A stretch of 64,000 nucleotides of DNA. Source: Terana coerulea (Eukaryota > Basidiomycota > Agaricomycetes > Polyporales > Phanerochaetaceae). Positions 1 through 64,000 of this stretch are shown here, piece by piece. The DNA lies in contig JAKOGH010000261.1 in the NCBI GenBank assembly GCA_024811115.1, positions 62,001-126,000 of the forward strand, read 5' to 3'. A model generated the notes under the pieces. The model was not told the origin of the DNA, did no database searches, and saw nothing but the letters and a program-made list of their open reading frames with translations. The position numbers and the translations under genes are program-made. Positions within the stretch are counted from its first letter, which is position 1. Each line of letters starts with the position of its first letter.

Positions 1-913
1 ATAATATAAGTACGAGGAGGGCAACAAAGGCCAACTCTCAGTAGACCTCACAAATCAGGCAGGCAGGTGCCAATACTTGTTCCCAATGACCAAGTTAGCA
101 TTGCTCCTATGTACAGTGTAGAGAATACATACCTTGTCCCCAATGACTAAGAGGTTGAGATGAGGGACAAGGCAAGAGAGTCCAGAGTGCTAAGTGTCCA
201 AGAACATAGGAAGAATTGAGCTACATTTGGGTGCTAAGCGCCGGGATCATCGGAATGAAGTCCAGAGGCTCTGGAGCTGCTACCAAGTCGTATATCTGTG
301 CTAAACAAAATGCGAGAAAATGAAAAATAATACTATGTATGCATGTCCATCTGCAACAATGACCTGTGAGTAGACTGTGACAATTTGCTTTGGTTGGTAA
401 AGTACAGTATTTGGGCTTGTTTATGAGGGCAATTTAAGCTGGTTTATGCTCAATAGCATTAGCCAATATTTTCAGGTTTTATCACATCTATTTGCAAACT
501 CTATAGTATAATTTAATGGATAGCACTTTCTAAAAGCACTAATTTATTGCTAATGAGTCAAGCCAGCTTATATGAAGAAAAACCCACCTATACCTAAAAT
601 CTTTCAAGAAATTAGCAAATGTGAACAAAGAAATCATACTTGCCATGCCTAAGCAATGGCCTATTTGACCCAGGTATGCTATCCAACAAGCAGTAATTCA
701 TTTTATTACAGTAGATCCACTGAAATCCCAGTAGACCACAGTACTAACCTGCTGGCACATAGATCAGTAGACCCTACCTGTATGCAAGTTTTTGTCTGAG
801 AAGTCTGAGAAGTCACACAAGGGACACAAAAACAAAGCCCAACAACCAGTGCTAACACCATGTAATAGTGACCAGTTGTGCAAGAGCTCTATCTTACAAT
901 TGATGTACTACTT
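1..913. other. AT-rich intergenic stretch, no gene seen
   Basis: No reading frame with recognisable protein similarity was found on either strand. The stretch is visibly more AT-rich than the rest of the window. It holds two near-identical phrases, around 69-90 and 129-152 (both contain tgt(t/c)cccaatgac(c/t)aag), and the octamer agtagacc several times (about 40, 730 and 768). These could be remnants of a decayed repeat, but there are no clear terminal repeats or transposase fragments. Confidence 0.5.
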
Positions 914-1823
<910 letters not shown>

Positions 1824-1952
1824 TTAGGGGAGAAGTGATGGGCGGGGATTATCGGGAGAACGATCACGTGCCAGATCTATGATCTCATGTTCCCCAGGAA
1901 TATTTCTTCGCTTCGTCCTCACACTCTCTCACCCACTCCCCTCCGAACTGCC

Positions 1953-3819
1953 ATGTCTGCCACCGCATTCCGCTCCCTTACCCGCCAGGTCTGCTCTCTG
2001 CCCACCACTCGGTCTGCTCTTTGCTAAACAATGTGTCTAGGCGCCCCGGTCGTCCTTCGCCCGGTCTGTCCGCTTCGCCTCCACTGGCAAGCAGCAGACC
2101 CTCAAGGAGAGGGTTTCTGAGCTCATTCCCAAGGAGCTCGAAAACGTACGTGCTCCTCAATGCAGCCTCCAGCTACTGCCCACTCATTCAGCGATTAGGT
2201 GAAAGCCGCTCGGGCAGCGCACGGTAAAAAGTCCTTCGGACCCGTCCTTGTGGACCAACTCTATGGGTACACGGCTTCATTTACCATTGCCGCTGAAGTC
2301 TAATACAGTGAATAGTGGTATGCGTGGACTCCCTGCTCTGATTTGGGAGGGCTCCGTGCTTGACCCAGGTACGTCATCCCACTCTGTCTCTGCCAGCGCG
2401 TTAACCACGATGTAGAGGAGGGTATCCGCTTCCGCGGAAAGACTATCCCCGAAATTCAGGAGGCACTTCCCAAGGCACCTGGTGGCAAGGAGCCTCTCCC
2501 AGAGGCCCTCTTTTGGCTCCTCCTCACCGGTGAGGTTCCCACTCAAGAACAAGTTACCGCCCTGTCCAAGGACTGGGCCGCCCGAGCTGCGCTTCCTGAG
2601 TTCGTCGAGGAGCTGCTGGACCGATGCCCTCCCACTCTCCACCCCATGAGTCAGTTCAGTTTGGCTGTCACTGCGGTAAGTCCGAGCATTTACCAAGTAC
2701 CTGCTGGATACTAATAGCTTCGTAGCTGAACCACGACTCGACCTTCGCCAAGGCTTACGCACAAGGTATATCAAAGAAGGAATATTGGGGACCTGTTTTC
2801 GAGGATTGCATGGACCTGTATGTTCTCCACAATGCCGTGAAGATTAGAAGTGACCAAACATCTCTGCAGGATTGCCAAGCTTCCCAACATTGCTGGTCGC
2901 ATTTATCGCAATGTCTACGGTGGAGGCAAGCTTCCCGCCATTGACGCTAGCAAGGATTATTCTGCCAATCTGGCGACCCTCCTTGGGTTCGGCGATAACG
3001 AGCCGTTCGTCGAATTGCTTCGTCTGTACATCACAATTCACAGGTCGGTTCGGGTGGTTCTTTCCTACATCCGCTCGATGGCTCATTGCTTCCTTCTAGT
3101 GATCACGAGGGAGGTAACGTCTCCGCGCACACTGGCAAGCTTGTCGGTTCTGCCCTCTCTGATCCCTTCCTGGCCTTTGCTGCCTCCTTGAACGGTCTCG
3201 CAGGACCACTCCACGGTCTCGCTAACCAGGAGGTTCTTGTCTGGTTGCGCAAGATGCAGTCAACAATTGGCGAGAATGCCTCTGACGATGCGGTGAAGGA
3301 GTACGTTTGGTCCACCCTCAAGGGCGGCCAAGTCGTTCCAGGCTACGGCCACGCCGTTCTCAGAAAGACCGATCCCCGCTACACTGCTCAGCGCGAGTTC
3401 GCTCTCAAGCATCTCCCCGACGACCCCATGTTCAAGTTGGTCGGCCAGATTTACAACTTGGTACCTGACATTCTGCTCGAGGTACGCACATTGCATGGAA
3501 TTACATGATTGCCCAGTGCTTACATGCTCTCTACTCCAGGCCGGCAAGGCTAAGAACCCCTGGCCTAACGTCGACGCCCATTCCGGCGTTCTCCTTACTC
3601 ATTACGGCTTGAACCAGATGAACTTCTACACTGTTCTATTTGGTGTGTCGCGTGCGTTCGGTGTTGCTGCCCAGTTGATCTGGGACCGCGCCCTTGGTGC
3701 TCGTGAGTGTCTTGGCTATCGTGCGAGTTATCATGTACTGAACAACGTCTCTAGCCCTTGAGCGGCCCAAGTCATATTCCACCGCTGCCATCGAGACAAT
3801 CTTCAAGGATAAGAACTAA
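1953..3819 (+). CDS. CIT1: Citrate synthase, mitochondrial
   Basis: Condenses acetyl-CoA with oxaloacetate in the TCA cycle in the mitochondrial matrix. The first exon ([12 protein letters not shown]) and the start of the second ([15 protein letters not shown]) form a basic, Ser-rich targeting peptide. At least seven short introns split the gene. Landmarks in order are the [12 protein letters not shown] and [14 protein letters not shown] helices, the [13 protein letters not shown] segment, [30 protein letters not shown] with the catalytic His, and [11 protein letters not shown] with the catalytic Asp. The protein ends [13 protein letters not shown]. About 470 aa, as expected for eukaryotic type I enzymes. 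No frame break was seen. Divergent from TRM8. Confidence 0.96.
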
Positions 3820-4165
3820 AACATTTGTGCGCTTGGCTGTCGTGTCTGCTTCCGGATTGGTAGTTCTGTTCTATGCTTCCTGTGGTACCTTATATACTAT
3901 GATCAATGATTCGTATATGTTATTCTAGTCATACGACTGCGTTTTCCGTTAAGATTCGAGTGAACTTGTGAGAGGTTGATCAAAGCGAGTTCAGGTTGGC
4001 TGAGTAGATGACTGTGGGGAAACAGTCCTGCTCCGTTCCAATGACGCTCACCATTCGCTCTCTGCATCTTCCACTCGTCCGTCGAACTCCGCACTCGTGA
4101 AACAACCTTCGCTCTCTGACACTCATTGCGTCCTTTCCCTGCAACCTTCCACATTCTCGTATACT
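3820..4165. other. Intergenic, CIT1 3' UTR and zinc-finger gene promoter
   Basis: 346 bp between two genes on the same strand. The frame opening at 4097 reads through to the zinc-finger CDS, but the residues before 4166 look like 5' UTR. No other structure was seen. Confidence 0.5.
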
Positions 4166-4996
4166 ATGTCGGACGTACGCGCAATGCTCAAGGCCAAGCG
4201 GCAGGAAGTTCGAGTCAAGCACCCACTAGCCTCGTACAGCGCAAGCGGACAACTGCGGTGTCTTGCGTGCGGCACCATCGTTAAACACGCGTCGTCCTGG
4301 GATGGGCACGTCGGCAGCAAAGCGCACCGCACAAACGCCGCGAAGCTCAGAGAAGAGGAGCAGAAACGCGCCGCACGCGCAGAGGCGGAGGCAGAAGCCG
4401 CTGCTCGCGCTCAAACTCAGCACAAACGCAAGCCTGACGAGAGCGAGTCTCCTGAGCCGGAAGGCAAGAGGAGACGGCTCGACGACGAGGGCACGCCGCA
4501 GCCTGCCCAGGGCTTCCCGACGGACTTCTTCTCTGACCCGAACCATGCGCCTCCACCACCTCCGTCGGACGACGAGGACGATGCGGAGGGCGAGCAGCCG
4601 CCCGCTCCTACGTCGTCGATGGGTGCGCTGAGTGTAGCAGATCTGGAGTGGGAGCAATTTCAGAAGACGGTGTTGGTTCCGGACACAACGGACGCCAGCG
4701 AAACGTATGAACGTGCTACAGTATTTGCAGAGCCTGCCCTCGCGGACGAGGTCCCGGAAGGGTTCCCTCCAAAGTCAGAAGATGACGCCGCACCTGAAGT
4801 AGAGGAGGAGCTGACAGAGGCACAAAAGAGGCAGAAGAGAGAACAGGAAGACCGCGAGATTATCATGGACAGGCTCCTCGAGGAGGAGAGGGCACAGGAG
4901 GAGGCGGACGCGAAAGTTACCATGCTCAAGAGCAGATTGGACGCGTTGCGAAAACAGCGGGAGGCCAGGAAAGCAGCGAAGGGGAAGGCTGTATAA
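4166..4996 (+). CDS. ZNF830/CCDC16-like C2H2 zinc-finger protein
   Basis: Single-exon gene, 276 aa from the ATG at 4166. The in-frame ATG at 4097 would add 23 residues with no family support. The N-terminus MSDVRAMLKAKRQE is followed at about residues 30-60 by one C2H2 finger of the matrin/U1 type (LRCLACGTIVKHASSWDGH, then H in SKAHR). Next come a long Glu/Ala coiled coil, a basic KRRR patch, a Pro/acidic linker and a C-terminal coiled coil (EEERAQEEADAKV..). The order finger, acidic middle, coiled coil matches ZNF830, a nuclear protein linked to spliceosomal complexes and genome stability in animals. Its role in fungi is inferred only. Confidence 0.75.
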   Translation: MSDVRAMLKAKRQEVRVKHPLASYSASGQLRCLACGTIVKHASSWDGHVGSKAHRTNAAKLREEEQKRAARAEAEAEAAARAQTQHKRKPDESESPEPEGKRRRLDDEGTPQPAQGFPTDFFSDPNHAPPPPPSDDEDDAEGEQPPAPTSSMGALSVADLEWEQFQKTVLVPDTTDASETYERATVFAEPALADEVPEGFPPKSEDDAAPEVEEELTEAQKRQKREQEDREIIMDRLLEEERAQEEADAKVTMLKSRLDALRKQREARKAAKGKAV

Positions 4997-5062
4997 TTAT
5001 CGATATTGTACTATCGCTGTAAGGTGAAATATACACTCTATGATACATAGCGGCACATGCAC

Positions 5063-6370
5063 TCATGTACTCTCGGTCTCAGACTCCTGTTTCTCTTTCA
5101 TGCCCGGAATCCATGACGTCCAATCCATGCCCTGCTTGTGGAACATCATTAGCCCAAGTATCACTGGAAGATACCAGAGGCAATGTTGCCAGACCGCCCT
5201 CGCCTGCTTCTCCCCGCCGAACTTCCAAAACGCCCAAGCAGCGCGTACGCCGACCAGGCTGGGCACGATGCTTGTGAGGGCAAAGGTCCAAGTGGTGAGA
5301 CCAGAGAGGGGTATGAGGATAGAGCAGACGGAGGTCAATATTATTGAGTGCCTGAAAGCAACAAGGCTGTTCTTCACTGGATTTATGACCGAGAGCATGT
5401 GGTAGCCTGCTTGTGCGTACGAACTGCGGACAATGTGCGAGAGCGAATTGAAGTGAGGGAATTGCCAGCTGAATAGTAGCATGAAAAGCGCAAGCGGGCC
5501 CAGTGGATTGTTGATGAGTGAAAGATCGATTGTGGACGTTGTAGTGAGGAAAGAGGGTAGAAAGAGCTCGATAGGATATGTTGACGATGGCAGCAGCTGC
5601 CCCCCGCATGCCGTCCAGCCCATAAGTGGTGGTATGGCACCTACAACGGCGCCGACCCACGTGTTCCATACACTTGTCCGCTTCATCCACGTATATGCCC
5701 CTGCGTAAAGCGCGATATTTGCAACCCCCAAAAGTGCGGTTGTTGGGTTGACCATTGTCCATAGAAGCCCTGTTCCCACTACGCCAGTGGCAACACCGAA
5801 GGCTGTCGCATGTAAAGGACTGATCGCCTTGCGAACCAGCGGACGGTTTCGCGTTCGAGCCATTTGCGCGTCGTAGGGCACTTCTTGCAACTGGTTGAAC
5901 GTGTTCGCGGACGCGGAGCAGAAGGTGGTGCCGGCGGCGGTAGACAGGAGAACAGGAACAGTGGTGGACAAAGGAGAGACAGCGACGCCGGCCATGGCGG
6001 TGAGCACCACCAGGACAGTGAGGCGTGACTTAGCAAGTTGAGTGTAGACCTTTAACAGTCTCCGGGGTGTGAGGACCTCGACTTCGCGGTATCCTACAAG
6101 CGATGTTGGGGCGGCCGTAGGTGGAGGAGACTCCTCCGAGACGGTTGATGCAACATAACGCACCGCACTCACGGTTGGCATCTTGGTGAGTGGTTTATCG
6201 GATGCTTTCCAGAGTCCATTATGGAAGAAGAACGAGCTGAAATTGGCAGGGCTTGACTTGGCTCGGATAGAGGACAAATGCCTTGTAGCCGTGAACGGCG
6301 CAGGCTTGGATGCACATCCAGCACAAACGTACGAAACGAGACGAGTAGATCTCGGTAACATCCTGACCAC
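5063..6370 (-). CDS. COX10: Protoheme IX farnesyltransferase, mitochondrial
   Basis: Transfers a farnesyl group to heme B to give heme O, the first step of heme A synthesis for cytochrome c oxidase. Intronless frame of 435 aa. The N-terminal ~100 residues are rich in Arg/Ser and fit a mitochondrial presequence. The prenyltransferase core starts near YTQLAKSRLTVLVVLT, carries the diagnostic NQLQEVPYDAQMARTRNRPL motif (prenyl diphosphate site) and then shows about eight membrane helices (LLGVANIALYAGAYTW, WNTWVGAVVGAIPPLMGW and others). Start chosen at 6370; a second ATG (MLPRST) lies 9 nt downstream. Convergent with the zinc-finger gene, 66 bp apart. Confidence 0.95.
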   Translation of the reverse strand: MVRMLPRSTRLVSYVCAGCASKPAPFTATRHLSSIRAKSSPANFSSFFFHNGLWKASDKPLTKMPTVSAVRYVASTVSEESPPPTAAPTSLVGYREVEVLTPRRLLKVYTQLAKSRLTVLVVLTAMAGVAVSPLSTTVPVLLSTAAGTTFCSASANTFNQLQEVPYDAQMARTRNRPLVRKAISPLHATAFGVATGVVGTGLLWTMVNPTTALLGVANIALYAGAYTWMKRTSVWNTWVGAVVGAIPPLMGWTACGGQLLPSSTYPIELFLPSFLTTTSTIDLSLINNPLGPLALFMLLFSWQFPHFNSLSHIVRSSYAQAGYHMLSVINPVKNSLVAFRHSIILTSVCSILIPLSGLTTWTFALTSIVPSLVGVRAAWAFWKFGGEKQARAVWQHCLWYLPVILGLMMFHKQGMDWTSWIPGMKEKQESETEST

Positions 6371-6530
6371 AATACTCAGTACGTCAAGACACTTTGCAGA
6401 GTCAGACTCAGAGACTTACAGGTCTCTGCGGTTCCGCCGTGACGGACTCGAGCGAGCACGTTCAAGCCGGAAATTCCCAGGATGGGCAAGGGGATGCAAA
6501 AATAAAATCCTATACGTGAGGCCATAAAAT

Positions 6531-6557
6531 CCGAATAACGGCCCTTGGGGGACCCCC
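6531..6557 (+). repeat. Direct repeat copy A
   Basis: Matches 7178..7204 at 23 of 27 positions in the same orientation. Both copies contain ATAACG followed by a near-palindrome CCCTYGRGGG and then ACCCCC. Weaker similarity continues about 20 bp upstream (TATA..G, A-run, TCC). Confidence 0.5.
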
Positions 6558-7177
6558 TCCCCCTTCGGCACATTCCGATCATTCCCACGGTCTATATATG
6601 GTATCTCGGATCACGTTCAGCGCGGCCGTCAGTGGACGGCAGTGCCCGCCGCACTCGGTCACGTCGAGTGCTCCTTCTTCCTTGCGCGTGTTGTAGGTGC
6701 AAGCTGTGCGAAGCAACTCAGTATTTTACTGTGGACCTTCAGCAGGCTAATGTTGCGAAATATTATTTGTGAGAGTTGGTGAATCATCAGTGATATCAGT
6801 TCAGCTCAGGCCAGCAAATATCCCTGAGCTATGATTCAGAACATCAATATTGTTATTGTGTTATATTGCTCAACCCATGTCACCCAGCATATAGAGCTGC
6901 CGGTAGCTAAGACTTATCCTCTGAAGGGTTCTGGACCGAGGTGTCGGCACGGCTAGAATAACATTGTTACCCCAGTGACTTGTCACCGTCACTGAGTTGA
7001 AGCAAGTATACAGTGCATAAGTAATGGTGTGACCGTTACTCACCCAATCCAACCACACCGAGCTCTTGGGCGTAGAAACACGTATGAAAGAGGCTTGCGT
7101 GTTCGTAAAAGTCATGTACGAGCTATTTTATGCCTCGAAGATACCATACTATGAGATTATATGCTCTGGAAAAAATC

Positions 7178-7204
7178 CCGGATAACGTCCCTCGAGGGAC
7201 CCCC
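7178..7204 (+). repeat. Direct repeat copy B
   Basis: Partner of 6531..6557. In this copy the palindrome CCCTCGAGGG is perfect. It lies about 230 bp upstream of the U1-70K start codon. Confidence 0.5.
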
Positions 7205-7433
7205 CTCCCTGCCCCACGTCAGGGCGCTTACGGGTGCATGCCCCTTGAGGATGGGGGTTGTCCAAGCCGAGCGCCTGCGGGATGCTGCGTTTGTCTCTCA
7301 TCCACCAACACGTCGGGAGTACCACCGACGCAGGCCTCCCCATTCAGGCTCCACGTCTTCCCTTCTGTTTAATATCTAGCCTGGCATACTCTAATAACTT
7401 TGCCTAAGTGACTCCCTCCTACGCCCCGCCAAC

Positions 7434-8885
7434 ATGCCCGGCACACATCTCCTTCCGCCAAACCTGCTCAAGCTCTTTGCACCACGCCCACCGCTTCCGT
7501 ATACCCGCCCCCTCGACCGGGATATTGACCGCGTCCGAAACAAAAACGTTGATGGGGTAGCATCGTTGCTCGCGAGTCTGACAGAAGAGAAGACTCAGGG
7601 CTTGATTATTGCTGGGGAAGGCGAGGGGATGGAGGAGGGCGAAGAGCCCACATACACACACGCGGAAGAAACCAAACGCGCTATTCGTAGGGATGAGAGG
7701 AAGAAGAAGAAGGCCGAGGAGTTCAAGGCCGCAAAGGACACATGTACGCTTTTGTCCGGCTGTTTGGTGTACTACGTATTGAATGCTGATTGCCTACGTA
7801 TAGACAAGCCAGCAGACGACCCTGAAGCTGTCGGGGACCCGTACAAGACTCTGTTCATATCCCGACTGGTATGTAGTTTCGGATTGTAAGCTCAGCAGAC
7901 CTCCCCTGATTTAGGTATTCCAGCATAAAAGCGCTACCGACAGCGACCTGAGACGAGATTTCGAGGGATTTGGAAGTATTGAGAGGATAAGGATAGTACG
8001 GGACAAGAAGGGGCGTAGTAGAGGCTACGCCTTTATCGTCTTCGAGCGCGAACGTGACATGAAAGGTAAAGACACCAACTTCCTATCTGCTACATAATTA
8101 ACCACAGGATTTACGGACGGTTTGTATTCGTTCCCTTTCTACCCCTCGCAGCTGCTTACAAGGATTCCGATCGACTCCATATTATGGGCAAGCGCGTCTT
8201 AGTCGACGTCGAACGAGGCCGAACTGTGCGGGGATGGAAGCCACGTCGCCTTGGTGGTGGTCTTGGCGGCCGGCCGAAACCAGAGCCTCCCGTACCTGCG
8301 TTTGTGGGCGGCGGTGACCGAGGTGGACGCGGAGGCTTCCGTGGAGGCGGAGGCGGAGGCGGCTTCCGTGGAGGTGACCGTGGTGGTTTCCGAGGGGGGC
8401 GCGGTGGTGGCTTCCGTGGAGGAGGCGGCGGATTTGGCGGTGATCGTGGTGGCTTCCGTGGTCCTCGAGACGACTTTGGCGGTGGCGGCCAAAGAGGCGG
8501 TTTTGGTGGAGGTGGAGGCTTCAGGTTGGCCTAGTATCTCTGCAAAACGTTGTCAGTTACTAACATGGCACTTCTTTCTCGCAGAGGCGGTCGTGGCGGC
8601 GGTATCGGATATCAAGGTGGCGGATTCAACGACCAAGGGCCTGGAGGATTCGGAGGACCTGGCGGACATCCTAATGGACCTTCAGGTGGGCCGGGTGGGT
8701 ATGGGGGCCCGCCTGGTGGTGGTTATGGTGGTCCTGGTGGTCCCGGAGGACCTGGAGGACCTGGTGGGTACGGACCTCCTGGAGGAGGGTATGGTGGTGG
8801 TGGTGGTGGATATCGTGGCGATCTCAAGCGTGAAGGTGGCCCTGGTGGGTATGATGACCGCGACGCAAAGCGTCCTCGCTATTAG
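7434..8885 (+). CDS. SNRNP70: U1 snRNP 70 kDa protein
   Basis: Core protein of U1 snRNP that binds U1 stem-loop I and helps define 5' splice sites. Exons 7434..7743, 7804..7868, 7924..8065, 8152..8524 and 8585..8885 give 396 aa in frame. The N-terminal tail is typical ([18 protein letters not shown]). The RRM spans about residues 105-190, with RNP2 in KTLFISRL and RNP1 in RGYAFIVF. It is followed by the hallmark [28 protein letters not shown]. The C-terminus is one long RGG/FRGG and GGP-rich tail ending DAKRPRY, in place of the RS/RE repeats of metazoans. Convergent with COX6B. Confidence 0.95.
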
Positions 8886-9334
8886 GTCTATCGTACTCAG
8901 GCAAGACCGCGGACCCGCAAGCTAAACGTCGATGTTGCGGCACGTATTGCTATTCTTCTCTTCCTGTTGTTTTATTCCGCTCTTCCCACTCTTCTTTTAT
9001 GCGTAAGTATCGCCTCCGCCCTGTAGCCTTCAGTTCTCGAGTGCGAACAATAGTACAGGAAGACTCCAAAAAGAGCCTTACGTCGTAGGTGAGAAGAAGG
9101 TCAGTCTATTGTAGCAAATGACTTGCATAATGCATTGTATGAACAATCAACTATGACATTGAAATATGCACCAGCTACAGAGCTCTGTTACACATGGCAA
9201 GGCAGGTGATGCCTTGACTGGTCTGTAAGACAGTGACAGTGTATAACGACAGTGGGCAACAAATATGAGCGTATCTCGACTTCCGGTTTATATTGCAACT
9301 GTCTTCGTGCAACTCTAGGCTACCCTACATTCGT
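8886..9334. other. Intergenic between convergent genes
   Basis: 449 bp holding the 3' UTRs of U1-70K and COX6B. No gene or repeat was seen. Confidence 0.5.
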
Positions 9335-9867
9335 TCAAGGCTCGAGGGAGGCAGGGAAGTTGCCGTTCTCCCGTTGCTCATCCCACTTGGCAATCTGAAC
9401 TGAGGTCAGCAATGCGCGCATCTCAGAAAACGTCAAAGCCTACTAACCCATTCGTCTGCAGGATTTGAGGCGTTACGAATCAACCAATAAGTACTAATTG
9501 CAGTGTGAATAATGGCAACCACATACTAGGGCAGAGCGAGTTGTAAGCGCGTTTGAACTGCTTGCACGGCGCGAAGTCCTCGCCCTTGGCCGCGATGCAC
9601 TTGAAGTAGTCGGTATAATTCTGGAAGCTGGAAGCCGGTGAGTTAATGTTGACGTAGAGTATGCCAGTACGCACCAGTGCCTCGTTTGGTTGGTATTGGG
9701 GAAACGAGCTGTGGTTTGTGGAAATGTTATAGAATATGACGATAGAGCGGACGAAAACGACCAACCGTCGAAGCCCGCGGTTTGCAGGATGTACTTGCTG
9801 CGGCCAACGTTAGCCAGGTCAATGTGTGGTGCGCAAGTCAAGTGTACCTGGAGAGCTCCTCAGACAT
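9335..9867 (-). CDS. COX12: Cytochrome c oxidase subunit VIb
   Basis: Small intermembrane-space subunit of complex IV. The 84-aa protein is split over six exons: complement 9848..9867, 9766..9797, 9675..9708, 9527..9627, 9448..9455 and 9335..9394. The total is 255 nt and every junction keeps frame. The product starts MSEELSSKYILQTAGFDGRFPN. It contains both conserved cysteine pairs, CFQNYTDYFKC (CX9C) and CKQFKRAYNSLC (CX10C), and ends NEWIAKWDEQRENGNFPASLEP. The fifth exon is only 8 nt. Divergent from PRP18 over 219 bp. Confidence 0.95.
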
Positions 9868-10086
9868 GGTGGGTGTGGCGAGAGGTCGTGGAAGACGAGA
9901 CGGCGGAAGTGCGAGGTTGTGTTGTAACAAGCGGCCGGGAATTGGCGGAAGGCGCGCAAAAGGCAGGAGCGTTCTCGGCTGAGCGGCCGCGGCCCTCGAC
10001 CAAACGCTCTCCGGACATCCTCTTTCAGTCAAGCCGCGCACTCATTCAATTCGGCCCCTACCCAACATCTACATTGCCAAGTCATC

Positions 10087-11411
10087 ATGGATGCACTGAA
10101 AGCCGAGATTGCTTCGAAGCGCAAGGCATTGCAGGAGACACCCGCCGATGCGCGGCCTAACAAGTACATGCGACGTGGAGACATCGAACGTTTGAAGGAG
10201 GAGCAGGAGCGTAAAACCAAGGAAGAGACGGAGACGAAAGCGAGGGAGGAGCGAGAAAAGCAGGAGACGGGGCGACCTGCAAAAGCTGCGAAAGGAAAAG
10301 TGAGTGTCACTTCTACGTGCAGATGGACTTCAATCTCATTTGTGGATGGAGAGTAGAGTCCTTCGCGGTCCATTCCTGGCTCCCCCATCCAGATGCATTG
10401 AAAGATGCGGAGTCAGCAGACGGCTCGTCGTCTACCACTTTCAACATCTCAAATGAGGAGGCCATTCGCCGCCTTCGTGCGAAAGGTCAGCCTGTACGAC
10501 TGTTTGGCGAGTCAGACCGGGACAGGCGACTGCGGCTGCGTGCTCTGGAATTGATTGAAGAGAAGGAGCATGAAAGACACGGTGGCCAGAATGACTTCAA
10601 GAAAGCGTTGGAAGATGTCGAGAGCCGAGCTCAGGACATGGACGAAAAGACCCGCAAGAAAGAAGGCTCCGAAGGGAAGGGTGCAGAGATTCTTGACCTC
10701 GAACTCATCAAGATGGATCCTAACAGGCTCTATCCTATTATTTACTACGCTCTGAAGAGGACACTCAAAGAGTGGGAAGAATGGATGGACGACCGGCCTG
10801 GTCCGTGTGTGTTTCAATGCGCCTTTGACAACCACTGATATTCTCTCCACAAAATAGAACAGGTTAAGAGGACTGCCCAAGGAAAGCTTGCTGCTGCTAC
10901 TCAGTTGCAGTCAGCGGAATACATGAAGCCGTTGTTCAAGTTGCTCCGCTCCAGAGTACGTAATACCTCATTTATGTCGCTCTGTCTGCTAAGCGTCATG
11001 TGTAGTCATTACCGCCGGATGTACTTGCGCGTATCGCGGAGATTGTTCACCATATGCAAAAACGACAGTATCAGAGAGCAAACGACTCGTATCTGCGACT
11101 CTCGATTGGCAACGCGCCTTGGCCTATCGGCGTTACCATGGTTGGGTAGGTGTCGTCTTCAATAACATATCTATGTTGCTCATATTGCGTCTGCAGTATC
11201 CATGAGCGTTCTGCTCGAGAGAAGATTTCTGCAGACCAAGTCGCACATGTCCTTAACGATGAAGTGAGCCGGAAGTACATTCAGTCACTCAAAAGGTGAG
11301 TTGTAGGTAGCCACTTTTGTTCATCGCATGTTCTGACGCCTACACCTCAGACTTTTGACTTTCTCTCAGACCAAATACCCGCCTGAGGATGTTACGCAGC
11401 TTATGGGATGA
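10087..11411 (+). CDS. PRP18: Pre-mRNA-splicing factor 18
   Basis: Second-step splicing factor associated with U5 snRNP/Slu7. Exons from the second on are firm: 10393..10800, 10858..10955, 11006..11145, 11197..11295 and 11351..11411. The N-terminal exon starts [17 protein letters not shown] and has the conserved [16 protein letters not shown]. The PRP4/PRP18 module is [34 protein letters not shown]. The Prp18 helical domain includes [24 protein letters not shown] and ends [13 protein letters not shown]. The first intron is unclear. The best-looking donor (GTGAGT at 10300) breaks frame with acceptor 10392, whereas donor 10304 (GTGTCA) keeps frame and gives 340 aa. Confidence 0.92.
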
Positions 11412-11534
11412 GAATTCTTACTATTATATTCATCGGTTATCGTGTGCTAGTACGTCCGGATCGCTTTGTGTCTCACTCACTTTTACTACGGTTAATTGCT
11501 ATAGTGCGAGTCTTACTTGGCACTTGAATGTGAT

Positions 11535-12550
11535 TCATCGAATGCACTCGTACATTTTGAACTTGGGCGTAGTGAATGGGAAGGGATCTGAGTCGGGATC
11601 GCGTAACTCCCTAGTAATGTCAGCCTCAGTTACGGATAAAGAGCACCGACGACACTTACTCCTGTGGTCCAAGAACTCTCAGACCCCTTACATGCGTGTC
11701 TTTACCATTCATATGATTAGCGACAATAATCACCTGGACGACATACGCATGGACCGGTTTACTGTGCGTGGTGAGCATTGAGGGATGCAATTACGAAATG
11801 ATCCGGTAAGTACTTACAAGCCTTCGCCATCCTCCCCTGGTTCCATTGAGATATCGAATGTGAACCAACCATCAGGCTTCTCCAGTGAGACCATCCTGCA
11901 ATCTTGCAAGTCCAACGGCCCTGTCCCGGCTCGCACAGCAATGGTCGCGGGTGTATATGAGTCGTCTTGCGGAAAGCATAGATATATACTGAGTTTCTAT
12001 GAAGTCGTGAGCACGTCTGATACTACACGTTTAGCGTGTTCGCACGAACTTGTATGGCTACTTTCCGAGGAAACTCGACGGTGATAAAATGAGGTTGCGG
12101 GCCATCAGAGCTAGACCATACCCATGCTGCTCAGAGAATACAGCAGAGGCAAAACGCATGGGACGACGTACTGCCAGAAGGTCTCAGGGTCGCCGTCCAC
12201 GAGACATTCGGGACCAAAGCCGAACTTATATGAAGAAACCGACCACTTTGCCTTAGGGCCAATGTCGGGCCATGGAAGCTGAGGCGGAAGACGGGCTACA
12301 GCGCCACTTAGAGTCAGCAGAGCGAACTAGAACTATGAAGCAGTATGAGAGGCTTACTCTGATACATCGTGGCTGTGCCGTCCGAGCTCATGATAGCCAA
12401 AGGCTGCCCTGGAACATGCTGGGGAAGCATACCAGGTCCAGCAGTGCTGACACTGGCCATTCCGTCAAGGCTGTACGGGATAAGCTCAGCAGACCACGGG
12501 TCTGCAGGGTGTGGTCGCGATTCCCTTGTGGCGAGCGGACGTTGCTGCAT
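11535..12550 (-). CDS. APC10: Anaphase-promoting complex subunit 10 (DOC domain)
   Basis: Substrate-recognition/processivity subunit of the APC/C ubiquitin ligase. No exon is long, so the gene is easy to miss. Exons complement 12358..12550, 12172..12295, 12050..12110, 11818..11996, 11660..11761 and 11535..11610 join in frame to 244 aa. After a ~65-residue leader comes the DOC domain: AKWSVSSYKFGFGPECLVDG, then ETFWHSDGPQPHFITVEF, DDSYTPATIAVRAGTG, VSLEKPDGWFTFDI and ANHMNGKDTHVRGLRVLGP. The protein ends MYECIR, preserving the Ile-Arg tail that docks APC10 onto TPR subunits. The start at 12550 has a TATA-like element upstream. Convergent with PRP18, 123 bp apart. Confidence 0.95.
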
Positions 12551-12883
12551 GGTCGATGTATGAGAAGAGGAGAGAATTTTTTAGATAAAGGCTGACTGAC
12601 TGTTTATATATTTTGTGCGAGTGGCCTGTAACGTGGCTACACAAAGGACGTACACCGCCGCCTCCTTCACAATGGTGGAAGGGACCTACAAAGGTACACA
12701 AGTGCGCTACTTAGCGCCGTAGCTGGGTGCAAGGCGTTACGACTCCGAGCCCGAGTCTTGTAATGTCGGAGTTCGGCCGGTGTATGCCAGTGCTTCACCA
12801 GACCACGACTCGACAGGTACAAGTAACAAGAGCGAATCGACTCTCATCCCGAGCGTCACAGCTTGGAGGATACATCACTCAAA
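12551..12883. other. Bidirectional promoter APC10/UBA4
   Basis: 333 bp between two divergent start codons. Apart from the TATA-like run nearer APC10, no repeat or coding frame was seen. Confidence 0.5.
12604..12612 (-). promoter_or_regulatory. TATA-like element upstream of APC10
   Basis: The run tatatattt read on the plus strand (AAATATATA on the gene strand) lies about 55-60 bp upstream of the APC10 ATG. Inferred from position and sequence only. Confidence 0.35.
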
Positions 12884-14386
12884 ATGGTCAGCAATGCCGA
12901 CCTTCCACTTTCCGACTACTTGAGATACGGTCGACAAATGATATTAGATGGATTCGGCCTTCCTGGTGAGTTCATAAATGTACTCTCGTGATTCATCGGG
13001 TCACATATGTTGTAGTATAGGTCAGCTCAAGCTATGTTCATCTTCCGTGGCTGTTGTTGGCGCAGGGGGTCTTGGCTGCCCCGCATTGCAGTACCTGGCC
13101 GCTGCCGGTGTTGGTAAGAAACGCAATGAATACTCCTTCCATTGGTTGACTGTAGCCCAGGCAGACTTGGGGTGATAGATCACGATGTTGTAGAGGTCTC
13201 AAACCTGCAGAGACAGATTCTGCATACAGATGAGCGTGTTGGGATGCACAAGGCTATTTCCGCTATGCAAGCCATCAGGCAGTATGTATCAGCTCCCTCA
13301 GTCTCCGGAATGCAGACTCTGATGCAGTTCTAGGATCAATCCACGATGTAAGGTCGTCGCGCATACATGTGCCCTTACGTCTCAGAATGCGGTCGAATTG
13401 CTTAACGGATACGACATTATCCTGGATTGTACTGATAATGCACCTACGCGATACCTGCTCTCGGACACAGCAGTCGCACTAGGAAAGACTCTTGTCAGTG
13501 GTGCCGCGCAAAAGTTTGAGGGTCAGCTCTGTGTTTATAATCTTGGAGCAGACGGTCCATGTTATCGCTGTCTCTTCCCACAACCCCCCAGTCCTGAGCT
13601 GACAGGTAGCTGCGCGGAGTTGGGTATTCTTGGAGCGGTAACTGGTGTTATTGGTAACCTTCAAGCCCTCGAGGCCATCAAAATCATTACTGGGCTACAT
13701 GGTATGTCCTCACATTGTTGCGCCAAAGTAGCAGAGATTCATCGGTCGTATTAAATAAGAAGGCAAGGCAAACCTTCTCATCTTCAACGCGTTATCTCTC
13801 AGCCCCTTTCGGAGCATCAAGCTCCGCGCTCGTAGACCGACTTGTGCTGCCTGTGGAAAGGAGGAACAGAGGATTGGGAGCATCGCCGAAACGGACTATG
13901 TCGCGTTTTGCGGCGGCGACCGTCCGGACTGGCTTATGTTAGGATCGCAGCCAGGAGAGCCCGACAAGCGACTTCGAGCTACGGTAAGGGGGCATATACG
14001 GCATTTCTTAGAATCGAGAGGCTTATTGGTCTACAGGCTCTGAGGGATGCCATGAAATCTGACCGCAAGCCTCATCTTATTGATGTTCGCCTGAACACAG
14101 AGTTTGGCATTTGTCATATACCGGAATCTCACAGTATGTCTCATGACCTTCTTGACCTCCTGCTATTGACAATGGGCCAGATGTCCCACTCGGAGAGTTT
14201 GTAGCCAACCCCAACTTATATACAGAGGGGGATGAGTCTGTGATTTTTGTATGCCGACTCGGAAACGATTCTCAGCTTGCTGCGGATGCTTTACGGAGTG
14301 TCCGTGGGCGAGGGGTTGTGAAGGATCTCATAGGCGGACTCAGAGCGTGGGCAAGCGAAGTGGATTCACAGTTCCCCGTGTACTGA
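12884..14386 (+). CDS. UBA4: Adenylyltransferase and sulfurtransferase UBA4/MOCS3
   Basis: E1-like enzyme that adenylates and thiocarboxylates URM1 (tRNA 2-thiolation) and, in organisms with Moco, MOCS2A. The N-terminal ThiF domain starts [17 protein letters not shown] and has the ATP loop [15 protein letters not shown]. It continues with [12 protein letters not shown], the [14 protein letters not shown] segment, a CYRC...CAAC zinc set and the conserved [15 protein letters not shown] cysteine. A C-terminal rhodanese domain ([17 protein letters not shown]) has its active-site Cys in [13 protein letters not shown]. The last residues are SQFPVY. Several 50-60-nt introns; no frame break seen. Divergent from APC10 and convergent with ARPC2 (133 bp). 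Confidence 0.95.
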
Positions 14387-14519
14387 AGCACAACTGCAGT
14401 CCAGATGAATGATATCGAATTCATTACGACATTGAAAGCGTCTCCGTGTGATTGATATACACCTCCGTAATCAGGAGTTCCACGTATTCTTGGTTCCGAT
14501 TGTGCAACGACATCCAAAC

Positions 14520-15685
14520 TTATCGCCCCAGTGTACGTCCGCTGCGAATCGTGATCAGTTCTATCCATCTTCCACAATATACATGGGATGCATACCTCGC
14601 AGTCTTCCTGTCTGTGACGGCCACCTCAGTCTTTGCTCGGTTGAGCACCTTCTGGAACTCGCTGACCCGGTGTCTCATACGCGAGTGCATGTATGCCTTG
14701 GAACATTTGATGTGATAGTGCAAGTAATCACGGAAGTTCTGGATGTGGCTTATAGTGGATTCCGCGATGGCGGGGTTGGAGAAGTGACGAGGGAACAAGA
14801 TGAAGGTGACGTAGCCGACGTCTTCGCTGTGGACCAGATTGGGCAAATGGCGAAGTTCAAGAGGGGATCCCTGGTTGTGTACAGTACTTGAGGGGCACTC
14901 TGGATCGTGGGGAGACGCCTCGCGTCCACGAATTCCTACGAGTCGGTCAGCAAGCGCACCTGTATGTCCAATGCATAGCAAACCTGGAGGAAGACTTTGC
15001 CAAATATCCTGTCAGTTTCTTCCCTGAACATAGTCGAGAAATGGACGGTGACGCGATCAGACGATGCTTGAACGTAGATGGCCTCTTCGTCACGGTAGTG
15101 TAATGCGAGGAGATCCCCCTGTCCTGTGCCAGACGCCGAAAGGTCTTTCTGGGTAGCGAAAGCCAGCTCAAATGGCGCAGCAATTGCGTTCCGCTTGAGT
15201 AACGAGATCGACTTGATTAAAGCCTCGCGTTCCTCTGCACATCATCAGCAATGAACGATATGAGACATAGCGAAACTACTCACCACCCTCTGGAGGAAAC
15301 TGCTCAAGGTCCAACTCCAAGCTCACATTGTACTCCGGTTCAGGCTGGTCCTTTAGGCGAGCACCGTATTCTCTTCGGAGGACGTTCTCTACGCCGTACT
15401 CAACGAGCTCGTTCCAGCAGCGAATGCTCATAGATAGCAGGAGACTTGTCTTTCGCTCCGGTGTAGACAAGTGAAACCGTACTCCGTCAAAATCTACGAA
15501 CTGTACATCGAGCGAAGTGGGTCTGTGGACGGTGAGCTGAAGGACTTTGGGGTGGATTTGTATATCTCACTGACTTGATCAGCTTCTCCGCCAGAGTAGT
15601 CTGGATGATGTAGTTGTGGGACTGGCGGCAATTGTCAGCGTTACTTTGGCCGATATTGCATTGACTCTACCTCTAGAAGAATCAT
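14520..15685 (-). CDS. ARPC2: Arp2/3 complex subunit 2 (p34/ARC35)
   Basis: Structural core subunit of the Arp2/3 actin nucleator. The first exon is MILLE, as in animals, followed by SHNYIIQTTLAEKLIK, VQFVDFDGVRFHLSTP, the EPEYNVSLELDLEQFP strand, SISLLKRNAIAAPFE, LALHYRDEEAIYVQ and SSDRVTVHFSTMF. The highly conserved end has VTFILFPRHFSNPA, FRDYLHYHIKCSKAYMHSRMRHR and EFQKVLNRAKTEV. The last intron joins DRKTA to SGRTLGR and the stop. About 320 aa, normal. The start at 15685 (CAT 15683-15685) is 214 bp from the divergent eIF4B start. Confidence 0.94.
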
Positions 15686-15899
15686 GTTGCTGAAGTTCTG
15701 GTTGTGGTTTGAATGGTGGTCGGTGTGCAGTGAGCGCTGTAGTCGCCCAGGATGAGCGTGCGACCGGGAACGGACTAGACGCTCGGCCGACATTCACGGT
15801 CCAGAATTTGTAACTCTTCTGCCTGCAGTCAGCGACCTTTCCCTAGCCTGAGCTATCCGACCAAAACTCTCGAAGTTGTCCGAATAGACATACGCCAAT

Positions 15900-17815
15900 A
15901 TGCGTAAGTTATTACCGACTTATAATATGTCTCACAGTGCTTAGAATGTTCTTCACACAGCGCCCAAGAAAGCGCAGAAAATGTCTCTGAACGAGTTCCT
16001 AGGGGATAACGGTGGGCATATATACCTCATTGGATTATGAAGGCAGCAAAATAACGTCGCATTTAGCTCTAGGGTCATGGGCCGACGAGATGGATGCCCT
16101 CCCAATGCTCGTGAGTTCTTCCGTGTCTTGTGAGAGATCCTCTGCCTGACAAGCTTATAGCGGCACCCAAGACTGACGAGGACCGATCTCGTTATGGAGG
16201 TGGTAGACGGGATGATTTCCTCTCTTCAAGACGTATGTCGCACATCGATAGATGGAGTAACCCACGATCTTACTCGTTCACTATTAGCCGACCGAGGTTC
16301 TCTTGTTCACCGTGAAGATCTCCCTCTGCCGACAGAACCTCCTTTCACGGCTTTTGTCGGAAACTTAGCATTTGATCTCACGGAGGCTGATCTCGAGGAG
16401 TTCTTTTCTGGACACAAAGTGCGTCTGACTTTGACGGTCGCGAAATCCCTCATTGACTCTGTCGCAGTTGAACTCGGTCAAAATCATCAAGGACCGGGAG
16501 GAAAAGCCGAAAGGCTTTGGATACATCGAATTTGCTGACCTTGATGGCTTGAAGGATGCACTTTCGAAGTCCGGGGAGGTGAGTCGAAGATGTCGATAGC
16601 AAGCATCCCTTCCTCATTTGCATGTAGAGCCTAGCCGGTCGGACGATCCGCACAAGTGTTGCCGAGCCTCGTAAGCCCCTTGAGTCTTAAAATCCCAACA
16701 ATGTCTCAACACCTCATAGCGAAAGAGCGGGCGGGATTCGGTGGAGGTGGAGGCTTCGACGATGAGAAATTCGCCAACCCCTGGCGCCGTGACGGGCCTC
16801 TTCCTGATCTTCCATCTCGGGGCGGTTCCCGTGGAGGACGCTTCGAGGGCGGTCCCGGTCGCGAGGCTCGCGAGCCACCCCCACCTCCTGTCTCTGACAA
16901 TATCAGCGATTGGCGGTCGAGCAAACCTAGGAGCACATTCGCGGAACCTGAGGCCCCTAGCTTCAGGCGCCGTGAGTCCGGTTTCAGTGGCCAAGGTTCT
17001 CGAGAAGATCGGCCCAGTAACCTTGCCGATAGCGAAGAGACATGGTCTAAGGGCAGCAAATTCCAGCCGAGCGCACCGTCAGAGCCGCCTAGCAGGTTTG
17101 GAAGCATGCGTGGGCGCGGAGAAGCTGGCTTTGCCCCTCGTGAACCTCGCGAAACAACTCCTGCCGATGAAGGGGTGTGGAGGCGGCCAAGTGCGTCTCG
17201 CCAGAGCTCATCGCGTAAGTTAATATCTCTACTTCCATTTCATCTTTCAGGAAGATTCAAACTTACCCTCATCTATCAGCAAACAGTTCGATGCCTTCTA
17301 CTCCTCAAATGGGCCGCCGCAAGCTAGAGCTTCTTCCTCGCACGAACGCTTCTGCGGCACCCTCACCCCTCTCTTCACCCAATCCTGCTAACCCAACCCA
17401 AAGGTCGAATCCCTTCGGGGCAGCGAAGTATGTCGCCGCTGTTTTCGTAATCACTCTCCGTTAACTTTGTGATCCTAGGCCCGTTGATACTGTTGCGAAA
17501 GAGATTGCCGTTACCGAACGTCTCGAAAGAGAGCGGGAGCAGGTCAAGGAGCGCGTGCAACATCACACTATGTCCCGCACCTCATCTCGTGCTGCATCGC
17601 ACCGCGGCGAGCCTCGCGAGCCCCGCGTATCCTCACCTTCAACCCCTACTTCTCCGAAGACGGACTCGCAGAAGCCCATCTCTGCGCCAGCAAATGTCCG
17701 CCCATCGTTTAGCTTCGCGAGTGCTGCAGCGGGAAAAAAGGATGCTGAGGATCCATTGGATGCTGAAGTTGAGAAGGAGGTTGAAGAAGTCACCGAGAAG
17801 GTCGCGGACCTATAA
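15900..17815 (+). CDS. TIF3: Translation initiation factor eIF4B
   Basis: RNA-binding factor that stimulates eIF4A during ribosome recruitment. The first coding exon is just 4 nt (15900..15903, ATGC). It joins at 15961 to read MPPKKAQKMSLNEFLGDN, and the next junction gives ALGSWADEMDALP, the eIF4B N-terminal signature. An RRM follows (TAFVGNLAFDLTEADLEEFF ... KGFGYIEFADLDGLKDAL). A long DRYG-like region rich in Arg, Gly, Ser and Pro comes next (GGGGGFDDEKFANPWRRDGPLPD.., SFRRRESGFS..). The C-terminus has ERLEREREQVKERVQ and SFASAAAGK, ending EKVADL. Divergent from ARPC2 and convergent with the PITH-domain gene. Confidence 0.92.
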
Positions 17816-18109
17816 GTGCCTTGCTCTACGGGCTCGGCCTAACGAATCCTTCTAAAACTTTACGTGTCTCCGGCGACACCCCATTCTGTTCTGTCTGTTT
17901 GTGCTATGACATGAACGCATTGCATACGATGATTTTTCTAATGCATGCTGCATATCCCCTGTCATATAGAGCAATCCTTCCCATCAGTGTATTCAGGGTA
18001 ATACAATACATTGTTCTCGCCACTTATTACATTAGACCTGAGTACTCGAAGCACAACATTGTACAACACTTTCTGTCACATGGCACGGCTACTCCCTGTA
18101 TATGCATTA

Positions 18110-19014
18110 CTACCCGAGTCGGCTGCCCAGGCCGCCATGAATACCACGAATCTTGGGGTGGTCAGCAGGGTTCGCACGCGATTCATATGCAGCAATTATA
18201 GGTTCAGATTTACGCTGAAATGTGCGTCAGGCCTTTGCAAAGGACACTGCAGCTCCGTACTCACCTCGGTCCATTGTCCCAAAAACCCGACGTAGTAAAT
18301 ACGGGTGGTGTCCGCACCTTGAGCGGCAGGGATGAAAAGAGTGATCGATGTCACTGCTGGGAATTTTGCAGGCCTGTTCAATAATCAGCTCCCTTGAGCT
18401 TCCTGTCATTTACCTGCTCCTGAGAGACTGACATGACGTGGTACTCTCCGATTTCTCTGCCTTGAGGCACCTCAAACTCTTGGGTAGGCTTCCGACCAGT
18501 AATCTCAGCAAAGTCCAAGTGGTCCACATTGCTGAACTGTATGAGAGATGTTAACGCCATGCAATACATAGACGGGGTGATTAAAGCAGACTGACCAGTG
18601 CAACCTTCGCTGGAGTCTGCCCGCTAGGGCCGGCTTTTAGGAGGAGTGCTCGTAGTTTCACAGAGCCGGTGAATGGTACCCGGATAATGCTGCAAGTTTC
18701 TGAGAATAAAATAAATAGGATCCGCTGAATGCTACATACATTTGGTCATCGGCGTCCGACTCCAGATACTAGTGGTATGAATGGGTATGAACAGTATAGT
18801 ATTGTGATACTGTGCCGCGTACCACTTCCTCATTCATACGCTGATCCCATGGCTTGATGACCTGTGCACCGTTTCCATTCTCCGCATTCAGAGCAACGAC
18901 GTTGTCGCGGTCAATGCGTGTGTAGAGGTTGTCTCTGTGTCCTTGCTCTTCTGGAATGCCGTGATCATGGCCACACCCCGCGCCGCACCCGCCGTGATTG
19001 TGGTTATGGGACAT
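18110..19014 (-). CDS. PITHD1: PITH domain-containing protein (PITHD1-like)
   Basis: The protein starts MSHNHNHGGCGAGCGHDHG, a His/Gly/Cys-rich head seen in PITHD1. It continues with NLYTRIDRDNVVALNAENGNGAQVIKPWDQR, and then the PITH (proteasome-interacting thioredoxin) domain: IIRVPFTGSVKLRALLLKAG, LFSNVDHLDFAEITGRKPTQEF, PAVTSITLFIPAAQG and TRIYYVGFLGQWTE. The last intron joins this to ESRANPADHPKIRGIHGG and the stop, the usual end of the family. The His-rich head could bind metal, but no function is established in fungi. Divergent from the UBX gene over 618 bp. Confidence 0.92.
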
Positions 19015-19632
19015 GCTGCACACTTGTTCCCAATAATATGGTCTGGTGAATTGGGACCTGGGCTTCACAGGATACAGCAACGGTACACTCTTGTGAGGGT
19101 ACGTACACGAAGAAGACACAAGTAAAACAAGTGAGCTCGTTGGATCAGCGCTCACGCACACGTGAATAGCCGCCGAGAGTTCCAAACATACCCAAACATC
19201 GTAGCAACCCTATATAATGGATTTCCAGGTTTTGTTTCCTCCTTCTGCTTGCCCTCCTTAGAAATCCTCCACCCAATTCTGTGTATCTCCTGTAAGTGTA
19301 ACCCCCACTCCATTTATTGTGATGGTACTTTTGTAATTTGCGTTCGATGTACTTTCATCTCATACCAAAGGGGCGCGCTCGCCGGCATGCCCTGGGATGG
19401 AGGGCATGAGACAACCTACAACATTCTGAATCCATTGTCCCTCGTTACGTTCACTTGCTGACCTCCTTCCCTCCAGGATCTACCATTCGCGGAAAGTCAG
19501 CGTAGCTTATAGTATGTTTACTAGAAAATTCCATGATGTTCGCCGAAACACATTGCTAAGCTCTCTTGAGCCAGCCTGAGTCTGAGTCGCGCGTCTCCTC
19601 CTTTCTTAGCACTATCCTCTATCCGCGAGAAC
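19015..19632. other. Divergent intergenic region
   Basis: 618 bp between the PITHD1 and UBX-protein start codons. No coding frame or repeat was recognised. Confidence 0.5.
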
Positions 19633-20639
19633 ATGTCCTCAACGCAAGAAGACCCTTCGGCTCTTTCCGCTGCGCCTCTCGACCCTGCCTCCTCTACTAC
19701 CGCAGAGCATGTGGACTACAAAGTCTTCAAGCCGCCTCAGATGGCAAGCGATAGTGGGCTTCGTGCGTCCTGCTGCGGCCACGCAACGCACCAGACTAAC
19801 TGTTAAGCAGGGGATGTGCCAGAGTCGTACTTCACGCCTACCTCGTCGGATTTGAAGGCTGCGCAAGCATCACTATCCGCGAGGACACAGGCCCTGTCCA
19901 ATGCGCCTTTGCGCACCCAAGCTATGCGGGACGCAGAGCAGAAGGCGAAGCTTGATAAATACCCCACCGTACGTGCTAACATGACAATAACGATAGCGGC
20001 CGAATGCATTGAGTTAACTTGCATTAGACCACAATTCGTGTCAGATTTACGGATCGCACGCAACTCGAGAAGACCTTCCCCACGAATTCAAAGATTCGCG
20101 CGATATATGCCTTTGTGAGAGGGTCGCTCCGAGAAGACGTGAAGTCGATTAAATTTGTACTTTGTAAGTTACGACTCTTCGTGAACGTAACCACCGCTGA
20201 GGCCCTGTCCGAAGACCAAACCCCTCCCAAGCGAGAGCTGAAGGTGTCTGATCCTAACGTCCGGGACCTCAACCTCCTGCAACTTCAACTAGCACCAGCT
20301 TCCGTGCTGCACCTGAAGTTCGAAGATGAAAGCTTGAACCGTGCGCATGGCCGCCTACATTCATGCCACGTATACTGACAGCTACCTACAGACGTTACTG
20401 TGCCCGCGCCGCTGGACCCGTCTGTGTTAGCCCATGCCGAAGACCTGCCAATACCTCGCACTGTAGAACAACCGACATCCGCACCGACCTCTGGAAGTAG
20501 CACACCGAATAGGACGCAGGCATCTGGAGGCTCATCGGCTTCGGGTCCTACCAAGGTCCCAAAGTGGTTAAAGCTGGGAAGTAAGTAAGATTGCCGCATT
20601 TGAGAGTGGACATAACTGATTGACAGTACAGAGAAATGA
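19633..20639 (+). CDS. UBX-domain protein, TUG/ASPSCR1-like
   Basis: Probable adaptor of the Cdc48/p97 AAA-ATPase. The order is an N-terminal Ser/Pro-rich segment (MSSTQEDPSALSAAPLD), DVPESYFTPTSSDLKAAQASLS, then a UBX fold (TIRVRFTDRTQLEKTF, IRAIYAFVRGSLRED, TPPKRELKVSDPNVRDLNLLQLQLAPASVLHLKFED). A low-complexity tail ends in the conserved PKWLKLG. The 3' end is uncertain. Read straight on, the frame stops at 20588 (..GSK). Using the GTAAGT donor at 20581 and acceptor at 20631 gives ..LGKK and a stop at 20639, closer to the usual end. About 240 aa, shorter than animal TUG because the N-terminal ubiquitin-like folds are not present. Confidence 0.8.
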
Positions 20640-20721
20640 AAAGGCAGTCGCTTCTCCTGAACTATCCGTGTAAAACAGCGGTTGCAATACACCTAATACA
20701 CCTCCTATCAGCAACTGTAGC

Positions 20722-22078
20722 TTAGTCTCGACGAAGCTCAGGGTCGAGGTATTTCATTCGTCCCCTCCCTGCGTGCCAGTCAGCAAACATTGCATGTTGG
20801 GAGGGTTGTAACTTTAAGATGGAATATTCACCTTTGAATCGAACCCCGTTCTTTGTTGGGACATCCTCTAGCTGTTGCTGTTTCAGTCGCTCCAACTCCT
20901 TCCGCCTGTCTGCCTCGAGCCTCTCGTTCTCTTCGCGCTCCAGCCTCGCGTCGTACTGCTCTTCTGTCTCCTCCTCCGGGTCGACTGGTATTTTGTCAAC
21001 GTGACCAGATTCTTTGCGCTTACTATTCTTCTTGTGCTTGCGCTTACTCCGTTTCTGATCGCGTTCCTCGTCGCTTTCCGCACTCATGTCGCTCTGGCTC
21101 TCGGAACGCTTGTGATGCCTCCGTTTCTTGTGGCGACGCTTCCGTGAGTCATCGTCTGAATTCTCCGGTTCACTAGCAGGTCGTGAGTTCGCGCGAGATT
21201 TCTCTGCAACACGACATGAGTCTGTTTACTCGCCGATATAAATCATTGAGCACTCACCACGCGCGGGTACTTCCGTCTCTGCTGGCTTCGCACGCAGCAC
21301 TAGCTCCCCACAGTTGGCAATTGTGACGGGCACCGCAGGACGATCCTTTTCATCCACTGGCACCTCCGCTATCTTCTCAATCACTTCGTATCCACGTACG
21401 ACCCTGCCGAATACAACGTGTTTCCCTGGGAAAACCCGTCAGCCGTGCTCAGACTTGCATTCATTTCGCTTACCATTCAAATGGGGGCAAGCTCGTAACG
21501 TCACGAAGAATTGCGAACCGTTCGTGTTCGGACCTCTGTTCGCCATACATAGCAGCCTGTGAAGTGCGCTGTTAGCATTGTGAAAATTGTGAAACGTTGT
21601 ACATACCCTTCAGCATCCAAAGGACGCGTCAAGTCTTCGTCTGGAAACGTGCCGCCATAGATGGATTCTCCGCCGCTGCCATTGCGCTTCGTGAAGTCTA
21701 GGAAATGGAGTGTGAGACAGATGTCTTCACCTGTGAGGATAGTGCCCACGCACCTCCACCCTGGATCATAAAGTCCTTGATTGACCGATGAATTACGCTA
21801 TTTTTGTAGAATAGTGGCCGCTCAGACAAGGCAGAGAGCCCCTTCTCGCCGGTGCACAGTGCACGAAAGCTGCGAATGCTATGAGGCTTGTTCTACGTGA
21901 AATGCCGCACGACGTACCTACTTTTCGCATGTCTTGGGAGCGGTGTCGGTGTAGAGTTCAAAGATGACACTGGAATGTGAAAATCAGAGGCGAGGAGGGC
22001 CGTGTTATTAGCTTTGACTGACCGGCCGGCGGGAGCGTTGTCTGCGGAAATGTCGAAGAAGACGCGTGGTCTGACCAT
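20722..22078 (-). CDS. Cyclophilin-type peptidyl-prolyl isomerase with charged tail
   Basis: Starts [19 protein letters not shown]. The cyclophilin domain contains [30 protein letters not shown] (catalytic Arg, Phe, Gln), [32 protein letters not shown] and [11 protein letters not shown]. Where CypA has the cyclosporin-contacting Trp, this protein reads CPHLNGKH, i.e. a His, so weak drug binding is expected (inference). The tail is highly charged with [18 protein letters not shown] and a long Glu/Arg coiled coil, ending [14 protein letters not shown]. Such tails are found in nuclear SR-type cyclophilins. A 3n-length intron (GTGAAT donor, around 20830) near the end is likely. Divergent from RSR1. 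Confidence 0.9.
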
Positions 22079-22407
22079 GGAGGGCGAGATACCGCTTTGC
22101 TTCGTTCCACTTCGTCGTGTTCGTCGTCGCCGTCGTCGCCGTCCTCAGCTGGCAGCCGAACGCAGTTGAAACTCACGCTTTGCCGAGCAGGGGCAAAGCG
22201 GCTAGCGTGGGATGGCGCGGCTCCATATCGGGAACAGTGGGTGAGTGCCCGTTCGCATTTGTACAACACAGCGCAGCTGCAGCTACAGTAACCCGTTCGC
22301 TCACGCACGACGATCCCTATGTACTACCAACGCTCGCTGTAAACGCACGAAGCTCTCGTCTGTCCTATTCACGGTCCAGCACAGACAGCCGTCGACCGCG
22401 AGCAGGC
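22079..22407. other. Divergent intergenic region
   Basis: 329 bp between the cyclophilin and RSR1 start codons. No repeat or coding exon was recognised. Confidence 0.5.
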
Positions 22408-23323
22408 ATGCGCGAATACGAGGTCGTCGTTCTCGGCGGTATGTTTTAGTCCCGCATCCTCGATCGCGTCGGCCAAACGTCAGTCCGTAGCTGGTGGTGT
22501 CGGCAAGTCTGCTCTGGCCGTCAGATTTGTGCAGGATGCTTTCCTCGAGCATTATAATCCCACTATAGAAGGCACGTCTCGCTATATCATCTCCAGGCAC
22601 TCACCGCTAAGTCCTGCGTAGAACAATACCGACGGGAAGTCGTTGTAGACGATGAGGCTATTGCCGTAGGTGCTGCACCCCTTCCGCTCTACCTCATCCT
22701 TCACTGTTTCCCCAGCTCGAGATTCTCGACACTGCCGGGGCAGAACAATTCACCGCGTTGAATGAAGTGTACATCTCGGTACGCGGCAGTCGTGCATATG
22801 CGTTCAACTCGGCGCTGATCGAGTTTAGTCCGGCCACGGCTTTCTTCTCGTCTTCAGGTACAGCGCGAACGTCCCTATGCATCGTCTTGAAACTAACGCT
22901 GGCCGACCGTTGCAGCTTGACGCAAGAAGCCAGTCTTCATGATCTAGATAATATCCGACAGCAGATCATCCAAATCAAGAATGGCGAACAGGTGCGTGTG
23001 TCGACGCATGGTCCTTGCCATCGTTCCAACAGGTCTACAGGACGTGCCGATCATCATAGTTGGGACCAAGATGGATCTCGTGCGTTTCCTATAACCGCCA
23101 TGCAATTCGCTCTCACCGTACATGCTAGAATAATGAGCGCGAAGTCTCGCGCGGCGCCATTCAGACTCTCGCGTCCTCTTGGAAGATCCCGTTCTATGAG
23201 ACTTCTGCCAAAAAGAACTGGAACGTCGCGGCCGTCTTCGAGGAACTCACGAGGCAAATGAAGCGTCGTTACCCTGAAGCGCCTCCGAAGAAGCGTCGCA
23301 AGAAAGAGTGCATCATCATGTGA
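22408..23323 (+). CDS. RSR1: Ras-family GTPase, RSR1/Rap-like
   Basis: Small GTPase for polarity/bud-site type signalling in the family. Spread over seven or so short exons. It starts MREYEVVVLGG and joins to GVGKSALAVRFVQ (G1). G2/effector reads LEHYNPTIE then EQYRREVVVDDE. G3 is LEILDTAGAEQFTALNEVYIS. A short exon gives SGHGFLLVFS joined to LTQEASLHDLDNIRQQI. G4 is VGTKMDL and G5 ETSAKKNWNV. The protein ends KKRRKKECIIM: a polybasic stretch plus a CaaX box, so it should be prenylated and membrane-bound. GAEQF (G3) and the Rap-like MREY start favour RSR1/BUD1 over Ras1. Divergent from the cyclophilin gene. Confidence 0.88.
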
Positions 23324-23803
23324 ATAGTCCCTAATGTTACTCCTATACCTGTTCTTGGTGATACCGGTGAGCCACTCGCTCGCTCCTTCCTATTAGCCCA
23401 ATCTCACGTCTTGTATGCACGTAGTGTCTGCATATCTTGTCTAATATCCTTTACGCTCGTTTTTGGTCGCTTATGTAACCAGTCATTCTTTACTTATCTG
23501 TTGCTATCCTAGTGTTTTCTATTTTTCATGCTCTATGTATGCCCTCACATTGCCCTGGTCCTCCTCTAGAATATATAGTTACAGTATCCTCATTGCACGT
23601 CCTGCAAGTCGACGGATGAAATACCGTGATCATCGTAGAACTGGCGCTTGTATATCCCCGACGCTTACGTAAGTCCTTCTTAACATGTTAAGCGCCACTC
23701 TGCCACGATGAAAACTTCCCTTACCCTCACCACCACTGCGTGGATTGTTACTTGCTCTCTCTCGTTCTCTTCCGGCCTTTTAATCCTTAGCAACCTTAGA
23801 AAC
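23324..23803. other. Intergenic region upstream of DBP2
   Basis: 480 bp, pyrimidine-rich, between RSR1 and DBP2. A frame beginning at 23708 continues into DBP2 through its first intron, but it has no family similarity before the Gly-rich segment and is taken as 5' UTR. Confidence 0.5.
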
Positions 23804-26521
<2,718 letters not shown>

Positions 26522-26934
26522 ACCCCGTCCCTCAGCATCCCTGCTTCCCTTGGCCTTCCATGGAGCTCGTCGCTTGCTCTCTTCCGGGTGTATGCTATTA
26601 AATCCTGGCATCCTTTGCGTTGACCGTAATTATCGTTCACTGTGCTTTTTCACCACCTAGAGTTGTTCTATCGTGTATTTTCTTGGACTGTAGTATCGTG
26701 CAATATCTGTCAGTTTATGTTGTGAACTTCCGTCAGCGTGATCGCATGTCGAAAGAAACTACACTAGGTCGATATTTAGGGAACACTGCTCGCATTCGAC
26801 TGTGCGGAGCACGTGGCCAGAAATGGTCGATGCCGTCTGCAAGTCCGAGTCGCCAGCAATATTAATGCGCTGGGCTCACTCAGCCAGACTCAGTCGTTAC
26901 GCTTGCCTCATACCTCTACTTCGGTTTGTAGAAC
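26522..26934. other. Intergenic DBP2/JJJ1
   Basis: 413 bp containing the DBP2 3' UTR and the JJJ1 promoter. Nothing else was seen. Confidence 0.5.
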
Positions 26935-28942
26935 ATGGGTGCACGAGAATCCAGGCAAGAGAGAACACATGAGACTGGTGGTCCGGAAGGGCCACCAGAT
27001 TACTACACACTATTGGAGGTGGAGGAAAACGCTACCACAGAAGAGATCAGGGTACGCACTTCGGTTTGTGTTTGCTGACGAAACTCTGCAATTACGTCCG
27101 AGCAGAAATCATTCCGCCGCCTTGCGCTCATCCATCATCCTGACAAGAACCACGACGACATCGAGGCCGCAACGCAACGGTTTGCAACGTTGCAGCAGGC
27201 ATACGAGGTCCTCAGTGATGAACAAGTGTGTTTCTCTCCTTAATATGCATAGGCCATCACAATGTCTGACTTTGAGCACAAGTAGGAAAGAGCGTGGTAC
27301 GACAACCATCGCGCCTCTCTCGTGCCCGAGCCGGATGCTCAGACGGTTTCGAGGACATCAAGCGCGGCGCCGCTCCTTCTCGCGGTAGAGATCGTGGACT
27401 GACGGTCAGACATCTGGAACAGTTTTTCAACCCAAATATCTTCAAAGGTTATGACGACGGGGAGAATGTATGCCAGTACTATTATATTCACCTCATGTTT
27501 CAATTTTGCTTAATTGTTCGCACCCAGAGCTTCTATACGATCTACTGCAATCTCTTCAACCGCCTCGCTCACGACGAGTCGCAATGGTCCGATAATGCGG
27601 CCAACTCCTACCCTCAATTTGGCACGACTAGTTGGCCGTGGGCTCCACTGAGCAAGGACGAAGCGTCTACGGCCGCTCGGACGTTCTACAACTTTTGGCT
27701 CAACTTCGTCACCGACAAGGATTTCTCATGGATGGACCAATGGGACACGAATGAAGCTCCGGACAGACGTGTTCGTCGGTGCGTCATACGTTTCATCAAG
27801 TAGACATGGCGCATAAACTGATCATGCCACAGACTTATGGAAAAGGAAAACAAGAAAGCGAGGGACGACGCCAGGAAAGAGTATAACGACACAGTCCGTG
27901 CCCTCGCCATGTTTATCCGTAAACGCGACCCGAGGTACAAATCGCACCTGCAGCAGCAGGCCAAAGCGACCGCCGCGAAGGCCATGGCCTCTGCGCGTTC
28001 CTCGGGCCAGTCCACACCCCGCCAGCAGCCTCCGCAACCCCAAACCACGTTCGTCGCGCAGGCGTGGCAGAAGACGGAGCGCGCGCACCAGGACGACGCG
28101 GACCTCGAGTGGGCGGCGGCGGAAAACGCGGAGGAGGAGGAGTGGGAGTGCGTCGCATGCGGGAAGACGTTCCGCAGTGAGGCGGCGTGGGACAGCCATG
28201 AGAGGAGTAAGAAGCACATGCAGGCGGTGGAGAGGCTGAAGCGGGAGATGATGGAGGAGGACGAAGAGCTGGATTTGGATGGGATCGAGGAGGATGAAAA
28301 GGATGACGATATTGAGGAGGATGGCCAGGAGCAATATGAGGGAGTAATAGAAGTGGGCGAGGGTGTGGACGAACCGCCAGCGACGCCACCTGAACTGGAA
28401 GCAGAACCTGAGAACAAAGGGGCGCCACCGGAAGACCCTAGCGTTGTACAAGCAGACGGGCAAGAGGCCGATGATGGATTTGACTGGGCTCCTCAGTCAC
28501 GGTCAAAGAAGAACAAGAAGGCGAAGAAGCAATCGCGAGCAATGTCGCCCGAGGCTCCGTCCAGAAGCCTGCGCAAAGCGCGAGCACGTCGTCCCACGAG
28601 TCCCGACGCATTCGAAGCTCCGACCCCAGAGAATGCGGCGTCGCCGGCAGTGGAGGTCGACACTGGCCCCGAAGCGGTGGCGGGTGTTCCGCATGCAGAG
28701 GTGCAGGAAGCCGGGGAGAAGCCAGAGCTTTCGAAGCGAGACAAGCGGCGTGCACGCGAGGCGGCGAAAAAGGTGAAGGAGGAGGAGGACAAGAGCGGCC
28801 CGCAGGTGTGTAACATTTGCCAGGAGACGTTTCCGAGCAGGACGAGGCTTTTGCGCACATCAGTGCGAGTGGACACGCTCTTGCAGAGCGTTCAAGGGAC
28901 GATGAGGGAGGTAAGAAGAAGGGGAAGAAGGGGAAGAGGTAG
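26935..28942 (+). CDS. JJJ1: DnaJ/zinc-finger protein JJJ1 (DNAJC21-like), frame break near 3' end
   Basis: Cytosolic J-protein that works with Hsp70 (SSA) and REI1 in recycling 60S export factors. The J-domain is [20 protein letters not shown] joined to [15 protein letters not shown] (HPD intact). Next come the [16 protein letters not shown] linker, the zuotin-like segment [14 protein letters not shown], and finger 1 in [25 protein letters not shown]. An acidic/basic middle follows, then finger 2 beginning [14 protein letters not shown]. Finger 2 then breaks: one base is missing in the T-run 28849-28852. In the next frame the sequence continues as the expected [21 protein letters not shown] and stops at 28942. 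Without the fix the frame runs to 29039 and loses the His pair. Confidence 0.92.
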
Positions 28943-29255
28943 GCACTGGACAATGTTGTACCATACTGGGGTGATATATTGCCAGTGCATCCCGATGTAT
29001 TGTTTGATATTACAACGCCGAAGCCGTGGTTCAGAGTAGCATTTCATCATCATTCAAGCACAGCATAAGCAAAGTAGATTGGCGCCGATACTCTAGACAT
29101 AGCAGATGGCAACAGTAAGTGAAAGTCGTCGTAAGAGGTCGTCAGGACATGATAGTACTGGGCTGCATATATGGGTATACAACAACATCACGCAGGAAAT
29201 GAATAGCAATGCCAAAATATAAGAAATATGTACTCGTCAGGGTATCTTTCCGCGG
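28943..29255. other. Intergenic between convergent genes
   Basis: 313 bp between the JJJ1 and BAR-protein stop codons. No gene was seen. Confidence 0.5.
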
Positions 29256-32016
29256 TCACCGCCGCACCAGGTTCGTCACGCTGCGATTCTTCGAGCCGCC
29301 GAGCAGGTCAACGCGCAGCCGCCCATCCTCCTCGGGTAGCGCGAGGCTGTTGCGGTACGCATGCCCCGCGACGTCCGCGCTGCTGATGCCCTTCGCCGCA
29401 GCGCTCTGCCCGCCGAGTACGGGCATGCTCAGCCGGCGGATCCACCCGCCCTTGGGCTTCTCCGGCGGCCGTAGGTTCGCGCCGCGCGGCACCGGCGACG
29501 GGTCGCGCACGCTGGTCCTGTACCTCGATGCCGAGCAGGCCTCGCAGCCGCACGACGGCGCGTGGTCGGCGGGCCGGTTGAGCATCGGCGACGGCGGGGT
29601 GCTTGCGTGGCTCGCGCTGGAGGAGTACTGCGACGAGCCGTACCGCGGCGAGGGGGGGCGAGAGGGGCGAGAGCGGGGCGGAGCTCGGGTACGTGTGCTG
29701 CTGCTGGACTGGGGTAGCGGATGATTCAGCGTACGAATCAGGGCGGGAAGAGCCTGCTCGCTGCGCTCTATCCGCGTTGAGACTGACTTGTAGACGGTTG
29801 TGCCGCGCATTGAGCAACTCTTGCTGCTCTCGCTCCAGCTGCCTTGAGCGTTCGTGGATCTCCTTCTCCTTCATCCGGAGGTTGTACTCTTGCTCTCTGA
29901 GCTCGAGCTCTTCCAGCTCCTGTAGTCGCTGCCTGCGCCTCGCTATCTCATCCGCAGAGGGCTCCTGGGGGAAATACGACTGTGGGCTGGAGAACGACTC
30001 CCGGCGGCCAGACTGACTGCTGAGCATCGGAGGCCGGGTATCTGCAGAGGGCCTTTGGTTGTCTGGCGCGGTAGCCCGCGGCGTACTGGCCTGCTCAGAA
30101 AACCGCGCTCCATCGCCAGCCGATGGCTCATACCGAGTTGCAAGGTCCGTGACTCGAAGTGGTAGTTTCGGGACGTCTCGAGGAGGCGGAGACGCGGGCC
30201 CAGTCTAGCACAGTCATTACAACGTGCCCGACGACACAAGACAGAGCTGACTTACAGTACGAACGTACTTCTCACGCATAGCCGCAACTACACTTCCGGC
30301 GCTTTGGTTCGTATCACTCCTCTCCAGAGCTTTGGTGATTGAGTTATTTGGCGAAGAATTGGCCTTCGTGATAGGACTCGCGCTCCTCCGGGCTCCAAGT
30401 TCAGGTTCGCCAACGTAGTCTCCTTGCGGATAGACCTTTGATTGGCGCATGGCCGACGGTGGACGAGTTAGCTGCGGCCTATCCTGGGTTGGCAAGTCTT
30501 TCGTAGCGCTCTGCGGACTCTCGGTGAGCTCGTATGACAAAGACGAGAGCTGCGCGTTGCTCTTGGCGGGTTCATTGGCCGGTATGGATGGTGACCCCGG
30601 AGGCGTGTTGAAGTCAAAGAAATTCGTAGCAGCAGAATCGTTTCTCGGTCTTGATATGGGAGACTCGGCGGGTTTTGGCGTCTCGAGTGGGGCGGGCCGC
30701 TGCTCAGGCTGATTTGACTGCGGCTCAGTCGTCGTATTCACCGGACGTGATGCCACGAAATCCTGTTGCGTACTGCCAGAAGAGCTGCTCGGGGTTATCG
30801 GCGGCAACGGAAAATGCGTCGGTGGAGAAGGGAAAGAACCTAGCGACGCAATGGAGTTCACAGACTGACTTCTGTCTCTGATATCACCCAAACTCTCCCA
30901 GCCCTGGGCGAGGTGTGACAGTCTTGGTCGAAGAGAAGTAGTTGCCTCCCTGCTGAGAAGACTCGGCTGGGGTCGGTGCTCGCGAGGCGTATGCGGGGGC
31001 AGGAGTTGGTAACGTTGAAAGTTCCTCAGAAGGAGTCTGAGCTAGCTCCGCGGTAATGAGTCTCTTTAGTGACGGATTTGACTCGGCACTTCCGTTCTTT
31101 GAATCGTCAAATCCGGGCAAGTCAGAGGGTGTAGGTCCAGACCAATTCCCTACGCACGATGTCGTCAGCCCAGCAACAAAAAATCCGACAGTTTGTAACA
31201 CACCTTCGCACAACACCCTCCACTCCCCTACTTGTCCAATACTCGGCGAGACGCGCCGTACTCCCTCACATACCCGCAGCCATTGAGCGTCGGCCACACG
31301 CGATACACACGCGGCCAAGTTGAACAGAGTAGCTTCATGCCGTTGGGTAACCATCAGTGAGTGGTTACTGTGTATATCAAATTATTGGTTGTCCTTGAAT
31401 ACAATGCATGGAAAAATTCGTACTATTTCTCCTGATTGGTTTCGGATCCGAGCGTGGTGAGCAGACTGATGTAACGAGCGTGTTCATCAACCGCCTCTGC
31501 GGGATTCTTCTTGACTTTCCGCTCGTAGTTAAGCCCAGCTTGCTTGATTCTTCCATTCGCAGACGCGACCTTCTCATCGTGGGCACGTTCCTCCTTCTAA
31601 ATGACCTTCAAATTGAATGGGGTTCAGCACACGCATGCTGCCCAAGAAACTCACAGCAAGCCGTTTAAACCACTTCTTGACGTCTGCGCTGACTCCCTCG
31701 CATTCGCTATCCACGAGCTTTGCGAATTTGGCGTCTACTTCATACAGGGTATCAAGGACAGTAGCACTGGCGTTCAAGGCATTGGCTGCCGGCTTTCAGC
31801 CCGTACCATAAGTCAAAGCTGTCATTTGAACATACCAGCGACCTCTGTAGTCGTCTTCGCGGCAGCCGCGTCCCTGAGAGCGCGAGCGAGCTTCTTCTGG
31901 ATGCCAATGATAGCAGTGACCGCCTCGCTGTAGTCATTCAGGTAGTTCACCACCGCCTCGAATGTCTTGCAAGACTTGTGGATGTCCGGGCGGGCCGCTA
32001 TGGTCGGTTGTGACAT
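29256..32016 (-). CDS. BAR/IMD-like coiled-coil protein with long disordered tail
   Basis: Not firmly assigned. The N-terminal ~220 residues (MSQPTIAARPDIHKSCKTFE, YLNDYSEAVTAIIGIQKKLARAL, DVKKWFKRLAKEERAHDEKV, RISLLTTLG-type helices) look like a helical BAR/I-BAR (IMD, Ivy1-like) membrane-curving domain. A Ser/Pro/Thr-rich disordered region follows, then a strong coiled coil (RRQRLQELEELELREQEYNL.., about 29830-29960) and a conserved-looking end GWIRRLSMPVLGGQ .. KNRSVTNLVRR. The reading frame changes at the C7 run 29651-29657. Upstream (..SSAPLSPLSPP) and downstream (SPRYGSSQYSSS..) frames agree if the run is six C. Tandem with the epoxide hydrolase. Confidence 0.65.
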
Positions 32017-32245
32017 GGGGTGTGGGTATATGGGACGGACATGCAGGAGGAAGGCGGTCGAGAGGGAAGAGGCTCTCGCGTCTGCGCAGGCTCGCTCTCA
32101 GGCACCTGCGTGATTGCGACAGGGCCCTACAAGGCCAAACACACCCAAATTCGCTCGCATCCCACAGCCGATACAGCAGCGGGAAGTATATCCTTGCAGG
32201 AATCACGGGTCCTATGTACAGGTCATATATAGAGTAAAATGAACA

Positions 32246-33500
32246 CTACTTGAACAAGGTCTGATGGCTGTGAGCCACGTCCCGGATGTCCGCCGCCAGC
32301 ATATCAGGAACTTCGAATGCAGGGAAGTGCCCTCCGCGCTCATGCCTCCTCTGGAAGATCATCTTCGGATGCTGGGCCTTGATCCACGCCTCAGGCATGT
32401 TGCTGATATCGTGCGGGAACTGCGATGCACCAAACGGCTTCGTGATAACCAGCGTTTCACTGAACGTCGCAGAGTTCTCGCGGTACGGAAGCACAGAGGT
32501 CATAAACGAGTTCGTCAAGAAGTAAAGTGAGACGGTCGTGAGGATAAATTTTGTGGCATCGGGTAGGATGGATGGATCAAGGAGCTCCTGGTACTTCTCG
32601 CCAATCCAAGCGAGCAGACCAATCGGCGAGTCGTTGATGGCGTAGCCGATGGTCAATGGTCGAGTTGCTTGCTGGATAAAATATCCGGTGCCGTGTTTGA
32701 TGAACTTCCCGGTGCGCGCAAGGCCCTCCAATTCAGCTACAGAGTATATTTTGGTGTAAAGCCATTGGCGCCAGGACGTCGGGAGGAGGAAGAAGGGGAG
32801 CGTGCACAGCGCCCAGAAAGTCGGTCGCCCAGCAAGGCCTACAACGTCGAGAGCCTTGCATGCGGGGTACTTGCTGGACCCAAGGAACGTTGCAATAAGT
32901 GAGCCCCAGTCGCCGCCTTCTGCCATGTACGACTTGTACCCCAGCACGTCGGTCATGAGGTGGTCGAGGACACGGGCGTTGTCGTCCATGCTCCAGCTTT
33001 GCTTGGGCGGGGGAGACGAAAACGCGAACCCTGGCAGGGAGGGACGACAACATGAAAAGCGGGCTGGTCCGCTGGAGGGTTCGTAAGGATATTGACGATC
33101 CTGTGGAACTCCCAAAACGAGCCTGTCAGACGTCAGTATATGCTGTCGTAAAACTCGGAAGACACTAACTTGGCCAACCGTGCAACAGAACGAGGGGCAC
33201 CGCGTCAGCCCTCGTTGCTTTCTGGTGAATGTAATGGAGGTTAACACCCTCAATAGTCACAGTGAATTGCGGAAAGCCGTTAATCTCCTCTTCCATTGCC
33301 TTCCAGTCGAAGTCGAACAACCACGCGTTCCGCATGCTCTTCAGCCACTCCAGATCCACACCGTACTCCCAACTCGCGCCTGGTACTGGTGCGCTGTCCG
33401 GCAGTCGTGTGTCGCGTATGATGCGCTTCATCCGTTCGACTTCTTCGTCCGGTATATTGACGCGGAATGGCCTTGGCATACTGGGGTCGTCGGCGGACAT
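32246..33500 (-). CDS. Epoxide hydrolase (microsomal-type alpha/beta hydrolase), frame break
   Basis: Hydrolyses epoxides to diols, likely in detoxification or secondary metabolism. An EHN-type N-terminus (PFRVNIPDEEVERMKRIIRDTRLP, FPQFTVTIEGVNLHYIHQK) leads to the HGWP oxyanion motif, which an intron interrupts before SSFWEFHRIVNIL. The nucleophile Asp is in AEGGDWGSLIA and the catalytic His in ERGGHFPAFEVPD. The cap region has several hydrophobic stretches. The protein ends AHSHQTLFK. Between AFHVVVP and SLPGFAF one base is missing (33037-33047, gggaggga on the plus strand), so the raw frame is broken although all catalytic residues remain. Divergent from MED19. Confidence 0.9.
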
Positions 33501-33998
33501 GCTAGAATATGTGTGATATGCGCGCTGTGTGAACGTAAGAGGGAATCAGCTCGACAGGGGTAGTGAAGGTAGCGGTCTTTATATCTTTTATTTGTGGCGT
33601 GATGCAAGCATGTTTAGGACCTAGGTTCCCGGTTTGCGGGGCGCTGACGAGACAAGCGGAGTAAGACGATCATGACTGGGCACACAGCACCGGTTGTGTA
33701 GCGCGTCGTGCAACGAATGCACAGCAAATGCCATGCGGAGAGGAGAGCGTCGAAACAGCCAGCGAGTAGGAGAGAACAAAAGACTGACTACAAAGGCGTT
33801 CAGATAGTTACCGACGCTGGGTTCCCACGCTCACAAAGCTTCTTACCTCATCAGCCCCATTGAAACCCCGAAAGGGAGCGCCACCGAACGCGGTAGGAGG
33901 TAATTACTGACGGCGAGATCAAACCTGACCGAACCAGGACCGGGCTCCCTGTTCTGAGCTTCGTCGACCGCCGCCCCTCGTCTCCCGTCCGACGTCAA
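33501..33998. other. Divergent promoter region epoxide hydrolase/MED19
   Basis: 498 bp between two divergent start codons, holding the TATA element above. No other structure was recognised. Confidence 0.5.
33577..33583 (-). promoter_or_regulatory. TATA box upstream of epoxide hydrolase
   Basis: TATAAAG on the gene strand, about 77-83 bp upstream of the ATG at 33500. Called from sequence and distance only. Confidence 0.45.
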
Positions 33999-35814
33999 GA
34001 TGGACATTGACGAGCAGCCTCCGAGCACCTCACAACGGCCTCCGTCGCCCAAATACTCTCTACAACCCACCAACGCCCTCGCAGGGCCGTCATCGCACCC
34101 GCCGGAACAAACGCCCCTCCCACCAATCTTTCTGCCCCCGCCACCAGGTCTCTACATTTCCTCTCCTGCTCCCGACCAGCATGAGCTGACACAGGGGGTG
34201 TACTCCATGTTTAACTTTGCATTGCACAGAGCGCCAGCCGTTTCAGCCGTATTTCGATTCCACGCAAGACCTGCTCGCGCGTTTTCAACTCCTCCCTGCG
34301 TACGACAAGTATGTCCGCCCGTTCAGCACCCCGGTCGGCGCGGCGGGTGCCGTGCAGTCGTTACCGCCACCGCCGAGCGACAAGGGCAAGGGCAAGGAAC
34401 GAGAGGGGCCGCCGAGAGACATTGCCTCGCCCGCGGCGGCCCAAACACCAGGTGCGGGGAACGATGGCGATGATGAGGATGGAACAGGAAAAGGGGAGAA
34501 AAAGTGGAAGAATTATAAGCATTTGATTAAGGGTGTACCAGGTGCGCCGTGTTGGTGTCTCCATGTCGCGTAACGTTACGTTTACGCTGAGGTTTGCAGG
34601 GAAACACTCGATGAAGAAAGATGACTATCTCATGACCACAATGCAAATACCACCTAAACAGCGAATAGCTATAACACCTTTTGACCTGAGAACGCAGCGG
34701 GATGCGTTCTCAGTGAGCCTGGATGGCCTCAAAGGCGTATGTGAAGTGTTGTTCGCATTATTTATCGCCCTGATCCTAGTTGTCTACCACAGTGGAATAT
34801 TAACGCGCTCATTGGCGAGAGCCCTCAAGCGAAAGAGGACCGAAAGCGCAGGGTACGTGCCATGGCCTGGCTTATCTGGGTTTACTTACACAGCTGCCTC
34901 ACCCTGTCTCGACTAATAGAAGGAGTTGAAGAAGCAGGCGAAGAACCAGCCGCCGGGAGCCATTCCTGCAGGAGTAGGGACGCCCTCCGGCGCGCCTGTA
35001 ACGCCAGGTGCGACCGTGGTTCCGTCCGCCGCCCCAGTGCGGACGGGCACACCGCGGCCCGGCTTGGTATCTTCTTCACATCCTCAACCTTCTCCCTGCC
35101 GCCGCAACGCGGCCATACGCCAACGGGCGTCGGCACATCCCGGTCTATGCCCACGCCAGCGGCGACCCAACCCTCGGCACGACATACGCCGATACCGACG
35201 CCTGTCGCCACACCCGGCGCGGCTGGCGTTGGTACGGGAGGAGCCGCCACTGATGCGCCGAGAGGGGTGAAGCGGAAAGGGAGGACTCCTTCAATGGTGG
35301 TGCTCAGGGACAGGCACAAGTGCAAGCACCTGGGGTCACGGTGGTGACGAATGGATGGGCGAAGGCGACGCCAGTAATCAACGCGAAAGCTGGCAGCGGG
35401 AACGTCCGACCAAGACCCGTGAAGAAGCCACGCCTGGTAAGTACCTGCAAGGTGTGCTGCGTACCATTGACCATGCCTTACAATGCTGCTAGGACGGGCA
35501 GGCCCAGATGCCCATACAGCAACATACGCCGCACGTGTATGATTGCGCTAGTCGCTCGCTTGTTCTGCCTACTTACACCGTTGTCGATCCGATCTGGAGT
35601 TCACCTTCAGCGCCCCCATAGCCCAGACACAGGCCATCTACTCGCCCGCCCACACTCCCCATCGCATCATGATACCTCAGAGCAACACGCTCTCCATCTC
35701 GCAAAACACCCGTTACCGCAACAACAACTCCCGGAGCATTTTCACACTGACACTGTCATGACTACACCACCTAGCTTACATACGTCAGAGAGTGTGAATC
35801 GGACCTCTCTGTAA
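33999..35814 (+). CDS. MED19: Mediator complex subunit 19 (Rox3), probable frame breaks in tail
   Basis: Head-module subunit of Mediator. The N-terminus is Pro-rich (MDIDEQPPSTSQRPPSPKY). The conserved fungal Med19 core is QHELTQ joined to QPFQPYFDSTQDLLARFQLL. After an acidic linker come KKWKNYKHLIKGVPG, KHSMKKDDYLMTTMQIPPKQ, RIAITPFDLRTQRDAFSVSL and WNINALIGESPQAKEDRKRR. The C-terminal tail is Gly/Pro/Thr low complexity and appears in three frames. Joining RPGLVSSSHPQPSP, HTPTGVGTSRSMPTP and NGGAQGQAQVQAPGVTV needs one extra base near 35094-35096 (CCC) and near 35293-35296 (tcaa). The stop is uncertain; 35814 is the farthest plausible end. Confidence 0.85.
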
Positions 35815-36321
35815 ATAGAGTGCCTTTTGTTAGTACAATCTGCGGGATTGACCTGATCTCTTTGGTCCAAGCACACATGCGTTTTGGACTTGCCGGGTTG
35901 CGACTTAGTGAGCCTGTCTCACGCGTAAGTGACGATACACTGTACAGTACTGCACCGTGCCGAGGGAGCCGTAAATGGATCGTCGGGCGGCTAAATCAAA
36001 GTGGAAAGTCCGTTGTAGAAGCACAGAGCAGAGGAAATGCAAAGGAGTCTGAAATCATAACCGCTGTCACTTTGCGTCGCTCTTGCCATGTCCCCTCACC
36101 ACCCCCGACGGTTCCGACGCTGCGTAACGCAGCGAGACCAGCGCCGCCCGCAGTGCCGGCCAACTGAGATGGCAGCCCACGCCGGCTGACTGTCGCTCAT
36201 GACATAACGACATTCTCGCCTTATCGCACCCGCGGCGCGTGCACCCCGCACAGTCACTGCACACGAGTCCCGCAGGGTCGGCGGCAAGGCACCCACAGCT
36301 CTCTCGCTCCCGACCGTCATC
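35815..36321. other. Intergenic MED19/MFS transporter
   Basis: 507 bp, promoter of the transporter gene. No repeat or additional gene was recognised. Confidence 0.4.
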
Positions 36322-39086
36322 ATGTCGGCCGACTCTAGAGACCAGTACGACGTCTACCAACCCACCGACCCGCTCATCTCGTCCAACTTCACACCCTTCT
36401 CGCCGTCTGTCTCACGCGCGAGGCAGATGGGCTCGTCGCAGGCCGACATGGGTGCGACCGACCCGATGCGGCCGCATGCTGCTGCACAGTCGGAGACGGC
36501 GCCGTTGCTTGGGAATGCGCGCGCTGGCAAGGAGAAGAAGCCGTTCTATCGTCCGAGACCGCTGTGGTGAGTGCTCGCTTGGCTTGTGCAGTTAACGGAC
36601 GCGTGTGTTCTGCAAGTATTCCCGAGGAAGTTACCAGTCGGCTAGTAGGCATAATCGTCGAAATACCTCACGCAACCTGTGAAAGCAGCTGCGATATCTC
36701 TTTCGCTCATGTTACTGCGAGTCCATGGTTGAAACACAATGCTGACTGCGGATCTACTTCAGGCTTGTGCCATTCGCCATTATTGCATCCATTGTGGTAT
36801 GTACGTGCGCATATATACTGCGTATGGGGTTGCTGACTCTCTCCTTCTAGCGCGGCATGACTCTTGCCCCAAGAGTGCAGGTATTCACACAGCTATCCTG
36901 CAATGCCGTGTATGGTCACGATGTATACGACCATACGTCGAATTCGTCCCATACACCCACACCGAACATCACCATTCCTTTACACCCAATCATGTATTCC
37001 GCTGATCATAGTGCTCAAGTGCTCAACTCACTTGGGCCTCTGATCGACGAGCACGGATCGCAGATCCTTCACGTATACGCCCCTCCCACGCCCCTCTCTG
37101 GCGAGGACGAAGAACCTGACCCTCGCGCTTCACCGTCCAAACGCTGCCTTTCGGATCCGAAGGTGCAAGCCGGTGCTGCGTGGATCCAGACGGTCATGAC
37201 TACCACTATGGGTCTTCTTTCCGCCCTCACAACAGGTTGGTGGGGTCATTTCGGCGAGCGGTATGGTCGGACACGCGTCCTTGCCGCCTCCACGCTCGGT
37301 CTACTCCTCACGTAGGTGTCTGCCATCCAAAGCGTGTACTCAGGCTGACTATTACCGCAGTGACTTGACATTCATTCTCGTTTCGACACCTCACAGCCCG
37401 TTCGCGGCGCACGGGCACAAGCTGCTCATTATTTCTCCCATCATCGAGGGTCTCCTTGGAGGCTGGGTGACCCTGCAGGGCGCCACCTCGGCGTATGTCT
37501 CCGATTGCACCTCCGATGGCTCGCGCGCGCAGATATTCAGTCGCTTCTCCGGCGTGTTCTACCTCGGATTCTCGCTGGGCCCCCTGCTCGGCGCCTACTT
37601 CATCCGCCACCCCGTCTTCGCCTACCCCGGCATGCCGTCCTCAAAGCTGCACAACGGCCAGCCGACGGTCACGTCCGTGTTCTACGTCGCCGCGATGTGC
37701 TCGTTCGTGAACCTGCTGCTCATGCTGTTTGTGTACCCGGAGTCGCTGCACAAGAAGCAGGCGAAGGCGGGGAAACCCGCCGTCAGTGCCCCTGAGCAGG
37801 AAGTTGTCAGATCGGCGGTTATGACCACCAGCGCGGCGAAGAGCGACATGGGGAACATGCTAAGCCCCTTCGCGCTACTGATGCCGAAGAAGCTCCCGAA
37901 GCCCGAGGGCGGACACCGCAAGGACTGGAGCTTGACTATTCTGGGGAGCGCATTGCTCATGTTCCTGCTAGCAACTGTGAGCAAGATCATCGTAGATGCC
38001 TAACGGACAGCTGACAGATGACGCCATGTAGGGAATCTTTCAGATCAAGTATCTCTATGCTGGACATGTCTATGGTTGGGGTGCCGAGCAGGTTGGCGGA
38101 ACATCTGGACCTCTTTTAGGATATGCACTAACCCTGTTTTATAGCTCAGTTATTACATCACTCTTGCCGGTGGATTGCGCGCCGTGCACTTGCTCTTCGT
38201 CATGCCCTGTAAGTCACTTCGCACATCTTCTATCCCGCTACTACTAACGAGTCATAACTAGATCTCATCGCGAAGTTCAAGCCAAAGCCTAAGGCCGAAG
38301 AAAGCTACACCCGCTACGTCAATGCAAGGCAATGCCGCATCGACAACCAAACCGGCATCCACACCAGTAGTAGGCAAGAAGCCGAAACCCACCTTAAGCC
38401 AAATGGTCAAGGAAATGAGCTTTGACCTTACCCTCCTGCGCCTGTCATTCTTCATCGACTTTGTGTCACACGCACTCGTGTCGTTGACGCCTCCTGAACT
38501 CGGGCCTTACAACGGACAGGCCTTCTTCGTCGTGTCCTCGACGCTGAGTGGTTTTAGCTCCGGGGTGCTCCCTGCCGTCAACAGTCTCGCGTTATGTATC
38601 CTTCAGGTGCAGGCGGAGGCGGTGAAAGACGCGGGTGGTCAGTCAGAGGCCGTCAGCAGCTCGGGCCAGCTGTTCGGTGTTCTAGGCGCCATACAGTCTA
38701 TCGGGCAGATGATCTTGGGGGTATGTCCGCAGCTCCTCACCGCTCGCTGCTTGCGCTGATCGTCTCCACAGCCTCTGCTCTTCGGCGTCATCTACAGCTC
38801 CACTGTCGGCACGTTCCCCAAGGCGATATTCGTTGTCGCGGGCAGCGCCGCTGTCGTCGCGCTCGCGCTCCTCTTCCTCATCCGGCCCGACCTCGCGCTC
38901 CGCGCGAAGCTGCAGCAGCGCGCGGTGCGCCGCGACGAAGTCGAGCGCGGACGATCCCGCGTGAGCAAGGACCTCGGGTTCGCGGTGGTGTCCCCCGCGC
39001 TGGCCGGCCAAAGCTCGGGATCGTCTGCGTCCAGCTCTGGCTCGAGTGTCGCGGCACGCGCAGCGGCTGTTGCAACCCCACCGTAG
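36322..39086 (+). CDS. Major facilitator superfamily transporter, one frame break
   Basis: Polytopic membrane transporter, substrate unknown. A hydrophilic N-tail (MSADSRDQYDVYQPTDPLIS..) precedes TM1 (LVPFAIIASIV), which an intron splits. A long outside loop follows with potential N-glycosylation sites (HTSNSSHT, PNITIP). TM2 is at QTVMTTTMGLLSALTTGWWG, with MFS motif A in GHFGERYGRTRVLAAS. Further helices include FYLGFSLGPLLGAYFI and SVFYVAAMCSFVNLLLML. The second half has GIFQIKYLYAGHVYGWGAEQ. The central loop changes frame after LIAKFKPKPK: removing one G of gg at 38293-38294 gives KPKPKPKKATPATSMQGNA and restores the remaining helices. The protein ends VAARAAAVATPP. The first intron (about 200 nt) is longer than usual. 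Confidence 0.85.
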
Positions 39087-39390
39087 ACTCCTCATAGACC
39101 CCGAGGGATTCGGTTTTTGCCTTCGGACTGATTATCGGACGTGCTTCGCGGTATGTATTATAGAGTTATGAATTGGGAAGGAGTGTGTCAAGGAGTGGAC
39201 ACACGCGCAGGCCATGCTTAATCTATTTTGTACATCTAAATACTTGCTCTACGGATACAACGAATAATTTACTATCGAATACGCAGATCGAGCTTCGGTC
39301 GCGCTGGTAACCCAAGAAGAATGATAAATGAGAGTGGGCAAAGAGGCGCTATCTACGGTGGGAGCGGGTAGGTGTGACCCACCACCCTGC
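39087..39390. other. Intergenic between convergent genes
   Basis: 304 bp between the transporter and homeodomain stop codons. Nothing was recognised. Confidence 0.5.
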
Positions 39391-41208
39391 CTAAGACGGC
39401 GGATAGTTTTGAGGGAGGTATCCTAAATTTGGTGAAGAGGAAGATGAGCCTGTCGAGTAGTCGCTGCCGAGCAAATAAGTAGACGAGACACTCGGTCGGC
39501 GCGTGTTCATGTTCCACGCCGAAGGTGGGTGTGTGGCAGACATCGAAGACATCGGCCTGGCCATCGACAAGGACGACGGCGCGGGCTCGGACGACGTCGA
39601 GTGGCGCCGCCCCGAGATGGACGGCGTGAGGCCCGCCTCCTCGTTCCCGAACACGACGTCGCCGTGGCGGCCGCCCGCGCCGGGTACGCCCGAGAACGAG
39701 CGGCGCGCGGAGATGGTGTGCGAGATCGGGACCTGGAGGTGGTGCGCCCCGCCGAAGGCGTCGTGCGCGTAGTGCTCGGGCGACGGCGCAGGCGGGGATG
39801 CGGAGGCGAGGTCGGGCGAGAGACCATACGCGGACGCGGGCGGGCTGTGCGCGGCGTGGAACGGCGCGAGCACGGTGCTGCCCAGCGCGTCGGGTGGGAA
39901 GTACAGCGACGGCCGGGAGAAACGGCGCGGGGGTTGCGGCGGCGCGAAGCCCGCCTGGTGCGCGTGCGACGAGGGCCCGGCACGGTCGCCCATGTCGTGC
40001 GGCGCGAGCGTGTGGGGCGCCGCCTGCGGAGCGTCGAAGTGCGCGTCGTACGCGGGCGGGTAGAGGGCGACGCTCGGGCCGGCCTTGCTCGCCTGGATCG
40101 TGCGCAGGACGTGCGCGAGCTGAATCGCGGCGCCGACGAGGTCGTGGCGGAGCACCTTGGTCGCCTGCTGCCGCTCCGTCCAGTCCGCGCTCGCCTTCCA
40201 GACCCGCGTCGGCAGGCCGTCCGCGGCGGTGGCCGCGCCGGGGACCTCGACGTAGAAGAGCGGCGGCTGGGAGAGGATGAAGGAGGCCTGGCCCATGCCC
40301 GGCGTCGCGTTCACGAATTTCGTGTCGTGGACGGTCTCGAAGGGGATCTCCATCTTGAAGCCAGAGCCCGCGATGTATATGAACCAGGTCAGCCGTTGTC
40401 GCCGATGACATATGTATGCCACCAGGTCGTATCTGCTTGTCGTCGACGCTAAGCGACGCCACGTGCCGACCGACAATTCGGAGCAGGGTATGATGGTGAT
40501 AGCTGAGGATAGGGTGTTCACCTCTCCCGCCGGTCGTTTGAGAGGTGTATAAAGACACGTACGTTCGTCTTCGTGCACTAGCATCTGCAGCTCTGCGTCC
40601 CACCCGTTCGCCAGGGCCGGCGGCATGTCCGGGGGCAGCTCCATCGTCTCCTGATCGAGCTTCCCGTCCAGGAGCTTGGCCTTGGCCCGCCTGTCGGCGC
40701 CGCAGGCACGGTCAGCGCGCCGCCCGTACGTCGCAGGCAGGAACGAAGGCTCGCACGCACCTGTTCTGGAACCAGATCTGCGTCTGGCGCTCCTGCATGC
40801 CCAGGATGTCGCTGATTTCCTTGCGGCGCGCGGCCGTCGGGCTGCGGTCCGCGGCGAAGAACCGCTCGAGGTGGGCGAGCTGCTCGGGGTGACGCGCGAC
40901 CGCTTGCGCTTGCCCTTGGCGTCGGCCGCGTCCTGGCCGCGCGAGGTCGAGCGGGCGCGGTGCGGGCCCGCGGCGCGGCCCTTCTCGCTGCCCTTGTCGC
41001 TGCTGCTGCCGGCGCGCGCGGTGCCCATCGATGCGAAGTCCGTGGCCGGCGTCGGGCTCGAGGGCGACGAGACAGACTGTTGGGGCGACGGGCAGTCGGG
41101 GTCCTGCTGCGCCTCGTCCTCGCAGGAGAGGGATGCCAATCGCAGCGAGGAGGGACCGCCGCTGCGTGCGGCAGAGGCGTGCACGTGCTCGGGGGATTCC
41201 CTCGACAT
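39391..41208 (-). CDS. Homeodomain transcription factor, frame break inside the homeobox
   Basis: Nuclear DNA-binding regulator. A Ser/Ala-rich N-terminus leads to KGKRKRSRVTP, where the frame shifts, and then EQLAHLERFFAADRSPTAAR, RKEISDILGMQERQTQIWFQ and NR joined by an intron to RAKAKLLDG. With one more C in the run opposite plus-strand gggg 40886-40889 this is an intact homeodomain with the invariant Trp, Phe, Asn and Arg of helix 3. Downstream is a conserved-looking strand-rich region (TWFIYIAGSGFKMEIPFETV, FVNATPGMGQASFILSQPP), then a long Ser/Pro/His-rich tail ending GYLPQNYPPS. The layout recalls basidiomycete fruiting-related homeodomain factors such as Hom2, but that assignment is a guess. 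About 600 aa. Confidence 0.85.
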   Translation of the reverse strand: MSRESPEHVHASAARSGGPSSLRLASLSCEDEAQQDPDCPSPQQSVSSPSSPTPATDFASMGTARAGSSSDKGSEKGRAAGPHRARSTSRGQDAADAKGKRKRSRVTPSSSPTSSGSSPRTAARRPRAARKSATSWACRSARRRSGSRTGACEPSFLPATYGRRADRACGADRRAKAKLLDGKLDQETMELPPDMPPALANGWDAELQMLVHEDERTCLYTPLKRPAGEVNTLSSAITIIPCSELSVGTWRRLASTTSRYDLVAYICHRRQRLTWFIYIAGSGFKMEIPFETVHDTKFVNATPGMGQASFILSQPPLFYVEVPGAATAADGLPTRVWKASADWTERQQATKVLRHDLVGAAIQLAHVLRTIQASKAGPSVALYPPAYDAHFDAPQAAPHTLAPHDMGDRAGPSSHAHQAGFAPPQPPRRFSRPSLYFPPDALGSTVLAPFHAAHSPPASAYGLSPDLASASPPAPSPEHYAHDAFGGAHHLQVPISHTISARRSFSGVPGAGGRHGDVVFGNEEAGLTPSISGRRHSTSSEPAPSSLSMARPMSSMSATHPPSAWNMNTRRPSVSSTYLLGSDYSTGSSSSSPNLGYLPQNYPPS

Positions 41209-41647
41209 GGGGTACCGGCTTCTTGCCTGGGAGGCGCGGGCCTGTCAGTAGCAGGAAGGTATGCAGCCACATGCACAAGGGACGTACCACAGCCTTGGAG
41301 GAGCTTTGGAGTCGGCGGCGTGGTCCTCCGCCTGGCAGGCGAACGGACCGACTTTTGTACCGTGTGTACGGATGAGGCGCCGCAGGATGCTGGGATCCTG
41401 GGTCGGTGAGAATCTAGGCGGGCTCAAGTGCGTCAAGGGTGCAGGTACTTTAAGGGACGTGCAGTGATCGCGACTGTAGCCCTAACCTCGGATTGCAGAT
41501 CTGTGCCCAGGAGACGCGGTGTGAGAGTCAGATGCAAAGCAGGGTTCGCCACAAGCCAGCCACCCACTAGCAATGAGGGGCGGGAATCTTAGTTGCAATT
41601 TCAAAAGAGCAAGAAAGATGGAAGAGAGATGCTGGACGGTGCCGTGA

Positions 41648-41654
41648 CTTTATA
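41648..41654 (-). promoter_or_regulatory. TATA-like element, homeodomain gene side
   Basis: TATAAAG on the minus strand. If used, the homeodomain mRNA has a leader of about 400 nt that would contain upstream ATGs, as is common for developmental regulators. Positional inference only. Confidence 0.3.
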
Positions 41655-41997
41655 GAGATCTCAGTGGGTGGTCGCGGATGATGGAGTCGCGAGAGACGGT
41701 GTTGTTCACAGCGATGCACGAAGGATGTGTGTGTGCCGGTGGCGGAGCACGGTCGTGAAGCTGCGAATGGGAGCTAGCTTGAGACGGAGTGCTAACGGGG
41801 GTGCACGTCCTCAGTCAGCCTGCCTGCGGATAAGGCGCATCAGGCTCGCGAGATCTGTGCCCGTTTCAGGCGGTTGGGCCGAGTGAACAGTGTCGTCTGC
41901 TTCTTCAGGAACTGGTGCAAATCACGCCAGCAGGCCCAGGCGAATCAGCGCAGGGCCTGATGAGAACTTGCTGAGTACTCGCTCACCTGGCGTCCGC

Positions 41998-42372
41998 CTA
42001 GCCCTTATCCGGCGGGGTCCTTCGCAAGGGAGGCGGTACGTAATCCTGTGCAAAGGGCTGCCGGACCAGTCGCTCGTGTTCTCTCGCCTGCGAACCTGGC
42101 TCCGCGTCGCCGTCCTCCGCGCCTCCCACTGCAGCAGCCTGCGCCAGCCAGCCCCCGATGCGGCGTCGCCAGGCTGGGAGGAGCATGTGCACGTCACCCC
42201 CCTGTGCGCTCGGCATCCGTAGGAACATGATGAGGTCGTCATGCCTCTCGCATCTAGGTACAGTACAAGGGATCCGCCCCCGCTGCCAGTGTGTATGTGC
42301 ACGACGTCCCATGGCTGCCATACGCTCGCTGCCTGTCTCGCGGGTCAGGACAAGAATCGCGGAGGGCTGCAA
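41998..42372 (-). CDS. Hypothetical 124-aa open frame, doubtful
   Basis: Open frame beginning MQPSAILVLTRETGSERMAA, with Arg/Gly/Ala-rich content (AWRRRIGGWLAQAAAV..). No family is recognised, there is no signal peptide, and no flanking exons are evident. GC-rich sequence yields such frames by chance. It could also be part of a long 5' leader of the homeodomain gene. Confidence 0.15.
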   Translation of the reverse strand: MQPSAILVLTRETGSERMAAMGRRAHTHWQRGRIPCTVPRCERHDDLIMFLRMPSAQGGDVHMLLPAWRRRIGGWLAQAAAVGGAEDGDAEPGSQAREHERLVRQPFAQDYVPPPLRRTPPDKG

Positions 42373-43322
42373 GCTGGGTACCTAGGACCTCTGTTGCTAT
42401 GTGAATGGAAGAATAACACGGCTCTTTTCCATCAGTATGGGCTCCCCGCTAGCGACCGGCGGCGGAGGGGCGCGAACAGGGAGGGCCTGGCGTGTTTCGA
42501 GCGAAAATTAAGCCTTGGCGGGTGTGCGCAGCGGACGCTCGCCGCAGTTGTGATCATGTCTGCACCTCCTCCGCCGTCGCTCACTGCCACTCGCCCTCGC
42601 CGACCTCGACCGCGGCGACGAGCATCAGCGTCAGAACCGTTCTTGCGCTCATCGACGTAGCCTAATCGGGACGCCCGCTGCAGGCGCCGGAACTGATTAG
42701 CATTCCCATCACGTGTACAGATCCCCTGTCCGATCCCAGGCACCGCGGGCGCCTGCGCGGCCAAGGGGCAGCGCCTTCCGCCCGGAAAGGAAGGCGGGAT
42801 GGATCAACAGGCGGCCACACACGCACGCAGCCGCCGGCGGCGACAAGGCCTGTGGTAACCAGCCATCTCGCCTTCTGCCCCGCCAGTGCTTAACCCGACA
42901 GCGACATGGAAACCGTGCGCACTTCTGACGGCAACCACCACCTCCTCCGGGGAGCGCCAAGCGTCCAGCGGGTCTGCGCGGTATTTCCTCCACGGTGCGA
43001 GCTCGCGGCTGGTCCATTCACGCAATCCCCGTCTCAATTAAAATCCAGAACGTTCGCCGTCGTCGACGTTGTTCTAGACGTCGTCGCCGTCGCCGCAGCC
43101 ATCGCGAACTGTTCAGCTGTTCAGCTCTGAACGTAATCAGATAATCCCCGCATGCTCGCTCGTGTGCGCCGTTGGCAAATGCGTGCGGAAATGTGATCCT
43201 GTCGCCAGTGCGAGTGACAGCTACGGCATCGAGCATGACATCCATTGCAAAATACGCGAATACAAAAGCACGACGCGACGGCCCGCAGCGCGTGCTTCTC
43301 CAGCTTTTGGGCAGCGGGCCTC

Positions 43323-45379
43323 TCACAGGAAGGGCGCGAGGGCCTGCGGCAGAATCGCAGAGACCGCGGGGCCGCTGGGGGCTCGATGGATTGGAAGTAC
43401 TGCGCGGAGGCGATGTGTCAGTGCTGCCGTACGACCCCGGAATCCTGTGCGCACTCACGTCTCCCCACCAGGGTCCGGCAGCCCACCACAGCGCACCGAT
43501 CCAGACGCCGGACTGCTGCATCGAGCAGAGCGCACCCTGCACGGCGCTGATGCAGGCCGCTGCAACGGGGGTGCACGCGATGAGCACGCGGGTACGTAAA
43601 GGAGGGCAGGGCAGCGTAACGCACCGTTCGAGCCTGCGCCGATCTCGCCGAGGAAGCCCTTGAGGTTGTTCTGCTGCAGCCACTGCGTCGCGGCCTGCAC
43701 GCGCTCTGCGCCGATGGTGGGCGACACGCAGGTCGCGGACGTGCCGGAGCCGTCGCTGTCCAGGTACTGGTGCATCTCTGCACACGCGGCGAACACCCGT
43801 CAGCGTGCGCACCAAGGGCCCATCGCGCAAGGCGGGCAACTCACCAATGGCGACATTGTTGTTGGGATCCTTGATGGCCCCGAAGACGGCGCTGTTTCCG
43901 GACGAGGTCGTCCATGCTGGGGGGGAGATGAAGAATCAGCTTCTGTGACCCGAGCAGGCCTTGGGGGTGATGATCTTACTCCAGGCACCAGTGTAGCTCG
44001 TCCCCTCGACGAGGATCAGCTGGCTCGTGGCCCCGCTCGCGCGGATACCGTTCACGGCGGCCTGGTTCTGAAGGCAAAGCGTATCAGAAACAGGCTTTTC
44101 GCGTCCGACGGCGGGGCACGCGCACCAGGTTGAAGACCGTCTGCGCAGGAATATCATGCGGCTCGTTCATGACATCTGTTTGAGGTTTTGTTTAATTGCG
44201 CGGTTGCCGGACGCGACGCGCGCGAAGAGGCAAGCACGCACCGAAGATGACATTCTTGTTCGCTTTCTGCGCAGCGTCAGCTCAGGGTCGTGGCGAAGCT
44301 CAGGGTGCGGTTGCTACGTACGAAGACAGTGGCCAGGTTCTGCCACCCTGGACGTGGTCATCAGTGATATGATGCAGGCGGACGCGACGGCGAACTGCAG
44401 ACATACAGGTCTGGAAACTGTGTGTGTGGACGGATCAGATGGATGGGCCAATGCGCTCGGCGGGGCGCGAATGACTTACGTGCTGGTGCTCGTAATGGTT
44501 TGGCCATTGTAGATCATGAAGTTGTGCGCTACGGGTGGGATCAGATAGATGCCGCGGCGACCCTGCGGACCGACTCACGGTCGACGAGGACGAAGCCCCC
44601 TTTCCGGTGATGTAGTTGACGATCTATCACGAACAGAAACGCGGTGAGTGATAGCGGTCCTGTAATTAAGACGGAGCCCTCTCACGGTCTGAAGTCCGCT
44701 CAGGTAGGTCTGGTTGAACGGACCAGTGAGGCCAGTCGCAGGCGGGCTGATGCGCTCCATGAGGAACGGAACACGGAACGTGTTGAAGCCCTTGCCCATG
44801 AAGAACTGCAGCGGCGTCAGTATCTTGCTCGCCTCCGCTGCGTTGCGACACGTACGTCAATGCTGGACGGCGAGGGCCAGGTGTAGTCGGTCCCGAGGGC
44901 TCCGGGGATATTAGCGTTGCCAAACTCCGCGCCCGACTCGTTGACCCCAAAAATTTGAATTTCGTGCGGGTGCCGGAGCAGACGCTGTTGCTCGACGACG
45001 GGGCCGACGCGGTCGTCGTTCCCGAAGCGGCGGTCGTGCCCGGAGCGGAGCTGGTCTTGGAGGTCGAGGAAGCCGTGGCGGTGGCGGTGGCAGTAGCGGC
45101 ACCGGGCTGGCATTGCGCGTAGTCTGCCCGGACGTTATCAGCCACGAAGCACGAGCGCGTCCGCAGCAATGCAGCTTACAGGCGTTGAGCACGACGCAGT
45201 GTGAGGTGGTATCGCACGTGGTGTCACCGGAGAACCCGATACCCTGTCCCGACGCGTGAGTCGTGTGCAAGCCGTCTTCCTGGAGGCGGACTTACACCAC
45301 ATTGTCCCCAGACGGCGGTCGAGAGGGCGGGGGCGCTCAGCGCGAGCGTGGCCGCGACGGACAGCAAGAAGGACTTCAT
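43323..45379 (-). CDS. Secreted endo-beta-1,4-glucanase, CBM1 + GH5 (subfamily 5-like), three frame breaks
   Basis: Cleaves cellulose outside the cell. The signal peptide is [20 protein letters not shown]. The CBM1 reads [27 protein letters not shown] and YYAQCQPG over three exons, with four Cys and the Trp/Phe/Tyr binding face. An Ala/Thr/Ser linker follows. The GH5 core has [53 protein letters not shown] (acid/base Glu), [46 protein letters not shown] (nucleophile Glu) and [10 protein letters not shown], ending near LPQALAPFL. At least a dozen introns. The frame breaks at 44945-44953, 44596-44600 and 43377-43381, each one base short at a homopolymer. All catalytic residues are present. Confidence 0.93.
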
Positions 45380-46324
45380 GGCGGGCCAAGGTCTTGAGGA
45401 GCAGGACGGGTGCCGCGCCGCATATTTATGTGCTGCAAAATGAAAGCACAAGGGGGGGAAGGAGGTGAGGTCACGTCGTCAAGCATGCCGCCGATAGCCC
45501 GAGGAACCTCCTCGACTACGCGAAGGGCGGGCCCATGCGCCATGCAGACGCGTGCGCGTCGCGCATCAACAGTGGCTTCCGCGAGGACGAGCTGCAACGA
45601 GATTTATCCAGGCTGGTATGACGAAATACGACCGTCGAGTAGGTAGCATGGACACGCCCCGCGGATTTTCTTCCGCTAGTGCAGTCTCTGGCGAGCCCAG
45701 CTCCCAAACCCGAGGGCTGGGGTAGATCTAAGCAGTTTAATCACAGATAAGCAACGTCGTAAAATATTATATCTTGAGGCAACGAACCACGGAATAACGT
45801 AGGAGAGTCGATGGACTCCGTAGCTCTGGAACTGCACGATCTCGGGACTTGACGACAAATGCATCATCCTTCCCGCCGGCTGAGGTCCATGATCGAACAG
45901 CCTTCGCAGTCACAGGTCTGCGACGCAGGCCTCCGCCCAGCGAGTGATCCCGAGGAACAACCAGCAGCCTGGCGGTCACGGGGGCCCACGCCGTCGCAGG
46001 CCCCCGCAGCCGGCAGACCCTGCGTTGCAGGCGCGACTCGTCGCACCCGCCTCCGCCTCGTACCTGTTACAGAGCACGACATCGCGAAAAACCCGCACCG
46101 ACGCTCGGAGGACGTGCAGAGCGGCCCAGCCCCGATCGCGCAGAGCGGCGGTGGCCATGACGTGCACACGGCACGGCAGTATTTCCAGAAAAGGAAGCTT
46201 CCACGTCGTCGCAGGCATGCGCGCTAACAGGGCTTCGTCCCTTGCCCGCCAGACCATGGCGCGTCTTGCGTCTGCTCACCGTCGCGCGCAACCTCCTCCT
46301 CCTCCACACTACTACTAGGCAGCC
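45380..46324. other. Divergent promoter region GH5/SARAF
   Basis: 945 bp, GC-rich. Several open frames exist on both strands (for example 45859-46227 + and 45976-46257 -), but none resembles a known family. The right end, 46242-46324, may hold the missing signal peptide of SARAF: a frame reading PWRVLRLLTVARNLLLL, out of phase with the mature protein by one base. Confidence 0.4.
45423..45429 (-). promoter_or_regulatory. TATA box of the GH5 cellulase gene
   Basis: ATAAATA on the gene strand, 44-50 bp upstream of the ATG at 45379. That is short for a fungal leader but typical of strongly regulated CAZyme promoters. Confidence 0.45.
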
Positions 46325-47411
46325 ATGTCTCGCACGCAGCTCGCCAAAATTAAGTCACTCACCTTCTACAAGGATGCGGCCACGAAAGCTCGGAGGACGA
46401 GCCCGCTTCCTCAGCTCACATGTCTCGGCCAAGCCTGCCAACTGTATTCCCCGGACGTTGTGCGCTGCGTGAACATTGGCGGAGAAGGTACGGATGTGGA
46501 GTGGAAGGTGAACCCGCAGGGCTTGATTTTGATGCTGCACGGAGATTCATGGCGAGTAGTGCGAGGCAGATCTCCCGGAGGCCTTGCGCTTCGGACGAGT
46601 GGAAGTGTCGTGTGAAGGGTACAGCGCCCCAGGTGATCCGTATGTGCTCAAAGGTGAGTCGCCGGGCTATACTTGTGCGCGCACGTTTGTGCTAAGGATT
46701 GTTTAGGTTCGTGCGCGCTGGAGTACCGTCTGGTGCAGATCCCAGATGCTTTGCGCCGTGGAGAAGTACACAGTATGCCCGGAGGCATCTTCTCATGGCT
46801 CCGAGGTAAGAGCATCCTTCAAGCTCGCCCAAAGATAACCTTACACATGCCTCCAACCCAATAAAGGCCAAGACCCGTCCGCCTTGCTCTTCTCCTTAGT
46901 CTGGGTCGCCGTGCTCGCATACATCCTCTACAGCTTCCTCAAGTCATGTGTGGGCGGACAGGCAAACACTACACCACGGCAACCTCGCAACGGCCCACCC
47001 CGTCGCCCCTACAATCCAGGCTGGTTCTCTAGTGCTCCACCTGACGACCACAACACCGACGCTCCGCCGCCGCCCTACTCCAAATACGCCGCCTCAGGCG
47101 CGCCCGTCGGCAACCAAAACTGGCGGCCGGGATTCTTGACGGGTGCCGCCCTCGGCGGCTTGGGCACCTACCTGCTCCGCAACAATGCGCCCGCGAATGC
47201 CGCGCCGCCCGCGACGCCCGCGTACGACTGGGAGCGCGCCCGCGCGCCCCGGACGTCGCCCATGGCGGGCGCGCCCGGGTACGCGGCCCCACAGCCGCAG
47301 CGGCGCGCGTGGTTCGGCGAGGACGACCGGGGCGAGGGCTCGTCGTCCGGCCTGGGCGCGATGCGGCGGAGCACCGGCCTCGGGGGTCCAGCGTTCGGTG
47401 ATCATACGTAG
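46325..47411 (+). CDS. SARAF: SARAF-like store-operated calcium entry regulator
   Basis: ER membrane protein; in animals it turns off store-operated calcium entry. The luminal part is LAKIKSLTFYKDAATKARRT, SPLPQLTCLGQACQLYSPDVV, RCVNIGGEGTDVEWK joined by an intron to CEADLPEALRFGRVEVSCEGY and then DPYVLKGSCALEYRL, with the six SARAF cysteines in order. One membrane helix follows (ALLFSLVWVAVLAYILYSFL). The cytosolic tail is Pro/Gly/Tyr-rich (DAPPPPYSKY, PGFLTGAALGGLGTYLL) and ends GGPAFGDHT. The ATG at 46325 gives no signal peptide, although the family has one; an upstream hydrophobic frame (46242-46310) is out of phase. STIM/Orai are generally absent in fungi, so its partner here is unknown. 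Confidence 0.88.
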
Positions 47412-48074
47412 GACTCGGTGCTCGCGCGTCGAGATGCGCGATATTGCGTTCATTTGCGTCTGATCAACTCCCGTTATGTATCCCCTTGTAGCCACTATGC
47501 GTCCTGGATAAATGTATACTGTTTGATGTCTGTCGCGACTTCTCTTCTGCGCTGCCGGCGGGATGCGACCGCTGTGTTTCGATGCTCCATCACCGTGTAT
47601 GGTCATCATCGTCTTTGTGGCGTTGCTCACATAAGCGCCGTCCACACTGCTCTTACTTACTACACCCGCCCGCCCGCAAGGCTTGGATCGACTGCCATCC
47701 GACCGCTTATAGTCAGCTACGGAGACTACCGCCCGCCATGAAACCGCGATAACGTACAACCAACTAGTTTCCGGACATCGTCAGTAAGTTTACAGGTATC
47801 GCAAGGAAAACCCAGAGAGCAAACTGCAAAGCAAAAAGCTTGCAAGAAAGACGAAAGGAGTCATCAGGGGGGCGTGAAAAGGGTCGTGGGTATCGCAGAG
47901 TACTAGGTATCGCGAAACTCGGATCGTCAGTCGTTGTGCTCAGAGAGTCGGGGGTCGTGAGGGGGACGAGCAATATCCGGGTATTCTAGTTAGGCATAAT
48001 AACGAGATGAAGCAAGCTGTGGCAGCGGCCTTGCGCCGCTGCGTCGTGAGATGGACTGGGAGGTGGGGTGGGGA
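47412..48074. other. Intergenic between convergent genes
   Basis: 663 bp after SARAF and before the membrane-protein stop. No gene or repeat was recognised. Confidence 0.5.
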
Positions 48075-50991
48075 TCACCAGTGATCACCAGCATTGTCGC
48101 CGTACGAGTCCCGGCGCGTCTCCCGCTCGCCCGCGCCGCGGAAGGGCATGCGCGGCAGGTGCACCACCGCGCCCGTGATCGGGTCCGTGAGCGCGGTGGT
48201 CACACTCGAGTTCGTGTCGGTCGCGGCCGACGTGTGCGAGGTGACGGTCCCGCCGAGCAGAGGCGCGCGGGCGGAGGTGGGCGGGAGGTGCGTGTACGCC
48301 GGCGGCGGGAGGGCCTGCAGGCTCTGACGAGCGCTCGACGGCCGGGAGCCCTGCTGCTGGCTCGCGAAGCTGCCCATCACCGCGGACAGCGGCGGGGAGC
48401 GCAGTGCCGGCACTTCGTCGTGGCTTTCTTCCGAGGAGAGCATCGAGGGCCCGCTGCTAGGGTCGCGGAGGTGCGAGCGGTTCGAAGGGCGCGAAGAGCC
48501 CGAGCCGCCTTGGCTGTGCTGCGATGAAGGTGCTGAGTCGGTCGGGCTGCGGGAGACTTGCGCCCTGAGATGTGAGTGCAATGAATGCAGAGAGGGATGT
48601 TCGGACTGTGTGGGGTCTTGTTGATGGACAACAGTAGGCTATTGGAAGAAGGGTGAGTTGATATTCTCCCCGATAACCAGGATAATTGAGACTGACCACA
48701 CCGAAGGTTCTCCGCCTTCCGTCCCTCTCACTCGACAAGTCTCTCCAATCTTCAGCGGCTTCCGGCGGCTCCTCTTCCAAGATGTCGATGGCGATACCCG
48801 CGCTCCCGCTGCCTTGTCCACTGGAGGTGTCCGTCGCGTATGAGTCGCGCCATGTTCTCGGCTGCGGCAGTGGCACAAGGCCAGGCGGGAACGCCGGACG
48901 GCCCGAGCTGAAGGGCTGTACCGGGCCAGGAGCAGGAATGTCCAGGATGTCTATCTCAGAAGGCGGCCGCTCTGCGCGACCAGGCGACACATTGGCGTTC
49001 GGGTCGCTGCGGGGAGAAGGGACGTATGCCGGCGGCGGGCCCGCGAACGCGGCGCTCTCGCCCGGCGGGGACTGCGCCAGGCGCCGCTGCTCTACGGGAG
49101 AGGTGACAGGCATGGGGAAGTCGACGGAGGTGGCACTGGCTGGCCGGGAGCGCACAGAGTGGTAGATCGTGCCGCCGCTCGCAGACGCAGTGCTCTTCGC
49201 GCTGACACTCGACATCGGCCGCGAGTCCACCGCAAGCAGTCCGAGGCCGGAGTCGCGGCCGGCACGCAGCTGGCCCATGGGAGAGGGAGACGGGGGTGCG
49301 TAGTCGTTGTCCTCCATGAGGAGTGTCCGAGAACCTGGGCGCGAATGCGTACCGCGCAAAGATCGAGGTGGCGTGCGAGTATATGGGTCGATGGCAGCTT
49401 CGACATCCTTCGGACTCGTCGACTGTGATTGTGAAGGCCCACTGGAAGACATGCGCTTGAACCAGCTCAATCTTCCGAGTCTTGCACCAAGTCCGCTAAG
49501 TCCAAGTGCGCTCCTTGATGAGCTTGGCTCTGCTACGGACTCCGATTGTCGCCAGACGTGAGTGCTGCGGCTGGCCTACACGTACGCGTCGAGCAACCAT
49601 CAGCTCAGCAGGATCGGTCTCCAAGCTCGCCCCAGACTTCTCAGAATGGACGGACTGCCCCTGAGTCCGCTGGGAGGCTATCGTTTGGTTTGAGATAGGC
49701 CGTTCGCGGCGGACTCCCAGACCTGTAAGGCCATCTGGGTCAAGCGGAGGAGGCGGAAGGAGAGGCGAGTGGTCATGAGACGGTGAAGGCTCAACGACAC
49801 GGATATCGTAGACTGAGGGATCTTCCGACTCGACCATTCGCGCCAATGCCTCTCTTGGTACGATATGCCCACCTCTCGGGGTGCTGCTAGCGGTTGATCT
49901 TCCTCCACTGCCAATGACGGCTGCCGCGGGCACACTGACCAGTGTCTCCGTGCCGCTCTTTGTCTGCGTATCATCGGCGAGTGTCCCACTGTGCACACTC
50001 CGGCGTGTCAAAAAGGGATCGGCCTCTTCGCCGCTTCCACGGGGCGAGCCCTCGCCTGGCGTGCGTGGGTCAACTTCTGGACCACCGTTCCTTGAGCCCC
50101 TGCTGCCTTGCGAGCCCTCGGGGTCCACAAACTCCCAACCAGTCCAGATGGGAGTGCGTCTGCGGTCTTCCCGTCGGGAAGTGAAGATGGTCGTCGAACG
50201 ATTCCAGAAGCTAGATGTGCCAGTCTCAGTCCCGTCCACCATGCGTCTGGAGCGCCTGCGATTCCGGCGAATGAGGCACAGGCTGAGGATGATCACGATG
50301 AGAAGCAGGACACCAAGAATGCTCCCAAGGATGGCACCGAGTACTGCCGTAGACAGTCCATGGCCGGTCTGAAGTGCACCGGGAGCGGCGGGTGTTGAAG
50401 ATGCTGATGATGCTGACGAGGGTAAGGATGTTGGAATTGAGGAAGCGCTGCCCGAAGATAGGGACGGGCTGGATGTAGGTGAGGGCGTGATTGTAGGTGA
50501 TGAAGGGTTTGAGGAGGTAAGGGTGGGTGTCGCAGTGGGTGTAGAGGTTGAGGGCGGCGGTGTTAGCCCTCCATATGTCCAGACGCCGTCGGTGCCTAGC
50601 GGTATCTAGACAGGACATAAGTCAGTATAAGCACCATCCAATGAAGCGAAGAGGCTGGGAGGATTGCATCTGACGTTTGGATCTTCGCAATGCCCGTCGG
50701 ACTTGACGTCACGGAGACATCGAAAGGTTGAACAAGACTCTGAGCACATGGCGCTTTGGCCGCATGCCTTAAAGCTCCTCTGACAGCTTTCCTTCCAACA
50801 CATCGGGTGTATCCCACCCCAGCCGACCGACTTGGCCCAGACCAGCGAACTGCAGCACTCACACTTGGTCCAAAGTACGTCAGCGGCAGCTGTAGGGTGG
50901 TAAACGACGTCGAGACGCTTCCGTCTGGCTCAGTAACAAGCGTCGAGGAAAGCGTAAGCCAGGAGGGAAGTTGCTGAGATGCTTGTGTCAT
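48075..50991 (-). CDS. Single-pass membrane protein, Ser/Pro-rich, function unknown
   Basis: Start uncertain (ATG at 50991 gives MTQASQQLPSWLTLSSTLV). A probable Cys-rich outer segment (GWGGIHPMCWKESC .. CGQSAMCSESC .. CLRDVKSDGHCEDPN, around 50690-50830) follows in another phase and needs a short intron or a one-base fix. Then come GTDGVWTYGG, a Thr/Ser/Pro stalk (STSTPTATPTLTSSNPSSP..) and one strong membrane helix (VLGAILGSILGVLLLIVIIL) with an RRNRRRSRR stop-transfer. A cytosolic tail of about 600 residues ends RRDSYGDNAGDHW. A 46-nt intron after VARR (near 49550-49595) keeps frame. The layout resembles fungal wall-sensor or receptor-like proteins, but no named family was recognised. Confidence 0.6.
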
Positions 50992-51562
50992 GTTGCTCTA
51001 GCGGGTAACCTCTAGGAATGGTTGTGGTTCGGGTTCAGAGCCAAAGGAGGGCGTTAGTAGAGAACGTGTGTTGTATCCTGCCAAACGCAAGCCGTGAGTT
51101 GCTCGAGCCATAAACAGAGCCATGATGGAGAGAAGAAGGGAACGAGCCTGACGCACAGTGATCTGCAATGAGCCTTGATTGCTCGATGGCCGTAAGTGCG
51201 ACGGCCAGCAGGAATACTCGTCAAGCGGCGTAAATAATTGGGCGTAAAATCGGCGGGTAGTGTGTAGGGTGATGGCACGGAAAGCGGAGGGGGATGAGGA
51301 GGAGGAGGGTGGGAAGTCCGAGCTGAGGTCGACGACCGAGCTCGAAGTTGCACTTGAACAACCCACGCGAAGCGCTATATTGACAGAGAGCTGTCACGTG
51401 GTCGCCTCATGTCCAAGCGCTCGCACCCTGTTGTACTGCAGCCTCCGCCTTGTCCCCGCAGGCCGGCGACAACATTCACGTTCACGAAGAATAATTTTCT
51501 CAAAAGGTGCATGGCAATGAGATCCTGGTAATACATTGTAGTCTATTAGGTGATACAATAAA
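50992..51562. other. Intergenic, membrane-protein promoter and OLA1 3' UTR
   Basis: 571 bp. An upstream frame containing MALFMARATHGLRLAG could be a missing first exon of the membrane-protein gene, but no clean splice junction to the ATG at 50991 was found. Confidence 0.4.
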
Positions 51563-53591
51563 CTATTGGCCCGATTTCCAGTATGCAATGTCACCGTCGA
51601 CCACTGCAAGTATCATCAGAATACGCTTTCGGAGCAGGCATGAGCAGACACTTACTCTCGTATTCCTTACCCTGCTGCCTAAGCTTGCCAGCGGCTTTGA
51701 CGGCAGCTTCGCTGCCAAGCTCATGCAGGTCAGGATAGGCCATGATTTCGCCACAGACGAACTTCTTCTCGAAGTCAGAGCTACGGGATAACCATGAGCT
51801 GGAAGCTCCACAAAACGTAGCAGGCAAGACGTACTGAATGACACCGGCAGCCGCTGGTGCCTTGATACTACGCCGGATGGTCCACGCACGGACTTCGTCC
51901 GGACCACACGTGAAGTAGCGGATGAGGTCAAGGCTGGCGTAACCCGCCTGCGTGATTTTGCCCAGAGCGCTGGTGGCCCCTATGGCCTTCTCTTCTTCCG
52001 CCCTGGCCTCGTCAGACTCCATGCTCATGAGACGCTCTTCAAGAGCGACGGAGAAAGGAATGATAGGGTCGCCGGGGTTGTTCTCGTCGACCCAGGCTTT
52101 GATCTTTGGCAACCTGACGATTGACAACAGTTATGTAAAAGTAGCTGACGGGTGAGCGTAGGAACATACCACTTGTTTTTCTTGCGAATGTAATCCTTTT
52201 CGCTCAAGTTGACGAGATAGGTGACAGGCTTGGCGGTGAGCAGCTGGAGGCTGTTGACAACGTCAACCTACAGAAGGAGCAACAAAGCATTAGCTTCAAT
52301 GCGATGATTGAGTCGGATAGAAGTCAGAGAAAAGGATTATCTCAACGGCATATTGGGGCGTTACTCCCGCCTCGATGAGCTGGGTTAATCGAGCTTACAG
52401 CTCTTTGTCATCATACCAGAGTGATTCGCGACTGGTCGCAACCACCACCCAAGACAGAACGGAGAGCTCATTCACCTAGGGAGAAGATATAATTAGTCAC
52501 TATGTCAACCGAGGGGCCGATAGAGGATGTATGCAATCAAAAGGTCAGAATAAATGTTTTTCTCATTGAAATATTGGGGCGTTACTCCCTTCTCGACGAG
52601 CTGGGTTATCGAGCGCTACGCTCTTTTTCATCACGGTAACAAGCACAAAAATGGGAAGATGAAAAGCACGATGGCGAAGGTCTGGGGACTTACCTCCTTA
52701 TTTGTCCACTCCACCTTGCGGACATCCTTGTTGTCGACGGTCAGAACTTTGTATATCTTCTCGATAGTAGCCTGAATGGGTGTAGTGAGCAGCTGTTTGG
52801 GCCGTGCAGCAACGAGACCTACAATTTCCTCCTTCTTCGCCTTGTCAGCCAAGCTTGTGTTTCCCAATGCGCGTCCAGTCTTCTTCATGCCTTCAAGATG
52901 CTTCTCGACCCACTCAATATCCTTTAACCGAAGTTCCGTCTGGATGATCTCCATGTCACGCATAGGGTTGACGTCGCCCTCAACGTGAATGACGTCGGCA
53001 TCGTCAAAAGCGCGGATCATTTGGAAGATACCATCGACGGCGCGGACGTGAGATAAGAAGGCATTGCCGAGGCCAGCACCAGTAGACGCGCCCTGCCACG
53101 ATCATAAGAGGACATAACATGAGGTGGAAGAAGGGCACTCACAGCAGTAAGACCGGCAATGTCAATGCAAGTCAACGCGGCAGGGACACGCGAAGCGGGC
53201 TTGTAGGTGTTGCAAAGCCATTCGAAGCGTTCGTCAGGGACCATAATACGGGCTTCCTGAGAAGTGTGTGAGCATCTCAAGGCCCACAGTGGGACAGCCT
53301 ACATACCTCAGGGTTTATGGTGGCATAAGGGTAGTTCGCAGCCTTTCCAAGGTCTGTGCTTGCGATCAGCAGCGTGCCTGCGTTTGACGTGTCCGAGACG
53401 ACGTACCGGTCTTGGAGAGCGTGTTGAAAAACGATGACTTGCCAACGTTTGGTACTCCTGTACGACAAAATGCTTTAGCAATAGAGCGATATATGATACA
53501 CAGCGAACAGACCTACGATTCCAATCTTCAGGTTGTTTCCAGGTCGACCCAGAAGGGTCTTCTTTTCCACCACGGCTTTCTTGGGAGGCAT
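51563..53591 (-). CDS. OLA1: Obg-like ATPase 1 (YchF family)
   Basis: P-loop NTPase of the YchF group; uses ATP and binds ribosomes/proteasome and stress pathways. Starts [27 protein letters not shown], with G1 NVGKSS completed over an intron. It continues with [21 protein letters not shown] (G3), [30 protein letters not shown] and then the coiled-coil arm. The exon ending KVEWTNKE joins over a 426-nt intron to [20 protein letters not shown] and [13 protein letters not shown]. The TGS domain includes [52 protein letters not shown] and [13 protein letters not shown]. About 390 aa, normal. No frame break. The long intron hosts two snoRNA candidates. Confidence 0.96.
52319..52419 (-). ncRNA. Box C/D snoRNA candidate 2, snR69-like guide
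   Basis: Paralogue of the unit at 52540-52639 in the same intron. Box C is ATGATGA (complement 52408-52414), followed by hairpin GAGCT-GTA-AGCTC, antisense AACCCAGCTCA (52376-52386, 11 nt matching 25S UGAGCUGGGUU), D' TCGA (52372-52375) directly adjacent, the shared 19-nt block 52350-52368, and box D CTGA (52324-52327). Relative to copy 1 the hairpin's fifth pair changes T-A to G-C on both sides, a compensatory change. The D-box-proximal sequence differs between copies, so only the D' guide appears conserved. Confidence 0.7.
52350..52368 (+). repeat. 19-nt block identical to 52571-52589
   Basis: The most conserved part of the two snoRNA units (atattggggcgttactccc on the plus strand). It can fold GGG-AGTAACG-CCC on the RNA strand. 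It lies between D' and D and its role is not explained by the guide. Confidence 0.8.
52571..52589 (+). repeat. 19-nt block identical to 52350-52368
   Basis: Second copy of the invariant block, in snoRNA candidate 1. Same orientation, 221 bp away. Confidence 0.8.
52628..52634 (-). other. Box C of first (5') snoRNA candidate
   Basis: GTGATGA on the gene strand, a perfect RTGATGA box C. The matching box D CTGA is at complement 52545-52548. Confidence 0.7.
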
Positions 53592-53893
53592 GTTGCGTTT
53601 CTTGGCAAAAACCGGATATGATACAGAGAAATGCCTGCAAGCGAATGCAGGCGGATAGGAAGGTGGTGGAGGTCGGAGACGGAGAAGAAGTGCTCCCAGC
53701 ATCGCTGCTATCGATGCACCTCAAAAGTTCTCCTGCGCGTCGGGCGCTAAAATAGTCTACACCACGTGAGAATTTCGTAGGAGGCGCTCACAGAGCGCCT
53801 CTGCCTCATTTCGCGCAGCCGGCTGTGTTGTCTGCAACCACCATTCTCGTCCTCACACCTACTTCCGTCTAGGCCGTTGCACCAGCGCGAGCC
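53592..53893. other. Divergent promoter region OLA1/secreted protein
   Basis: 302 bp between two divergent start codons. No further structure was seen. Confidence 0.5.
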
Positions 53894-54598
53894 ATGTACA
53901 GCACCATGCGCTCTCTTATACTTTGCGTCGCTTGGTATGCGCTTTCTGCGTTCTCTCAGACCATAATTGCGACCGATGCGTAAGTACCGCTTCCAAACCG
54001 CCAACACTTGGTGGCCGAGAATAGCATTGACGCGGTTTCATGCAGGTTGGGAAACATCGTACAGGAGGTCGTCACTGTTGACGTTAATGGACTCCCGACA
54101 ACGCAGATACTGGAAACATTGACCCCTGCCGGCGCTGCAACATCTCCTGCAACATCTGCTACGTCGACTTCTTCCACGCCATCTCTCCTTACCCAGACGG
54201 CAACTACTCCGGATGTCCAGGTAGGACCGGTTGGGGCGCCTCCGACGACAACAGGTGTCGCGGGGCCGACTATCTACACTACACCACGACGGATGCCAAC
54301 GGTGAGTCGCATGCGTTAGAGTAGGCCTCATGCCGTACTGATTTCATGCTATATAGGCGCGACCGTAGGGGTCATAGATACCTTCACTCCAACCTATGCA
54401 GTGTCTACCCCATACACACCTGTGACGACTGGCTCGATCCTCAACTTCAGTCAATACATCAGCGCAGTCGGCACAAATACTGTAGGAGCGAAGCTCTCTG
54501 GCGGTGCTCCAGCAGTGCGTTTTGACGGGAACTGGCTGTGGACCAGTGTGGGACTGGTCGTAGGAGTCGCGACAGGTGCATGGATGGTCTTTGTTTGA
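53894..54598 (+). CDS. Small secreted, GPI-anchor-like Ser/Thr-rich protein, one frame break
   Basis: No named family, but the layout is clear. A signal peptide (MYSTMRSLILCVAWYALSAFSQ) joins by an intron to LGNIVQEVVTVDVNGLPTTQ and a Thr/Ser/Ala stalk. A YTTTDANGATVGVIDTFTPT segment typical of fungal cell-surface proteins follows. The end is hydrophobic (WLWTSVGLVVGVATGAWMVFV), fitting a GPI signal or tail anchor. In the raw frame the middle segment reads IYTTPRRMPT and does not match the next exon's phase. One base missing at 54275-54281 restores YTTTDANG and the splice phase. About 200 aa. Likely cell-wall or plasma-membrane surface. Confidence 0.7.
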
Positions 54599-54947
54599 CT
54601 GTGACGCATTCGCCAGTTGCGGAGTAGACGAGTTATGGATCGGCTTCCCGATATTCACGAACTGACATTTACGACGGACCTTAGCTACATTGCACTTGTA
54701 TGACCAGCTGTTACCCATATCATGTTTTATATACCTGCTACTCTTTGGAGTTTAATCCTAAAAGCTTTGTGGCGCTTCCGAGTCTGACGTACCGCTTCCG
54801 TCGGATCTGAGATCGCATAAGGAATTGTTGCGCTCGCCGCTGCAGTGAGCGGAAGCAGCTTGACCTTGTCTCACTACATCCAACTCAGGCCAACTGCGAT
54901 ACTCTGCGGCGCCCGGCCACTGGTCCTTACAACAACCATCTCATGCT
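54599..54947. other. Intergenic
   Basis: 349 bp between two genes on the same strand. An out-of-frame ATG at 54942 lies just before the ATG of the next gene. Confidence 0.4.
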
Positions 54948-57900
54948 ATGCCGGATACCGTCTCTGTCGCATGCGTCGTCGACTCGTCCCTGATCCTACT
55001 CGAGGAATGGCAGCAAATCATGAGCAGCTATCTCTCACCGCTGCTAACACGCCTTCATGAACTGTACAGCGAACGCCAGGTGAGAGCAAGCCACGCTGTG
55101 AAGCCGGTTCAGGTCGCATAGAACTAAATGACACTTTAGTTTCGTATCGCTTTCGTATGTTATGCCCCTCAGTCGACCCGACCAACACCACTGCTGTCCA
55201 AAACATTCTTCGTTCCTTTAACGAAGCTTCTTGCGGACCTGCGACAAGACTCTGCAAGCTATGGAATAGGTCAAACAGGTAGCGGAGGAGGTCGCGGAAT
55301 GGCGGTTCTAGAGGGACTGGTCGCTGCATTGGAAGTGTGTTCTCCACACATTCAGACTGTACGCGATAGCTGAAGCTGAGACCCTTGAAGCTTTTTGAAG
55401 TTTACAAGGAGCCTTCCCCGAACGTGCGTATATTAATGTACTTACTGTAACGGACCTTACCGGTTATCTAGAATTCGACAAACCATATCATCCACATCGC
55501 TGCATGCAATCCGGATACGGCTGAACGCCCGCTCTGGAACGCCTCCCCCGCTTTCGATGGAGTGAACTGGGATACGTTGCCTGCAGAGCTACGCAAGGTA
55601 TGTGCGTACAATGTCAGATGCGCTACTTCGCGTCTGGGGCTGACGACAAACCCCAGAGGGATATCAGTTACAGCTTGATCACTCTCCGGCAAACACAGAA
55701 ACTGAACGACTTCTACGCTGCAGTACGTACACAGGAAAGTTCACAAATAGATGGCAATGACACTCGGATAGGTCGCCGCTGGAGCTGCACAGACCCCCTG
55801 GTTCCCAGTCCGCCCAAGCCATGGCATTCGTTTGATGAACTACCCCATACCACCGAAAGAAGAGTAAGTCTACAGTAGTAGATGGTAGCCCAGCATGCTC
55901 AGATTGTCTTAGCGCCACAAGGTACAAAGAGGCCTGGACCTCATATCGCGAGTCCGGACCCCAAACGAGCTCGTATTGCCTCGCAAGCTTCGCCGAAGGC
56001 CATGAGCTCCCCAACCCAGCGTCGGTGACGCCGAAGATGCAAAGTGCCACTCCTCAACCGCCTCCACCCTCGCATCCGATACAACCTGTACAATCTGCTG
56101 CTGTTCCTGCTGCTGCCCCTGCCCCTGCTGTTCCCCCCTGCTCCTGCTGTTGCCCCGGCCCCTATTTCGGCGCCTGCCCCGCGCCTGCCCCCGTTTCTGA
56201 ACCTGCTACTTCCGCTGCTCCGCCGCCTAGCTCCCAGGCAGGCCCAAGTAGCTCAACCTCAGCTCCCGATATCAAGGCGGAGCCTATCAAGACAGAGCCT
56301 GAGCTCGCGCAACCTGATTTGCCATCGACACCCGCGAATGTGCAACCTATCTCTATGACCGAGCTCCAGAAGAACTTGCAGAAGCTGCAGAATGTGGAAA
56401 AGACGCTGGCCATGAGGGAGCAGCTCGCCGTGGAGGCGGAAAGGGCTGGCAATCTGCAAGAAGCCCACCGAATACGTGCAACGCAGATTGACCCCGTGCG
56501 ACTGCAAATGAAGAAAATGAAGATTTATATACAGCAATCCCTCATCAATGCTCAGAAACTAGAGCTCAATCCTGGTTCTGCGACGCCTCAAAATGGTACT
56601 GGGAGCCCCTCAAAAGCCCCCATCCCAACTCCGGCTGTTGTGGAGAGTGCCGGCAGTGCGGGTGCAGCGCACGCCAGGCCACCATCGCAGCCTCAACTAC
56701 ATCCTACCCAGCCGACTGTGCCACCCCCACAAGGGCCGCTATCCCAAGCTCCTATGATCCCTCCAAACGCTCCCCCGCAGATGCAAGCGCAGATGGCTAA
56801 ACTGCTTGAGCAGCGCAGCCGTACCACGCCGCGCATGCAACCCACTACCCTCCATGGTCCCGAACATCCTGCCGCCCCCAATGTTGCACCTACGCAGGGC
56901 AATATGCCAAATACGTGGAAAGGCTGTCTCTCATGGAAGGGCACCGACTCCGGCACCCATATGAAGCGCGAGATGCAGACCTGGGTTGGCTTCCGTTTCC
57001 AAAATGCACCGACGCCTGTGTAAGTGACGTTTGTGGATTTGCCGTGCACCCGACTCAAGTGTCTTTCAGTCTCACTGATTCATGGCCTACAAACGTCACT
57101 CTTACTCCTGCGGCGCCTGCGATCAATGTGAAGACATTGCATGATTGGATGAAGGCACACCATGCGCCTATTTTCAGCGCAGTGGCGTTGAGTCCTAGCC
57201 CATTGATCGATCCGAAGGTTAACGAGGAGAACTTCAGAACACTACATCGCCTTCTCCAGGACAAGAACATGGTGAGTTTATGCGTCCACCATCTCTGTGG
57301 TTGTGGCCTGACCAATATCCCAGTACGCCCTTGTGGCTTGGGCTGGTGCAGATGGGCTAAAAAACCGTGTGTTGCTCTTCGTGTTGGGCCAACAAATTGT
57401 TGGCGCGTACTTCGAGCGCGGGATGCCTGAGCTCCCCAAGGCACCGCCTACGCAACAAGGACAGCAGCAACAGATGAACCCCAAGCTTCTTGAGTTCTTG
57501 TCCAAGTTAACACCCGAGCAACGACAGCAGTTCCACCTGTGCCCACCGGACAAGCGTCATGCGTGGCTGGCGAACCTGGCCAAGGCGCGGCTGCAGGCGC
57601 AGCAGCTCATACAGCAACGACAACAGCAACAGCAGCAGCAGCCACAGATGGGGCAACCAATGGGCATGCCAGGGATGCAGGGAATGCAGGGAATGTCAGG
57701 AATGTCCGCCCAGTCAATGCCCGCGGCGATGGGGGCACAGATGGGCGGTTTCCCGCCTGCGGGTCTACCGGCCGGGTACCCTGTTGGCCCTCCTGGACAG
57801 ATGCCCAACGTGTCTATGATGGGCTTCAACCCACCACCGATGGGGCAGCCGCAAATGAACTTGGGCGGGATGCCGATGGGTATGGGACATCGTCGTACGC

Positions 57901-57998
57901 CCAGCGGCGGCGGAGGGCCATTCCCGAGCGGCGTTAGCTATGAGATGATGCAGTCATTTATGCAGAGAAACCAGGATGGATCAAATCCGGGGCAGTAG
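54948..57998 (+). CDS. MED25-like von Willebrand A-domain protein, frame break(s)
   Basis: Probably a Mediator-type co-activator subunit. The N-terminus starts MPDTVSVACVVDSSLILLEE and continues FRIAFVCYAPQSTRPTPLLS, GSGGGRGMAVLEGLVAALE, NHIIHIAACNPDTAERPLWN and ISYSLITLRQTQKLNDFYAA. These follow the beta-alpha order of the MED25 VWA domain. A Pro/Ala linker, a coiled coil (LQKNLQKLQNVEKTLAMREQ) and a second conserved region (INVKTLHDWMKAHHAPIFSA, LVAWAGADGLKNRVLLFVLG) come next, then a Gln/Met/Gly-rich tail ending DGSNPGQ. The frame breaks at CCCC 56009-56012 (SPTQRR-stop versus NPASVTPKMQS) and possibly again near 56897. Many short introns. Confidence 0.6.
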
Positions 57999-58111
57999 GC
58001 GTAGCGGGACTTATCTTTTTACGCATGTACCTGCCGCTATATACTTGTAATACTACCATCTAGCTTCAGCCTCTACCTCTCCAAGCTCTCCTTTCATCTG
58101 GATCTCTCACC

Positions 58112-61100
58112 ATGACATCTCCCCAGATTCTGTCCCGCTTCTCGGCGTCTACAGGGTACGTGGGAAGCCCACGTGGGTGTAGACGCTGGTGTGTTTGTGG
58201 CCTGCGAAAGTGAACTCGAGCAGTCTCCGTCCGCTCGTTGTCGCCGTCGCGCTCGTTGTCCTCGGACGCCTCCTCACTGTTCCCCACTATATCCAGTCTT
58301 GGCTCCCAGTGGGACCTTTTTACGTTGGCTTTACACTGCTTGCCCTCGACATTTCACTCTCTGCCGCAACCCCCGCTGAGACACATCTTGTTATTGATCT
58401 CCGGCTTCCTTAAACAAGCTTGCAGCAGCCTGCATGGCTCGCCGCGGACTACTTCCAGCGACATCTGGCCGTGACTCCTCCCATGTCTCCTTTGCAGAAT
58501 TCCCGCAGACGAACCCTGAATACGTCGAGAACCTCGCGCTGCTGAGACGACAATGGAAGTGGGCCTCGTTCAGCCAGTTCTTCTACACGTTCGCCCCACT
58601 CTTGGCCGCGCCGGACATCACCTTGACGGTCAGTGTCCTACGCGCACATATCTGTGCTCATCGCTGGGTGTAACCCGTCCCGATTGACACGCTCACCGGT
58701 TGCCAAACAGGATGTTGAAGACGACCTGGTGCAGGGAACGGCACTCTACCTGCCCCGGATTATGCATCGGCTACTGCACACCCTCACACAGGACAGGAAG
58801 ATCTCGTGAGTCCACACCCGACTTCCGTCGCAACCACCACTCACCCTGGGCCCCTAGACTAGACAACTGGCAGTCGGGCCTGCGCAAGCAATACCTCAGA
58901 CGCGACCCCGGCGCAAACCCTCTGGGCCCTGAGCCGCAAGCTCCGTCGCGTTTACCTTCCCGCGATCCCGAAACCCCTGTTGAAGATGAGCCACAGAACA
59001 GCAACGGCGCTCCCGAGGATGCGACGGCAAACGGGGAGCCAGCTCAAGCTGCTAATAGCCAGGATGCGCGGACCATGGAGGCATCTGCGAGCACCCTAAA
59101 GGACGAAGGTGCTCCCGAGGATATGGCGGAAAACGTGGAATCGTTTCAAGCTGCTAATGGCCAGGACGCACAGGACGCAGAGGCATCTGCGAGCACCTCA
59201 AAGGACGAAGGTACTAAGGATGTGGATATGGGAGAGGCTTCGGAGTCTGTATCGGCTGTTAAAGCTGAAGAGGCTGAAGAGAAGAAGGAAGTGCCAGAAG
59301 AGGAGCCTGAAGAGGTGGAGAGCAAGAATTGGCATGACCTCTCCATGCTGGAGAAATTGGATACTCTCCATACCGTGCAAGAATGGCAGTTTCAGAACCC
59401 TCATCGCTTCAGGCAGCAAATGAAGGATGACGGTGATCATGGCCTATGGGTAAGTCGGGTCTGCAAGTGGTAAGACTAGCGTAGCTGCTTATATTTTACA
59501 TTCAGAGGATTGAACCCATTGGATATGACTCCAAGACAAACGCGTATTGGTTAATCGGTCGTAAGTACAATCTCGAGTATCAATGCTGTCCATGCAATCT
59601 TATGAGTATTCCCCTCAATCAGCCGACCGGCTGTGGATTCAGCGTGCTCCGCCCAAACCTCCTAGCCTCAAGCGTAAGCGCAAGCCTGCGCCCAAGAAGG
59701 TTGCTAATAAGGCGTCCACAAGCAAGGCTCCAGCTGTGGCGAACTCCGAGTCTGAACCTGAACCTGAGCCGGCACCACAGAGGCGTACTCGCAACGGACG
59801 GGCACCTCGAGGGCAGGACGACACTGTCCCTGCCACACCCTCCGGCCGAAGTTCCCGAGCGGCGAAGCTGCAGGCGAACAAGAAACTGGACGCCCAAGCG
59901 AAAGAGCTCGCTGAATTTCAACGGCAAGCTGCTAAAACCACCGCGGCGGTGAGCCCTCGTTCTGCACGCCGAACGCGGTCGAATGGGAATATGGCGGCAA
60001 CCGCAAGAACTCCCGTGAGCAAGCCGACGATTGGAACTAGGGTCAGCCGGAGACTCCGTGGCACCTCCGAGGAGGATGAGTGGCAGCAAATCCCTGATGA
60101 ATGGCTGCGCGAGCAGGCAGCAGCCTCTGCATCTCCAAGCAAAGGCAGGTCAACTCGGAAAAGCAAGACGCGGGTTAAGCAAAGGAGCCAACACCCTCAG
60201 AGGCGGAGGAGGATGCAGATGCAGATGCGGACGGGGACGCGGATGAGGTGGAAGGCAACGACTTCCATACTGGACTTGAAAGCGACGGTGCCATCAGCGA
60301 CCTGACGCAGCTGTCCGAGGATGAAGAGGATCGTGTGGAAGGCCCTTTGGTAGAGACTCAGGGGGACGTGAAAGTGGAGGATCCAGCGCCGCGGACACCT
60401 CCTGCGGAAACCGCGGACGAGCCTGAGGTGCGAGCTAAGCAGACGCGGTCTAAGACCAAGCCAAAACCCGAACCAGAGCCAGAGGTTCGCCACAACATAT
60501 TTGAAGAGCCGACCAGCCATATACCTCCTGACTTCGTCGAGTGGGAAGCTGTGAGTTGTCTTTGAGGTGTCATGTGTCGCTTGTCCTTATGTTTGTTAGG
60601 TTGCTGTTACGCTCCAGGAATGGGAAGAGATTGGTGAGCGGTTCGCAAAGGCTACCCATTATTTGGAGAAGGCGCTCCATAAGGTGTTGAGCCAACATAT
60701 TGTTCCCGCCGTTACCGCTGACCTCAGGGCAAGTCCTTGTCACCCTTGCGTGATCGCAACCATGCTAAAATCTTAGTTCTTCAGGAGGCGGAGAAGAAGC
60801 GCAAGATCGAGGAGGCCATGACGCAGCGCAAGCGTTCTTCGCGCATTGCCCATAAAGAGACCGAGAAGGAAGAAGCGCGCCTCGCTGCCGCCAAGCGGGT
60901 GGAGGAAGACGAGAAGATGGCGAGGGCGAAGCGTGTCGAGGCTAGGGCGAAGAAAGAGGACGTGGAGCGGGAGAAGAGGGAGCGGGCCCGCGAGCAGAGA
61001 CGCCAGGAGCGCGAGGAGCGCGAGCGCAGGCTCGCGGAACGGAGAGACAAGTACGTGATCGCGATCGGCACATGACCGCAGTTGTCTAACCTTCGCCAGG

Positions 61101-62296
61101 GGCAGTGCTGCTGCAGCGAGCAAGACCGCCACGCCGACGCCGACGATCATGTCTTCAAGCTCGTTGCAGCCGACGCGGAATGCTACTCCAAATGGTCTGG
61201 GCACGACAGATTGGACATTAGACTGCGAAATTTGTGGTCGCGCTGGTGTAAACATGGTGCGTTACTTCTCTGTATCTCGGAGTTGCCTGTCTGATTATTG
61301 CGTAGGATGATGGGCTGCCGATGGTGTCCTGTGGTCTCTGCTCACGGTGGCAGCACATTACATGCCATGACAGTGCTGACCGCAAGGCAAACCGGCCGTT
61401 GCGCAACTGGGACACCCAGCAGTTCTACTGTTCACGGTGTAAGCCGGCGGTTGACAAATTGCCGGCCGTCAACGGCGGAGGTTCGCGTCGTCGCAGCCAC
61501 ACGCCAAGCACGCGGAATCAACCTGTCGCACCCAAACCCACGCCCCATGTGCCGCAATACGGCGCGTACAGCCAGTCGCCTGTCGAGATGCACTACCCGC
61601 ATGCGCAGACGCAGACGCAGACGTATGCCAATGGCATGTCGTACGGGCAGCAGCACGGGCAGCAACCTAGCCAGGAATATCTGGGAAGCAGCTCCGCGCA
61701 GATGTACGCGCGCTCGCAGCAGCGTCAGCAAGGGTTGACGTTCTCCCATTATCAGCCTCAGCAGCATGGGTTCGCGCGGCAGTCGTGGGACGGCTACTCT
61801 GCGAACGGCATGAACGTCCGGCCGCCGCCCTCGCAGTATCCCAGCCCGTATCCCCAAAACGGCACATACAGCGGCACGCACGCGTACCAGCAGGTCAGTC
61901 GCACGAAGTGTGGTTTTCATGTGACTACTAACATGTCTCCAGTACCAGAACCCATCGGCTCCTGTTCAAGCGTACGGCCGGGGACAGGAATACCAGTCGA
62001 GGATGCCCGAAGGCGCGTCCTCGATGCAGCATGGCGGCTGGACGGGCTCGGGCGACGGACGCTACGGCTCGCCCGCCGCCCACTCGAACTCCAGCCACTA
62101 CAGCGCGGCCGAGTCGCTGGCCTACCTGCAGGGCTCTGGCGCCGTGCAGGGCTCCTCGGGCTGGTCGAACGGCGTCGGTGCGTACCCGCAGCATCCGTCT
62201 GCGGGTGGCCACGCGAGCCCACCGCCGCAGTCCGTGCCGCATTCAAACATGGGCTCAAGTATGGGCAACGGCAGTTATCACTTCTCGCCGCCGTAG
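58112..62296 (+). CDS. Chromatin protein with DDT-like region and PHD finger, one frame break
   Basis: Start uncertain: 58112 (MTSPQILSRFSAST) or a later exon around 58434. The conserved N-terminal region EYVENLALLRRQWKWASFSQ, FFYTFAPLLAAP, DVEDDLVQGTALYLPRIMHR and LDNWQSGLRKQYLRRDPG looks like a DDT/WHIM-type helical domain. It is followed by WHDLSMLEKLDTLHTVQEWQ and RIEPIGYDSKTNAYWLIG. A charged middle and coiled coil (AEKKRKIEEAMTQRKRSSR..) lead to a C4HC3 PHD finger (CEICGRAG .. CGLCSRWQHITCH .. FYCSRCKP). The Gln/Tyr/Ser-rich tail ends GNGSYHFSPP. The frame breaks at gg 60184-60185, where one more G gives REPTPSEAEEDADAD. Likely part of an ISWI- or histone-modifier-type complex (inference). 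Confidence 0.75.
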
Positions 62297-62619
62297 TTGG
62301 CGACGGGCGGGCGTGGGTGGTTTAATGGACGTCTGGATCGGTTTTACCCTGTTAATCTGTAGATATTTCTTTGGAATTCTTGTAATCAGGCTCTGTACGC
62401 GTACCATTCGAGGATATACATTAATTGAATACGTTTAGTTGGGCATAGAGCCTGCTGTGATTGCCAGGTTGCGTGTTAGATCGTGTTTCAGGCTTCTTGT
62501 GGGTTGCCCTCGGTGTCTTTCGCGAGTCGCTTTTTCGCTCGTGCGCGGGCGGCTTTGGATAGTGTTCGGACGGTGGGCTTTTGGTAACTGCGCGACAGTC
62601 AGCGAGAAGCAGGCGAGCC
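62297..62619. other. Intergenic between convergent genes
   Basis: 323 bp between the PHD-protein stop and the Alba-protein stop. Nothing was recognised. Confidence 0.5.
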
Positions 62620-63349
62620 TTAGCTCAAGACGTACGTTTTCCTGTTATTCTGCAAAAGATGATCGAGCTTCTTGCGACACAACGTCACCTTCATATACGC
62701 AATCTTTCTCATCTTGAGGCTACCAACGCCAGTCAGACCGCACCACCGCACAAGCGCAACACCCACACCCACTTTTTCTTGCCTTGCAACATGACGTTCA
62801 ACGCCTGCAGACGCTCCGCCTCCGGATCGCGCGCGTCCTCGTCCCCGTCCTCGGCGCGCACGGCGTCGAGCTCGCCGAGCTCGTTGTACTGGTGCAGCCC
62901 CGCGAGCGCGCGGCCGTCCGCGAGCACGGGGTCGAGCATCTTGACGTACTCGCGCTTCACGATCTCGACGACGGAGACGAGGCGCGGGATGCACGCCATC
63001 GTCGGATGCATGCGCTCGCGCCTCGCCGCGGGCGCGCTGCCCGCCAGCTCGGATATGTCTGTGGGCGGCGCCGCGGTGTACGCTGCGCCCGCCTCGGGCA
63101 CGCGCGGCGGGGCGGGCAGCGTGTGGAACGTCAACGGACGCTCTGGGTTCTCCTGTACAATACGATTAGCGTTATTTCGCGGCGCAGCGAGCGAGGGGTG
63201 TGGCAAGCAACAGACTGACCTCAAAGAACTTGAGCGCAAACTCGACCCAAGCCTTCATCTGCCCACTGGATGTGATACGGATCTCGTGGGGCACCTCGGC
63301 ATTCGAGGTGTTCTCGCTCACGCCTGCGACATGGGGTTGCGTCGCTCAT
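62620..63349 (-). CDS. Alba-domain protein (RNase P/MRP POP7/Rpp20-Rpp25 type), frame break near start
   Basis: Nucleic-acid-binding Alba fold: EIRITSSGQMKAWVEFALKF joined to ENPERPLTFHTLPAPP. A Pro/Ala insertion follows, then MACIPRLVSVVEIVKREYVK with MLDPVLADGRALAGLHQY. The last intron (GTGGGT donor) leads to KMRKIAYMKVTLCRKKLDHL, the usual third-strand ending. The second Alba helix reads RLVSVVEIVKR, in place of the archaeal AIxxAVxxAE pattern. The start at 63349 (MSDATP) is one base out of phase with HVAGVSENTSNAEVPHEIRI; the gggg run 63333-63336 appears one short. Function inferred as RNA binding. Confidence 0.7.
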
Positions 63350-63608
63350 ACTTGTGCGCAGACACGACGGGCGGTGTGCATGAACGTCGTGGTATTGGCC
63401 CAAGGTGTTGCGGTTGGCGCTTACGTATATGAGTCGCGAGTGGCCACATTCCGGGAGCGTGGACTGCCCCGGCTTCGCGATCGTAGTCTACTTGCATGAG
63501 CAAATATAGTATGTTACAGTATTTATTCTTCGTAGAGAACACGCTATCCAATGCTACAGCAGTGCTAGTTCGCATAGACGTAAATAAATGCAGTGCTTCA
63601 GCGTTTAC

Positions 63609-64000
63609 TCAATTTGCGAAGGCCTGAATGCCAGTCATAGCCTTTCCAAGGATCAGCGTGTGGATATCCTGGAGTTATGCGTTAGATGCTGTCAGGGTGC
63701 ACAACACGAATAGACATACTTGGGTGCCCTCATAAGTGTTCACCACCTGCAAATTCGCGACGTGCCTCCCGACATGATACCTGCAAAACACCGCTCAGCC
63801 CGCATCCTGCGCACAACCTCCAACACACAAAACTCACTCATCCGAGCAGGCATTGCCCCCGAGGATGTCCAGCACGCGGCGCGCGTGCTCGAGCGCCTTC
63901 CCGCAGTTGTTGCGCTTCACGAGGCTGACCATCTCGGGCGCGAGCGCCCCGCGTCCTTCAGGCGGCCGACCTGCAGGCTCGCGTGTAGCCCGAGCACAGC
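63609..64000 (-). CDS. GCDH: Glutaryl-CoA dehydrogenase, 3' part only
   Basis: Mitochondrial FAD enzyme of lysine/tryptophan breakdown. Only the C-terminal part lies in the window; the gene continues past the right edge. Visible are [42 protein letters not shown], then over an intron [20 protein letters not shown] and [19 protein letters not shown] with the stop at 63609. [18 protein letters not shown] is the acyl-CoA dehydrogenase FAD/CoA signature in its GCDH form. The raw frame between GRLKDAG and APEMV is one base short at cccc 63947-63950. Confidence 0.85.

Follow-up and report, generated by a model that had tools for sequence, protein, structure and literature searches.

Does the unusually long intron in the OLA1 gene of Terana coerulea encode two related small nucleolar RNAs, to which family would they belong, and how could two such RNAs be parted from one intron? 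A sequence-only reading of the window, the whole 64,000-nt stretch of DNA analysed here, had described two paralogous box C/D candidates in this intron, and every position that it states was found to be exact. Once nine introns are removed, the gene encodes an OLA1 (YchF) protein of 393 aa without internal stops, which scored 442.7 bits against TIGR00092 (cut-off 279.2), contains the Pfam domains PF06071 and PF01926, and is related to PDB entries that bear the names YchF GTP-binding protein and Obg-like ATPase 1. The top-scoring of the 120 homologs listed, from Irpex, Phlebiopsis, Trametopsis and Cytidiella, are 88-90% identical. The long intron lies between codons for ...WTNKE upstream and VDVVNS... 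downstream, and its length does stand out as claimed, the other eight OLA1 introns measuring 50-56 nt each.

52268 to 52693, minus strand: OLA1 intron, 426 nt, phase 0; scores of the outer splice sites 10.24 (donor) and 6.05 (acceptor)

Two units were delimited in this intron, referred to as A and B in the order of transcription.

52545 to 52634, minus strand: unit A, snR69-type box C/D snoRNA candidate, 90 nt from box C to box D
52628 to 52634, minus strand: box C of A, GTGATGA
52598 to 52607, minus strand: guide of A, AACCCAGCTC, next base G
52593 to 52596, minus strand: D' of A, TCGA, non-canonical
52571 to 52589, minus strand: 19-nt block of A, between D' and C'
52560 to 52566, minus strand: putative C' of A, ATGAGAA, non-canonical
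52545 to 52548, minus strand: box D of A, CTGA
52324 to 52414, minus strand: unit B, snR69-type box C/D snoRNA candidate, 91 nt from box C to box D
52408 to 52414, minus strand: box C of B, ATGATGA
52377 to 52386, minus strand: guide of B, AACCCAGCTC, next base A
52372 to 52375, minus strand: D' of B, TCGA, non-canonical
52350 to 52368, minus strand: 19-nt block of B, identical to that of A
52339 to 52345, minus strand: putative C' of B, TTGAGAT, non-canonical
52324 to 52327, minus strand: box D of B, CTGA

Both units thus have the perfect C and D boxes and the length of about 90 nt ascribed to them, with RUGAUGA and CUGA within 60-100 nt of each other, and they share the guide and the 19-nt block exactly as described. 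Single C...D pairs are not rare (five in the window, counting both strands, versus a mean of 3.6 over 60 shuffles); two such pairs 80-330 nt apart are rare, with one occurrence in the window versus a mean of 0.04 over 100 shuffles. Alignment of A with B gave 74 identical bases at 89 aligned positions and a score of 124, compared to 34.4 +/- 6.5 for shuffled sequences, none of 1,000 of which scored as high. This alignment leaves no doubt that A and B are homologous, and the earlier description of them as paralogous holds. No homology was detectable between the 5' leaders of A and B (935 of 1,000 shuffles as good) or between their 3' tails (268 of 1,000), and retention of the units with drift of the flanks is as expected if selection acts on the RNAs alone. 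The second guide position, ahead of box D, is unlike between A and B. The GGG...CCC in the 19-nt block could pair as a small hairpin, but the identity of the whole block in A and B goes beyond what a small hairpin requires. The block fails to align with the Afu_304 consensus and may be an additional site of pairing.

A covariance search was used to place the units in a family. Both matched RF00475 (snR69) and RF01511 (Afu_304) over the full model length, A with 33.5 and 31.7 bits and B with 33.2 and 33.5 bits, respectively, so that the snoRNA assignment found its family match, albeit with scores (31.7-33.5 bits) under the Rfam gathering scores of 50 for RF00475 and 35 for RF01511, a gathering score being a curator's threshold and not part of the RNA itself. 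A scan of an 801-base stretch against all of Rfam gave E-values of 0.0007-0.0017 for these two families on A and B, and in the same scan of the whole window they were the sole matches with E<1 (0.054-0.13). In the 48.4-Mb assembly, A and B alone were matched at E<=10 among the first-look candidates scored (52 of 2,773 for RF00475 and 48 of 4,026 for RF01511), with E-values of 0.021 and 0.024 for RF00475 and, for partial matches of 43-44 nt, of 5.4e-4 and 0.0019 for RF01511; the same E<=10 also admitted matches in 8 (RF00475) and 6 (RF01511) of 14 prokaryote control genomes. The assembly contains the string AACCCAGCTCNTCGA at two places, each of them in this intron (backward control, one). The target string of the guide 10-mer, GAGCTGGGTT, occurs 82 times in the genome, and its backward control likewise 82 times, so the 10-nt guide by itself proves nothing. 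As positive controls, snR52 and snR60 were each found twice above cut-off at other loci of the genome, and SNORD24 stayed below its cut-off (weak, E 0.80). Since two of the three control families pass their cut-offs, the low scores of A and B are not due to a general shortfall; they are taken to mean that this pair, or the basidiomycete form, has diverged from the Rfam models.

The resemblance to snR69 and Afu_304 extends to box C, a guide with AACCCAGCUC (AUCCCAGCUC in the Afu_304 consensus), the D' sequence UCGA, which occupies the same place in the consensus lines of RF00475 and RF01511, and box D. A and B differ from both Rfam models in having about 10 additional bases from D' to C', and from snR69, CD27 and Afu_304 in being two copies within one OLA1 intron. 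By these features A and B are snR69-type isoforms, a known kind of RNA and not a new one, and the intron is very probably the source of two fungal snR69 isoforms, each a box C/D guide RNA. The snR69 identity was absent from the sequence-only reading, as were a compensatory 5-bp hairpin and an AG|GT junction described below. The two snR60-type snoRNAs of this genome (loci L053 and L054, on contigs C680 and C495) adjoin exon-like sequences that resemble each other and lead into GTGAGT, as though each snoRNA occupied the corresponding intron of a pair of paralogous hosts; these loci have one snoRNA per intron, versus two in the OLA1 intron.

Each unit has a hairpin in the interval between box C and the guide.

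52611 to 52623, minus strand: hairpin of A, GAGCG-TAG-CGCTC, 5 bp, present in the predicted fold
52391 to 52403, minus strand: hairpin of B, GAGCT-GTA-AGCTC, 5 bp, read from the sequence

A compensatory change distinguishes the inner pair, G-C in A but T-A in B; in the consensus of Afu_304 this position is occupied by GAGC-AUU-GCUC. The predicted fold of B favours a different pairing, one engaging the guide, over its hairpin. Folding stability of A and B was not above that of shuffled sequences (z 0.79 and -0.42, respectively), and the canonical terminal stem joining boxes C and D is absent from both predicted folds. A terminal stem can be missing from intronic C/D RNAs. It is very unlikely that A and B are intronic pseudogene copies or chance boxes without function, as boxes, guide, D' and 19-nt block have been kept in both copies between scrambled flanks and the genome search gave no further snR69 candidate (52 of 2,773 first-look candidates scored), even though family scores under the cut-off and the lack of a fold signal would suit such a reading.

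The exact LSU-site pattern had no match in the 48.4-Mb assembly, and the rRNA target was tested on L025, a short IMG/VR environmental contig with a eukaryotic LSU end that is not the rRNA of this fungus. The guides of A and B form 11 consecutive base pairs with the LSU fragment (L025, bases 32-42), the pair next to D' being G-U in A and A-U in B, and the fifth base before D' falls in both units on C36 of L025, the cytosine of GAGC, which we take to be yeast 25S C2948. This numbering agrees with the spacing of Am2946, Cm2948 and Cm2959 along GAGCUGGGUUUAGACC. On L025, therefore, a D' guide of at least 10 bp to LSU rRNA places its fifth base on the snR69 cytosine. In yeast, Am2946 is assigned to snR71, Cm2948 to snR69 and Cm2959 to snR73 (PMC8307265), and 25S C2948 is listed within the peptidyl-transferase centre. 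The Neurospora crassa CD27 is described, in PMC2780460, as an intronic snR69 homolog with Cm2906 guided by D'. Bases 1-121 (about 120) of L025 resemble eukaryotic LSU rRNA and are followed by other sequence with open reading frames; the contig is probably a chimeric assembly.

We infer that A and B are transcribed and processed and that they direct methylation, along the following lines. The two RNAs would be transcribed together with OLA1 and then spliced out, C/D proteins would protect each RNA of about 90 nt while the remaining intron is trimmed, and the D' guide of each unit would pair with LSU rRNA, leading to 2'-O-methylation of one same cytosine. A division of labour between the copies, in which A may reach Am2946 and Cm2948 and B Cm2948 alone, is improbable: the guide and D' core are identical in A and B, and what follows the guide differs slightly, A having TCGAGA and B TCGAGG. 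In its favour, a single D' element of CD27 is predicted for both Am2904 and Cm2906 in PMC2780460, and SNORD29 gave a single, unconvincing match in the genome (E 8.9), with a model that may miss fungal forms.

How the two RNAs might be separated turns on the stretch of 130 nt that runs from box D of A to box C of B. The sequence AGGT occurs once in the 426-nt intron, and this single occurrence lies between the units (GTGACTAATTATATCTTCTCCCTAG|GTGAATGAG), where an AG preceded by a candidate branch point is directly followed by GT.

52476 to 52496, minus strand: internal 3' splice site candidate, with CTAAT branch point, pyrimidine tract and TAG
52470 to 52475, minus strand: internal 5' splice site candidate, GTGAAT, abutting the AG and leaving a zero-length exon
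52476 to 52693, minus strand: sub-intron 1 if splicing occurs in two steps, 218 nt, containing A
52268 to 52475, minus strand: sub-intron 2 if splicing occurs in two steps, 208 nt, containing B

We lean towards a single intron, usually released as one lariat that an endonuclease would then cut in the spacer, AG|GT being a relic or a coincidence. The outer sites are good (10.24 and 6.05) and enough for a correct OLA1 mRNA, and the internal donor is weak. After release of one lariat, exonucleases together with a single cut in between would part the snoRNAs; the spacer has no unusually stable fold that an endonuclease might recognise (z 0.47), which tells against this course, as does a placement of AG|GT that is unlikely by chance, on a figure obtained post hoc. 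From the density in 264 kb of this genome, 0.012 occurrences of CTRAY plus YAGGT are expected per 125 nt, and 0.00095 if the pyrimidine tract is included, the pattern having been set post hoc.

These figures favour another reading, a real possibility although not the outcome we would expect: two introns would lie back to back around an exon of zero length, splicing would proceed in steps at TAG|GTGAAT, and the arrangement would have arisen when an entire intron was duplicated in tandem between its AGGT borders. The sole AGGT of the intron stands between the units behind CTAAT and a pyrimidine tract, and its acceptor (5.80) is the top internal AG of the intron, close to the real acceptor at 6.05; 7.6% of the AGs in the window score at least as high, which lessens the weight of this rank. 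Both outer borders of the intron also read AGGT (GGAG|GTAAGT and TGTAG|GTTGAC). The distance from GT to box C is similar in the two halves, 59 nt for A and 61 nt for B, an agreement within 2 nt that has by arithmetic a chance of about 4% for a randomly placed site; in N. crassa these distances are mainly 41-60 nt, according to PMC2780460. The donor speaks against stepwise splicing, since GTGAAT scores 1.97, below the donors of seven of the eight other OLA1 introns, and stronger donor-like sites lie in or beside box C of B (GTAAGC at 52398, 6.26; GTATGA at 52416, 5.92). One protein-supported OLA1 intron has a still weaker donor, of 1.22. Use of the internal acceptor without a second step would lead to a stop at the 27th codon.

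The splice matrix was derived from 106 frame-consistent mini-introns, and the reversed sequence yielded 28, so that about a quarter may be false. The donor matrix is biased against GTGAAT because it was seeded with G at +5. When this demand was dropped, three frame-consistent candidates were obtained from 109 GTGAAT in 264 kb versus 0.4 expected; the corresponding list held 309 candidates versus 119 in the reversed control, a control that is too low, and the excess was spread across many unlikely donors. Because a like excess is seen at many unlikely donors, the 3 of 109 for GTGAAT is no evidence of its use. An origin by whole-intron duplication was also sought in the flanks of the two halves and is unsupported there, as the leaders and tails do not align (935 and 268 of 1,000 shuffles as good, respectively). 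Stepwise splicing of the OLA1 intron is accordingly put forward as a hypothesis, and the fuller proposal of a tandem duplicated snoRNA intron in a coding gene, with a zero-length exon, recursive splicing and a lariat of its own for each snR69 isoform, we consider doubtful.

Precedents for exon-less snoRNA introns are available to such a proposal. According to PMC3596301, three fungal snoRNA clusters have undergone at least 61 exon losses that left introns side by side, these juxtaposed introns being removed stepwise from 5' to 3' or via alternative acceptors and occurring in non-coding hosts of hemi-, eu- and archiascomycetes. For clusters of the Candida group, PMC5033589 gives recursive splicing with an exon size of zero, and it mentions a C. 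albicans snR69 intron. In these clusters a 3' splice site abuts a 5' splice site, as the candidate sites do in the OLA1 intron; their hosts are non-coding and their snoRNAs differ from one another, whereas the OLA1 intron has a coding host, two isoforms and putative splicing. RPL7 and NOG2, which are protein-coding, carry conserved snoRNA introns in fungi and share with OLA1 a snoRNA within the intron of a protein-coding gene; the snoRNA families and hosts are other ones, and no second copy is mentioned in the accessible text of PMC8476143. Stwintrons (PMC8469720, PMC9024468) likewise have two introns at one place and consecutive splicing, but there the internal intron is inserted into a splicing element of the outer one and divides it, whereas the OLA1 halves would be side by side; a stwintron reading was rejected on the end-to-end junction.

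The suggestion that the arrangement may be new does not extend to its kind. The family, the rRNA site and exon-less tandem snoRNA introns are already known, and PMC3511168 argues that snoRNAs change places between host genes of broad expression. No report of a snoRNA, snR69 or other, in a fungal OLA1 intron was found in the literature searched, largely non-subscription, and OLA1 as snR69 host is unreported as far as that literature goes. The assignment links a guide for rRNA methylation to a host gene in a polypore-like fungus. Annotation of snoRNAs is sparse in the group of this fungus; for Pleurotus ostreatus, PMC5040776 reports seven from an Rfam search. The AG|GT poses the question of recursive splicing versus a nuclease in parting two snoRNAs of one coding gene. 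If recursive splicing proved true, a new intron, preserved by its cargo, could arise directly when an intron is duplicated in tandem from one AGGT border to the other.

Relatives were also sought elsewhere. The snoRNA pattern scan of viral contigs gave no matches, and a looser viral scan gave two (L055 and L056), both rejected, as the pattern lies inside long open reading frames and no snoRNA family matches. The sole match in genome contigs, L026, titled a bacterial MAG, was likewise rejected, with no readable box C ahead and no snoRNA family match. None of 15 pattern matches in viral contigs encodes a relative of OLA1 (P0002). The snoRNA matches outside this genome are thus read as chance.

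An insertion at residue 213 of OLA1, sought as a trace of an intron retained in the gene models of other fungi, was present in one of the 120 listed homologs (7,985 found), P0096, with 14 aa. A retained snoRNA intron was rejected for this insertion, whose final codon is incompatible with an intron ending in AG, and it is therefore uninformative on the snoRNA. At the N-terminal end of the protein, a second in-frame ATG upstream of the OLA1 start (53702-53592, minus strand) adds 37 residues (MLGALLLRLRPPPPSYPPAFACRHFSVSYPVFAKKRN), an arginine-rich, RHFS-like extension resembling mitochondrial presequences. N-terminal extensions of 23-76 aa are present in 30 of the 120 listed OLA1 homologs, many with a similar R-x-F-S, and it is possible that the alternative start yields a mitochondrial OLA1 isoform in Agaricomycetes.
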